DNA of 64,000 bases, taken from positions 1 to 64,000 of the forward strand of contig JASANC010005615.1 of assembly GCA_030248135.1 (NCBI GenBank). The letters run 5' to 3'. Below, piece by piece: positions 1-64,000 of this stretch. This DNA comes from Theristus sp. LFF4_11. Its lineage: Eukaryota; Nematoda; Chromadorea; Monhysterida; Xyalidae. The translations under genes and the position numbers were made by a program. Below the pieces are notes generated by a model. It made no database searches and was not told the DNA's origin. It worked only from the letters and a program-made list of their open reading frames with translations. Numbering within the stretch: position 1 is the stretch's first letter; every line of letters begins with the position of its first letter.

Positions 1-76
1 TCGTATTCAAGAGCAACCAATCGGCAAGCTCAATTCAAAAGCAACCAATCAGCCAGCTCCACTGTTACGCCCTTAA

Positions 77-262
77 GGCCAATTCATGCACGACATATAT
101 CCGGCACGTCACGTCACGGCACGTCATGTATGAATGCGTGTATAAACGAGCACGTGTTCTAAAGATAACCTGACGTGCCGGATTGCTGTTTTTTTTGCAT
201 CCTGAATGAAGACGTGACGTGACGTGACGTGACGGATAAATTTTGCGCGCATGAATTGGCCT
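77..262. mobile_element. MITE family A, copy 1
   Basis: A 186-bp element bounded by an inverted GGCCAATTCATGCA / ATGAATTGGCC pair and rich in repeated CACGTCACGTC / GACGTGACGTG blocks, so the whole unit can fold back. A second copy with the same ends and order lies at 17132-17312, inside a DNAJC2 intron. This copy sits directly downstream of the MBT exon at 271-429, in the following intron. No ORF; non-autonomous DNA element by structure. Confidence 0.75.
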
Positions 263-270
263 ATAGTTAC

Positions 271-2463
271 CGCTCGTTGCGCCTGTTCGCCGAGTGCATC
301 CGTTTGCGGACGTCTCTGAATCGTGTCTGCTTTCACAACCACATAATAAGCGCTCAGTGACTCGACAACCGCAGCGGGAATGAACTCGACCTGGTTCTCT
401 GGATCGACCATTTCCACACGCATTCCAACCTGGACGACGATTTGATGTTGATATTTCAGACGCTTCTAGAGAAGCCCAAGAGCAATGAAACGAACAGTAA
501 ACGTTACTGTTTTTTCTTTCTAAGTCAATGCCACTTCACCAAAAGGGCTTGGCATTGATTAAGCCACATACGCTCGGGTCTTGGCTAGTGTTTTAGGTAT
601 TTCACGAAAGATACCAATAAAACACCAACAATCAAAAAACAAAACAAAAGCAAACAGGACGCACTGGAACTTCGCTCGGCAGAATATTGGCCGTCCGACA
701 AACGTCGACCGATAGATACCCGCCATGATTCGCTTTGATCCGTGCCACGAAAACCAGCCGCGGGTCCTTTTCGTCTTGCAGTTCAAGAAATTTGCCCACT
801 TGAAAACAGTCGACCGGTCGTCGACACAGCAACGACCAATCGAACGTCGGTGGAGGCGGCAGAAAATGTAAAACCGCCGTGCCCGTTTTATCGTTGTTGT
901 TGCTCTCAATTTCATCTGTGCCACCGTTTGCAAATGTTGCGACCGGCAAATTTGAGTCGCTGTTCATTGAGCTGTAAATGAAAACATCCTGGCAGTATGC
1001 TTGGGTTGGCTTGTGGCCACGCATACAGGCGTAAAAACGATGTTATACGTCCGATATGCGTGGCCACAAGCCAACCCAAACATACCTATTTGTCAAAAAA
1101 CGAGGGCTGGCTGATGTTTCGTGCTGCCATTACCACCCCTCGGCGCATTGCATTTTTGAGACTGTGCGGTCTGGCGACTTGTCGAACTGACGAGCCCGAC
1201 CGAGGTCGCCGCGGTCTTCGCTTACCGGGCGAAGCCGCAAAGCAAAAACAGTGTCCAGCCCTCGCGGTGTCAGTCCGCAGCTCACAAAGGGAAGACTGAC
1301 GTATTCCTTGCAGTAGTTATCACGAAAACAGAAATTCTTGTTTTCGGCAAGCATTTCAGCTGACGCCAACGCGAATGGAGTTCCATGTAAAATCGAAAAC
1401 GCATCGACTGATTGACGCACCCCCGCTCGAGATCACTGTCCCGCGGCGTCTCGGTCGCCTCCGTCTCACAGCGTCGTCGCAGCTCATTTTGCACAGCCTC
1501 CGGCAACTCACTGAACTCGTCCACTTTCATCGGCCAAACCTGCGCGAGCGGCACATAACAAAGCTCGGTTGTTGTCGTCGTCGTCGTCGTTGCTGTGCTG
1601 CTGGTCGTGGCACGGCATGCCTCAGCGGTTGCCAAGTGAAGCACCACGCGGACACGCGCCAACGCGCCGCAGACGCTGTCGATTCGGGCTGCGCCAAGTT
1701 TTTGTTTGTTTTTTTATGAACGGCGATTTGTCAAAACTATTCAGCATGGTGTGGCTGAATTTCGTTTCGACTTCGACCATGTTGGTTTTCATCAGGTGGT
1801 TAAAATAGGGGTGATATCACTGTGATATTATGTGGTACTCTATTTTCTGTTAGGTTTCGGTCTGAAGCGCAAAGATGCTTGCGCTTGCTGCAGCTCTGCG
1901 CCACGAACACAAACAACAACACGACGAATTGTGATCCATGGTCCAACCTAAATGCAGAGCAGCGCAGCGCATTCATCAAATTCGGTTAATTTGGCACCCT
2001 CTAGGCCTTTAGCTATCCTGATCCTGCTTTTTGTCACCCCTCTCGAATTTGAGAGAAACAAAAAAGAAAAAACGTTGGTTTACACCTTATAATGAGATGT
2101 TTGGAAATTGTTCAAACGCTGACCACGGCTGATTTGCAAAAATTTACACAATCTCACAATTCCCATTACGCATACGCACGCGCACACCCGAAAAAACGAA
2201 AATAAATCATAATCTTTATTCTTACCGGGACATCTTATGGCGGCGCCATCGACATCATCATTTCTTGGATCGGCATTTTCCGACGAGCAAAGGCGCACAA
2301 AAACGGCGGTACCGAAACGAAGCCAGTGTTCAGCAAACGTTCGATTGGTTGCATTCAAATGATTGAACGCCACATTTGGCACTGCCTCGCTGTTCGTATC
2401 CAGCAAATGTTGCCGCCAATTCACGATTTCACGTTTGTCTTCACTTTCACAACGTGATTGCAT
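271..2463 (-). CDS. MBT-repeat chromatin protein (SFMBT/L3MBTL-like), partial at left edge
   Basis: Four exons fit in phase on the minus strand: 2226-2463, 1421-1688, 665-971 and 271-429. The gene continues past the left edge, giving about 323 residues here. Exon 1 begins at an ATG and carries the N-terminal arm of an MBT repeat (NWRQHLLDTNSEAVP) followed by FGTAVFVRL. Exon 2 continues it (ARIDSVCGALARVRVVLH) and has a Thr-rich linker. Exon 3 has a second MBT-like core (FQVGKFLELQDEKDPRLVFV, then HGGYLSVDV). Exon 4 has a third (VGMRVEMVDPENQVEFIPAA). MBT repeats bind mono- and dimethyl-lysine on histones in Polycomb-type repressors, so a nuclear chromatin role is inferred. Aromatic-cage residues could not be checked because the repeats are divergent. 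Donors at 1421 and 665 are GTGCGT. Which MBT subfamily this is remains open. Confidence 0.6.
494..585 (-). repeat. Fragment of the 35.6/37.0-kb repeat element, inverted
   Basis: About 90 bp is the reverse complement of the head of the repeat that begins at 35577 and 37010. It shares the block with AATGCCAAGCC, AAGTGGCATTGAC and CAGTAACGTTTACTG. It lies in an intron of the MBT gene. It shows that the head segment can occur without the satellite body. Confidence 0.7.
997..1083. repeat. Near-perfect 29-bp inverted repeat (hairpin)
   Basis: Arms of 29 bp at about 997-1025 and 1055-1083 (TTGGGTTGGCTTGTGGCCAC and its complement) differ at one position and are separated by about 29 bp. It lies in the intron between MBT exons 2 and 3. 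It could be a tiny MITE or a structured intronic RNA; nothing distinguishes these. Confidence 0.65.
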
Positions 2464-2635
2464 TGTTTTTTGTTTAAATTTTGATGTTATCTGAAAAAAC
2501 CATAACCAGAAACCAAAAAAATTCTTATTATAAGGTACTTTACTTTTCGAATATAGTATGGTTTAGGGTTGTTAAAAAACAAAAATCATCATTTTTGTTT
2601 TTTTTTAATTTTTTTTAATTTCAAAAATTAAAGCT

Positions 2636-3460
2636 GTGACTGCTAAATCAATCAGGGAGTTCGAAGAACCACATATGATATGCAAGCGCCTCCCGAATGA
2701 CTCCCGTATGGCGGAACTTTGGAGATTTTGTTTTGGTGACCTCAATTACCCCTTTTCCAAACCGTTACCACTCCTCTTCTTGTGTTTTGACCCCCATAAC
2801 GTCACTAATTGCCCCAGCCCTAGTCATAGTTGTTCCAGAGCCGGGGGTTTGGGGGGGGCCGATATAGATAGCTGGAGCAAATTTTCCAGATAGATAGATA
2901 GCTGGAAAATTTTGGGGGGGGGGGGCCGCGGGGGGGGCCATGTGACTTTGGGGGGGGGGCGGTCAAAATTTTGAAATTAGATAGATAGATAGTTAAAACG
3001 CTTAAAAGCTATAAAAACAGCTAAATAATGCTTAAAACATGCTAAAAAGCAAGTATAAACGCATATTTTAACTAAAATTAGCGAAATTTTTAAGAATTTC
3101 GAGCAAAAATGGTCAATTTTGGTCAAAAATTGACTCATTTTATATCTTCGAAGACAGAAATTTTCAGATAGATAGCTGGCTGAAAATTTTTTTTAGATAG
3201 ATAACAGCTGAGCCGAAAAAACCTTTCTGATAGAGATAGATTCGAAGATAGAGCCGGCCCCCCCAGCCCCCCCCAGTACCGTGGGCCCAAAAAAAATTTC
3301 GAGGGGGGGGGTATGGTACCGTGGGGGGGGGTGCCGACCAAAAAGTGAGGGGGGGGGTCCAACCTATGGTAACGTGGGACCCCCCCCAGGGGGGTCCCAT
3401 GGGGGGGGGGGTGCATTTTTTCAAAATTTTCTGTGGGGGGGTCCCCCCCCCCCCCCCCCC
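2636..3460. repeat. G-run-rich repeat cluster (units D, A and B)
   Basis: Three units follow one another. Unit D (2636-2822) recurs at 54336-54525. Unit A (2824-3275) has GATA tetranucleotide blocks between G-runs and recurs at 60083-60548. Unit B (3276-3460) has an ACCGTGGGCCC start and recurs at 54090-54255. Homopolymers of 7 to more than 15 G or C punctuate otherwise AT-rich text. Open frames here are low-complexity Gly/Pro artefacts. The homopolymer lengths may be unreliable in the assembly. Confidence 0.75.
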
Positions 3461-5455
3461 CCCCATGAAATTTTTTCGCTCAAATTTGAAAGGAAAAACG
3501 CTAAATTTTGCTGCAAAATCTTTGAAATAACAATGAAGATGGTCAAGTTATCATATATTCAGCTTATATTATGGACTTTATAGACAAAAAATCATGATTT
3601 TCGAAAAAAAATTTAGGGTGTGCAGAAAATTTTGGGGGGGGGGGTGTCCGCCAGACAAAATTTCATGGGGGGGTGGGGGGGGTGTCGGCCAAATTTTCGA
3701 GGGGGGGGGGGTCCGAAGGGGGGGGGGGTGCACGGTTTTAGGGGGGGGGGGGGTGGCAAGGTGCCCCCCCCCCCCCCCCCCCACCCGACGGTCTCGGGTG
3801 CTCTGGGGGGGGTGTACCCCCCCCCCCCCCCCCCACGCCCACGGTACTGGCCCCCCCCCCCCTAGAACAACTATGGCCCTAGTGCAAATACACATACCGG
3901 CTTGAAATTCGATCAATTCTGATGATGTATCGCGACGGCAGGACACGAAACAGCAACCAGACAACGTAATGCTTGCAAAAACGGAGCAGCTCGGACGCTC
4001 AAATTTAGATTGCGAGCAGTACCGTGGGCGGGGGGGTGGGGGGGGGGGGGTACACCTAGGGTTAGGGGAAAAAAAAATCCGGATTTTTTTTTAATTAAAA
4101 TTTTTTTTTTTTTAATTTTTTTTTACAAGTTAGGTTCGTTCGAAGCGTCTCGTCGAGCTGAGTTCATCTAGACTATTTTCAGAACGATCCGGGAAACTAT
4201 AAGAGCGAAAATCGTGTTTTATTGAAATTATGTCCATTTCATAGAGGGAAAGTTGCATTTTCAACAGTAAAACAGGGCAATTTTTCACGTGTACTTGAAT
4301 ATTGAATCGTTCTTAGTGGTTCCTCTTTAGAAAATTACCAAAATTTGACTGTGTTCAAAAATTCCTGTTTGCTGTAGTAAGTCGGCAACCCCTGTCGACC
4401 CGGTCGCCCCCCCCCCCAAGACACTTACTTTCAGGTTCAACCAGCTGTGCTATCTGCCACATGGCGAGAGCCCACTCTTCAAATCATCGTATCGAAAACA
4501 CGTACCATGATTTCGCGATCACGTTGCGGGCAACTGACAGACGCAAGTTTAACACGTTAGTTTAGCTCAGCACGCAAGTTTTAACATGTGGCCATGTTAT
4601 CGGGTATCTGAAAAACGGTCGTGTGATGTGGTATTAACCAACATCTCCGCTCAAATTGTTTAACAATATATCGCACAACTCCATTGTAGACCTATAACAT
4701 ACGCCAATCAACAAGATATCATGTTCATCTCATGGCCTACCGACTGAAAAACATGTTCTAAGTTGCAAGAAAACGATTTCTGAAACGATATTTCAATTCA
4801 GTTAAGTCATTTCAACGCTAAAAATTGACTCTAGAAGTCATCCAAATCGAAAAACATGGAGTACGTCGGTCAAAATGACCAAATAATGACATTTACCTAA
4901 GCACACAAAGAAGTTGGGAAGAAAATTTGGTTTGAACTTTCAAAAAATTATGCCATAAATCGAATTTTCAGAGCAAAGTAGAAGAAAAAATTTTCAAATT
5001 TTTTTTTTAAGTTTGAAAAAAAAATCCAAATTTTTTTTAAAACAAAAAAAAAAATTAAAAAAAAATATTTTTTTTAAAGCCTTTAACCCTAGGTACACCC
5101 CCCCAGAGCACCAGAGACCGTCGGGTGGGGGGGGGTGGGGGGGGGGGGGGCACCGTGCCACCCCCCCCTAAAACCGGGCACCCCCCCCCCCCCCCATCGG
5201 CCCCCCCCCCTCTAAAATTTGGCCGACACCCCCCCCACACCCCCCATGAAATTTTGTCTGGCGGAGACCCCCCCCCCAAAAATTTTCTGCACACCCTAAA
5301 TTTTTTTCGAAAATCATGATTTTTTGTCCATAAAGTCTGTAATATAAGCTGAATATATGATAACTTGACCATCTTCATTGTAATTTCAAAGATTTTGCAG
5401 CTAAATTTAGCGTTTTTCCTTTAAAATTTTAGCGAAAAAATTTCATGGGGGGGGG
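3461..5455. mobile_element. Foldback element with about 390-bp inverted ends
   Basis: The left end (3461-3860) reads in from a CCCCCATGAAATTTTTTCGC boundary. It continues through ATCATGATTTTCGAAAAAA and GTCCGCCAGACAAAATTTCA with G-runs. The right end (about 5095-5455) is the reverse complement of the same text in mirrored order. The centre (3870-5090) has no convincing gene. A third copy of the arm is at 55005-55665. Long inverted ends with an unrelated middle suggest a foldback-type DNA element. Confidence 0.65.
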
Positions 5456-5483
5456 TGGGGGGTGGACGGTGGACCCCCCCCAC

Positions 5484-7395
5484 TGCGATGTTCTGCCTTG
5501 GTGTGTGTGAATGGCTCACTGGACTGCCAACCGATCCGAGCTGCTGTGTGTGATGACCGGTGGACGACGTTGGGTTTTTTTTACTTTTACTTTACTTTTA
5601 CTCAATTAAAACGACGACGACTTTTATTAAAACGACTTCACTTTTATTAAAACGACGACGAAAGACGATAGAAATAAAAAGAAACAAAATGGCACGAACG
5701 GCACATGCTGAACTCATAAAACACGGCACTTTTATAATGTACGAGAACGAACCAAGGAAAAATAGCTTAACAAAGATTTAAGAAAACTGTTGAGCATCTA
5801 GGAAAAAAGTAGATGAGCATTGGAAGTCAACGCTCTGTCAGAAACAGCTCACCGTAAACCCGGCTTTGTGTGAGAGTGCAGACACGAAGGCTAAAGTAGG
5901 ACATTACAGTACCCTACTCCCCCATACGGAGCGCCCTCGCGACGTCACTCTCCCTACGCAGCCGAGTGTCTGGTGCACTGCCTGACCTGGGCACCTGCTT
6001 CCACTCATTTCAAAACTCCTAAATGCTCCAACTCAAACGGAACTGAAATTGAATCACTTGAAATCCGAGAAAATGCTAAAAAGCACTTCAAAAGCTAGAA
6101 GCAAAAAAAGAAAGCAAAGATCAACAACTGCCAAATTCGAAAACCTGAACTGCCAAAACTGAAAAACCTAAAAGCTATCCTGACAAACGAAAACAAAACA
6201 AAACTAAACTGTCACGATTGTTAAAGCTTGGGATCACGCACGGCAGTCGAATTGCGTCGAAAAACCCCAAAGAAAAACCGCCAAAACTAAAATAGAAGAA
6301 AAAACATTAAAACAGTTCACCCTCTCCCCACATTGAAAACGGGGGTAAAACAAAACAAATAAAACTATTACAAAACTGTTACAAATCAGCAGAAGAGTAT
6401 GGCGCAACCTGCACTCTACGTCGCAGTTTACTGAAGACGTCAAAATCAAAGAACCGTGGCTAACAATAAAACTTCCACTGCGCTTCACTGCGCCACAACC
6501 AAACTTCTCCTCGCAGCCTTCTTCAGCAACACCACCACAGCCAATCACGTTTTTGATCACGGAGGCCGTCCTCCGTTCGGTTTGAGTTTCGGAGACCGAA
6601 ATAACTCCGCATCGGTTTGAGTCACGGAGACCGAAAAAACTCCGACCAACCAAATCTCCGCTGCGGCGTTTCGGCTTTCTCGAAAGCTGCCCTCGGCGAA
6701 ACCCGGCCGTGCCATAGATCGACGCCGTCTCAGCTCGCATGCCGCCACAACTCCAGCCACCGTGCCTCCGTTCCTTGCGACGTTTTGCCAGCCACTGGTG
6801 CGCCCGCCACTCCGCTGATCTGCCTCGGCGACACTCGACGACACGCGAAGACGCGCAGCACGCCACCGCCTCTCGTCGACGCTGACCCTCCATGGCCTTT
6901 CTGCACTGACCCTCCATGGTCTCGGTGCACGCGACGTCGCCACCCAGCATTGTGTCGGCGGGACCTCCACTGCGATGTTCTGCCTTGGTGTGTGTGAATG
7001 GCTCACTGGACTGCCAACCGATCCGAGCTGCTGTGTGTGATGACCGGTGGACGACGTTGGGTTTTTTTACTTTTACTTTACTTTTACTCAATTAAAACGA
7101 CGACGACTTTTATTAAAACGACTTCACTTTTATTAAAACGACGACGAAAGACGATAGAAATAAAAAGAAACAAAATGGCACGAACGGCACATGCTGAACT
7201 CATAAAACACGGCACTTTTATAATGTACGAGAACGAACCAAGGAAAAATAGCTTAACAAAGATTTAAGAAAACTGTTGAGCATCTAGGAAAAAAGTAGAT
7301 GAGCATTGGAAGTCAAGCGCTCTGTCAGAAACAGCTCACCGTAAACCCGGCTTTGTGTGAGAGTGCAGACACGAAGGCTAAAGTAGGACATTACA
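5484..7395 (-). mobile_element. Short non-autonomous LTR retrotransposon (TRIM-like)
   Basis: Two 425-bp direct repeats, 5484-5908 and 6971-7395, are almost identical. The visible differences are one T in a T-run and one G insertion, so insertion looks recent. Read on the minus strand each LTR runs TGTAATGTCC...ACATCGCA, the TG...CA rule. Just inside the minus-strand 5' LTR is TGGAGGTCCCGCCG, a tRNA-primer-site candidate. Just before the 3' LTR is GGGGGAGTAGGG, a polypurine-tract candidate. The internal part is only about 1.06 kb and has no gag, protease or reverse transcriptase. A 285-residue open frame at 6234-7091 is basic and low complexity and I do not believe it. No target duplication was found in the C-rich flank. 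Confidence 0.85.
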
Positions 7396-7397
7396 CT

Positions 7398-7650
7398 ACC
7401 TTTGGGACGCTCAAAAACTTTACCGCAGATGTTGTTGAAGCCTGAAATCAGTCGGTAAAACCAAACGGTCCAAAATCGACTGCTTACGGTTTTACGAAGT
7501 AATGCCATAGAAAATTTTTGTTGAACTTTCAAAAAATTGTGCCAAAATTGAGGTTTTCAGAGCATATTAGAGGAAAACTTTTCGATTTTTTTTAAATAGG
7601 CATTTTTTGTTTTTTTTTAATTTAAATTGATTTTTGTTTAACACCCCTAC
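7398..7650. repeat. Repeat unit E, copy 1
   Basis: The segment from TTTGGGACGCTCAAAAACTT to the T-rich stretch at about 7650 matches 54711-54975 with scattered substitutions. It follows the LTR element directly, so the LTR element probably inserted into a larger G-run/AT-rich repeat that includes this unit. Confidence 0.7.
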
Positions 7651-7659
7651 GTGGGACCA

Positions 7660-8787
7660 AATAAAAGATATTATGCTTTGAACACCTAATTTTTCGGCAC
7701 AATTTTTGGAAAGTTCAACAAAAATTTTGTTTGACATTTCCTTGAAAAACAGTCAGCACATGTCCAAAATCGACATTTTGAACCATTTTACTGATTGATT
7801 TTGTGCTTGTCGTTAGTGCCAGCATTCGATCGATCGTAGCTACGCGACTTTTTGTGCATTCACGAAAGCCTAGTTTCTTTGCTCGCTGTACGGTTTTTTA
7901 TTAAACTTCATGAATGCGCCTTTACTAACGCTTTTTCTGCTCACGAGAATTGGTTTTATAAGAACGAGTATTACGGAGTAAGGAGTTTCGAATTTGAGAA
8001 ATTCTAGGCAAATTGTTTTACAAGATGGGGCGAGACATTTGCGATGGACGTGCATAAAAAGTGGCAACAAACCGAAAACGATTTTGAGCATCGGCTGCAA
8101 CAACTCATTAATTTTATTTTGTTATTCGCAGTTATCAAATGTGGCAGATAGTCAAGCAAACAGCCCTTTTCGCAAACAGTATATTGCAACAGGAACAGAT
8201 AACAACAATAACCATAAATCAACAGCAAGCCTCATAAAACCAGAAACATTGAATCACTGAAAAAAAACACAGTCGCTGGTTCAACAAAATTTTCTGACTG
8301 TGAACTATGGATGAAATTCATGTAGAGAAACATGGCAAAGATTAGTTGCATAAAACAACCGCAAAAAGATTTTCTTAAAACGCCGGTTTTCTGATCCGCT
8401 ATTTACGTAAAAAAATAAGTATCGAACATCCTTAAAAATTCGTTTTTTTGATAAAGTTTTGGCAAATATTGAAACTTGAGCATATCAATTTTACCACTTT
8501 TCATATTTTTTAGTTTCATATTTTCATATGGTCGTGATTTTCAACAGGATGGAGTTCTCCAGGACAGCAGACTGCGTATTAGTTTGAAAAAGCTCTGCTA
8601 AATCAGGCGCAAGATAAGTGTGAAACTAGATAAGTCTCGGACACGTCTCTGAAACCTTCGGATGCGTTCGAAATGATTCGTCGGCATAGCGTCGGCGACG
8701 CGTGATTTTGGTGATTTTCCCGTTTGTTTGACTCGTTTTCGCTTCCCACCTGAAAAAAACGTTCTCGAAGTTTTTTTCTGAAGATCT
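7660..8787. other. AT-rich interval with no recognised gene
   Basis: Short frames occur on both strands (longest under 90 residues), but none has splice-site support or a recognisable family. I see no gene here. It separates the repeat block on the left from the MTTP 3' end. Confidence 0.5.
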
Positions 8788-9061
8788 ACAATATGGCCGA
8801 ATAAATGAGGCAGTCCGTCAAGGCGGGATTAGTCGCAGACTAGGAGTTGTCTTTTTCAAAAATGCAAACATAATTCCCAATCATGTGTGTAACGGAAGAA
8901 GAATGAACAGAATAGCGCGAATAATCCGTTAGTTTGAAAAAAAACGCGTCAAATTTAGCACACAATTTGGTTTCTGAACGTCTTTTTTCTTACATTCAAA
9001 ATTCGCGCGCTCCTTGAACCCTGAAAAAAACTGCCATGTTTAATCGGCCATATCGTACACA
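8788..9061 (+). mobile_element. Mariner-like MITE family M, copy 1
   Basis: Starts with TACAATATGGCCGAATAAAT and ends with TTTAATCGGCCATATCGTAC, an imperfect terminal inverted repeat of about 27 bp. Copies or pieces are at 26474-26749, 32745-32991, 15884-16020, 17850-17948 and 43526-43690. The nested copy at 32745 shows TA duplication, which fits the Tc1/mariner superfamily. No transposase. It lies just downstream of the MTTP stop. Confidence 0.8.
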
Positions 9062-9276
9062 GTTTATGGACTCGCATGGCAGCGACAAACACACCGGCAT
9101 GGGACTGTCTCAATTTGATCAAAATGAAGCAAGCTCATTTGGTCTTAGTGGCTTGTTTCGGTCAGGCTTGCCTCAATCGGGTCAGTTTCAGTTTGGTCAG
9201 AGAGAAATTTTTGTGAATATTGCGTTTTTTTGACATTCTGACGTTTGCTCAAAATCTGCGCCAGTCTGTTTGTGTG

Positions 9277-12200
9277 TCACTCAGTCGCACTGCAAACATA
9301 CAAGCGTGTGAAAAGGTGTCCATATTGTTTGGATTGGAATGTTTCAAAATTAAAATTGGCCACGCACTTTAGTTCCGTGTCAAGACGGTCCATTCGAAGG
9401 CAAAGTTGATAAGGCTCCTCATAGAACTCGAGACCGGCTCTAAGACGCAACCTTGAGTAAGCCTGAACGCTCAGTTCAGTTTGAAGAACACGCTGATTGG
9501 CTGCATCTTGGATGTTCAATTCGTAATGTGTGCATATTGATACGCTGAAATAAGTTTTATTCAAAACAATCTTTTGAAATTTTGCAGTTATTTGCGATAA
9601 AATAAAAGAACGTCGAAAGCAAGGGAAACCAATCAATCGCGGTGGAGACTAGGTATTCATATTTCTAAATACAGCTTTTCGAAATTACTTGACTGGTCGC
9701 CAAATTTACATCGATCCACTTATACAAAAACACCAGCTCACAGTGCTAGTAAATGATTTTACACGAACAAATTTTAAAAACAAATGCCGTTGGATAATAA
9801 TGGCTAATAAAAATGGCAACGTTTTGGTCGCACCGTCCGCCGATCTCCGACTGTGCGTTGCGATTCCAAAGGCTAATTTCAACGCCACCCTTTAATTCGA
9901 CACGAAGTGCTGTTGATTTTTCCATGTGAAGCGACACCCCAGAACTCAGTGGTAAAGATTCCATGGTCCAGTCAACGATCGTATTCGCCTGTATCAGAAA
10001 AAAATCCGCTGAAAAATATCAATAATGTTTTGGGCATTCGGTCGCACCAAATGTTGTTTCATTGGTTCAATTTCTTACATGTGTGTACTAACTGACTGTT
10101 TCAATTAATTTGACACTTTTATATGAGAAACTGTTTCACGGAATCCCCAGGAATTTTAGTTCTTTTTAATCAACCCAACAATGAAATCTTTAATCACCAG
10201 TGTCAATGTCAAACTTCTGAACAAACGGACACAAACCGAAAACGCCGTGTGCTGCGTTCCATCTGCCGAAAATACCGCAGACATCAGCTCGGAGGATGAC
10301 CGAAATAAGTGCATTGGTTTTTCAGAAATGCCAAACAGCGAAAACCGAATGCCGCCGTTTGCTTCATCCGTCGAATCACTTTCGTTTACTGCTTCCTCAT
10401 CTGATGAATTGTCTTCGTCGTCGTTTCCAACCCAAGACTCGAGGCCTTTCGTGAATAGACTCATCTGCAAAGACAGGCGAAATAAATTCAACATGAGGGA
10501 TTTTGTCGATTTTGACTTGCAATATTGTTTTATAAACTTGTTTCACTAAAAAAGCTAGTGTTTTTGTAACGACTCATTTGGTGTTATAGCTTGCCATTTA
10601 ACGTTTATAATTGTCCGCTGGGGTTTTCGAGCGCCAGTTAATGATTTCATTTTAAAAACTCAAAAAAACGCATGAGTTCATTCAATTCCGTTACCGGTAT
10701 TTCTTGTTCCGACACTACAAGCCGACTGCAAAAAACAAGTATTCCGTTCCATTCGATTTGCAACTTTCTTTCAATTGTAACTTAACCGAAATTGTTGTGA
10801 AAACGTTAACAATTTACGGCAATTCTGTTCTTCTGTTGCTTTCTTCTTACTAGAGCCTCAAAAATCTTTTCCCGACCGCACCGCTATTATCGGCTGTGAG
10901 TCGCGTGTCAGTCGCACGTTGCCTGAGCTCAGCATTCCGCGCGAAAAATCGACACTCAAATCGTACATCATTGGTCGTTTCGAATCTAAAATTGTTGAAT
11001 TATGTCTGAATAGGAAAACTGAAAATTTGAATTTATTGCAACTTAATCGCGTTACACGATCAATGAGCATCTTTCTTTTATTCAACCCAGATAAAAGGCA
11101 AAAAACTCTGTCCTGAGCTTAAACGTGTTTTAGCTTGTTCTTTTTAAAATCATAACGTCAAAAATCACCACAAGCGCGAATAGCTCACGCGACATTGCTG
11201 CGGTAACCGAACCGGACTTGATATGGTTTTCTTAATCCGCCAATCATGTGAGTCAATTCATGCAAAAAATTATCTGACCTTTATCCAAGACCACTCCGTA
11301 GCTTGTCGACAAAGCACCAAGCGCCAGTCGGTTGTAGTCATTCGGAAACTGGCCTCTTTTAATTGCCATTTCAACATGGCCGGCAAAGGTTTGATCTCGC
11401 GCTGATAATTGTGCCACATGAGATAGAATCGCCCCGGCCAGCTCGCGCTCTGAACGTAAAAATAATTTGCTTTTTGTGCAACAACATGTAATTTGGCTGA
11501 TTGGCCAAGTTCAAGTGGTGCATATGGTGGTGCACTGTTTGGCTTGGCTACAAAAACAAAATTCATAACTTTTAGAGCATTGGAGGAGTGAACAGATACA
11601 GAACTCAGCTATGCGAGTCAGATGAGCTGGCTATTACACAGGTTCAAGTACGGACATCATTCATCCTGATAAAAAGTAGCGACATTCCTGTGATTTTAGC
11701 ATGATCAGTGTATTTTTGGTTTGCTCAATGGATTTTTGTATGTTTTTTCTGGTCTTTTTACGTTTTTGCATTACCATCCTTCATAATAAAAAAACATGAC
11801 CAACCGGACGAACTGTTCGACGGTCGAATCAGATCGAAAATCGCCGACAGTCTTTGAATCTTTCGTTTGTAGGCGCTGAGGAGAAGACGAACCGCGGTTG
11901 CTCTATGCAAACTCTTAGTTTGACGGGGGCATCGGTTGAATGCGAGACGGTCGATTTTTGTGAGAATCTGAGCGAAATTTGATTCTGCATACTGTGAAGC
12001 AACTGCCCTAACCTGAAACAGGGTTGAGTCACTTAGGTGATTTTGAATTGCCACATAATTTTGAAACCAGTTTCCATTCTATGCATGTCTACACACGCAC
12101 TGAGTCGCAGAATTGTTCTCTCAACTTTTTTATCTTTTTACTTTTTTTAACCTTTTTACCCTTTTTTGCCTTCTTACTTTATAATTCGCAGAACGCACCT

Positions 12201-15200
12201 GTTCCGTCCAATCAGTCGTTGGCACTGCAGCCAACACACTCAGCGCCGCCTCTTGTTGTTGTTTGGACGCATTCGACTCGCAGAGGAAATCTCGGATCAC
12301 GTTCAGAGCCTCGGCGCCACCGAGGTTCTCGAGCACCAATAACAGTTCACTGGCATCTTGACGCGAACGCACCGCAGATTGTAACTCGCGACTCAGACCC
12401 ACCAGAAACTTGTTTCGAATCTGGAAAATGTTCAGTTGCAAATGGTTTTATGATGGAGAAACACTTTTTTTGCGTTTTGAAATTTTTGAACGCAGTTTTT
12501 CAATCATATTGTATCGTTGTCACTCACCAAAATCACTTCACCAGAGCATTTATCGTTTCTCCCACAGGATTTGCGCAACTGCGCGGCAACAGTTAGGCGA
12601 GCAGATTCTTTCACAGACTTTTCAACTTTACGATCGTCGATTAAATTCTGAAAACTGAAACGTTTAAAAACCCATTTTTATCAGATTTGATGATTTGATC
12701 AGATTTTTACAAAAAATGAAAAACCAAACTGATAAGAATCTTTTCCAAGAAAAGTATGTTTCGGATTACGTTTGGCCAATACCGATGACGGGGGATGCAT
12801 AACACGTCCTAACGTCCAAAAAACTGGTAACAGATGGGAGATTAGATGCTTACCATCAAACTCTCAAATATATCCGTTTCCACTTTAGGCGCCCACGCAA
12901 GCGCTTTCAAATATCGATTGAATGTGAGCAGTTTGTTTTTTGTCAGCAGCTGCTTTTGGGCCACATTGAATCCGTCCATGGAGCCAGTGGCCGCTAATAC
13001 TTCGGGCATTTCTGACGCGAATTTTGTCAACTTTTTGGATTTTTTGGTTTGTTTTGCACGTTGCACAAGTTGCCCAAATTTGGATGCGGTCTCAATGTTT
13101 ATCGGTTCTGTTGATGTTGATGAAAAGTCCTGAAATTTAATTGCTGTTAAAAAGCTGTTGTTACCTCTGACAGCACAGATTTTTTTTAAATGGTAACTTG
13201 CCCAATCCCTTTTTTTGTGAATAGCACATAGCGGTATTGCTTGAACCGGCAGAAAAATGCAATCAAAAACAAATGACATAAACCCAAAATTCTGTTTTCC
13301 GCTTACTTTTTCGTTGATTTTGGTTGCTTGCTCATTTAGTTTTAGCACTTTCGACGATAACTCCGCCCAGCTGGATGCAAGTGAAGTCGCTTGGTGCACT
13401 TCTAAGCACTCGCTGTTGGTTTTCAACTTCTTACATCTGTTTTCATCGTTTTCAGCCAAACCAATTTGTTGAATGTTTGCGCTAAAAAGAAAAAAGACGG
13501 CATGACGCTAACACTATTCTCGCATGTGCTGACTGGTTAAATCGTGCTAGCCAAAACAGGCAACGTGCGTTCCGTAGGAACTCAGCTGTTGCAATTGTTA
13601 AAATTTTGTCGATTATTTACCAGGCACAAAAAAATCATCAGAGACATCAGCGAAATGTTGATCCGATGAAGTGCCTGTATTTTGGAATTCCGCTAAAAGC
13701 TTAAAAAATAACCGAACCAACAACGTGTGAATAGTCAATTCGCTCGAATTGAACAGCGGATTTCGAATCACGATTGTCTCACGCGACGTCACATCAGTGG
13801 TCGTGTCGTCTTTTCCGTCGCCCTTGATTGTCACGATCTGGTAGTAGATGAAATCGTGCACGTAGCCCAGCTGAAAATGTTTTTTGCACAGATTTGGACC
13901 GTGCGTTGTGTGTGAGGTTGTTCTTGTTTTTGTTCACTGCCGCAAACGTATCCTTTTATCGGAGCTGGCTTTTTAACGACGGTCGATCAATGAACCATAG
14001 CGGGTCTTTTTGACGATCCAACCACTCTATTAACGACAGAGTTCAAGGACAACTGATCGTATGTCCAGATTTGCTAGCTGGCAAACTGTATTCATTTGTG
14101 TACTCCACTTGACCTGACACTTTGGTGTGGACTAAACTAAACAACTGAGGAGTCAGTTCACTGGTGATGCAGGAACGCATAGATTGGTCAACAAACGTCG
14201 CATATAGACATTGCACTAAATGGCGTCAACCAATGGGATGTGGAATCGTCATCATTGAACCAATCAGCAAACCGACGGAATTCAAGTGCACCGGAGAATC
14301 GCCGGTCGCATTGTATCGCTTGCAGTCGAAAACACGTTGAACTTCATTCTTCGCTTCGTCCAATCGAACTTTCCGGCGACAGCTTCCGAAAGGGACTTCC
14401 TGCAATCATGTTAGCGCATTTTTTTCTGTTACCGAAAAAATCTTGATTTACTGCAGAATTGCTGATCATGAAAAGCTTTCGTGACCTTGGCAATGAAAGT
14501 GTCAATCATTGTAGTTTACATTCAGACTTTACCAAGCGATTGCCTTGAAACTTCACATGAAAGGCGCGCACAAAACTCACACACACACAAACTCACCACT
14601 CGCTTGTCCGTTTCAGATATTTTGTATTGGTTGTGCATTTCAAACAGCATGCTTGCCGCCGCTAACACGGGATTCCAATTTGTCGGTTTTGACTTCGTGA
14701 ACCACTCTGTGACGCCCAAATTTGTCAGATCAACAGTGAAATACAGAGGCTCGTTTTCAGCCAGACAGTCGCGCTCTTCACTGTTCGCAGTTGCGATGAC
14801 GCACGATTGCAACTAAAAAGCTGATGAAGTTAGAATTGGCGACATATTGAAATTTCATGCGTTGATTGACAAACAAAACACTCTACTTTTGATTGAACGC
14901 ACGAACGAACGCATGATTTTAGGCGATGTTTTTAGCCAGGGCTAACCCAGAAAAGCGTGCACAACGCCATCGAGGAGCAGGACGCCCATCCAGGGTATCT
15001 ACTGCCTAAATCATCAACGGCTCGATCCCCCAAATAGTGAGTCTAACGCGCTACCACCCAGGCCACGAGGGTGACAAGACAACTGACAACACGTTGAAAA
15101 ACGTTACAACGCAAAAAAAACTGGCTTATTTGTTGGTGTCACTTCGCAGTTCAAAAGCGAAACAACTGCAACAACAACACAACAACAACACTCGAAACTG

Positions 15201-15574
15201 CAATTACACCGTTTAAAATCACAGAGGTGTAATCGAGCAAACCAGCTCAACCAGTTTATAGATATTGCAATCTGCTAAAATAACTTGTGATTCAAAAAAC
15301 AAACGTGAATTTTGCTGAGGTAGTTCAGGTTTTCATCTCCGGTTATCAGCGAATCCACGATCACTTTTGCATTGATCGAAATGGTGTCCAACTCCGATTT
15401 CGAATTTGTTGTGTCCAAATTCTTGGATTTCCGTGGGTCTGCCAGCCACGTTTTAGACGTGTACTCGTAAATGACTTTATCGACATTCTCTCCTTTCTGT
15501 GCCAGTCCGAATTGAGTTGTTGAGCTCAAAACCAGCAGAGTTGCAATTTGACAGACCGAAAAACGGTGGAACAT
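9277..15574 (-). CDS. MTTP: Microsomal triglyceride transfer protein large subunit
   Basis: Fourteen exons: 15305-15574, 14597-14812, 14292-14399, 13621-13870, 13307-13481, 12854-13129, 12528-12647, 12199-12420, 11814-12012, 11279-11449, 10882-11018, 10198-10464, 9765-9988 and 9277-9544. They give about 960 residues (human about 890). Exon 1 encodes a signal peptide (MFHRFSVCQIATLLVLSS) and the start of the lipovitellin-type N domain. The helical domain follows (EPLYFTVDLTNLGVTEWF; SARLTVAAQLRKSCGR; RELAGAILSHVAQL). The C-terminal lipid-binding sheets come last (SSELMSAVFSADGT; LKGGVEISLWNRNAQSE; GLEFYEEPYQLCLRMD). All match the order of MTTP. In the ER with protein disulfide isomerase, MTTP loads lipid onto apoB or vitellogenin. 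Thirteen junctions are considered and only 13621 to 13481 does not fit in phase. The last exon may be spliced at 9368. Confidence 0.88.
14930..15085 (-). mobile_element. tRNA-derived SINE copy in MTTP intron 1
   Basis: Reverse-strand copy of the SINE best seen at 62463-62640. It shares the tRNA-like head (GCTCGATCCCCC on the plus strand, the complement of a B box) and the AGCCAGGGCTAACCC / GGCGATGTTTTTAGCC body. More diverged than the other copies. Confidence 0.7.
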
Positions 15575-15883
15575 GACGTGTCATTAAATTTTTTTGCAAG
15601 CTTATGCCACGTCAGATATAAAACTTTTCTTTTTTCTTCGGTTGGTTTCACGCTTGGACGGACTGTGATTTTGATTGACCCGTAAATGGAAATAAACAAA
15701 TAAAAACGTCTGTTTTGTTTACCAGACCCAGAAACGAACTTTTGATAAAGCGGAGTGTCCGTGCTTATCACTAGTGGCAACATGTGTCCCATTGGGCAGT
15801 GTGCAGGAAATTAGGCAGGTGAACGACCAGGCTACAAGTCGTGATCACCATTCTCCAACTAAGAAAATGAAGTACAGTATGAC

Positions 15884-16020
15884 CGAATAAGCAAGACATT
15901 CCTTATCTCTTGACAATCCTTGACAATTAATTGGGTTTCTGAATTTCTGAACGTCTTTTTTCATTCAATATTCGCGCGCTCCATGCACCTTGAATTTCGC
16001 TGATTGAACACATTGTTTGG
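15884..16020 (+). mobile_element. Degenerate family M MITE fragment
   Basis: Begins TACAGTATGACCGAATAAGC and retains the family M core GTTTCTGAA...ATTCGCGCGCTCC, but the middle is deleted and the right end has decayed. It lies between the MTTP and DNAJC2 5' ends, so that intergenic, divergent promoter region is partly transposon-derived. Confidence 0.6.
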
Positions 16021-16117
16021 TTTGGATTCTTGTCAAGATGTTTTACATGTCAGATTCAGACAAGGACTTTTACGTTCAAACAAAACATTATTTTTTTTTG
16101 TTGAATATTCTTGAATC

Positions 16118-16346
16118 GTAATGCATCATTATTAAAACAGGTGCATGTGCAGTGGCGGTGGCCCCTGCCCTTTAACACAGGAAAGAAAAAAATGCAAAAA
16201 CTAAATTGATCATTTTCACCTTATCAAAAAGGCTTGGCTTAGGATTAGGATTAGGTTTAGGATTAGGAACCTACAACGACTCATTGCAAGCAACCTCTGA
16301 TCAGAAATTAAAAAAATCACTTTTAAGTATGTATACAAATCTTATT
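16118..16346. mobile_element. Small repeat element H (TTAGGA-bearing), copy 1
   Basis: Starts CGTAATGCATCATTATTAAA and ends at GTATGTATACAAAT. It contains GGATTAGGATTAGGTTTAGG. The second copy at 60549-60775 shows a 7-bp flanking duplication, so this is a discrete mobile unit. It is about 70 bp upstream of the DNAJC2 start codon. Confidence 0.7.
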
Positions 16347-16412
16347 GAATTGAGTTGATTCGATTTTTAAAGGTCATTCGTTCAAAACATCGACCGGAAT
16401 TTCATCAAAAAT

Positions 16413-19400
16413 ATGGTAGATCCACTGGCTGTAGCTGTTTACGGCTTTGAAGGTTGATTGTTAGAGTGTTTATTCAGTTCACATTTTTTTCCAATCTGAT
16501 TGTATTTTTCTTTAGTTTTTTCCAGTTCTGTCGTTTTTTTTCAGCGCCGTCGGCGCGCCAGCCGGAGCCGGCCGGTCATTCGTACGAGGCGTCCGTTTGC
16601 TTGGATCGATTACGACTCGGACACGACTGCAGTCCGGTGATCGGCGCCACGTTTTGCTGGTGGAAACGGCACGAAATCAACGGTGCTGGTGGGTCGGTTT
16701 TGTTTATGTTTGACTTGTCGTTCGTTGTTTGTTCATATGTTTTATCGTTGAGGTTGTGTGAGAAGAATTGTTTTCGTTTTGACACGAACCAATTTGTTAT
16801 TGTTTCTTTTTTTCTGCTGGCAACTGAATCGTGTTTTCGTGTTGTTGTTTTGTGCTTTTGTCTCTGAAATAAACATCGAACAAAATTCAAATTCAAATCC
16901 AGCTCATTTGTCAGCTTCCGCACAAATGATGAAGTGAAACGGCGTCTGAGCCGCCGACGCATTTTATAGCTCTACCTAAAAAGCGCGGATTACCAAAAGC
17001 GCGCGCTTCACTTCACCATTCATGCTGAAGCCGCCGCTAGCGCTTCAGCGAGCGCGTGCATGAATGCGCGCGTGCTCTAAAACGTGAAGCAAGCTGAAGC
17101 TGCGCTGTTATTGCTGCGCGACTGTGAAGCTAAAGGCCAATTCATGCACGTCGTATTGCTATGCGGCACGTCACGTCACGGTACATCAAGTATGAATGCG
17201 TGTACAAACGAGCACGTGTTCTAAAGACAACCTGACGTGCCGGATGGCTGTTTTTTGCTCCATGAATGAAGACGTGACGTGCCGTAAAAATTTGTGTGCA
17301 GGAATTGGCCTTAAGTGGCGCTGCGTGAAGTGACACGGTCACACGACAACGGCGCTTTATGCTGCCGGAATGGTGATTAAAAAATGAACGTTGGCGTCAT
17401 GATCTATGATTGGCGCTTGGCTTGAGATACAAAAGAGTGTCACGCACGGACAGAACAGAGGAACGCAACACTGTAAAAAACTAATCTTTTTATCTTATCA
17501 GATTTCGACAGCGACAATGAAGACGACCTCGCTGACGACGACGATTTGTTCGATCCGGAAAACGAGACGTACACGAAATACTTGAACAATCTTGACCCGA
17601 ATGATCACAAGAATCAGGATCATTATAAAGTACTCGGGCTGAAACGATTACGCTACGCGGCGACTGAGGCGCAACTGCGAAAAGCGTGTTGGTTGTTGTT
17701 TTGTCGATTGAAAAGGAGTGAAAGTTTCAATGTTGAGGACAACACAGTCTGAGCATTTCAGATGGGATTTCAATATACAAGCACAGAATGAGCAGAAGGT
17801 CACGAAGGAAGAACCAGTTAATGAAAAAAAAACACATCAACGTTGACACAGAATTAGATTTCTGAACGTCTTATTCTGTCATTCAAACTTCGCGCGCTGA
17901 TTGCACCGTAAAAAAAGCTGCCGTGTTCAATCGGCCATACCGTATGTTCGATAAAATCGATAAAAAATGACAGAAAATTCGATGGGCGCTCTGCTCAACG
18001 GCGTTCTGTACGCTTCTCTGGGTTGCCGTGGCTAAAAACATTGCCTAAAATCCCAACAACAGCAACAACAATTTTTAAATTGATTTTTGATTAAATTGAT
18101 TTAAATTTGATTAAAATCAGTCAGTGATGATGGTCGAAATGCGTGCGTGCCAGGAAATCAATGAATGTCAATCCTGAAAAAATCAAAAAAAGCAAACGAC
18201 CTGCATTTGCGGCACAGACCGAGCGAAAGTGCTCCGGCACCACCCGGACAAGCGACGTGCGCGCGGCGAGGCGACCAAGGCGGACGCCGACGATTACTTC
18301 ACGTGCATCACGCGTGCGTTCGAGCAGCTCGGCGTCAGTCAGGCGCGACGACGTGCGTACGACAGTGTCGATCCGAAGTTCGACAATTCCGTGCCGTCGG
18401 CGGCGGCCGTCGCGGCGGCTGCGGCCACGTCGCACGAGTTCTATGCACTTTTGGCGCCCGTCTTTGAGCGAAATGCCAGGTCGCTATTCGAACGCCACTT
18501 CTGGCACTCTGTTTTTCGTTACAGTTAAACTCCATGACTCATAACATGTCCAATTAGCTGATTGGTTGACGCATGCATTATGCGCACGGATTGCTGTGGA
18601 GGCGCAGTTTGGTTTGCACAGAATGCATGCATCACAACCAATGAGCTAATTGAACATGTTATGGAGTTTTAACTGCAAGTTGTTGCACAGTCACCACGCC
18701 ACGGCCATGCCGCACACAGGGGCGCGCAAAAGACGCAAACACGAACGCTTTATGAGCAACAATAGTCTGAAATCATGAGTAAAGAAAATTGCAAGCAAAT
18801 CAAATAAGATCTTGTTTTTATTTTGCCTTGAAAATCGCAACAGTTGGGCTAACATTTCCAATTCAGGTGGTCCAACAATCAACCGGTGCCCTCGTTCGGC
18901 GACGACACAAGCAGCGATCAGCACGTTGAGCAGTTTTATTCGTTCTGGTTCGACTTCAGTTCATGGCGCGAGTTCTCCTATCTGGATGAAGAAGACTCGG
19001 AAAAGGGCGAAAAGTTGGTGAAGTTTAGTTTTTTTGACTCATTGTTTTTGACGTCGATCGTGTGGCATGCAAGACGATCGTATTTGTTTGCACCTTGCAG
19101 TGTGTTATTTGAAAGCTGCCATCCTTTTCTGCAGAATACAGAGCCCACATAGTAATAAGGAATAGAAAGAACGGATTCTGGTTGGAAAGTAGACATATGT
19201 AGCCACAATAATGCGGTTTTTGATTTTAACCAAGCGCGTTTGGTTCTTGTTTGTGCGTTCGGGGGATCGAGCGCCGCCGAGAGGTGTCTGCGCACTGAAT
19301 AACAGAGAAAACTCGATGGGCACCGCACCCTACTCGACGGCGTTCTCTACGCATGTCCGAGTTAGCCGTGGTGGCTAAAAACCTCGCCTAAATTGCTGTT

Positions 19401-22400
19401 CGTTCGTTTGCATGAATAAACTGATTCGTCTGGTTTTTTTTTTGTCTTCCGCAGCCGTGAAGAGCGCCGCTGGATCGAGCGTCAGAATCGCGCAGAACGC
19501 GACAAACGACGAAAAGAGGAGGTGCGACGGATTCGAGCGCTCGTCGAGACGGCGTACGCACACGACCCGCGGGTGGCACGCGCGCGCGAACGCCACAGAC
19601 TGGAGAAGGAACGCGGGAAGCTGCAGCGAAAAGCGGCACTACAGCAGAGGCGAGACGCCGAGCAGATGGTGAGCGACGTTGTTGCGGCCACGGCGGACGC
19701 AAACGTGTCGCCGCAATTTAGCCCTCTCCCCTCTATCTAAGATTAACGTGAATGAGCGATATTTTTTTCCGACCGCCTCCTGAGAACGCGACGGCGTGTG
19801 GACGATGAGGTGCGGGGCGGGTAATTGTTGGGCGGGGCGGGGCCGTATCGTAGCTGTGGTCCCTTTGCCAAGGCGAAATACTGAATGATTTCGTTGGGCA
19901 GTTGCTGCAAGCACGCTCACTCGTATAGTTTCCGATGGAAGAGCATCCACCAACCAACTCTGGACCTGTGGAAATAAACATTCACGATTCACTTGTACCC
20001 CCAGGACATTCCATAGGACAGTTTATAGGTTCGCTGATGTTTTACCCAGACTATAAGATCTGTCTGTGGTAAAACACCTCCGGTAGTTCTGCCTGGTGTC
20101 CGTCGCACTGACGAGCCAGGGGGTACCGCGGTATGCGTCTACCTAGCGAAACCGCAAACAGCGAACTTCTTGCATTTGTTCTTTCTCAATGTTTAGGAGC
20201 GCAGGTTGACCGAAGAAAAAGAGCGTCAAGAACGAGAAGCAATCGAGCGGGCGGAGCGTGAAAAGCTGGCGGAGCAAAAAAGGGCGAAAGAAACACAGCA
20301 GCGTCTGTTGAGGCAGCAGCAAAAGTCGTTGTTGGCGTTCTTGGAAGTGAGCTCTTGTTTTTCATTGTTATATCAACCCCGGGCGGGTAACGGCGGCTTC
20401 ATTGAAGTCGCTGTCATTGATTTAGACCCGGATCGTATCAGCACGTTCATTGTTAGCCACCCGGCGAGTATCGACACATCGATAAACATGAGAATTGGTT
20501 TTCAGATAGACAACGGTAACTAACAGTTGCCGGTAATCAGAAAACTTTTGTTCAGAGAAAAGGATATTGCCCACGTCCACAACTCAGCTAGTACGAAGTT
20601 TTATCAGAAATACAAACTGCAACGGATCTGACTCCAACCGTTATACAGAAAGGGCACCGGTATAAAAAGCATAAATCAACCAATGGCCAACGGCCACGTA
20701 ACACCAAGCCGACACCCATCCATCTCGTCTTTAGAAAAGCGACTATTTCACCGAGGATACGAGCGAGCGTCTGAAACGATCGGAAGGCGTGCACAAGATC
20801 TGCGTCACGTTCGCGCTGGATGAAATTCAACAGTTGAATGAGAGACTGAGCTCGTCGGAGAATGGCGAAAAACATGAGACGATTCTCGTGAAAGCGGTTG
20901 GTTGGTGGTGGCGGCGAAATTTGGTTGAACACTTTTTGTTGGGCTATGGCTCGTTGTTTGCGCGCCGGTGTGCGTGTTTGGGATTCGTATTATTGAGCAC
21001 GATGATGAGTCGACAGAAACAATGGTTGGTATTGGGAATGAATTTGATTTACTGTTGCCAGTGAACCATGTGATACGAATTCTCATCACACCAATAACAA
21101 CAGTATGAGTCTGTAAGCCTGTCACTTTTTCACCAACCGAGTTCGTGTTGACCGTGCAGATCGCCACAGTCGACCGGATGCTCGATGAACGGTCGGCTGA
21201 ATTGATTGCGAAACAGGGGCGATCGGCCGCCAACGCCGCTGGTGGCGCTGGCTCGACACGCGTCCACTGGACCGACGACGAACAGCAGCTCCTGGTCAAG
21301 GCGTCCACTTTGTTTCCGGTCGGCACGAAGTCGAGGTCGGTGCGGTGGCGGCGTTGTGCTGCTTTGCTTTGAGAGAACTGTCTTGTTTCTTTTTGTTTGT
21401 TTTGTTTTTTCTTTTTGTTTTCAAAGAAGAGAAGTTTCTTTTTGTTTTCAACCTTTTTTAGTTGAAATTATGCCAACAAAGAACTGCACGCCACGGAGTA
21501 TTATTTGTTTTGCAAGAGCGCGATTCTGCGTGTTGAACTTGTGTGCACAGTGCAATGTCAACTGCCGTGGTGTACACCCGCCTCAAAATGAACTGAAGAC
21601 TTCAGATAAAAAATTCAAAAACGTTCAAAATTCTTTCAGATGGGAAGTGATCGCAGAGTTCATCAACAACCACCGAAGCGAAGAAAGCGCCGCGCAACGG
21701 CCGAAGACAGGACGAGATGTGATCAATCGTGCGAAGCAACTGCAGACGAATGCCGGGGGTGCGCTGCGGAGAAGAGGCTTTGGTTGCACTTTGCAACACG
21801 TTGATTGGTTGGAATTTGAAATTGTCGCGTGCTGATTGGCCGCTTGTGCCACAAGAGACTTTCTGAGTACCGTGCATTTTGTTGTGATACATAAAACCAC
21901 GCCCATCGTATACACCACAAGACACACAGCAATTCTGTAATTTGTGCGACCAACAATGAAGGCCAAATTGTTATTCTTTTCACAAATTCTATTCTGATTT
22001 CAGCCACAACAAACGAATCGACCACTGGTTTGAAAGCAGTGATCGGCTCCAAAAAGGACGGCCAAACACGTCTGAATGCTGCGCCAACGTCTCGTGCCGA
22101 ATCGGAACTGGCTTCGGGTAACTTTAAATTTTTGAAATGGTTTCAAAAGTTTTAATTCAACGCAAAAAATCAGCGAAAGGCGCAGTTTTAAGACTGTGTT
22201 AAAAACAAAACGAGCTAGTGTTGCGTAATCAGAGTAAGCCCATGTGTAAGCTAAATAAGTGCCCGTGCGGTTGTGATTGTTCAAGGCATCAGTTGCAACT
22301 AAACTGAAAAACTGAAAAGTTGCCGTATTTTGCAAATTTCAGCCGACACGGTTGCCTGGACGCCCGAAGAGCAACGTTTGCTAGAGCAGGCACTTCGAAC

Positions 22401-22651
22401 TTTCCCTCCGGACACGCCAAGTCGGTGGGATCGAATAGCGGAATGTTTGCCGAATCGTAGCAAAAAGGACTGCATGCGGAGGTTTAAGGTCAGATGAGAC
22501 TTTGCTGTTTTGATTCGAAACATTCTATTTGAAATTAAAATTATTTTTCATCTCTTCTATTTTTATCCAGGAATTAGCGGAGCTAGTGAAACTGAAGAAA
22601 ACCACCCAACAGAAAGTGTCCGCTGCGGCGGCGACGGCCGCTGCTAAATAA
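16413..22651 (+). CDS. DNAJC2: DnaJ homolog subfamily C member 2 (Zuotin/MPP11), ribosome-associated co-chaperone
   Basis: Thirteen exons, all phase-consistent: 16413-16452, 16545-16688, 17502-17687, 18218-18479, 18867-19013, 19455-19668, 20197-20346, 20735-20896, 21160-21335, 21640-21758, 22004-22117, 22343-22488 and 22571-22651. They encode about 645 residues (human 621). Domains in order: an acidic segment, then the J domain split by an intron after [20 protein letters not shown], with the HPD motif intact in [11 protein letters not shown]. The Zuotin-homology block follows ([44 protein letters not shown]). A charged helical stretch of Glu/Arg/Gln comes next, then two SANT/Myb domains ([40 protein letters not shown]). 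The product partners an Hsp70 at the ribosome exit tunnel; the SANT pair is tied to a chromatin role in animals. An AATAAA-type signal lies near 22736. Confidence 0.93.
17132..17312. mobile_element. MITE family A, copy 2 (DNAJC2 intron)
   Basis: Shares ends and internal order with the element at 77-262: GGCCAATTCATGCACG at the left, GGAATTGGCC at the right, with CGAGCACGTGTTCTAAAG inside. It lies in the DNAJC2 intron between 16689 and 17501. The 16985-17130 stretch just before it is another GC-rich palindromic block (GCGCGCGCTTCAC..., GAAGCTGAAG...), probably a further decayed element. Confidence 0.75.
17850..18055 (+). mobile_element. Family M MITE end joined to a SINE 3' piece (DNAJC2 intron)
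   Basis: 17850-17948 is the right-hand part of a family M MITE ending AATCGGCCATACCGTA. At 17976-18055 follows the body and tail of the tRNA-derived SINE (GGCTAAAAACATTGCCTAAA) with its CAACAACAGCAACAACAA tail. Both are fragments. Confidence 0.65.
18528..18672. mobile_element. Palindromic MITE family P, copy 1 (DNAJC2 intron)
   Basis: The left end reads AAACTCCATG...AACATGTCCAATTAGCTGATTGG. The right end is its inverted form CCAATGAGCTAATTG AACATGTTATGGAGTTT. The relative at 23629-23764 shares the AACATGTCC...GCTGATTGGTTG end and the TGCATGCAT centre. No coding capacity. Confidence 0.7.
19250..19393 (+). mobile_element. tRNA-derived SINE fragment (DNAJC2 intron)
   Basis: Starts in the B-box part of the SINE (GGGGGATCGAGCGCCG) and runs through AAAACTCGATGGGC to GGCTAAAAACCTCGCCTAAA. 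The A-box half is missing. It lies in the intron 19014-19454. Confidence 0.7.
20100..20163 (+). repeat. Short dispersed repeat fragment, also at about 1183-1246
   Basis: The block CACTGACGAGCC...ACCGCGGT...GCGAA.CCGCAAA here resembles AACTGACGAGCC...GCCGCGGTCTTCGC...GCGAAGCCGCAAA near 1183-1246. GC-rich and tRNA-like in texture, but no cloverleaf was found. Element type unknown. Confidence 0.4.
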
Positions 22652-23310
22652 TTTTTGTCGTTTTTTTATTGGTAGTGATTTTTGAATTTTCAGCTCAAGC
22701 TGAATAATTGAACGTGACCAGCTAAATATTAAACAAATAAAAACAACGTAAAAAGTATTTGGAAGTTCGATCGTTTGGGAGGAGCAAGGCAATCGCACAA
22801 AGTTGAAATGGCTGATTCAGGAGTGAAAATGCACAAACTACAAACTAACTTAACTAACCACAGACGGAAAAAACGTAGTAAAAGCTGCAACAACAGTTGG
22901 TGAGCCAATTGCAAGCGATAAATCTTTTTGGTAGAGCTGATTTTTGGCATAGAAGTCATGGAACATTACGATCAAACAGAGATTAGATAACCACAGCGAT
23001 TTCTGTACGGGACTTAGCTGAACATGACCACACATTACCAATCACAGATACAAAATGCACAATAAAAAATGGCCGCAAAAGAAACTGATGGAAAAGAAAT
23101 GAAAAAAAACTTCATTATATCTTTGGTGAAAACCGCACTCACGTTTCAATGAGGTAAACAAAAAGAACTTCGTCTAGAAACGCTTCAAAAACATAATGAA
23201 TGGCCAAAACAAAATTTCAGTTCTCAACCTTGTTTACAGTGTTGCGTTTTTTTTTCTTACATCGGAGAACAGTGTGAATGGTTGTGTTGTCTCACTCGCT
23301 GCTCGACACC
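22652..23310. other. Intergenic space between two convergent genes
   Basis: Holds the DNAJC2 3' end with a polyadenylation signal near 22736 and then AT-rich sequence up to the stop of the EB-Hint gene. No exon or recognised element was seen. Confidence 0.5.
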
Positions 23311-26300
23311 TCAGACCGCAAGCATCTCGTGCACGTGCAGCAACGCGCGCAGCGAGCGTGGCACCTGCTCCGGCGTCACCGTCTGCTTCTTTCGTGCACT
23401 TTCGTCCTCACCGTTAGCGGCCGCCACGAATCGCCGGTTGATCACCATGAGCTGGTGATGGAGACGGTGCCTCTCGACGGCCGCGTAGCAGGACGCGTGC
23501 ACGTCGTTGACCAGGATCGTGCCGGACTCCGTGATCGGGGCGAATGCGCCACGCGCACGAATGGGCGTGATCTGCAAAGCGATGCTGTTCTTCTTATTAC
23601 ACAGCGCGCACTTATAGTAGAACTCGGCAACATGTCCGAATAGCTGATTGGTTGTTAGTCAGGTGACACATGCATTCTATGCAAACCACACTCCGCCTCC
23701 ACAGTAATTCATGCACAGAATGCATGCATCCGGTCAGCTACAGTTGGATATGTTATAGAGAGGTTGTGTTGCACAATGTCAAACAGATCACCAACGCGCG
23801 TATAAAGGAATGATAAACTGTTTCGTGTATAAGTTCGCAGTTCAAGAACGTCAAAAGTTGAATTTCTAAGTTCTGAATGGAATTTTTCCGCGAGATCCTC
23901 TGGTGGATGGATCTGCTGTCGACTGTACTCTCTCCAACGGCATTCCCGTGCGATGCGGCTCGCCTGAACAATCCGATCCGGCCGCATACGTCCGTTGTCT
24001 GTCGTCGTCATCAGACAGTCGCCCGGTTTCGCGCGCAACGCAAACTCGGCGGCGTCCGTCAGCGCACGAATGTCGATGTTTCCGGCGAGTCTGAAAGCAT
24101 CGGTGATTCGGAAGAAACGTAAATCAACGCGATGCACTGTAGTGGGGGTTCATTCCAGTATTCCCAAAACGGCCGATTTTTTTTCTGCGTGTACCGTTGT
24201 TCATCGCAGTCGACGACTCGCGGCAGCAAGTGCTCGGGCGAGATCGCCAGCGTGCGCCCGGACTCCGTTCGCATCTGGAGGTACTCGTACTCTGTTTCGC
24301 CGGTTTTACGATCGTACCAGGACACGATGCGGCTGTATTGCTCACCAGTGTCGCCGTGGTCAGCGGCAATGGCAACCTTGGAGTGCAATGGGAATTGTGA
24401 AAAACAGTGTTCTCGGAAAAAAAGTGATGCTGAACAATAAAGAAAATGATATTATTTGGAAAATATTATCTTTTGTGGTTAATTGCGATGCGTTTGCGGA
24501 CATGTGGACAGAAATATCTAGATATTTGATATCAGGGACTTGGGTGGTCACTTATTAATGGGACATTCATGACGCAGTATAGTGACCGACCATCAGCTAT
24601 GTACATGTGTTTTTAACACAGCTACGCTTCATCACTAAATACTGCTCCATGAATGCCGCTTTACACGCAGAGTTCAACCTGAAAATACTCCTTTCGTGAA
24701 AAGAACAACTTATAAGACACATTCGCCATAACAACTTTATCTCCAATCTTCAATTGGTCCATTCTTGTTTCGACGCCGTCCGCAGTCCGCACGGTCTGGT
24801 CAGCCGCAAAGCAATTGAACAGTAACGGGTGGATGGGATTCTGGTGGTCGTTCAATGGGTGCACCAGCACGCTGTCCTGTTGGCAGACACCTGAATGCAA
24901 AATCGGGCCGTTGCTTTTTACTGAAAATACGGAACAAAAGAGGATGTTGACAAAAAGACACCACGACCCTGCTGTTGTCAAGAAGAGAACAAACACAGGC
25001 TGCCAACTTGTAAAAGTGGCTGTCTGATATGGCAACAGTTTGTCTTTTCCACTGAGAACCTGAGCGCAACTTTGGCACATTCGTTGCCGAAATTATGGTG
25101 GAATCGGAAACTCTGAGTCGTGTATCTCTACTCCCGGAAAAACAACGTGCGATTATGAACAAGAAGTCTACCAACCAAGGAACGGTTGCTGTTGTAGCGG
25201 ACACTGACAGATGCCACCAAGGCAGGTGCCTCCGCTGGCGCACGTTGTTCCAGCGGTGCACCGGCCGCCGAGTTGAGCTGGCGAACGCAATGGCTTTTTT
25301 TGTTCAAAGTTATTTGTGTGCTGATTTTTCATGTATCATCGCGTTATAAAAATACCCGTCAAAGAATAATGTGCTTACTATGTATGCTATCTACTTAGTA
25401 TGCACATACAAATAGTGCATCTTCGCATCCATTGAGCGTCCAGAAACAGGATGTTACAAAGTAAATCTTGTTTCGCCCAAAGTGTTGTTTGTTCAATAGC
25501 AACAACAACCACTCCACTGGTGTTCATTTGTTTTCCATAATCTCAAAAATCCTTATTAACAAAAAAAAACTTTTGAGAAAACCGTTTTCTGTCATACCTA
25601 AACAGACACTGGTGACGCCAGTGCCACTGATGGTGGCACCTGACGGGCATTGGCAGACGCTCTGGAAGCAGACGCTGCCGCCGAGGCATTGCGTGCCGGC
25701 CACCTGCTGCGTCGCGACAGTGCACGCGGCACCAGGTGGCGCTGGAAAAAAACGCCACAACGCGTGAAAAACGGTCAGTCAGTCAGTCCAGTCTGTTTTA
25801 TTCTGCAGTGCACGGCATGATACCAGAGAAGTGGTAAGACACCATACCATGAGCAGGCAAGCCAAAAGAAGTACAGACGTTTTCAGTTTTAAATCCTTCA
25901 ACTCGCACTTGCCACGACATCTCCCTACACCCTAGTCTCTCACAAATCCGACAAATCTCCCGCCATACACATAGTGGAACATTTCCTGTGTGCTCATGGC
26001 TGCTTTGTCAGCACTTCTTCTTCCTTTATGGTCGCATCTTTGCACATTTTGTTCTGTTCCCATTGGTGAGTCGGTTTTGTTGTGTACGGCATTTTTGTTG
26101 TTTCTCCGTTTATTGTGGCCATCAAAAACCAGAAAACCACCGACACGGGCGACCGATAGCGTGGCAAACCTCCGCAGTGCGTGGCGTTCAGGACGAGCGT
26201 GTTCGCGGGGCAGGTGCACTCAGTGCCGACCGTCGCGGCCGCACAGACCGCGCCGCCGAGACACGGCAACGTCACGACGGCGTTGTTCGCGTCCGTGTAC

Positions 26301-29300
26301 ACACACCGTTGGCCGAGCACCGCTGCAATGTGACTGACATCCCGGTTGCGACAAATATTCTGGTTTTTCCGGGCACAAAAATCAGAAACGCGGAAATAAA
26401 AAAACCAGTGCGAATGAACTTTTGGGTATCTTTTATTATTGTATTTTAGTCTCGAGGACTCAATGCACGCATAGATACAGTATGGCCGAATAAATGAGAC
26501 AGTCCATCAAGGCGGGATCAGTCGCAGACTAGGAGTCGTCTTTTTCAAAAATGCCAACATAATTCCCAATCATGTGTGCAAGGGAGAAAGAATGCACAGA
26601 ACAGCGCGGATAATCCATTGGTTTTCAAAAACGTGTCAAATTAGGCACGCAGTTTGGTTTCTGAACATCTTTTTTCTTTCATTCAAAATTCGCGCGCTCC
26701 TTGAACCCTGAAAAAAGCTGCCATGTTTAATCGGCCATACCGTACATAGGTAAACAAACAGTTCCATGCATGACGCAGCGATTCAAAATTGACAATCCGA
26801 GTCCCCTTAATAGGGCCGAGTCACTTTGGCGACTTTGAATCGCCACATAACGATTGAAATCCTTTCTACGTCTGCACACGCAATGAGCCTCTAAGAAACT
26901 AAAAATTGGTATTACATGTGAGAACTTTCCAGTTCTTTTGTTGATATCATGTCCCTGAAATAAGACAACGGAACTATGAAAACTCGCATGACCAACCAGC
27001 GCAATCGCCAGCCTGATTCTGATGATGCGAGTAGCACTGGCAGAGACCGTCGATGCACCAACGACCAGTTGGACACTGTGAGTGCAGCGTGCAGATTGGA
27101 AACTGCGCTGAAATTCACAAACGATACGAAAACAAAACGTTGACGTGGTAGCGTTTGCAGAAAATTCTAAAAAAAATATAGCTTTGGAATAGAAAGAAAT
27201 ATGATTAAAATGCATGGTTTTGAAATACAGGGACATTGGATTCGAAATGGCGTAAGAATGTTGCATATACTTATGCGATCAGGGTGTACGAATATAGCAC
27301 GAAATCCGATTTTTTTTGCGTGCAATCAAAAATGTTTTGAAACATTTTTTGAGGCACGCAAAAAATTGATTGATTGACAAAAACTGATTGACAGAATGCG
27401 AAATAATGGATCTGAATTGAAAATGGTTGCCATAGTCTGCACATCGCCAAAGCTTTTTTGTAACATTCGCGGGAGAACGACAATTTTAGGCCATTCGTAC
27501 GTCTATCAGTCAATGAACCATTTTTTCAGTGAGCACAAGCAAATTTTATACGAACGTGTGCAGACGTTGTTGACGACTGTATGCAGTGGAGGGCAGGTAC
27601 AGGTGGCGACCACACAGCTGCTGCCGCCGAGGCACACGCTGCCATCCGTGGTTGTGCTTGGCTGCGTACAGGGACCATTCGGATTCGCTGCAAAATTCCG
27701 TTTCTGTTTGGTAAACTTGTTCTCTTTGGGCAACAACACTTTGGGCAAACTTTCAAAGGCAAAGTAAAACTTTGCTTGGCTGGAAAACAATGTTCATTTG
27801 TAAAACACTTACCTACCCTCATAATCCCGATTGTCAGTCAGGTCGGGTGTAAAGAAACATTTTTGCTTTGACTGTTTTATGCACGTACTTTTTCACCAGG
27901 CTTCTATTAAAATCCACACACGTGTTGGCATCGATCACATGCTGTGTCCGAACTGCAAGAGCGTGCACTAACCGCCGCAGTGCGTGCCATTCACGACGAC
28001 GTAGTTGGCGATGCAGCCGCAACGGGTGCCGAACGTTTGCGTGTTCGCGCACACCGAACCGTGCAGGCACGTCACGGCGACCGTGGTGGCGCCCTGCTGC
28101 TGTGCGCACACCTGGCCGAGACGCGCTGCAAAAAACGCTGTGCAAGCAGACAAAGCGCTGAGATCGCCGGGAAAAACACGGCGAAGAATTGAGCGCGGAT
28201 TATCGGAAGTTGTTCCGACAGTAAACGGTAGACAAAAAAATGTTTTTTTAAACCCAAATAGATAAATAAAACTGGTGATCTACAACAATGTACAGTGGCG
28301 GCCAAAAGTGTTGGAACGCTGTGCGCGTGCGTGCGTGTGTGCGATGTATTGCGCGTGTGTTGCATCAGCCGTACAAACGCTATAAAGAAATCCCATGCTA
28401 TTTTTTTTGTTTTTTAGACCACTGAGTGTATTTAGTACACTATTCGCAGGTTTTTTTTCACTGAAGCACACATTTATTTGACAAATACCGAACATTACAA
28501 CACGCCTCCATTGCATATGACTGGTAGTAAAACTGATTCAAAATCATTGGCAAGACAACTATTCTATGAAGTATTAGCGTTTCCTTGTGTTTGAATTATC
28601 TAACAGACGTGTATTGCGTTCATGTTTCGGGTTCCAGTCGGGTTGTATTGTTTATTCCGCTATATTTTCTTGCCAAATAATTTTGAAACAGTTTTACTGC
28701 CAAATGGAGGTGTGTTGTAATGTTCGGTATTTGTCCAATAAATGTATGCTTCAGCAAAAAACCTGCGGATAGTTATTATTAGTGTATTAGATACACTCAG
28801 TAATCACAAAAACAAAAAAAAATTAGCATGGGATTCTTATAATAGCGTTTGTGAGCTTGATGATACACACGCGCAACACACGCGCACAAACGCGCGCAGC
28901 GTTCCAACACTTTTGGCCGCCACTGTACAAACAATGTCTGGTGTGTTTCAATGTTGGTGACCAGACCAATAAAATTCCAGCGTTTTTGGCTGTTTTCTAA
29001 ACAGACTGTGTGTAAACGACCAAAAACTCTTTCAGAATGTTTATGTCAGAAAGAGATGATATGTCTCCTTCTTACATCTTACAACAGCGTCCAGTATTTC
29101 TGAACGAAAAACATGCAAAACTCCAGCGTTTCAATTTGTCTGGTTGTCTTCTCTGTCGCTAAATCAACAGGTCAACCGAACAATAGCAAAGAAACAAAAG
29201 CAATACACCAAAACCGCTGCTCTAACCGGCGCATACGCCGTTGTTCAGTATGAGTCCGTTGACGCACTGACAGATGCCGCCGACACAGGCGCTGCCGCCC

Positions 29301-32300
29301 GTGCACACGACGCCGTCCTGGCAGTGTGCGCCGGGGCCACCTGCAGTCAACTTTTTTTCATTTTCTTCAATCGGTATGTAAACAGTTTGCAACTGGAAAC
29401 TGGTATATGCACTTAGTCGATACACGGGTTTCATCACCATACTTGCGAAACCGTAGTTTTGATCAATATTCCGAAACGCTCTCATCCCGTTCTGACGCCT
29501 TTCACACACACTCATGCCTGCGTCACACTGAACGACTGAGACAACTTCACGATTGTTTTGCGTCAGAATTTCCATGAACTTCTTGTATCCGCGGGGGGAA
29601 ATTACAAGTAACTTGAGGATGACAGGTGGAGGCCATATGTTTCTGTCCGTTCTCTTTTGCCGTGGTGTTCGACATAAATGACTACACTCGTTCGCTTCTC
29701 CACCGTAACACCCCTGCAAGCGAACACAACCCGACCGAACCAGTGCAAGCTGCATTGTTCGTTGTGGTGGTGCCAGTCGGGCAGGTGCACACGTTGTTGA
29801 CGCAGTTGCTGCCGAGCAGACACGTTGAGCCGGTCTGTGTTGCGCTCGCACTCACACACGCTTGACCGGGATTCGCTGTGGTTGGTGGGAAAACAACAGG
29901 ATTACATTGTTGTGGTGATGGTCGCTTTTCTTTCGTATATGCATCGCACCGATAAATATGGCGGTGTATGCGCTCTCAAGAAATGCGCTGATCATCATGT
30001 ATACAGCTTTCAGGTTTGGACATACCGTATTACCTCTAATAAACCCCCATGGGGGTTTATTTCTTCAGCGACTTCTGGGGGTGGGGGTTTATTTTGGGGG
30101 GGGGGCTTTATTTTTGGGGGGGGGTTTATTTGGAAACCATTTTTAGGAGTGGGCAAAATGGCAAAAATACCTTCCATGGCAGGAAGGAAGTCGCAGAAAC
30201 TTCTACTCTACATAGAAATTTCCTTTTACAACAGCCTTTTGTAATGAAATTACCATTAACTCATCCATTTGGGGCCTTTGGTAGCACAATTTCATCATTT
30301 TCACGGCAACCAGCCACTGAATTCGCTGGGTATGTGTTCCAAACAGGTTTCAATAATCCCCCATGGGGGATTATTTTTGGGGGGGGGATTATTTGGAAAC
30401 TTGTCAAGGGGGTGGGGGTTTATTTTGGGGGGGGGTTAATTTGGGGGGGGTTAATAGAGGTAATACGGTATGATTTCTTCACGTGAAAACTTGCCTGAAA
30501 AGGTACACATCGAAGTGACGTTCTATGGTGCCATAAAAAACGGATATGCGTGCCGTCAGCAAGCAAATGACGTCAGTCCGCTTAGACATGTTCCACTAAA
30601 TAGGCTATATACTTTTGGAAAGACACACTTTGCATGTGCATTTTGAAAGACGTGTTATTCAAGATTCAACAACCAAAACAGAGAAAAAGAAAAAGTGAGA
30701 CGCCAACGAACAGACGCATTGGTCGTTCTGTGCGACCATGGGCGCGTCGCACGTGCACTTCACGTTCTGACCAGCGGGGCATTTCGAGCCGCCCGGACAG
30801 CCGATCACAATGTCCCCGTTGGCTGCATCCTTAGTGCGACACATCTGGCCGATATTCACGGCTGGAATACAAAATAATGATCAAGCCATCAGTCTGCACT
30901 GACCAAGATGATCAGAAATTGTTTACTGATTATTAAAAGTTGCGTCCCCACATTTTGTGAACTCGGATCACTTTGCCAATTTTTAATTCCCGCTTCATGC
31001 ATGAAACTGTTTTTCTATCTATGCGCGCACTGAGTCTCAGGACCAAAAGAACAGTTCATAGTTATGCAGATATATTTTCCAGAAGCAAGAAAAACGAAGT
31101 ACAAATTGTATAAATAGTAAGTTTGGGTTGATAACGCACGCACGCTACAAAATTTACCATTTCCGTTTCCGTTTCCATTTTCATTTACCGTTTCCGTTTC
31201 AGAATTTTTTTATCGAAAATCTGAAATGAGTAACTGACCATTTTGGGAGCACCCGACGCACCGTAGAAAAGTGCAGGAACGAAAACTTTTGGAAACGGAA
31301 ACGGAAACTGAAATGGACATTTTTTTAAATTTAAAAAAGCGCCGTGAAGCCGCGTTTGTTTAGTCTGACAGTATTTCCAGTAGTTTCGTCTGCAACAATC
31401 AGCTGTGTCAGTATTATCTTTTGGTATGGTTCCAATCCGAGACTCAATGCGCACATAGAGACCGGTAAATGTTTCATGAATGCGCGGAAATTCAAAGTTC
31501 GTAAAGTGATCCGAGTCCCCAAAATACATAGGACCGGATCACTGTGGCCTTTGTTTTGAAGTGCCACATAACGATTGAAACTAAAGTTTCCTTTCCACGT
31601 CTGCGGTCTGCGTTCAGTCGCAGAACATTAAAACATTAACAGTACATAGTTCGCTGACGACATGCGCCGTGACCGACCAGTGCAGCGGGCGCCTATCTGC
31701 GTTTGCGGGCGGTTGTCGAAGCGCGCCGGCACACAGCTGCATCGCTTCTCCCCGTTCACGTCTGTACAAATCGCGCCACTGATCACGGTGCAATCGTCTC
31801 GCGTGTTTACCGTGCCGGCGCACGTGTCTCCGATGGGCTTATGATCTGCAAACAACAAAACGACAATGATTTATGTATTCGCAGTCACCACCGACGCTTC
31901 GCTAGAGATAATGTGATCTAATTACGTCTGCTGATCATTTGTAATTAGGCAATTTAGCCACTAATTATGGAAGTTCTCGCCTATATACAAACGGTGATGT
32001 CTTTTTCTCTGGTGTTCTGAAATCGACATTAAAGTTATCGCGCAACATCGGCACATCGTTTGTCTAGCTTCGGTCGCGCATTTATTCGCACTCGACCGAA
32101 TTGTGCAGTCGAACTGCTGCAGATCACAGGGCAATATCAGCTCATTCGCTGCTTTGGTCCTCCTGTCTTGCGTAGCTGCTCGATGCGCAGCCAATCAGCG
32201 TAACGCAGATTGAAATGTCAGATGGCACAAATCATGCAAACTGCTTCACACATGCCAACTCACTTGCGTGACTGCGTTCAATAACAGCCACGATCAGTAG

Positions 32301-32342
32301 CAGTAGCACTTTTGGTGTGGCCGCAGAGCACGACAGTGGCAT
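23311..32342 (-). CDS. Secreted multi-EB-module protein with C-terminal hedgehog-type Hint domain
   Basis: Fifteen exons, all junctions phase-consistent. Signal peptide exon 32264-32342 (MPLSCSAATPKVLLLLIVAV). Ten cysteine-module exons: 31678-31845, 30712-30861, 29741-29875, 29227-29340, 27973-28125, 27556-27687, 26997-27107, 26170-26322, 25598-25741 and 25176-25277. Hint exons: 24721-24920, 24195-24376, 23970-24090 and 23311-23571. Total about 735 residues. Every module exon starts and ends in phase 1 and has the EB-like spacing, for example GSVCLGGSSCVVATCTCP and GSACVGGICQCVNG. Family knowledge: Hint domains of hedgehog and nematode hedgehog-related proteins cleave themselves and attach cholesterol to the N-terminal part. 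By inference the EB array would be the released, possibly lipid-modified ligand. Most donors are GTTNGT. The last exon may instead be spliced at a GTGAGG after NRRFVAAAN. Several MITEs sit in the introns. Confidence 0.85.
23629..23764. mobile_element. Palindromic MITE family P, copy 2 (EB-Hint intron)
   Basis: AACATGTCCGAATAGCTGATTGGTTG at the left and CAGCTACAGTTGGATATGTTATAGAG at the right are a decayed inverted pair related to 18528-18672. The centre again has ATGCATTCTATGCAAACC and AATGCATGCATC. It lies between Hint exons 23571 and 23970. Confidence 0.6.
24557..24659. mobile_element. MITE family Q, copy 1 (EB-Hint intron)
   Basis: Ends GGACATTCATGACGCAGTAT and its inverse ACTGCTCCATGAATGCC frame about 100 bp containing AACACAGCTACGC. 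The second copy is at 46867-46962. It lies in the intron between Hint exons 1 and 2. Confidence 0.7.
26474..26749 (+). mobile_element. Mariner-like MITE family M, best-preserved copy
   Basis: Complete 276-bp unit from TACAGTATGGCCGAATAAAT to TAATCGGCCATACCGTACA, the clearest example of the family's terminal inverted repeat. It lies in the intron between module exons 26322 and 26997 of the EB-Hint gene. Confidence 0.85.
26783..26895. repeat. Dispersed repeat R (also about 12020-12115, 30960-31045, 31505-31630)
   Basis: A common block with CCGAGTC...CACTTTGGCGA...GCCACATAACGATTGAAA...ACGTCTGC recurs at the listed positions with heavy divergence. All copies lie in introns of the MTTP or EB-Hint genes. 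No clear termini, so the element class is unknown. Confidence 0.5.
28291..28927. mobile_element. Tc1-like MITE with long inverted arms
   Basis: TACAGTGGCGGCCAAAAGTG at the left is repeated perfectly in inverse at the right, and the first 30 or so bases match exactly. Pairing continues loosely for over 200 bp per arm, for example AATACCGAACATTACAACAC and its inverse near 28700. TA flanks each end, and the CAGTGGCGGCCAAAA terminus is typical of Tc1-family transposons. No transposase. It lies in the EB-Hint intron between exons 28125 and 29227. Confidence 0.88.
30023..30470. mobile_element. G-run MITE family G, copy 1 (EB-Hint intron)
   Basis: Terminal inverted repeat TACCGTATTACC...AATAAACCCCC / GGGGGTTAATAGAGGTAATACGGTA, with TA at both outer ends. 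Internal palindromes CCCCCATGGGGG sit at each shoulder with long G-runs. The second copy, carrying a nested element, is at 32460-33135. Confidence 0.85.
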
Positions 32343-32459
32343 TGTTGGCAAAAATTGATCAGCAGCACCAATTTGTATGCGCTGTTCGTTTTTAAAAAAT
32401 AACGGCTGATAAATAAATACCTAGCTGATTTTGCATCCTTCTATGTTCAATAATGCGTA

Positions 32460-33135
32460 TACCGTATTACCCCCGATAAACCCCATGGGGGATTAATACG
32501 TCAGCGACTTTTAGAGGTGGGGGTTTATTAGTGGGGGGGGGATTATTGGGGGGGGGATTATTGGTGGGGGGGGGGCTTTATTTACAAACAAATTCTAGGG
32601 GTAATGGGGCTTATTGAAAAATGGCAAAAATACCTTGCATGGCAGGCAAGAAAGTCGCAGAAACTTCTACTTTTCACAGAGATTTCCTTTTGTAACAGCC
32701 TTTTGTAATGAAATTACCATTAACTCATCCCTTTGGGGCCTTTGGTACAGTATGGCCGAATAAATGAGGCAGTCCATCAAGGCGGGATCAGCCGCAGACT
32801 AGGAGTTGTCTTTTTCAAAAAAGCCAACGTAATTCCCAATCATGTGTACAAGGGATAAAGAATGAACAGAATAGCGCGGATAATCCATTAGTTTAAAAAA
32901 ACGCGTCAAATTTGGCACACAATTCAGTTTATGAGGTCGTTTTTTTTTTTTTTTAAAGGGTTTTGGAAAAAGCTGGTTCGGCGTAGCACAATTTCACCAA
33001 TGTCACTGCATAGTGCATTCAGCCACTGGATTATTTGTGGGGGGGGGGGGAATTATTCGGAAACTTGTCGTGGGGGTGGGGGTTTATTGGTGGGGGGATT
33101 AATGGTTGGGGGGGTTTAATGGGGGTAATACGGTA
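32460..33135. mobile_element. G-run MITE family G, copy 2 with a nested family M MITE
   Basis: Same TACCGTATTACC / GGTAATACGGTA ends and G-run shoulders as 30023-30470. The extra length is a family M element at 32745-32991 inserted at a TA. Copy 1 reads CTTTGGTAGCACAATTTCA straight through, whereas copy 2 reads CTTTGGTA, then the MITE, then TAGCACAATTTCA. It lies just upstream of the EB-Hint start codon. Confidence 0.85.
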
Positions 33136-34097
33136 ATGTGCTTGTTTGCAAACTAAGAGTTTGCACAAAAAAGTGACAAGATTCTAATTTTAATTGCTGT
33201 GATGGCGACATGTGGAAATGGTTGATGGAGTTATCCTTTCTAAAACGCTTGACTTGACGCCGACACATGATTTGTTTCAGAATGCGATTATTGTTCCTTA
33301 AACGTGGAAAAAATTGTCATCGCGTGCGTCATACAGTCGTACGTAGACGTGCGTTTTGTTGAGCAGACAGTTGGTTTCCACCGATTGTTGCGCTCAACAC
33401 CGCGGTGTGTTTCCGCGTGTCAAACCATTCCAGTTGAACATACACGACACGCACGCAAATGACCCAAATCAAAATGAAAAACTTCACGTGCAATTCCGTT
33501 GGCGTAGTGAGAGATACATATTGTTTCACACGGAATCGTGTTTATCATCGTTTATCATGTTGAATGCAACATTTGGGGTCGCCACGGTTCGAAAACCTTT
33601 TTTTCAACAGACCTGTGCAGTTTTTTTAACGCATTACTTTGTGTACAACGTTTCCTTGTGATCGACCGATAAATACAATTGAATAATCATCATTTTGAAC
33701 TTTTTACCTTATACAATACCGCACCCTGGATTTCCGTTACTAGTCATCCTACTGCGAAACTAACACTTTGTACTGAAATTCAATTATTCGAATTCGTAGA
33801 AATTCAGTTACTTACTGCAAACCCATTTAGTCGCAAAAGTTCAAAAATTAATAATACTTAATTAAAACACGAGTAAACTTAATTTTAACAGTAATTTTAG
33901 CAACAGTTTGTTGTAACGAAACCTCCGTACTGTACTGTAGATCATATCACTCTTGCGAATCGAATGTTTTTCATCGAAAAACGTCGGCAAATTGAGAATT
34001 TTCAAAAGCGTCGTGATGTAACAGGGAAGAAAAACCTTAAACGGCCCGATTGTCTATTGTAGTGACGGAAAAAGCGCAGTTTTAAAAAATTCCTTGA
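33136..34097. other. Noncoding interval upstream of the EB-Hint gene
   Basis: AT-rich sequence without a supported exon. Frames of 60-100 residues on both strands have no splice or family support. Any promoter of the EB-Hint gene would have to lie in or around this stretch and the MITE beside it; I see no clear motif. Confidence 0.4.
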
Positions 34098-34260
34098 GGG
34101 GGTACAATTGCGGCCGCCTAATTGCGACCTGAAGAGTTCCGGCCCGCTCATATCGGCCCGAAGAATTCCGGCTTTGGTTAATTCCGTCTCGTGTCATTGC
34201 GGCCCGGTGAATTCCGGCCCGGACAATTCTAGCCGGCGAATTTTTCACCAGCACGAACCA
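34098..34260. repeat. GGCCCG-AATTCC minisatellite element, copy 1
   Basis: About ten imperfect units of roughly 15 bp (GGCCCGAAGAATTCC type), starting at GGGGGTACAATTGCGGCC and ending near CCGGCGAATTTTTCACCAGC. Related blocks at 47380-47460 and 47596-47690 face each other and share the GGGGTACAA.T..GGCC edge. Confidence 0.7.
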
Positions 34261-35076
34261 AATGGAGCATTTTTGGTGATCAAATATTGATGCTAGTTCT
34301 GTTTGTTCAATGTTTACAATTTCAATGTGGTTTCTTTTTTTTGATTTTTTTCGGAAAGGGGAGTTTTTTAATAATAATTTAACAAAAAGATAGTTTATTT
34401 ATTCGATCACGAACCAGAACCACAAGTTGCGAACTATCAATTATTTTAATAAAATTTTGGCATCATTTCTGCACCATGCAGGCTGCGCTGATGGCACACT
34501 GTTCCAATTGTGCAATCTGGACATGTACAGTAAGGAGAATAAGGAGATTTGGGAGGTACAAGTGCAGAAAGCCATCACAAAATAAAAATTCATATTTCAT
34601 GAAATTTTAACTTTGTAAGACAGCTGCACAAAATGTGGTTGGAATTGGTCTTGGCAAATGTGCAAAAAATGGGCGTATGACCGGGTGTATACTTTCGCCA
34701 AACAGTTTTCGCGTTGCAGCGGCTTGGAAAATGAATGACTTTGGAAACGCTTTGTGACGTCGCCGCTTAATTTTCGTCATTTGCCATTTCTCATAATCAC
34801 GCGGCAGCTACATGATGATGGGTCCAAAAAAAGGTATTACCAATTTCAAACCCACTGTTTTTTTACAAGTATGTCAGAACCTCACTGGCAAAAGACGGTT
34901 TGTATTCGCAATTTAGCAACTGATAAAAAAATGCAAAACATCATTTTTGCGTTTAAAAACGTTTTGACGCCCACAGGAATTCTGAAAAATGTCATCGAGT
35001 TTCACGTGAGACGTTTTTGTTTTTGCAACCATGCGGTTTCAGCGTGTTTCTTGTTCAAGATGTGTTTCATCAGAAT

Positions 35077-35541
35077 CTAACAAGTGTTTTCTTCAAGTTT
35101 TGATTTAAAGCGAAACCGCTCCGAAGAATAAATTATTTTAGGTCCAGTTTGATACGGCTTACGTTTGCTTTTAGCAGTAAAGTAAACGTTCCTATTCTGC
35201 TTGTAAACTAAAGTAAACAATCGTATAAAATTTCTCTGCGGGTTTGTTTGGGGATGAAACTTTTTTGTCGTGCGTGATGGGACATTATCAAATTGGGTAG
35301 TGAAGTGACGTTTAACTGTTGAAAAAAGTCGATAGCGCATAAATTTGTGTGAAAATTGTTTGGCTGCATTTGAATGTGACGACAAATTGATTTCGTTGAC
35401 ATGATGCAGCTGGTCGTGAACGTTTGAAGCTTCAATGGCGCAGCAAGAATGAAACTTCAGATGTGAAAGAACGCAAACGGCAATGAAACTAAGTTTCAGC
35501 GCAAAAAATGAAACGTGACTTTCTGCGAAGATCAGAAGCAT
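35077..35541 (-). CDS. Hypothetical 154-residue protein, single open frame
   Basis: An uninterrupted ATG-to-stop frame of 154 residues on the minus strand. The N terminus (MLLIFAESHVSFFALKLSFI) is hydrophobic and could be a signal segment. The C-terminal half is basic (KSKRKPYQTG, SSERFRFKSK). I do not recognise a family, and no flanking splice sites or relatives in the window support it. It lies beside a long repeat array and may be a chance frame. Confidence 0.22.
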   Translation of the reverse strand: MLLIFAESHVSFFALKLSFIAVCVLSHLKFHSCCAIEASNVHDQLHHVNEINLSSHSNAAKQFSHKFMRYRLFSTVKRHFTTQFDNVPSRTTKKFHPQTNPQRNFIRLFTLVYKQNRNVYFTAKSKRKPYQTGPKIIYSSERFRFKSKLEENTC

Positions 35542-35576
35542 TTGATAACAAAATTTATCATTGTTTTATTTATTTA

Positions 35577-37009
35577 CTAGCCTATTGACCCGAGCGTATG
35601 TGGCTTAATCAATGCCAAGCCTTTTTGGTGAAGTGGCATTGACTTAGAAAGAAAAAACAGTAACGTTTACTGAATAATAACCCTGAAGAAAATTTACCTT
35701 GTGCTGCCGTGAAGTCGCCTACAATACAATATTTTTTAATGTATTTAAATAAATAAAAAATGCGAAGTTTATGATTTTGCTATTTTTACCCGTTTACCCT
35801 AACCGAAGGCAAGCCTTTTTGTAAGTGAAGTAAAATTGAATAAAAAATATAAAAACTAACGTTTTTTTCATTTACCCGTTTTAAAAAGCTAATGCTTTTT
35901 TTACCCGTTTACCTAAGCCAAGCCTTTTTTGTAAAGTGAAAATGCGAAGTTTATGATTTTGCTATTTTTATCCGTTCACCCTAACCTAAGTCAAGCCTTT
36001 TTGTAAGTGAAGTAAAATTGAATAAAAAATATAAAAACTAACGTTTTTTTTCATTTACCCGTTTTAAAAAGCTAATGCTTTTTTACCCGTTTACCTAAGC
36101 CAAGCCTTTTTTTGTAAAGTGAAAATGCAAAGTTTATGATTTTGCTATTTTTACCCGTTCACCCTAACCTAAGTCAAGCCTTTTTGTAAGTTAAGTAAGA
36201 TTGAATAAAAAATATAAAAATTAACGTTTTTTTCATTAAAAAATACCCGTTTTAAAAAGCTAATGCTTCTTTTACCCGGTTACCCTAACATAAGCCAAGC
36301 CTTTTTTCTAAAGTGAAAATGAATAGAAGAAACAAAAAAGTGACGTTTATAATTTCGTTTTGCAGTCATTGCTTCTTTTTACCCGTTTACCCCAACATGA
36401 CCCAAACATTTTGCAAAGTGAAAATGAATGGTAAATACCATTTCGACCCAATTAAAAAACTAACTTTTTTCAGAGACGGTTTTGTTACATCTTTCGCAGT
36501 CGCTCGTCAAGTTTTGAGCAGCAACAATTGCCAGTTGCCCATCGTGCGTTACGTTGAAATTATCGCTCATAACCATGGAGTATCAATTTGAAAATGAAAC
36601 ATGGAGTATCAATTTCAATGAAATTTACTTGTTTTGAATCCAAAGTGCAACTTGCAATGCCGATGTCGATGTGCGTTTTGCAACCCGATTTTTAAAAACA
36701 AAAAAGTTCAAACTTTTTTCAAAGACGGTTTTGTTACATCTTTCCCAGTCGATCATCAAGTTTTGATCAGCCACGCTTCCATTTGCCTATGCTGCGCTGA
36801 ACTGTCTCTGTTGACCAAAGAGTATCATGATGACTCCAGCTATGAAGAGCGACGTTTTGAGAAAACAATCTCAACTGGCATTAATAAAAAAAATGGTTAA
36901 GGAAATTGAGATGGAGTTTTCTTAAATAGCAAAAATGGACGCCAATTCAAATTGCAAAAAAAGTGCCACGCACAGACAGACAGACACTTTGTAAATTTAA
37001 TAATATAGA
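35577..37009 (+). repeat. Satellite-bearing repeat element S, copy 1
   Basis: Head with ATTGACCCGAGCGTATGTGG, AATGCCAAGCC and CAGTAACGTTTACTG. The body is a tandem array of about 182-bp units, each containing TTACCCGTT(C/T)ACC, AAGCCTTTTT and GCGAAGTTTATGATTTTGCT. The tail has AGACGGTTTTGTTACATCTT, CACAGACAGACAGACA and TAAATTTAATAATATAG. Copy 2 begins immediately after it. No terminal inverted repeat and no gene; class unknown. The tail resembles the 3' ends of some non-LTR or Helitron-like repeats. Confidence 0.75.
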
Positions 37010-38590
37010 CTAGCCAATTGACCCGAGCGTATGTGGCTTAATCAATGCCAAGCCTTTTTGGTGAAGTAGCATTGAATTAAAAAGAAAAAAACAGTAACGT
37101 TTACTGAATAACCAATCTGAAGAAAATTTACTTTGTGCTGCCGTGAAGCCGCCTACAATACAATATTTTTTATTGTATTTAAATGAATAAAAAATGCGAA
37201 GTTTATGAGTTTGTTATTTTTACCCATTCACCCTAACCTAAGGCAAGCCTTTTTGTATGTGAAGTAAGATTGAATAAAAAACATAAAAATTAACGTTTTT
37301 TAATTACCCGTTTAAAAAAGCTAATGCTTCATTTACCCGTTTACCTTAGCCAAGCCTTTTTTGTAAAGTGAAAATGCGAAGTTTATGATTTTGCTATTTT
37401 TACCCGTTCACCCTGACCGTCAAGCCTTTTTGTAAGTTAAGTAAGATTGAATAAAAAATTTAAAAATTAACGTTTTATTCAATTACCCGTTTTAAAAAGC
37501 TTATGCTTCTTTTGCCCGGTTAGCCTAACATAAGCCAAGCCTTTTTTGTAAAGTGAAAATGAATAGAAGAAACAAAAACAGTGACGTTTTTAATTTATTT
37601 TTGCAGTCATTGCTTCTTTTACCCGTTTACCCTAACATAAGCCAAGCATCTTTTGTAATGTGAAAATGCGAAGTTTATGATTTTGCAATTTTTACCCGTT
37701 CACCGTAACCTAAGTCAAGCCTTTTTGTAAATGAAGTAAAATTGAATAAAAAATATAAAAATTAACGGTTTTTTCAATTACCCGTTTTAATAAGATAATG
37801 CTTCTTTTACCCGTTCACCCTAACCTAAGTCAAGCCTTTTTGCAAATGAAGTAAAATTGAATAAAAAATATAAAAATTAACGGTTTTTTCAATTACCCGT
37901 TTTAAAAAGCTAATGCTTCTTTAACCCGTTTACCCTAACGTAAGCCAAGCATCTTTTATAAAGCGAAAATGCGAGGTTTATGATTTTGCTATTTTTACCC
38001 GTTCACCGTAACCTAAGTCAAGCCTTTTTGTAAGTGAAGTAAAATTGAATAAAAATATAAAAATTAACGGTTTTTTTAATTACCCGTTTTAAAAAGCTAA
38101 TGCTTTTTTACCCGTTTACCTAAGCCAAGCCTTTTTTGTAAAGTGAAAATGAATAGAAGAAACAAAAAAGTGACGTTTTTAAGTTTCGTTTTGCAGTCAT
38201 TGCTTCTTTTTACCCGTTTACCCTAACATAACCCAAGCCTTTTGCAAAGTGAAAATGAATGGTAAATACCATTGCGACCCAATTGAAAATATCTTACTTT
38301 TTTCAAAGACGGTTTTGTCACATCTTTCGCAGTCGCTCGTCAAGTTTTGAGCAGCAACAATTGCTATTTGCCAACTGTAGCCATAACCGTAGAGTATCAA
38401 CTTGAAAAGAGTATCATGATGACTTTCAGCTATGAAGAGCGGCGTTTTGATTAAACAATTTGAAGTGATATTAAAAATAGATAAAGATTGAGATTGAGAT
38501 TGAGATGAAGCTTTCTTAAATAGCAAAAATGGGCGCCAATTCAAAAGTGTGACGGACAGACAGACAAATTGTAAATTTAGTAGTAATAGA
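37010..38590 (+). repeat. Satellite-bearing repeat element S, copy 2
   Basis: A head-to-tail repeat of the preceding 1.43 kb: same head (ATTGACCCGAGCGTATGTGG), a longer array of the 182-bp units and the same tail ending GACAGACAGACAAATTGTAA. The difference in length comes from unit number. The frame at 38218-38544 lies in this repeat and is not a gene. Confidence 0.75.
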
Positions 38591-39356
38591 TTACGTGAAG
38601 CGGACCCAAGTGAATATTCCAGTTTCTGGCGACAAAACGCAAAAACAGTCGGTCAGATGAACTCACTGGTTTCCAGCTGGCCGGGCCTGTCTTTGTCAAA
38701 CTGAACCGGTTTTTTGCAGTTTTGAACGTAAGACACACCGCTTGGCAACACCGCAAAAAACCAAGAGTCACATAGCTGGTCGATAGCTCGAATTGGTTGC
38801 AAAAAGAGGCTCCACAGCCAAACACCGTCCGCGCCACACGGGATTTGGTTTGTTCGTTTGTGTGTTTTCGAGTTTCGCAACTTTTATTTTCACGTGCTCT
38901 TTCGCGAATGTTTCCCTTGGAAGCTCTAAAAAAGCTACATATAGATGCTGGAAGCCAAGAAGCCGTAAGCTCTGGGTCTGGACGCTGGGCTGCATTCCAC
39001 AATTTTTTCACGTGCACCATTTCGCTGCTGCTACAACCAAACATTCCATCATAGCTACCGCTGCCGTGTCTTTGGCACTCTTTTGGGTGAACTCATGCAG
39101 CAATTCGCAATTGCAACATGTTGTCTGTCAGTATGGCCTATTTTTATGAACGTGTCCCACTGAAATGACGTCATGAGCCGACAAACATGCGCTTGCCGTT
39201 CACAGCAAACCAGAATTTCCGTTTAGCCGATTTCTTCCCGTAAACAAATGGTGAATGTCGAGTCAGTCACACCAAACTGACATTTTAGTGCCTGTTTTTT
39301 GGAAAAGGGGGGTTTTTTAAAAAAAAAACGGTCTTTTTTGGCCGGGCACTTTTTTT
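38591..39356. other. Interval with an orphan, exon-like open frame
   Basis: On the minus strand at 38668-38850 an open frame reads CGADGVWLWSLFLQPIRAID and SWFFAVLPSGVSYVQNC. It ends at a good donor (GTGAGT, 38661-38666). Two other frames are also open over the same bases and no partner exon was found, so it is not called as a gene. Confidence 0.25.
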
Positions 39357-40384
39357 ATCTAAAAATGCGGGAGACGCATATAAAAGGAGGAATATGGCCT
39401 TGTGTAAGCAGTGAAAGACTTGGCTCGACAACGCTTTTCAAGTCTCTAATGTGGTACACACGGATACAAGTACATAAGAGCCATATTTTTGCGCCGTTTA
39501 TTTATGATTTCGGTTGCACATGGCAACCCTCGTACTTTGTATTGTAGACAAATGAAACTTTGACATTTGCGGATTTCGGGCAGTTAGCGACCACTAAAAC
39601 TACTAAAATAACAATCAGACTTTAGCTCGCTGACACTGGTTTGTCCAGGACAAATTGTACCGCAGAAGCATTGCGGAACGCAAGGTCTCCTGTGGCAAAG
39701 GCAATGACTCACGGGACAGACGGTTTATCCTGCCACACTAGTTGAAGTTGACACCGGTAAAAAAGGTGAAAATCAATGGAAGACAACTCCTTTTTGTCAC
39801 TGGTGCTGGTGTGTACACAGCGGTGCGTACGTTAACAACAACGAAAAAGCTACATGCAACAATGTTTTGCAATCTCTGATTTTTCTGTTTTTGCACAGAA
39901 TTTACAGAATTTCGCACATGGCGTGATTTTAGATTAAATCGAAGAGGACAATTATAAAATAACTTCAAAGTTTTACGCTTTTCAGCAAAACGAAAACGAA
40001 AACGAAAGTTTCGGATTCGCTGCCCTCCGGGGATATAGCGACCGCAGGCCACCGAAACCGAAATTGGGCTAAGATCACTGGTGCCCCCCAAGACAGAGCG
40101 GGGCTTAGAGGCTGTCCCCCTCACGTGGCGAGGATATTGGTTCCACAGGATGGTGAGCCGTCCATTCCCCAATCCCACCGCAGTTTGGTACCTTCGGGTT
40201 TCCGGAATCGGTGGGGGGCGTGCTTAAAAACAAACAAACAAACGCGGCGCAAAAATATGACTCTTATGTACTTGTATCCGTGTGTACCACATTAGAGACT
40301 TGAAAAGCGTTGTCGAGCCAAGTCTTTCACTGCTTACACAAGGCCATATTCCTCCTTTTATATGCGTCTCCCGCATTTTTAGAT
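39357..40384. mobile_element. Inverted-repeat element with 140-bp near-identical arms
   Basis: Arms at 39357-39496 and 40245-40384 are exact inverse copies apart from one base seen (they share AAAAATGCGGGAGACGCATA and GACTTGGCTCGACAACGC). They enclose about 750 bp. The spacer has a GC-rich stretch at 40020-40215 with a minus-strand frame (GLGNGRLTILWNQYPRHVRG) that I cannot assign. Near identity of the arms implies recent origin or gene conversion. Confidence 0.75.
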
Positions 40385-40439
40385 AATATTCTGACTTTTA
40401 CATAAGCCCCGAAGGTCGGACCAAAATCACAGTTCGACT

Positions 40440-41800
40440 CAGGTTTTTCATTTTTCGTTTTTTAGGCCGATTTCGCATATGCTATTTCTACCGCCGATTC
40501 GCCCAAAATCGTCACGATTCAGTACCTAGAATTGCTCACGCAAGAAAACTGACCCAAAAGACGTGATTGGCGCAATGAATTACCATGGAAAACACCGTTT
40601 TCTTGTTTTTCATTTCTGGACCGTTTTCGCCGATTTCCACGGCCGATTCGCCCGAAATCGTCACAATTCGGTATCTAGAGTTGCTCACATAAGAAAACTA
40701 ACCCAGAATCCGTGATCAGCGCATTGAATTACTATGGAAAACACCGTTTTTTTTGTTTTTCATTTCTGAACCGATTTCGCCAATTTCCACGGCCGATTCG
40801 CCCGAAATCGTCACAATTCAGTATCTAGAGTTGCTCACGCAAGAAAACTAACCCAGAATCCGTGATCAGCGCATTGAATTACCATGGAAAACACAGTTTT
40901 CTTGTTTTTCATTTCTGGTCCGATTTCGCCATTTTCCACGGCCGATTCGCTTGAAATCGTTAAGATTCAGTACCTAGAATTGTTCACAAAAAAATTAACC
41001 CAAAATCCGTGATCAGCGCATTGAATTACCCTGGAAAATCCCCTTTTCTTGTTTTTCGTTTATGGACCGATTTCGCCAATTTCCACGGCCGATTCGCCCG
41101 AAATCGTCGCGATTCAGCATCTAGAGTTGCTCACGTAAGAAAACTAACCAAAATCTGTGATCAGCGCATTGAATTACCCTGGAAAACACCCTTTTCTTGT
41201 TTTTCGTTTCTGGACCGTTTTCGCCGATTTCCACGGCCGATTCGCCCGAAATCGTCACGATTCAGCATCTAGAGTTGCTCACATAAAAAAACTAACCCAA
41301 AATCCGTGATCAGCGCATTGAATTACCCTGGAAAATACCCTTTTCTTGTTTTTCGTTTCTGGACCGATTTCGCCAATTTCCACGGCCGATTCGCCCGAAA
41401 TCGTCACGATTCAGCATCTAGAGTTGCTCACATAAAAATACTAACCCAAAATTCGTGATCAGCGCATTGAATTACCCTAGAAAACACCCTTTTCTTGTTT
41501 TTCGTTTCTGGACCGATTTCGCCAATTTCCACGGCCGATTCGCCCGAAATCGTCACGATTCAGCATCTAGAGTTGCTCACGTAAGAAAACTAACCCAAAA
41601 TTCGTGATCAGCGCATTGAATTACCCTGGAAAACACCCTTTTCTTTTTTTTCGTTTCTGGACCGATTTCGCCAATTACCACGGCCGATTCGCCCGAAATC
41701 GTCACGATTCAGCATCTAGAGTTGCTCACGTAAGAAAACTAACCCAAAATCCGTGATTAGCGCATTGAATTCCCACGGACTAGACGTTTTTCCTGTTATT
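40440..41800 (+). repeat. About 149-bp tandem satellite, nine copies
   Basis: The motif CACGGCCGATTCG starts at about 40638, 40788, 40937, 41084, 41232, 41381, 41530 and 41679, a spacing of 147-150 bp, with a first degenerate unit near 40490. Each unit has CGAAATCGTCAC, CATCTAGAGTTGCTCAC, TGATCAGCGCATTGAATTAC and CTTTTCTTG. The open frame at 41009-41272 is just this repeat. Confidence 0.9.
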
Positions 41801-41899
41801 TTTCGTTGCTCAGACAAAATTTGTAAGAGTGAAAAACTGATATCCAGTCAAAATGCGAACTTTCAAAAAATGCACAATTTTCACCTAAAAAAGTGCCCG

Positions 41900-42180
41900 G
41901 GCAAAAAAATAAACTAATTTTTCAAAATCTACGGATGAAATTACCCCAGGAAACATTTTTGTTCAACTGTGAAAGTGTCCCAGCTAAAAATTGAAAGAGC
42001 GAACACTTAAAACCAGGTGAAAACCCTGCGAACTTTTAAAAATACCCAATTTTTACCCAAAAAACAAGGTCGGGGCAAAAAATTAACCCAAAGAGCAAAA
42101 TCTACGGATGAAATTACCCCAGGAAACATTTTTGTTCGACTGTGAAAGTGTCGCAGGTAAAAATTGAAAGGGCGAACACA
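41900..42180 (+). repeat. About 173-bp tandem duplicate following the satellite
   Basis: AATCTACGGATGAAATTACC occurs near 41926 and again near 42099, followed both times by CCAGGAAACATTTTTGTTC and TGAAAGTGTC. It is a second, unrelated tandem unit attached to the end of the 149-bp array. Confidence 0.7.
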
Positions 42181-43525
42181 TGTTGATTACATACCTGAAA
42201 AAAAAAATACCAAGAAAAATAAGTAACACTGTTTTCAGAATAGGTTTTTCGTGTCTACAGCGTATGAAAAGTCGTCCGATGAAAATTTTTTCGCGGCTCA
42301 GAACACAACTTTGGGTGTTCGTTTCGTGTGCACAGAGCCAAGTTTGTAACTTATACTATGCTCGCTGGAGGCAGCGAGCAAATTTGAAAAAAGCGCGCTG
42401 GGGTATAACGGCTCATATTATGCGTGATGCGCTCTCCGCTCGCTGCGCTCGCTCGCGCATCCGCATGATAAACACATGGTGATGCAAAGTCAATCGGCGT
42501 CTTTTTATTCGAACAATCTTTTCATTAAAAAGGGGTTTTTAAAGTTTTCGTCAGAGGAAAGTTAGCTGTTCTATCAAACCAATGATATGTGATATATCGG
42601 CTCCCCCCAATGACGTGCAAATAACAGTTTCAATGTTTTTCCGTTTAACCTATTCTGGAGCATTGACATTGACATGAATGCCAGAAAAAAGTAAGCTTTC
42701 CGTCTATTCTTAGCTGCAGAAAAACAGTTTTTCTTATTTTTATGGCGCGCCGAGCGTGTGCGTAACTGCAAGCTTGGCGTTTTATTTTTATCTGGGACAG
42801 CATCAATAAAATGTTTTGCTTGTCTGCTGCGCAAATATATCCACCACACCACGTTTTTTTTGAAATCGGCATTATTTTTTCTTGTTTCTTGCAAGCTTCG
42901 CTCATGTTTGTGATTCTAATAATCCATTGAAAATCTGTTTTTCCATAACACAATCATTTTGTCCACAGGGTGCTGATTGGCTGTATTGGATTGTCTGGAC
43001 TACTTTTGAACTGTTTACCTTTGATTGCTTCGCCAGATTCCGCTGTGTCAGCCATTATTATTACTCATACTTTTTTCAAAGCCCGCTACAAAAACAGGAA
43101 ACACTCTGTAAACCACAACTTCTCAACCTTTCTTTGCTATGTATGATACATGCCGGATTTTCGAAAATTTGCCAGAACCATGTCGCAAGGTCAATTGACT
43201 CAGTTGGAAATCTATTATACAATGACTGATGAGTTTCCCAGAAAATTTTTTTAAACGTGTGCCATGCCATATGCCCAAAAAAGTTCTCGAAACTGTTCAG
43301 ATCTCACAGAACAGCTGTTCCACGTTTATCGGTGGACTCTTGCTTTCAAAAAAATGCGCCACCAAACCAGTTGTGCGCACGCATCTTCTTGTTTCAGCGC
43401 CCATCAAAAACTACCAATTTATAAAAAGGCCAAAAAGTGTCACATCCGTCCAAAGTGCGCTAAGCACGAACCAGAAATTTTCCAGTTTATCCGCTCTTTC
43501 CGGTGTGGCAACTTTTTTGCAGTGC
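42181..43525. other. Noncoding interval
   Basis: No supported exon. It contains a GC-rich palindromic patch (CGCTCGCTGCGCTCGCTCGC near 42435) and AT-rich text. Frames of about 100 residues occur in several phases with no family resemblance. Confidence 0.4.
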
Positions 43526-43690
43526 GTACGGAATGGCCGAGTAAACATGGCAGTTTTTTCAGGGTGCAAGGAGCGCGCGAAAATTAAGCGAAAGAAAAAA
43601 GTCATTCAGAAACCCAATTGTGTGTCAAATGTGAGGTTTTTTTAAAACTAATTGATTCTTCGCGATTGGGAATTATCTTGGCATTCTTGA
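43526..43690 (-). mobile_element. Family M MITE fragment, inverted
   Basis: Begins GTACGGAATGGCCGAGTAAA and reads back through GGAGCGCGCGAA and TCAGAAACCCAATTGTGTGTC, the reverse of family M. The far terminus has decayed. It lies about 140 bp before the phosphatase start codon. Confidence 0.7.
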
Positions 43691-43826
43691 AATTTATTGG
43701 AATATCTTGGCATCTTGGATTTATGCGTCTTATGCACAGTTTCAGCCGCACTCAAAGGCGTATTCTCCTTAATTCATTCCAAGTGTCGGCGTTCCAGCGG
43801 GCGCACCCCTTCAAATACGCCAGAAA

Positions 43827-46138
43827 ATGCCGAGCTTTCGCGTTAACCTGCAGTGGGCCTCGATAAGCGAGGTTATTCCGAATCTGTTCATTTCCGGCGT
43901 TACCGCTCTGAAGCCAGCCGAACTGAGAGCGCTGAATGTTCGCCTGATCATCAACGCCACGTCCGAAGTGCCGAACATGCGAATGCAGGTACGGTCATAG
44001 TTTGGACACCGTGCACTTTGTTGTGTGCACAGTCACCAACCATTCATACACCACGTATACATGCGATATTAAAGAAGCGCGCATGGCAGCACCGGTGTGC
44101 GTGCCTGTGTGTTTGTTTGTGACTGTGCAACATTACTGTGTTAGAGGGATTATCTTCAGTAGTCCAGCCAGGATTATGAAAGTCTCTTAACTTTATTCAA
44201 CGCGCAGGCTGAGCAAAATAATTCCACAAAAAGTTCAATATGCATATTTTGTTTTGCTTCATCAGACCAGTGCTCTGAGTTCTCCGACCATCTCTTCTCA
44301 CTTCTCAGCTATCCGCAACAAACACACTGGCGCAGTTGAAAATTGCAGTATGCGCATGCCAGGGTGTTTGTTTGTGGCGGTGTGCGAAGGAGCATAAATG
44401 AAATCAAAGTCAATGATGTTTTGCCAGTTCCAAATTATTATCTTTTTGTGAACATCGTGAACTTTCAGGATGTTGAGCGTGTGAAACTTTGGGTGGATGA
44501 CGTTGAAGACGCTGACATAATGCAGCACTTTGATCTGGTCTTGCCGCACATTCACACCGCGTTGCAGGTACACAATTGTTGTTGCTGTTGTTTTCCATGG
44601 TTTTCGAGGTTTTGAACAAATACTTAGTACGTCAATTACACTGTATTGCTGAGAAAATATTGCTACTGAACTTGCTACTGAGTCTGCTACTAGACAAAAT
44701 TTTGCGCCGTTATACCAGGGGAAGTTTCCACACTGGGTACATATAACACGCGTAGTTAATAAAACACTTTCAACTCTGGAAAAATAGTGGTAAAGAAACA
44801 ACATTTTCGCTGTAAAAACAGCAGGAGCACTCGATGCACCATTACGGCTTTAGACAACATTTAAACAGAGATTCGCCTAAACTGAAAGTTTTAGCTGCGG
44901 CGTAATATTAAAAAAATGAAAAACGATTCGAACAAAATACTGCAAAAACTTCGTTAATATTAAAAACTAAAAATAAAAATACAAAATAATAAAACAGGAT
45001 GACTGTCGTGTGTTGGTGCACTGTGTCGCCGGCGTCAGCCGCTCGGCCACAATCTGCCTCGCCTACTTGACCCGCTACCACTGTAAAACATTACGCGACG
45101 CCTATTGGCTGATGTGCACGCAGCGGCCGATGGTGCGACCGAATCTCGGCTTCTGGCGTCAGCTGATCGCGTACGAACAATTGGCGACCGGGAAGCCGTC
45201 GAGTGTCAGACTCGTCTGGACGACAACGCCGCATCCGCAGAACAGTCAGCAGTGCTCGAATAAAGAGCGGTCATCGACATCATCAACTACATCAACCACC
45301 ACAGAACATCAGGACAATGATGATGATGATGACATCGAGTCACATCAACACCATCAGCAGCACGATTGTGCGCTGTTGCCGGACGTTTATCTGCCAGCCG
45401 CTCTGCAACGACGAGACTCGGTCAGTTCTCGGCTGAGAAAGTTCGGTTTTTTTTGTTTTGTTCGTATAAAAACTGCTGTTCGCATAAAAAACGGCATGCT
45501 TTTGTGTCTCTTGAGAGCAGTTTGTAAACAAAATTCTTGGGCGTGGCCCGCAAATATTTTCAAAACAGTTTTTGGTTATCTGAAATTTTGGAACGGTCCC
45601 GGATAACAATGACTCATCTGGTGCTTGAAAGAGATAGAAAATCGCTGTTTTGCGACATGCAGACCACCCGGGTCGGGGTGTGCAGATTGGTTGTATATTT
45701 TTGAATATGATGCACTTATTGGTCGCATATCAACAACAATGATGCAGCCAATCAGTGTAATGAAATAACACATTCAAACTGCGTATTATTCAAAGATTTG
45801 AATCGTACATGCCGACTGGCTGGTAGGTGGTAACACCAATCAGCGAGCTCAGTTTGAAAGCCCCAATATATGAGTTAAAAATTTGTACATGTATTTGCCT
45901 TTTCACGGTGCAGATTTTCAAACCCAAACAATCCAGATACAATGCTGTGCTGTCCAATTTTCAGGGTTCACCCAGTCCGGAAGACCATCAAAAGGAGAAC
46001 GGCACCACCCTGCCGTACGTTCTCGAGGGTCGTGAGCGGCAGTTATCCGGACAGAAGGCGAAATTTGTGCCGATTTTAGCGCCGCTGCCCGAGACGCATG
46101 CCGACTCGCAAACGGACATGAATGCTGCTGCGTCATGA
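43827..46138 (+). CDS. Atypical dual-specificity protein phosphatase
   Basis: Four exons, all phase 0: 43827-43988, 44469-44567, 44998-45420 and 45914-46138, giving 302 residues. The catalytic fold spans residues 8 to about 160: SEVIPNLFISGVTALKPAEL, then LIINATSEVPN. WVDDVEDADIMQHFD carries the likely general-acid Asp. The P-loop is VHCVAGVSRSATICLAYL, with the catalytic Cys and Arg in HCxxGxSRS. The TLRDAYWLMCTQRPMVRPN helix follows. The tail is Ser/Thr/Asp/His-rich and low complexity. There is no MAPK-docking rhodanese domain, so it belongs with the small atypical DUSPs (DUSP14/18/21-like). These remove phosphate from Tyr and Ser/Thr. The exact orthologue is unclear. Confidence 0.88.
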
Positions 46139-46866
46139 TGAAATTCTGAGCACTTGCGTGCACATGTATGGGCCACTTTGAGAAAAAAAGAAGTTTAAAG
46201 AAATGTTTCACAATGATACAATCTTATGGGTAGATTCTATATTTTGATCTAAAAGACTCTGCTCTCATTCAATGCTTATTAAGTTTTGTGGTTCAGAATT
46301 GATTGTTTTCGTCGGCTAAAATACGGCTAAAGCTGAAACCTTGATGGCTGAACTTTAAAAAAATTGATAAGATATATTGATGGTTCAGTTAAGCCAGCTA
46401 TACAGAAGTGATACCTATTTTCTAGTATCTATCAGTCTTTGGTTCTGTCTGATAAACAAACTATTGAATGCACCCTTTTCTCGATTCCTTTTTTAACTCT
46501 GTTTACGATTTCCCTGAAAATGCATATTCCTGTTGTTTTTCCATTGAAAATAAAGACTTTTTGTTATATGTGTTCAAAATGTTCAAACTTGTAGGTTTTA
46601 GTGCAGTAGCTTTCGGTCAACTGACAAGACTTAAGACAAATTTTGCTTGAAAACATTCGTAGTCAGTCCAGTCATATTGCACTGTGATGAGCAATTCGGT
46701 GATTATTTTCGTGTGAAAATTGCAATGCAGCAGTGTCTGTTCAATGTTCATCTTCTGAATTCATTGATTCTGAATTGTCACGTTTGTAAATTTTGAGTGA
46801 TCTTGTTTTCGGAGCGAAAGTTTGTTTTTTTGGAACTACTTTATTTTGGTTTCTTAGTTATCCTGA

Positions 46867-46962
46867 AGCGGCATTCATGAAGCAGCACTTGGTGACGCAT
46901 AACTGCATCGTATGATTCAACACAGCTACGCGTCACTAAACACGGCTTCATGAATTCGCACA
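46867..46962. mobile_element. MITE family Q, copy 2
   Basis: AGCGGCATTCATGAAGCAGC at the left and GGCTTCATGAATTCGC at the right are inverse ends of the same family as 24557-24659. The centre again has AACACAGCTACGCGTCACTAAA. Confidence 0.7.
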
Positions 46963-47379
46963 GGTTTAAAGTCAGTGCAAATTTGAGTGTGTGCAAAACC
47001 GGTGTTCGATTATTTTGAGCACTTTTTTCGGTTTGTGATCGATTTGGATTCTTGATACAGACATACCGGTACTGTTCTTCGTTGATACTGTAATTTATTT
47101 ATTTTTTGTTCTCGTTTTATGTGCGGATGTCGATTGTCTTGGCAGTTGATCTGAGCCCTATTGAGGAAGAAATAAAAGCCTTTTTTTAAATTATAATGTC
47201 ACGCTGGTTACATTTTTCAAACAAAAAGCAATTGATTCGATCTGATTTTTTTCTCAAAACGCAAAGAAAATAAAACCACAAGAACACTTGACCATGTGGC
47301 AAATCAGGACCATCAAAAATGAAAAATAACAGTGTTTGAATTGGCTTGACGTAAAAACGTTTCTGTAGGGCTCGTGTAC

Positions 47380-47690
47380 TATTCCGGCCCGTAGAATTCC
47401 GACCCGAAAAATTCCGGCCCGAAGAATTCCGGCCCGGAGAATTTTCGCTAGCAAGAACAATATTAAACCACACGAAGTGATTTTTGGTAAATAAATTCTT
47501 CAAAAAGCAAACAGGACGAACATCACATTGAATATACACTGTAACATGTGAACATCGATATTTTTATTTTATTATTTCATTACCAAAATCACTTTTGTGG
47601 TTTAATATTGTTCGTACTGGCGAAAATTCTCCGGGCCGGAATTCTTCGGGCCGGAATTCTTCAGGCCGGAATTAGCGGGCCGGAGTTGTA
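47380..47690. mobile_element. Facing GGCCCG minisatellites (palindromic element)
   Basis: A block of GGCCCGAAGAATTCC units at 47380-47450 is mirrored by GGAATTCTTCGGGCC units at 47630-47690. The inner parts AGAACAATATTAAACCAC and GTGGTTTAATATTGTTC are also inverse. The right edge TTGTACCCCCC matches the left edge of the copy at 34098, so this is a terminal-repeat element rather than a plain minisatellite. Confidence 0.65.
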
Positions 47691-48294
47691 CCCCCCCCGT
47701 TCTGTGGGCTCCGTTTAGTGAGCATTCTCTTCCCGATCGCAAGCGGTCTTGGCACGATTGTAGTGCATGCAACATGATCGTCATAAAGCGGTTCTTTTTG
47801 GCTCTTCAACTATTTGCTCATTAACTTGATCACCATGATATTTGCTAACCAATGAGGCTTCAAAAATTGTATTTGTCAGACAACAAAGACAGACATACAT
47901 AAAAAAATGTCAAACACTGGATCAGACAGAAGCCAACAAAACGAATCGATGATGAACAATTGAAAACTATCACAGGCTCGGAAGGAAAATGCCACTAAAC
48001 CAGTTCAGTAAAGCTAGTTAATGTCGAAGCGAATGAGAATTGTTCATAAAATAGACAAAAACGTCAACTGACTAAAGACTAAACAATTTTTGCGCAAACG
48101 TTTGGCAGGCATGCAACATCACACTGTGCATTCCTATTTACTTTTCCAATTGCTGTTTAAATGGTGCAACAATCACGGAATTTCTTGTTGAAAGTCCCAG
48201 GACCCAGGTTCTCAAACAAAGACCTTAGATAACATACCAGGCGCCCGCTTTTGACAGCGAAGCGCAAGGACAAAAAACTCCAAGAAATACCAGT

Positions 48295-51200
48295 TCACAT
48301 GTGCTCCAAAAATCCTGGTTGAGACACAATTGTAAAGTCATCCGAACATTCCGAAGCAGTACTCGGTCCAATGCAAACTTTCAATGTTTCTGCGTCTCTC
48401 ACAGGCACAGGCGAATTCAGCAGCCAACTTTGGCGATCAGAAGACTTCAGCTGTTCAAACACTTGCGCAATAGAGTCTGTCTGTTCATGCTTCTCCAAAT
48501 TTGAACTCGGTTGAGCGTTTGATTTGTTCGTTTTGTCTTCGTTGGAGTCACAATAATGTTTACCACCAGTTAACGCTGCTTTTGATTTTGACAACCACTC
48601 GCTAGCTGGAGATTCCGTTAGCTGAAATCAGATGATCTTCTTTTCAAAACGCGAAACACATAAGTGAAAAATACTCATTGTCGCGTTCAAAAGCAGCACC
48701 TGTCGAAAATATTCGTCCAAAGTCAGCGAAACGTTCTGGTGGTTCGAATCGTCCTAAAAACAATTGCGATGTTTTTTGCAGCAATGGCGACGGCGATCGA
48801 ACAAATCAAAATGCTAACCTGTGTTTTTTCCAACCAACACTCACCACTGAAAAGCTGTGTTTCAAAAAAAGCACACTCCAGTCTTCAGTAAAAACGCAAT
48901 TGCTCGGTGTATTTTACCTCGCGTGTCGGCGACTGCGCTTCGGACAACACGACAGGCTCTGCGGCGACGTCCGTCTGAATCGAGTGCACCCAATAGGCGA
49001 GCTGCTCGTGCGAATTGCAACGGCTGCCGTGTTGTGCTGCGTTCAGCGTCTGCAAACGAAACTTGGAAAACAATCCGCAAAAGTTCGCTTCAGTAACGTG
49101 AAAGCGGTCCGGAGACACAATTTCAAAATGAACTGTGTGCTTCGCAGCTGCGTCACTTGTTTGTCTTCAACTGTGGCACAAACAGTTCGCATATGTTTCT
49201 CACGTGTTCTTATAAATCCTTCTGATTCGATCCAACTAAAGAAGGGATTTTGTTGAAGAGCCAACATAGGCAGCAATCTCACAACACGGCAATGAACAAC
49301 AACATAACAACCGTGACTGACTCGAGATAGCATTTGCTGCTGTTTCAATTCAACCGGAGAACTGCGAACTTCTCGTCTTCACACGTATGTTCAGGCATTC
49401 TGGGACACTGTATGACCGATCAACTGCGGCCCACTCATTTGCGACCCACTCTCAATGTTTTTTGAGTTTTCGAAAAATGAAAAAAGGATCGGATATTCCC
49501 GTGAAGCAGACCGGATTTCCCACAATCGCACACTCGTCCACTAACGTGATATCGATGCACCTGCTGGTCGGCGTCGACGGCGACATCGTTCACACTGTGC
49601 TCCAATGTCAGCGCATCACGCAGCAAACGCTCCGCACGCGTCTGTGACGACGACGACGGCTTTTTGCTTCGTTTACCGCCGCTGTACACACTCGCTGAGC
49701 GCATCAGAGGCTGAGAGAAATAACTTTCCAGTTGTTGGCGTTGTTGTTGTTGTATGGATTTTAGGCGATGTTTTTAGCCAGGGCTGACGCAGAGAAGTGT
49801 ACAGAACGCCATTGAGTGAGCGCCCATCGAGTTTTCTCTGTCATTAAGTGCCTATACACCCCTCGGCAGGGCTCGATCCCCCGAGCGCACAGACTGCAGT
49901 CAAACGCACTACCACCAGGCCACGAGCGGTGACCAGTTGTGTAATGTGTTGGCCGCGTGTTATCACTGGGTTTGCTGCGTGTTGTTGACTGTTTCTGCGT
50001 CAGTACGTGTTTTGCGCCAACACACTGCCAGGCGCGCAAGCATCGGCTGCCCTGGCACAGTGCTGCCAGTGTGTTTGCCAACGATCAGACTGACATCACG
50101 TGTGAGACGGAAATGTTCAGGTTCATTCTTTAGCCTCCAAAACGTCCATCAGAATTTCGCAACAAAGGCGCCAAAAGCCACAAACCGGAACCTCAGCGGA
50201 ATGAACGGATTTGTGGAAGCAAGCAGTCGCCGACGTGACGTCGTCATCATCATACTCCTCCGTGTGCTGCGGCAGGCTGTTGGCGCTGGGTGTGGCCTGA
50301 CAAAATATTATTTTGGATTTCTTTGCACAGTGCAAACTATTTACGAGTGTGGATAGGCTGCCACATCTTCGAATGCAAACTTGCTGTGTTTTCTGGCACA
50401 CATGAACTGAGGTAACAGAGTGATTGGGCCTATTGGGAAAATGTGTCCAGAGAAGACTAATTCGATTGTCGGCTGATTCAAAACAGCACCGAAATAGCAC
50501 AGTATATGAACCGAAAACCAAAGGCAACAGAAGTGATCAAGCAAGCCCAAAAAGGCGACAAGATTTTCCTACACCTACACGGCGGACAACGACGCAGCTC
50601 CCACACACAGCGTCCGTCCGCACCCGACCGAGCCCCGCTCGATCGGCCACATTGCGTCAGTACCGTTCCCATTCTGGGCCATGCATGAACAAGATTTTCC
50701 AACAAGAAAACCGCCACCAAACCGGCGTTGACGGTGGCGCGCGTGACGAGACACGTCCGAACGACTGCAGCAGACGACGCAGCGAGAGCGAGTCGGCGTC
50801 GAATGAGAGGAAGGCCGTCTCGCGGGCGTTCGGCGCGCACGTCGAGTAGCTGAGAAGCAAATACATTCAGGTGGCGCTAGGGGTGGGTCGGTATAAAAAA
50901 CGTTTTTTTTCGGTATAAAAAACGGTATAAAAAACGGTTTTTTATACCAGCGCCAAAAAATGGCCAAAATAAATTACCGATATTTTACCGCGTAAATTTT
51001 GGTTTTTTTCCGGTTTTTTATACCGCCGAAGGACCCAAATTTCAATTTTTGAAATCACTCAAAATGCACTGTATTCCGCATATCCATTTCAATTTTCATT
51101 TTCGCCACTTCATAACTTGATGTTCTGGAGAACACAATTCACGCTCTTGGTATAAATAAAGCACCCTGAGACCCGTGCCTCTCCTTCCATGTCCCATCTC

Positions 51201-53790
51201 GGTCGACCGCCAATGGGCTGGCTCTGGTCGGCGTTCGCTTTATTTTCCAGCTTTGTTCTTTGTTTATCTGTTCAAGTTTGGTCTACATGGCAATGTTGTG
51301 TTTCGTAGTTTAACAGCTTCACGCTTTTTCCGCTTTAAATCTGCCGCTTGCGCTTTTTATGCTAGTTCTTTTGTTGACAAAGTGAAGAAACTAATACAGC
51401 AAAGATTTGGTTATTTTTCAGAATTCGGTTATTAAATTTTCAACAATAAACGAGAAACGCCGCGATATTTATTCAGTCAAATTTCTTGAAATTTTGTGTC
51501 TTTGAACTCGGAAATTGCTCAAAGTTTTGTTGGTGATGTCTTCGTGCTGTTGTACTGGTGATAGTGACCCGAATCTCCATCTGATTTTTTTTGCTCTTTC
51601 AATTTTGTTCTTGGTTCACTTCTTTCGTCTGTGCGGGTTCGTGATTCTTTTTGTCTTTCGGTGATCTTTTGTGTTTAGAAATGCGGTGAAATTGTTGGCA
51701 GTTACATATCTCTCGATCGTGTTAGTTCAATTGATTTGCATGTATCACATTCCTTGCTGTTGCACATGTCAATCTGTCTTGCGTTAGCTTTTTTGTTTTA
51801 AACTCGCATCTGATAATTTTTCTGATGCTGCATTCTCTCTAAGCGCCACCGATTCAAATAAAATCAAGATTGGAATACGTTCCCATTGAAACACATACAG
51901 TTTATGGCTAGAATTGTGGTCTTTTACTCATTATTCAGCGGTTTGCGTAAAATCAGAGTACCAGAAATTGTCGCAATCACAGGATTCTTCAGATACTGGG
52001 TCGGTAAAAAAACCGGGTATAAAGAACCGGACGCGGTATAAAAAACCGTTTTATATACATGGATTTGAAAAAAACCGTTTTTTACCACCCCTAGGTGGCG
52101 CAAACGAGACGAAAAACACTCACCGATAACTTTGTGACTGTGACACAACGCAACCGAGAGAAAACTGAACTTGTGACAGAGGGCAGGACAACATGGCAAC
52201 GCGGACGTTGACCAACTGTACAGCCGATCGTCCGAGTCCCTGTGGTGTCCCCCTCCACACCACCAAAGCCTCATTTGCAGGCGAGCAGTGAGTGACAATG
52301 AAGACCAATCAGCGTTTCCCATTTGAATCGGAGGTCTCCTGTAGTCAAGTGCAGTCGGTTCTACTGTTCAGACGTGACGCATCTTCCCCCACAATCATTT
52401 CATTCTTTTCATGTGAAGCATGAGTCAAGCCACATGCGATATAATGGCGATTTGATACACCATTCAACCAAATGCAACGGAATCGATTCACAACAACAAA
52501 AATGCAAGAAATCAGTCAAATCAGTTAGACCTAAAACTAAGCAAACCGACCGAGTGAGCAGCTCGGACAGTTGTTGTTCGATGCTGGTTTTGTGTGGCGG
52601 CACCGGCTGGTGGCTGTTGCTTGGTGGTTGTTCCAATTCGGACATCGCAACGTACCAGTGATTCAGGCCCTGCTTGCATGCACCTGCACATGACAACAAA
52701 CCGGAAAATACAACCGAAATAAATAAAAAAAGTTTATTTCCGTGCCATCTTAGCATGCCCACCTGTGTGCAGAAAAACACACATGATAATTTAACAACTG
52801 ATGACGATGAATCTGCCGCAGAAATCGCATGGCTGGCGTCATGAAATTGTTTTTTCGAAATGACGACAGGTTCAAACAGACACACTGTACAAACGAGAAC
52901 ACGGCTGTTGAGTTGAACCGTTCGACGCACCGAGCGCCTCGTGCAGCGACTCCTGTTGCATCGTGAGGATGCCGTCTTTGACGCCGAACATCGTGTCGAC
53001 CGTGTCGAGCAGTTGCTGTTCACGCGATCGAAGACACGACAGATGATAGCCGACGGTGGCGCGGATCTCGTTTCGCACCTGTTGTGTGGGGGGGGGGGGC
53101 GGTCAGTTTTATGCAAAAAATTGAGTTTAGGTTGGGGCTAATTGAGTTTATTTAGCCATTTTAAGGCCCGTTCGTATTGATGTATGCATGTACGGCACGT
53201 CACGTTGGGTCTTGTGGTATTGTATATAACCGTTCATGGAGACGTGCCTTTGACGTACGTCGACGTACGTCAGCCAGCATACGTAAGTATGAACGAGCCT
53301 TCACTCCAAGCGCACCACAACACAGCCTAAACGGTGGAAGATTGCGCGTGCCAGCCATTCACTGATTGAATGGACCACTTTGAATGTGCGGTGAGCGTTG
53401 ACTGATCGCATCACTGACAATGACAATGAATAACCAGTGTTACGTACAGAACCAAAGGAAAATGCCCGAAAACTTGCCACTCTTGCCAGAACATTTTTAG
53501 CGTAACAATGTCAAGAAAAAATTCTGTGCAGATGCAGAACTAAGAACCGAATTTTGCTGTTTCGGTTTGTTCAGTCAGTTTGATGGGCTCATAAAAAACA
53601 TGATCTTGAACTTTGATCTTCATAAAAAACAACGCAAATTCTGGCTTACACTGTCTGCATTTTGTTTCAAGAGCAGTCTGGTGTTGGCCACTTGCGCCAT
53701 TACATCCTCCAAATGAATCAGCTTTTGACGAAGTTGCTTTTCCACCACTGTCGACGGCACGATTTCCTGTTTTTCGCTGGAATTCGACAT
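48295..53790 (-). CDS. NCOA4: Nuclear receptor coactivator 4-like protein (ARA70 domain, ferritinophagy receptor family)
   Basis: Exons: 53650-53790, 52931-53078, 52547-52683, 52124-52239, 50723-50849, 50192-50296, 49546-49710, 48918-49049, 48700-48753 and 48295-48621. Junctions read here are phase-consistent; another exon may lie between 49711 and 50191. The N-terminal ARA70 coiled coil reads RQKLIHLEDVMAQVANTRLL, then IRATVGYHLSCLRSREQQLL and HEALGACKQGLNHW. This parallels the human LRSRE...LLGQFNCL region. Exon 5 has FLSFDADSLSLRRLLQSFG, like the human LLFEADTITLRQTITTFGSL. The C-terminal exons carry short SEWLSKSK and SWLLNSP motifs, the WL repeats of the family. In animals NCOA4 carries ferritin to autophagosomes. 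Conservation of the ferritin-binding residues was not established. At least 480 residues. Confidence 0.72.
49733..49934 (-). mobile_element. tRNA-derived SINE, full-length copy (NCOA4 intron)
   Basis: Minus-strand copy. Head CACCGCTCGTGGCCTGGTGG, B-box GGATCGAGCCC, body AAAACTCGATGGGCGCTCAC and GCTAAAAACATCGCCTAAAA, then an (ACA)n tail. It lies immediately upstream of the exon at 49546-49710. Confidence 0.85.
50878..52093. mobile_element. hAT-type non-autonomous DNA transposon filling an NCOA4 intron
   Basis: Termini TAGGGGTGG...CGGTATAAAAAACG and the inverse CGTTTTTTACCACCCCTA. It is flanked by an exact 8-bp duplication GGTGGCGC (50870-50877 and 52094-52101). Eight-bp duplications and a TAGGGGTGG-type end are hallmarks of the hAT superfamily. 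The 1,216-bp body has no transposase frame. It occupies almost the whole intron between exons ending at 52124 and starting at 50849. Confidence 0.9.
53163..53303. mobile_element. MITE related to family A (NCOA4 intron 1)
   Basis: AAGGCCCGTTCGTA at the left and TATGAACGAGCCTT at the right are inverse. The inside has GGCACGTCACGTTGG and GACGTACGTCGACGTACGTC, a texture like family A but with different terminal bases. Confidence 0.7.
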
Positions 53791-53935
53791 TTTATTCGAT
53801 GGTTTTCTCTGCTGCGCACCAATCAACAGCTCTCAATCTGCAACTGCAAGATCGTTTCAATCCAGAGACTTTTCCAGACAAAACGGGGTGGGCGTGGCGT
53901 GGCGTGGGCAGGCGGCGCGGGCCCAGTAGCGAAAG

Positions 53936-54975
53936 CGGGACCTCGGGTGAGGGGGGGGGGTGTTTGCCTAATTTTAGGGGGGGGGGTCAGGTGCCTTCTC
54001 GGTGAGGGGGGGGGTGCACGGGCAGCAAATTTTCCTGAGGGGGGGGGGGTGCACTGGCAGAAAAATTTCGTGAGGGGGGGGGTGCACGCAGTACCGTGGG
54101 CCCAAAAAAAATTTCGAGGGGGGGGGGTATGGTACCGTGGGGGGGGGGTGCCGACCAAAAAGTGAGGGGGGGTCCAACCGTAACGTGGGACCCCCCCAGG
54201 GGGGTCCCATGGGGGGGGGGTGCATTTTTTCAAAATTTTCTGTGGGGGGGTCCACCCTAGGGTTGTTAAAAAAAACAAAAATCGTCATTTTTGTTTTTTT
54301 TTAAAAAAAATTTTTTTTTCTCAAACAAAAATCAAAGTTGTGCTAAATCAATCAGGGAGTCCGAAGAACCACATATGATATGCAAGCGCCTCCCGAATGA
54401 CTCCCGTATGGCGGAACTTTGCAGATTTTGTTTTGGTGACCTCAATTACCCCTTTTCCAAACCGTCACCATGCCTCTTCTTGTGTTTTGACCTCCAAAAC
54501 GTCACTAATTGTCCCCAGCTAAGCTAATGCTGAAGTGAAGACAAACATACCGCCTTGAAATTCGATCAATTCTTCTGATGGTGTCGCGACGACACGACAC
54601 GAAGCAGCAACCAGACAACGTAGCGCTTGCAAACGGAGCAGCGAGCACAATCGGACGCTCTGCGAGGCGAATCGTCACCTTATCTGCATCGGAAATGGTA
54701 GGCTAAGCTTTGGGACGCTCAAAAACTTCATCGCAGATGTTGTCGAAGCCTAAAATCAGTCGGTAAAACGGCCCAAAATCGACTGCTAAAGGTTTTACGA
54801 GGTATAATCAAAGAAAATTTTTGTTGAACTTTCGAAAAATTGTGCCAAAATTGAGGTTTTCAGAGCATATTAGAGGAAAATTTTTCGAATTTTTTTTTTT
54901 TAAAAAAAATCGGCATTTTTGTTTTTTTTTAATCACTTTTTTTTTTAAAAAAAAATTTTCATTTTTGTTTAACAA
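53936..54975. repeat. G-run repeat cluster (units B, D and E)
   Basis: Starts within the region just upstream of the NCOA4-like start codon. G-runs at 53945-54255 include unit B (54090-54255). Unit D is 54336-54525 and unit E 54711-54975, parallel to units at 2.6-3.5 kb and 7.4-7.6 kb. Apparent Gly/Pro-rich frames are artefacts. Confidence 0.75.
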
Positions 54976-55004
54976 CCCTAGTCCACCCCCCCCACCCCCC
55001 CATG

Positions 55005-55665
55005 ATAATTTTTCGCTTAAATTTTGAAGGAAAAACGCTAAATTTTGCTGCAAAATCGTTGAAATTACAATGAAGATGGTCAAGTTATCATATATTCAGC
55101 TTATATTATGGACTTTATAGACAAAAAAGCTTTGCCTACATTACTAAACCAAAGCCAAGTTTACAGTCTGTTTTGTTGTTTAGTTCGGTTTTAATGAAGT
55201 CGTTGTAGATTCCTAATCCTAAGCCCAATCCTAATCCTAATGAAGTCGTTGTAGGTTCCTAATCCTAAACCTAATCCTAATCCTAAGTGAAGCCTTTTTA
55301 ACAAAGTGAAAGTGCCTTGATTGACAGCTTTGTTGAAGGGGTGAAACATTGGGATCAGGGATCAGCTCCAGCTCCGGTTTAGCTTTGTAGTTTTACGGAC
55401 AAAAAATCATGATTTTCGAAAAAAATTTTAGGGTGTGCAGAAAATTTTGGGGGGGGGTGTCCGCCAGACAAAATTTCATGGGGGGGGGGGGGGGGGGGGG
55501 GGTGTCGGCCAAATTTTCGGGGGGGGGGTACGATGGGGGGGCGGGGGGGTGCCCGGTTTTAGGGGGGGGGTGGCACGGTGCCCCCCCCCCCCCCCCCACC
55601 CGACGGTCTCGGGTGCTCTGGGGGGGGGTGAACCCACACCCCCCCCCCCCCCCCCGCACGGGATC
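55005..55665 (+). repeat. Foldback arm copy with a nested element T
   Basis: This is the arm of the element at 3461-3860, read in the same direction. It is interrupted after ACTTTATAGACAAAAAA by about 265 bp (55127-55394) and resumes with GACAAAAAATCATGATTTTC. GACAAAAAA is thus present on both sides of the insert. Confidence 0.8.
55127..55394. mobile_element. Element T (TTAGGA-bearing, hAT-like size duplication), copy 1
   Basis: Starts GCTTTGCCTACATTACTAAA and ends GTTTAGCTTTGTAGTTTTAC, a weak inverted pair (CTAAACC / GGTTTAG near the ends). It contains CCTAATCC.AA.CCTAATCC arrays. Flanked by an 8-9 bp repeat (GACAAAAAA). The inverted copy is at 59288-59538. Confidence 0.75.
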
Positions 55666-55849
55666 GCACGGGTAATACCAAATTTTTGCCTTAGAAAAAC
55701 ACAGAAATTCTTGTAAAATACAGAATATTTTGTGCAAACAAGCTGCTTGTTTGGTCAGAAACAACAAAATCTATGCAGGGACAGACACAAACGTCAAGAA
55801 AAATGCAAAAATTACGGTATTTTTGGAAAAAATTGAGATGAGATTGACC

Positions 55850-56060
55850 ACCGTGAGGGGGGGTGCGATCCCGTGTTTTCTCGCGGAGGGGGGTGGGGGG
55901 GAGTCTAGTACCCGTGTCGAGGTAAAGGGGGAGGGGGGGTACACGGGTATCTGCCCGTGCACGGGCAGGATTTTCGGCTGAGGGGGGGGGGGGGTGGACG
56001 GACCCCCCCCACCCCCCGCACTTTCGCTACTGCGCGGGCCTGCGGGCGGGCGGGCCCACC
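55850..56060. repeat. G-run-rich repeat remnant
   Basis: GGGGG tracts alternate with CACGGGTATCTGCCCGTGCACGG and AGGATTTTCGGCTGAGG. It is similar in texture to the other G-run units but has no second copy that I can align with confidence. Confidence 0.5.
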
Positions 56061-56339
56061 CCACGGTACGGTGAGGAAAAAAAGAAACTCCGGAATTTTT
56101 TTATAAAGGCGGAAACACCATTTAGTTTTTCGTCCGTGCGCACAAACGTCGTTCTAAATCCCGTGCGCAAACTAATCGTGTCCGTAATGCATTATGATAG
56201 CACACACGACACGATTTCTAAATCGCGTGGCCATTTTTTACGTGTCGTGTCCGTGCGTACGCACAAAAAACTAATTGCTAAACGCGCCTTAATCAATTAA
56301 AAAATTGAAAGATTTTTTTGGAGATTAGTTCTTGTTCTT

Positions 56340-57895
56340 GTTCTTGTTTTTGATTGATTTTATTTCGCTCTCAGATTTCCAGTTTTCTTTGAAAGCAAAT
56401 CAAAACAAAGCAATTGTATGATCCAATAGCCTAACAAAACGCCTCAAAGTTAAAACAACAGAATGCCTCAAAGTAAGTGGAATCAGAAAGGAAATGACAT
56501 GAAAATGTCCGGTTTTTAAGTGAACTGTCAACACAACTGAGGAAAAAAGTCAACCGAAACAAACACACAAAGACTACAACACAGTCAAAACACGACACTA
56601 CAAAACAAAACAAAACAAACAAAACAAAACACAACACAAAACAAAACAATCCGACTCCGACAGTCAGACTGAAACTGAAACTGCTGATTAAAAAAAAAAA
56701 CTAAGACAAATAAATCTGGTTGGTAAATTACGAGTTCGTCGAATCGCTGGTTTACGAAAAACCACATCGCATGAAGTTCATAGCTGTCGCAGCACACGTA
56801 CACAAAGCGAATCACTGACGGGCACGAGCACACAAATGAAGCAAAATCAAGTAAGCGGCTGTCACAATCTCGACCGTTTGGGGCAAGTTGTCTGGAACTA
56901 TCGAGATGGAAAATTAGATACTATAGACCTAATTTTGTGATTGAAGATGTTGATGAGAAAGGTTGGCAGGAGAATTTGTAATTTACATTGAAAGTTCGTG
57001 AGAAGCGAGAAGCTTTTGGACAGACAGGGTCAAGCCGGCGGAACTCCAATACCAAAAAATTAAAATGAATTGATTTGAGACTGAGATTGGCGCGAATGAA
57101 AGACGCATCCCTTTAAAGTGGAAGTTTTCGGGTAGGAAGCGGACTCTCCTGTAGATTTATATCAAAATTGTCGAGTATTTTGTTTCAGCGAATTTCAGCA
57201 CAAGGTCCCGGTCTCTCAGCAACAGAGATTTCCTGAAAGTAGTGACTGAAGTGGAGGCAACCGTAGCTTGACTCAATGAATTCCAGAGAACAACAGTTCT
57301 CGTTCCCCAGAAATTTTTGCGGATGGACGTATTTACCATCGGAACCTTCAACCTAAGAGAGTGACCCCTGGTGCCAATTTCTCCTTCGTGAACCTGAAAA
57401 AACTCCACAGACTCGGGGATATGGCATTTATGTGTGAGAATCTTGTAAACTAAAATTAAATCTGAAATTATGCGCTGGACGAAAAGCGGCAGAAGCTCGA
57501 GGTCGTCCATTCTTTTCTGGTAACTATCACCTAAATCAACTCCTTGAACGTATTTGGTGAAACTTCGTTGAACGGATTCTACTCTTCTGCAGTCCCCTAT
57601 CAACGACGGCGACCAGACGCTGGGGCAAAAAGTTAATCTTGGAACAATCACCGTTTTAAACAGTTTCAGCTGAAGATTTTGGGTTTTTACTCTGAGACAT
57701 CTAGACATCAACCCACAACCACTTCTTGATTTAGCTACAACCCTTGTAATGTGTTCTTTAAAAGTTAAATTACTGTCCATGATGATTCCCAAGTCTCTGA
57801 CCGTTGATTGATGCTCAATTTCGTTCCCATCTATGTAGTATTTGAAACCAGGGTTGAGACGCGATTGTTCTTTATTTCTCTTTGCGATTCGCAAT
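56340..57895 (-). mobile_element. LINE 3' part, CR1/jockey-like reverse transcriptase C terminus, copy 1
   Basis: The minus-strand frame 57157-57894 (245 residues) holds the region after the RT active site: DLGIIMDSNLTFKEHITRVV, RLTFCPSVWSPSLIGDCRRV, ESVQRSFTKYVQGV and SDLILVYKILTHKC. This is typical of the C-terminal domain of CR1/jockey-type elements. About 800 bp of 3' UTR follows and ends in a short GAACAA-type repeat near 56340. The 5' end with the catalytic motifs and endonuclease is missing, so it is dead. Confidence 0.85.
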
Positions 57896-59287
57896 TAACT
57901 TTGAAAGCAAATCAAAAGAAAGCAACTATGTGATCAACTCGAGCCTAACAAAACGCCTCAAAACAACAGAATGCCTCAAAGTAAGTGGAATCAAAAAGGA
58001 AATGACATGAAAATGTTAGGTTTTTAAGTGAAATGTCAACACAACTGAGAAAAAGTCAACCGAAACAAACACTCGAACACTACAACACAGTCGAGGCACG
58101 ACACTACAAAACAAAACAAACCGACTCTGACAGTCAGACTGAAACTGAAACTGTTGATTAAAAAAACTTAGACAAAATAAATTTGGTTGGTGAATTGCGA
58201 GTCCGTCGAATCGCTGGTTCACGAAAAACCACATCGTATGAAGTCACGAATAACCACACCATAGCTGTCGCAGCACACGCACACAAAGCGAATCACTGAC
58301 GGGCACGAGCACACAAATGAAGCAAAATCAAGTAAGCGGCTGTCACAATCTCGACCATTTGGGGCAAGTTGTCTGGAACTATCGAGATGGAAAATTAGAT
58401 ACTATAGACCTAATTTTGTGATTGAAGATGTTGACGAGAGAGGTTGGCAAGAGAATTTGTAATTTACATTAAAAGTTCGTGAGAAGCGAGAAGCATTTGG
58501 ACAGACAGGGTCAAGCCGGCGGAACTCCAATACAAAAAAATAAAATTAATTGATTTGAGACTGAGATTGACGCGAATGAAAGACGCATCCCTTTAAAACG
58601 GAAGTTTTCGGGAAGGAAGCGGACTCTCCTGTAGATTTATGTCAAAATTGTCGAGTATTTTGTTTGAGCGAATTTCAACACAAGGTCACGGTCTCTCAGC
58701 AACAGAGATTTCCTGAAAGTAGTGACTGAAGTGGAGGCAACCGTAGCTTGACTCAATGAATTCCAGAGAACAACAATTCTCGTTCCCCAGAAATTTTTGC
58801 GGATGGACGTATTTACCATCGGAACCTTCAACCTAAGAGAGTGACCCCTGGTGCCAATTTCTCCTTCATGAACTTGAAAAAACTCCACAGACTCGGGGAT
58901 ATGGCATTTATGTGTGAGAACCTTATAAACTAAAACTAAATCTGAAATTATGCGCTGGACGAAAAGCGGCAGAAGCTGGAGGTCGTCCATTCTTTTCTGG
59001 TAACTATCACCTAAATCAACTCCTTGAACGAAATGGTGAAACTTCGTTGAACGGATTCTACTCTTCTGCAGTCCCCTATCAACGACGGCGACCAGACGCT
59101 GGGGCAAAAAGTTAATCTTGGAACAATCACCGTTTTAAACAGTTTCAGCTGAAGATTTTGGGTTTTTACTCTGAGACATCTAGACATCAACCCACAACCA
59201 CTTCGTGATTTAGCTACAACCCTTGTAATGTGTTCTTTAAAAGTTAAATTACTGTCAATGATGACTCCCAAGTCTCTGACCGTTGAT
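57896..59287 (-). mobile_element. LINE 3' part, copy 2, frameshifted
   Basis: A tandem copy of the same element 3' region, including the 3' UTR. The coding part is split into 59011-59271 and 58637-59040 by a small deletion near 59029 (ACGAAATGG here, ACGTATTTGG in copy 1). Its 5' boundary meets element T at 59288. Confidence 0.85.
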
Positions 59288-59538
59288 TAGGCGTAAAACT
59301 ACAAAGCTAAACCGGAGCTGGAGCTGATCCCCGATCCCAATGTTTCACCCCTTCAACAAAGCTGTCAATCAAGGCACTTTCACTTTGTTAAAAAGGCTTC
59401 ACTTAGGATTAGGTTTAGGAACCTACAACGACTTCATTAGGATTAGGATTGGGCTAAGGATTAGGAACCTACACTGAAACCGAACTAAACAACAAAACAG
59501 ACTGTAAACTTGGCTTTGGTTTAGTAATGTAGGCAAAG
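59288..59538. mobile_element. Element T, copy 2 (inverted relative to copy 1)
   Basis: Starts GCGTAAAACTACAAAGCTAA and ends AGTAATGTAGGCAAAG, the reverse of 55127-55394. It abuts the truncated LINE copy 2. No flanking duplication is visible here. Confidence 0.75.
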
Positions 59539-59748
59539 GAAAATCCCAAGACCGAATTTTTTAATTGGGATTTTCATTGTTTTTCAAACTCCACCAACCA
59601 CCAGAGAGTGAGACAACGTTCAGGCTCAATCGCCAACTTCAACTTCAAACGAGGCTGCAAAAATCCAAATTACGTCTTTTCAAAATTTAAATGAATATTT
59701 GATTGAATACGTGTGAGAGAGAAGTCAAAAGTCTAATTGAAATAAGAA

Positions 59749-62700
59749 GTGAAAGAGAAAGAAAGGAAAATGGCGAAAGTGGCCATGAAACATGTCGGAA
59801 CGCTGCGGCTGCGCAGCAGGATTGTACGACGAAAAAAGATTCGCTCACGGCCAAGAACAAAACCGACGAGGCGATCAAAATGCGCGCAGAAAACGAGTCG
59901 GCCGCCGCCGTCGTCGTCCTCAGCAAGTTCGCTCCGTCGTCGCGGTCGCGGTACGCCGTTTCTGTTTGTTTCTTTTCGTAATTTGTGCTGTTCCTTTGTT
60001 TCAATTTGTGCACATAGTGCGTCGCACTCGCAATTGTAATATGCGATAAAATCCAGCGCCACGCTGGCTCACAGGCCACCATAGTTGTTCCAGAGCCGAG
60101 GGGTTGGGGGGGGGGGGCCGATATAGATAGCTGGAGCAAATTTTCTAGATAGATAGATAGCTGGAAAATTTTGGGGGGGGCCGCGGGGGGGGGCCATGTG
60201 ACTTTGGGGGGGGGCCGGTCAAAATTTTGAAATTTGATAGATAGATAGCTAAAACGATAAAAAGCTATAAAAACAACAAAATAATGCTAAAAATACACTA
60301 AAAATCAACTATAAGCGCGTATTTTACCTAAAATTAGCGAAATTTTCAAGAATTACGAGCAAAAATGGTCAATTTTGCTCAAAAATTGACTCATTTTATG
60401 TCCTCGAAGACAAAAATTTTCAGATAGATAGCTGGCTGAGAATTTTTTTTAGATAGATAATAGCTGAGCCGAAAAAACCTGTTTGATAGAGATAGATTCG
60501 AAATTTTTTTGGGGGGGGCCGGCCCCCCCAGGCCCCCCCCCCCCTAGAACCGTAATGCATCATTATTAAAACAGCTGCATCTGCAGTTCCGGTGCTCCTC
60601 CTCCATAACACAGGAAAGAAAAAAATGCAAAAACTAAATTGATCATTTTCACCTTATCAAAAAGGCTTGGCTTAGGATTAGGATTAGGTTTAGGATTAGG
60701 AACCTACAACGACTCATTACAAGCAACCTCAGATCAAAAATCAAAAAAATCACTTTTAAGAATGTATACAAATCTAGAACAACTATGCAGGCCACCACCG
60801 TCTCAATCTCAAGTTTAGATAAACTGAATTCAGCAATTTTGCTTTAATTTTTAAGAAGAGACAAAAAACGGGTGTTTGGGTGTCCACTCCCTCCCTCCAA
60901 ATATGGGTGTCCTTCAAAATTCCGAATGCTTTAGTTGCCTTTACATTTGGCCTACGTTTTTAGGCGTGCTGACGGCTGCAAACTTGACCAATTTGGCGCA
61001 ACAACAACAACAGCGGCAGCAGCTGCAACAACAACAAACGCACTGGTGGGCGCGAAAGTTCTATCAAACGCGACAAAACACAGTCGTCGTGAAGAAAGTG
61101 GAGTCGCTCACTGATATGCCGCTGCATCTGCAACAACGCATTCTGTCGTTTCTGCCGTCCAGGTTTGGAATTTCGTTGACATTTTGACTCGGAATTAGAA
61201 CTCACTTGGCAGAATGCGGTTTCAGCAAGTTCTGTTGGTTTTTTTTCACTCGACTGTTTGCTGCTGTTTTTCGCAGTCACCGTCAGATCATCAAGAAACG
61301 TTTTATCTTGACATGAATAAAACAAGCTTGCTTGAAAGTTGTCAAATCTTTTATTCGACGTCCAACAGATAGATAAGTGGGTGGTAGAAGCGTTGAATTC
61401 GACAGGGACATGATGGCAGTGAATGTCGCAAACGCAACACTCTGCCGCTCCTGCCTGCACATGCGGTCAACTGCGGGTGACCTACCTTTCAGAGACCGAG
61501 TGCGTCTGGAATGCGTCTGTCGCGTATGGCTGAGGATACTGCGCGACAGTTGGTATCGAACGACCAGTCTGAACATTCCCGATTTCGGCATGAGCGAGTT
61601 CGGCATTCGGCAGATCTCCGATCGTCACGTCTGTGGTATGCTGCGTAAGTGCGGACCGTTCCTAGAGCGGATCAGCTTCTTCTTCCTGCACGGACACATC
61701 GGCGACCACGTGATGTCGAGGTGAGTGGACTGTATCGATTGGAAACTTTGGAAACCTGCTGGAAACCAACAATTGTGTTGGCAGCAACATTGAAACTAGC
61801 AAGTGTGTGTGTGTGACGTTTTCTCATGTATGGAAATTATGGGTGCTGTGAAAAGTGCTGACGATGAAAAGAACAAAACAAACGGGTGCCCTTGGGATTA
61901 GAAATATAATAAAATGCTTTGATGAAAAAAGGAAAAACGGGTATTTGGCCAGGCGGAAATACAGAGAACCACCATTCAAATTGGGTGATTTGTAATTCTG
62001 AAAAAATATTTGAGACCAGTTATGATGATTCAAAATGTGCGTTTTCTCAATCCAGTATCGTTCAACGGTGCGTGAATCTGCGCGACTTGTCCATCTCGAC
62101 GGACGTCTCGTCGGAAGACATGTACAAATTGCTCAAGTGCATCAGCGTCCGTCTACCGCCGCTGCGCAGTCTGAACATCAGCTATCACGCAGAGCAGGTA
62201 CATTGTCGATTTCTGTTCTCGCTGGTTCGCTCGTTTTTCATTTCGCGCTCAGAATTTCAACTTTCTCAGATACGATTGTTCTAATAGGGTGAATTGCATT
62301 CCGGGTAATAATGAACTGTACGTCAATCAGCAATTCGCAAATCGTTTTGCATTTTCTGGACTAGCACGCATACGGGCATTGTCTATCAGTCTGAAAAACA
62401 TCCGGCTATACGGTTTCAGCAATATTCCGTATGACAGGTTCCATTGAAGTCAACCAATGATGTCACCGCTCGTGGCCTGGTGGTAGTGCGTTAGACCATT
62501 GTCTGTGCGCTCGGGGGATCGAGCCCCGCCGAGGGGTGTATAGGCACTTAATGACAGAAAACTCGATGGGCGCCCCACTCAATGGCGTTCCGTACGCTTC
62601 TCTGGGTTAGCCGTGGCTAAAAACATCGCCTAAACTCGCAACAACAACGCAATTCGCAGGGCGCCGGCGTCTACAACGGCCTGCGCGCCGTCGTGCGTCA

Positions 62701-63919
62701 CATGAGTCAGCTGGTCGCATTCCGCCTCGACACGTTCGTGATGCCGCCGAATGTCTCCGCGTTGTTCCCGCCGAGTCAGCAGATGCGCATCTATGCGCTG
62801 GTGATGCTGCAGGTTGGTGTGGATGCAGGCGGCAAAACGCAAATCGAAACGAATTGGAAGAATGCGGTGTTTCGCAAATCGCAATTAGGTGCTGCAGACG
62901 CTCAAAGTGTTCTATTAAGTGCAGCGCCTACACGTACGAACTTTATTTGAGTAAACTGTCTCCACGGTCTACGGTGTGTTCATAGATTAATTGCGTGGTC
63001 GTGACACGATTTACAGTCTTCATTGCAGGATATGTCTTTTTTTGTGCTGAAATATTTTCTTCACTTCGCAAACTTTTTTCCGAGATCCCACATGCCGGTG
63101 CCCAGGTAGAGAAGCACGAAGCAATGATATTCAATTGTTGACGTTGGCCAGTGAGAAGGAAACGCTGCTTTTTTCGTTGGTAAACGATAATGAATGAATA
63201 TGAAAACGAAAATCTCAATGGGAGAACTGAGTAGCATCATGGAGGGGGGGTTACAAATAACAAATAAATAAACGTGAATGAAGTAAAAAGTCAACCGACG
63301 ACATCCATTGACCGACTACCACACGACGTGTGTCGTGTGTCAACGTTTGCCAATACAAAAGTTTGTCCCAGCTGCAATTCGTGCCTGCGGCGCAAGGCCA
63401 CTTCGTGAACTGCCAATATCTGATCGACTTTTTCACATATCTCGTCGATGTTTACCCGAAATTGGAGCAACTCGACATTTCGTTGGACACCGATTATCAG
63501 GTTATATGACGTGACATTCGTGTGTTTTGCGTCATTTCGTTTGTTTTTTTTTCTGTGAAAATGGTGGTTTTTCAGAATTGATGGAATGTGCTGTGTACCC
63601 AGCTTTGCTGTATTGGCTCGGGGCTTGTAATTTATCTTTGTTGTGCACTTTCTCTTGTAACTTGGTTTGAGTGTGTCGAATGAAGGCATAACAGACGCAG
63701 AATAAATCAAGATTAAACAGAAAAGAAAAGTGAGAAACAGGGCACCCATGAGCAGACCTGGCAAATCCGTTCGGCGGTCCAGGAAGGCGTTCCTAACCTC
63801 ATTGTCTTTCAGGTGGACGAACAAAAAATGCACGACCTCTTGTGTCTAATCGGCCGCGACAAACAGATCAAACGATTCAACCTCAGACTGACTTATCTAC
63901 GCGAGAACTACAACACTTG
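59749..63919 (+). CDS. F-box protein with leucine-rich-repeat-like C-terminal part, partial at right edge
   Basis: Exons in phase: about 59749-59950, 60964-61162, 61493-61720, 62056-62197, 62660-62812, 63372-63500 and 63813-63919. The gene runs on beyond the window. Exon 1 (start at 59749 or 59770) is basic. Exon 2 has a poly-Gln run and then the F-box start VESLTDMPLHLQQRILSFLP, completed in exon 3 by RVRLECVCRVWLRILRDSW. Later exons carry LRR-like strands: CVNLRDLSISTDVS, LPPLRSLNISYH, YPKLEQLDISLDTD and IKRFNLRLTYL. F-box proteins link substrates to the SKP1-cullin ubiquitin ligase, with the LRR part binding substrate. I cannot name the orthologue. Intron 1 has absorbed about 700 bp of repeats. 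Confidence 0.8.
60083..60548 (+). repeat. G-run/GATA repeat unit A, copy 2 (F-box gene intron 1)
   Basis: Matches 2824-3275: GTTGTTCCAGAGCCG start, GATATAGATAGCTGGAGCAA, G-runs and GATAGATAGATAGCT blocks. It ends in a C-run followed by CTAGAAC, where element H is inserted. Confidence 0.8.
60549..60775. mobile_element. Element H, copy 2, inserted in unit A
   Basis: CGTAATGCATCATTATTAAA to GTATACAAAT, as at 16118-16346. Flanked by CTAGAAC on both sides (CCCCTAGAAC before, TCTAGAACAACTATG after). The uninterrupted text CCCCCTAGAACAACTATG occurs near 3858-3875 and acts as the empty site. A 7-8 bp duplication fits hAT-like insertion. Confidence 0.8.
62463..62640 (+). mobile_element. tRNA-derived SINE, reference copy (F-box gene intron)
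   Basis: The head has an A box (TGGCCTGGTGG, 62473-62483) and a B box (GGATCGAGCCC, 62516-62526) 32 bp apart, as in a tRNA. The unrelated body runs AAAACTCGATGGGCGCCCC to GGCTAAAAACATCGCCTAAA, then a CAACAAC tail. It ends about 20 bp before the exon at 62660. Other copies are at 49733, 14930, 19250 and 17976. Confidence 0.88.
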
Positions 63920-64000
63920 GTTGGTAGATGTTGTTCATTTGAAACGGTTAGAAGGAAATTATAGCACCACAACTCAAAATAGTTAGTCTCAAGACAGTTA

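Follow-up and report, generated by a model that had tools for sequence, protein, structure and literature searches.

EB-module arrays placed before a Hint domain in a nematode gene family of candidate self-processed secreted proteins

Nematode Hedgehog-related Hog proteins vary in their N-termini, and in the account of Buerglin 2008 (PMC2362128) this variety is attributed mostly to divergence rather than to the gain of new domains. The same account defines the nematode type of Hog domain (Nema-Hog) by two extra central cysteines and describes Hog proteins from Enoplea that carry a motif of six cysteines, named 'Enop', ahead of Hog. Here we analysed a 64-kb window of nematode DNA (64,000 nucleotides, the whole stretch under study) in which an array of EB modules precedes a Hint domain. 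Our literature search did not find 'EB module' paired with 'Hint domain', 'Hint module' or 'Hog domain'.

On the minus strand, one spliced frame leads from an ATG at 32342 to a TGA at 23311 with no internal stops, predicting a product of 731 aa from 15 exons. Exon 1 (32264..32342) contains the start codon and the signal peptide MPLSCSAATPKVLLLLIVAVIERSHA and exits in phase 1; a hydropathy peak of 2.14 over a 19-mer is the sole further support for this start. Exons 2 to 11 each hold one cysteine module, and all ten have an AG acceptor, a GT donor and a length divisible by three, and are entered and left in phase 1. As the 15 exons show no stop or frame break, a pseudogene was ruled out. Scanning the window for Rfam families and tRNAs gave no matches, nor did NCBIfam. 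A first-pass annotation had read a signal peptide, ten cysteine modules and a Hint domain as one phase-consistent gene, and the open spliced frame, the exon phases and Pfam bear this out. It had further suggested a profile search of the protein for both domains, in which EB (79.6 bits; cut-off 24.3) and Hint (132.5 bits; curated cut-off 29.7) both exceed their thresholds. The Pfam scan of the whole protein returned EB and Hint only.

The array begins with a cap module of six cysteines (m1, 31678..31845), the top match of the cap module of the paralogous locus L019. Behind it, m2 to m10 form an A-B-C triplet repeated three times: type A at 30712..30861 (m2), 27973..28125 (m5) and 26170..26322 (m8), type B at 29741..29875 (m3), 27556..27687 (m6) and 25598..25741 (m9), and type C at 29227..29340 (m4), 26997..27107 (m7) and 25176..25277 (m10). 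Modules m2 to m9 were recognized by EB cysteine spacing, phase and triplet comparison; m5 and m8 are DNA repeats of each other. Six-cysteine spacing is what the modules have in common with EB-module proteins (Pfam PF01683). In single-module scans, which covered m4 to m10, four modules exceeded the EB cut-off (m4, 37.4 bits; m10, 29.8; m9, 25.3; m7, 24.4), m6 scored below it (19.5 bits), and the open reading frames containing m5 and m8 gave no Pfam EB match; m1 to m3, m5, m6 and m8 are therefore taken as EB on their six-cysteine pattern and resemblance to the other modules. Exons in phase 1/1 with EB spacing occur nine times in the window, always within this gene and in its orientation, under a pattern that misses m10 because only five of its cysteines lie on its own exon. 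As shuffled DNA (5 shuffles in 200-base blocks, 244,721 bases) contained no such exon and none was found antisense, chance cysteine-rich frames were ruled out.

The Hint domain is spread over four exons, the clear domain of the first-pass annotation having stood while its exons were corrected. Exon 12 (24736..24920; phase 1 in, 0 out) carries the end of m10, the linker and the start of Hint, with Pfam Hint beginning at residue 516 and the predicted scissile bond at Asn516-Cys517 (Cys codon 24813-24811). The tenth module is thus present as first described, except that its sixth cysteine is encoded by this first Hint exon. Exon 13 (24195..24376) includes an S-x-x-H motif and, at codon 24313-24311, the Asp that corresponds to Drosophila Asp303. 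Exon 14 (23964..24090) probably uses a GC donor (CAG|GCGAGC), by analogy to the paralogue L017, with a GT six bases earlier (23970) as the alternative. Exon 15 (23311..23571) contains the SCYA cysteine, the end of Hint, the tail and the TGA, and the open reading frame that includes it scores 57.4 bits for Pfam Hint. A 734-aa model was discarded after comparison with paralogues replaced its Hint exon ends, which raised the Hint score from 118.1 to 132.5 bits.

Could an EB-array gene and an adjoining Hog gene have been mistakenly merged, a common artefact in worm annotation? Gene-fusion artefacts are described as widespread in helminth annotation (PMC12964723). If the intron after m10 were left unspliced, an in-frame stop would follow the module, and the open reading frame of the window's Hint exon contains an in-frame ATG of its own and, where it reads intron sequence, a hydrophobic stretch. 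Against this, only one intron of the gene is shorter than the 255-base gap between m10 and the Hint exon, and m10 would lose the sixth cysteine that the Hint exon supplies. Neither AATAAA nor ATTAAA occurs in this gap, which decides nothing, because the 610 bases past the Hint stop equally lack both. The rest of the genome makes two genes unlikely. The assembly holds 66 Hint loci, of which 26 were examined for upstream EB exons, and in 20 of these 26, EB-pattern phase-1 exons lie upstream on the same strand. Conversely, 61 of 64 EB-pattern phase-1 exons sit before a Hint. Pfam EB matches alone are found at 8 of 65 Hint loci, against 0.26 expected. Of 17 Hint exons from paralogues associated with modules, 13 have no ATG in frame ahead of the Hint cysteine, so in these the Hint must be spliced on, and at L026 one uninterrupted open reading frame contains both an EB module and the beginning of Hint. 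Finally, L019 is collinear with the window gene: its modules n1 to n6 have m1 to m6, respectively, as top matches in the same order, and none of 20,000 random assignments was equally good. Because the paralogues repeat the EB-Hint order, we rejected two neighbouring genes as a most unlikely explanation.

The first-pass annotation, which knew of no such EB-Hint protein and proposed a new class, needs qualifying, as the gene has a whole family of relatives in its own genome, and the Enoplea proteins with an Enop motif are a precedent. Evolutionary constraint is evident among the closer paralogues: dN is below dS in every pair compared for which dS could be computed, including within Hint (for example, 0.10 versus 0.36). 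For the window gene itself the estimate of selection is rough, because dS against L019 is saturated or nearly so. These values bear on whether the Hint is a dead remnant, with the unprocessed array secreted and used. In favour of a remnant, the window Hint does have an extra 104-base intron, absent from the paralogues it was compared with, and the probable GC donor. Yet the entire Hint is open and keeps its catalytic Cys, Asp and His as well as the SCYA Cys, which together with the constraint makes a dead Hint improbable.

Less easily set aside is a Hint that acts as a maturation protease, hydrolysing the precursor to leave a free EB array with no sterol donated; we give this only slightly less than even odds. 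Buerglin 2008 (PMC2362128) calls it not clear whether cholesterol can be added by Hog in the Hedgehog-related proteins of C. elegans, and several positions of the window copy would fit a loss of transfer. The Thr of T-x-x-H is replaced by Ser, a conservative change that the window shares with 13 of 15 aligned paralogues (of the other two, one has Ala and one Thr). Asn occupies the position just ahead of the cut, not the Gly of human SHH, where the scissile bond is G197-C198 (PMC7906309); 17 module-associated paralogues have Ile, Val, Pro or Phe. The tail has diverged: the window protein aligns to positions 12-178 of the 213 in the Pfam Hint model and its tail has no match to the last 35, and the paralogues L024 and L035 align to position 211. 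On the other hand, all 15 aligned paralogues have a tail with two conserved blocks after Hint, and the window copy keeps the Asp required for the sterol step. At this general-base position, His is found in all 25 other Hint loci scored (the 15 aligned, L019 and nine more). Even that state need not abolish transfer, since an engineered D303H enzyme is reported to be still active and to accept a wider range of sterols (PMC9163320).

Overall, we favour, at a probability of roughly 0.8, a model where one gene encodes a secreted precursor whose Hint cuts itself and frees an EB array that acts extracellularly, within a family built by exon shuffling and tandem duplication. The precursor would comprise signal peptide, ten-module array (cap and three A-B-C triplets), short linker and nematode-type Hint (Hog). 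After folding in the secretory pathway, Hint would carry out an N-to-S acyl shift at the Asn516-Cys517 bond; hydrolysis or transfer to a sterol would then free the disulfide-locked array, which spans residues 27-516 and contains 60 cysteines, the last one encoded by the Hint exon. Judged from sequence, a self-cut before Cys517 that releases the array, perhaps sterol-linked, is the most likely outcome. Outside the cell, the freed array would most likely serve as a component of the apical matrix or cuticle or as a short-range ligand. We observe the frame, domains, phases, family and constraint among closer paralogues, and infer cleavage, adduct and place of action; the autoprocessing, cholesterol tether and ligand role put forward in the first-pass annotation are likewise predictions. 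The family may have arisen as phase-1 modules were shuffled as exons and duplicated in tandem in front of a Hint. A more specific proposal, which we advance tentatively and consider less likely than not, is a class of exon-shuffled EB arrays of variable length that are released and sterol-capped by their own Hog. The A-B-C triplets would then build the longer arrays, and the 25 loci with His would correspond to the laboratory D303H state with its wide sterol tolerance. On this proposal, the family would have split at the general base, with the Hedgehog Asp in the window copy, and different arrays may carry different sterols.

Symmetric phase-1 exons of a known module family before Hog, seen at 20 of 26 loci in one genome, are a hallmark of domains being gained and shuffled, and indicate that a self-processing tail can be attached to a long repetitive extracellular array. 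Because the gene belongs to a sizeable family, it points to a real, little-known route to self-processed secreted proteins. One animal moreover offers natural His and Asp versions of the general base, so that sterol carriage by nematode Hog proteins, and the identity of any sterol carried, can be tested directly.

How does the protein compare with known systems? It agrees with Hedgehog (Drosophila Hh, Shh) in the Hint fold, as judged from sequence, and in having the catalytic Cys, Asp and His together with the SCYA Cys; it departs from Hedgehog in the Asn that stands where Gly precedes the nucleophile, in the Ser that replaces Thr, and in having no Hedge domain. HH_signal had no Pfam match in the 731-aa protein, and a genome search for it was blank, as was its control search. 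The central Hog cysteines VVDC and PGDC, absent from Drosophila Hh, are present in the window copy and kept in all 15 aligned paralogues. No homologue at E <= 0.001 was returned among 1348 candidates by a search with the window Hint part, and a search with the alignment returned one protein (P0001, 651 aa, Pfam Hint only) among 7994 scored; neither search returned any nematode Hog protein. In XC Thog and the choanoflagellate Hoglet, Hog is preceded by a stretch rich in Thr, similar to the Thr-Pro linkers that several paralogues have, whereas the window linker is not Thr-rich and EB modules are not mentioned in the description of either (PMC2362128). The closest known proteins are the nematode Hedgehog-related Hog proteins. 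Like the Nema-Hog proteins warthog, groundhog and quahog as described in Buerglin 2008 (PMC2362128), the window protein has a signal peptide, a distinct N-terminal part and a C-terminal Hog with the extra central cysteine pair, and those proteins too form gene families, some members of which lack Hog. In place of Wart, Ground or Qua, however, its N-terminus has several EB-type modules in a row, encoded by symmetric phase-1 exons, with EB and Hint the only domains that the Pfam scan named, and the ground-like domain PF04155 had no match in the 731-aa protein. Matches to PF04155 exist elsewhere in the same genome and, like the Nema-Hog cysteine pair, indicate that the host is a nematode. Closest of all are the Enop-hog proteins of Trichinella (Ts Xhog1, Xhog2) and Xiphinema (XC Xhog5), in which a six-cysteine region likewise precedes Nema-Hog (PMC2362128). 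Compared by description alone, the Enop motif may well be a single EB-like module; one motif is described there, whereas the genes reported here carry up to ten modules, arranged in triplets.

Within the window, positions 32342 to 23311 of the minus strand can be read as a single gene, in which 15 exons join into one frame of 731 codons without internal stop. Exon 1 carries the start codon and a hydrophobic leader, exons 2–11 encode one cysteine module apiece (m1–m10), and exons 12–15 encode Hint, followed by a short tail. All ten module exons lie between an AG acceptor and a GT donor, are symmetric (phase 1 on either side) and have lengths divisible by three. This structure bears out the first-pass annotation, which had described a signal peptide, ten cysteine modules and a Hint domain in one phase-consistent gene, and the profile search it proposed matched both domains in the spliced protein (Pfam Hint, 132.5 bits; EB, 79.6 bits). 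By sequence, the Hint part matches the Drosophila Hedgehog autoprocessing domain of known structure (PDB 1at0, 6td6). The Hint score rose from 118.1 to 132.5 bits when the exon ends were compared with those of paralogues, other Hint loci of the same assembly, and the ends of exons 12 and 14 were moved to 24736 and 23964, as placed there. The revised exon 14 end is a GC donor (CAG/GCGAGC). Paralogue L017 has a GC donor at the same boundary (GAA/GCAAGT, L017 position 4796), and the remaining paralogue boundaries compared have GT. The GC donor is probable; an alternative GT donor 6 bases earlier also keeps the frame.

Pairwise module scores revealed an array period of three, with a mean similarity of 75.2 at lags 3 and 6 and of 41.9 to 46.2 at lags 1, 2, 4 and 5. 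The best of the 280 possible splits was (m2,m5,m8), (m3,m6,m9), (m4,m7,m10), here called types A, B and C; m1 is a distinct cap module outside these triplets. Cysteine loop lengths follow the same repeat, and m5 and m8 are 73% alike in DNA. The array of paralogue L019, counted without its most upstream candidate exon (L019 3607–3729), consists of a cap and six further modules, interpreted as two triplets: modules 1–6 best match m1–m6 in order, and the last best matches m4. Four modules precede Hint in L021a, L026 and L027, and the shorter arrays of L017, L035, L020 and L024 show no clean A-B-C typing. The last full module before Hint is of the short type C in seven of the nine paralogues laid out (exceptions, L024 and L022). 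The Hint exon encodes the sixth cysteine of m10, which brings the predicted released part, residues 27–516, to 60 cysteines, six for each of the ten modules.

Exons 11 and 12 are separated by 255 bases. Because the reading frame meets a stop shortly beyond exon 11, and the ORF that holds Hint extends upstream beyond an ATG, the window by itself cannot settle whether this is one gene or two. In the whole assembly (159 Mb, 3744 contigs), the 150 candidates scored, out of 154, gave at least 120 Hint matches that cluster into 65 loci, or 66 once one locus is split, a count not equal to that of distinct genes because some loci seem to be haplotype copies, for example those on contigs C2770 and C2864. 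There are at least 142 EB matches (150 of 494 candidates scored). At 8 of the 65 loci (0.26 expected), one or more of those listed lie upstream of Hint by no more than 9 kb and share its strand, and none is antisense; same-strand downstream matches at three loci are part of the next clustered gene or of the C1868 contig end.

We also applied an EB-exon pattern, a phase-1/1 exon with EB cysteine spacing, at 26 of the 66 loci, the window included. At least one such exon lay upstream at 20 of them. Of 64 pattern exons, 61 preceded a Hint in the same orientation, three lay at the C1868 3' end, behind the last Hint on the same strand, and none was antisense; five shuffles of 244,721 bases yielded none. 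Ten loci had been chosen through a known EB match on the contig (the window, three on C1868, two on C1451 and one each on C1217, C3508, C2770 and C2864); modules were found at nine of these and at 11 of the 16 loci without such preselection. The five of these 16 that lack upstream pattern exons are C1290, C1659, C462 (with just 1.5 kb of upstream sequence covered), C74 and C840, and the single module at C1200, 2.9 kb off, may not belong to the C1200 Hint gene.

Of the 17 module-associated paralogue loci, 13 lack an in-frame ATG ahead of the Hint cysteine in its ORF, which means that this exon must be spliced from upstream; such an ATG is present in L019, L020, L026 and L037, and in the window. 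L026 encodes a six-cysteine module and the start of Hint within one uninterrupted ORF, although both pieces score below the Pfam cut-offs (EB, 19.7 against 24.3 bits; Hint, 14.7 against 29.7 bits). A four-cysteine half module, where Pfam calls no EB, shares an ORF with the Hint cysteine in L022 and L023. L024 fits a leader, three modules and Hint into ∼2.1 kb (protein Hint, 148.2 bits; EB, 21.7 bits, below cut-off), and the L035 protein scores 149.6 bits for Hint and 36.1 bits for EB. An artefactual fusion of two neighbours would be a familiar error, as helminth-specific fusion genes are described as often artefactual in a passage of PMC12964723, but the recurrence of same-strand EB exons upstream of Hint in this genome, with none antisense or in shuffles, argues against it. 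Taken across paralogues, the sequence evidence makes the case that EB array and Hint would form one gene, as originally proposed.

Between the window gene and L019, dN was 0.44 and dS 1.5 for modules m1–m6, and dN was 0.57 with saturated dS for Hint, values that are rough because of saturation. Five Hint pairs of closer paralogues gave dN 0.10–0.21 and dS 0.35–0.72. For L026/L027, pooled modules gave dN 0.30 and dS 0.73; the two copies of the fourth module barely differ (dN 0.024, dS 0.041), and the first two modules are at or near saturation.

Tandem Hint clusters occur on C1868 (five loci) and C1451 (three). L001 (C287) and L002 (C3434) encode Hint mostly in one exon, with the top scores for any single stretch (118.5 and 117.9 bits; 150 of 154 candidates scored) and one candidate EB-like six-cysteine stretch ∼1.1 kb upstream on the same strand. 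EB arrays on C3175, C2161, C3197 and C1823, one a single 1225-aa open frame, have no Hint match among those listed. C. elegans has wart-only and ground-only genes, and by analogy these arrays are perhaps EB-only relatives. Intron 5 contains an inverted-repeat element (28289–28929; 53-base inverted ends, 92% complementary, with nested inverted repeats) that resembles a non-autonomous DNA transposon. Introns and the upstream region also contain dispersed repeats carrying poly-G/C tracts, as well as a 212-base repeat, 87% alike (30022–30470, 32459–32957, 33018–33135, 26476–26687), and a dual-specificity phosphatase exon lies at 44977–45603 (Pfam DSPc, 77 bits).

The window Hint retains the nucleophile Cys517, the His of T/S-x-x-H (with Ser for Thr), the SCYA cysteine and an Asp (codon 24313–24311) equivalent to Drosophila Asp303. 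The precursor would probably cleave itself before Cys517. A sterol adduct on the product is judged slightly less likely than not: the Hint cysteine is preceded by Asn in the window and by Ile, Val, Pro or Phe, never Gly, in the 17 module-associated paralogues, and the tail does not match the end of the Pfam Hint model, yet can be aligned to paralogue tails; both features count against sterol transfer. Nematode Hedgehog-related proteins are generally associated with apical matrix or cuticle, and by analogy a role there may be inferred. All 25 other Hint loci scored at the Asp303 position (15, L019 and nine more) have His; of the 26 loci checked for EB exons, all save C1290 could be scored. Hedgehog Asp303 is described as required for the sterol step and dispensable for the acyl shift in parts of PMC4695875 and PMC9163320, the latter also reporting that engineered D303H retains structure and activity with broader sterol acceptance. 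These 25 loci correspond to the laboratory D303H state, whereas the window has the Hedgehog-type Asp.

The window Hint has the extra cysteine pair given as a defining feature of nematode Hog domains in Buerglin 2008 (PMC2362128, in part), and is thus of the nematode Hedgehog-related kind. Across 5.39 million open papers, a set with few subscription papers and no preprint server, the EB module was never paired with a Hint domain, Hint module or Hog domain; a broader search returned no EB-array/Hint report among the matches listed, and database annotation could still exist. Buerglin 2008 found no Ground-like domain in Trichinella spiralis or Enoplea ESTs, whereas this genome has 13 matches, 11 above cut-off (C610, C2116, C1960, C1418, C1758, C2505, C2952). 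These domains and the extra Hint cysteine pair suggest that the host is a nematode. For Hog proteins, Buerglin 2008 lists Wart, Ground, Qua, Enop, Thr-rich and short N-termini, among others. The Enop motif, known from Trichinella and Xiphinema, precedes Hog and has six conserved cysteines. Should it prove to be a single EB module, the genes here, with multi-module EB arrays upstream of Hint, would be its many-module relatives.
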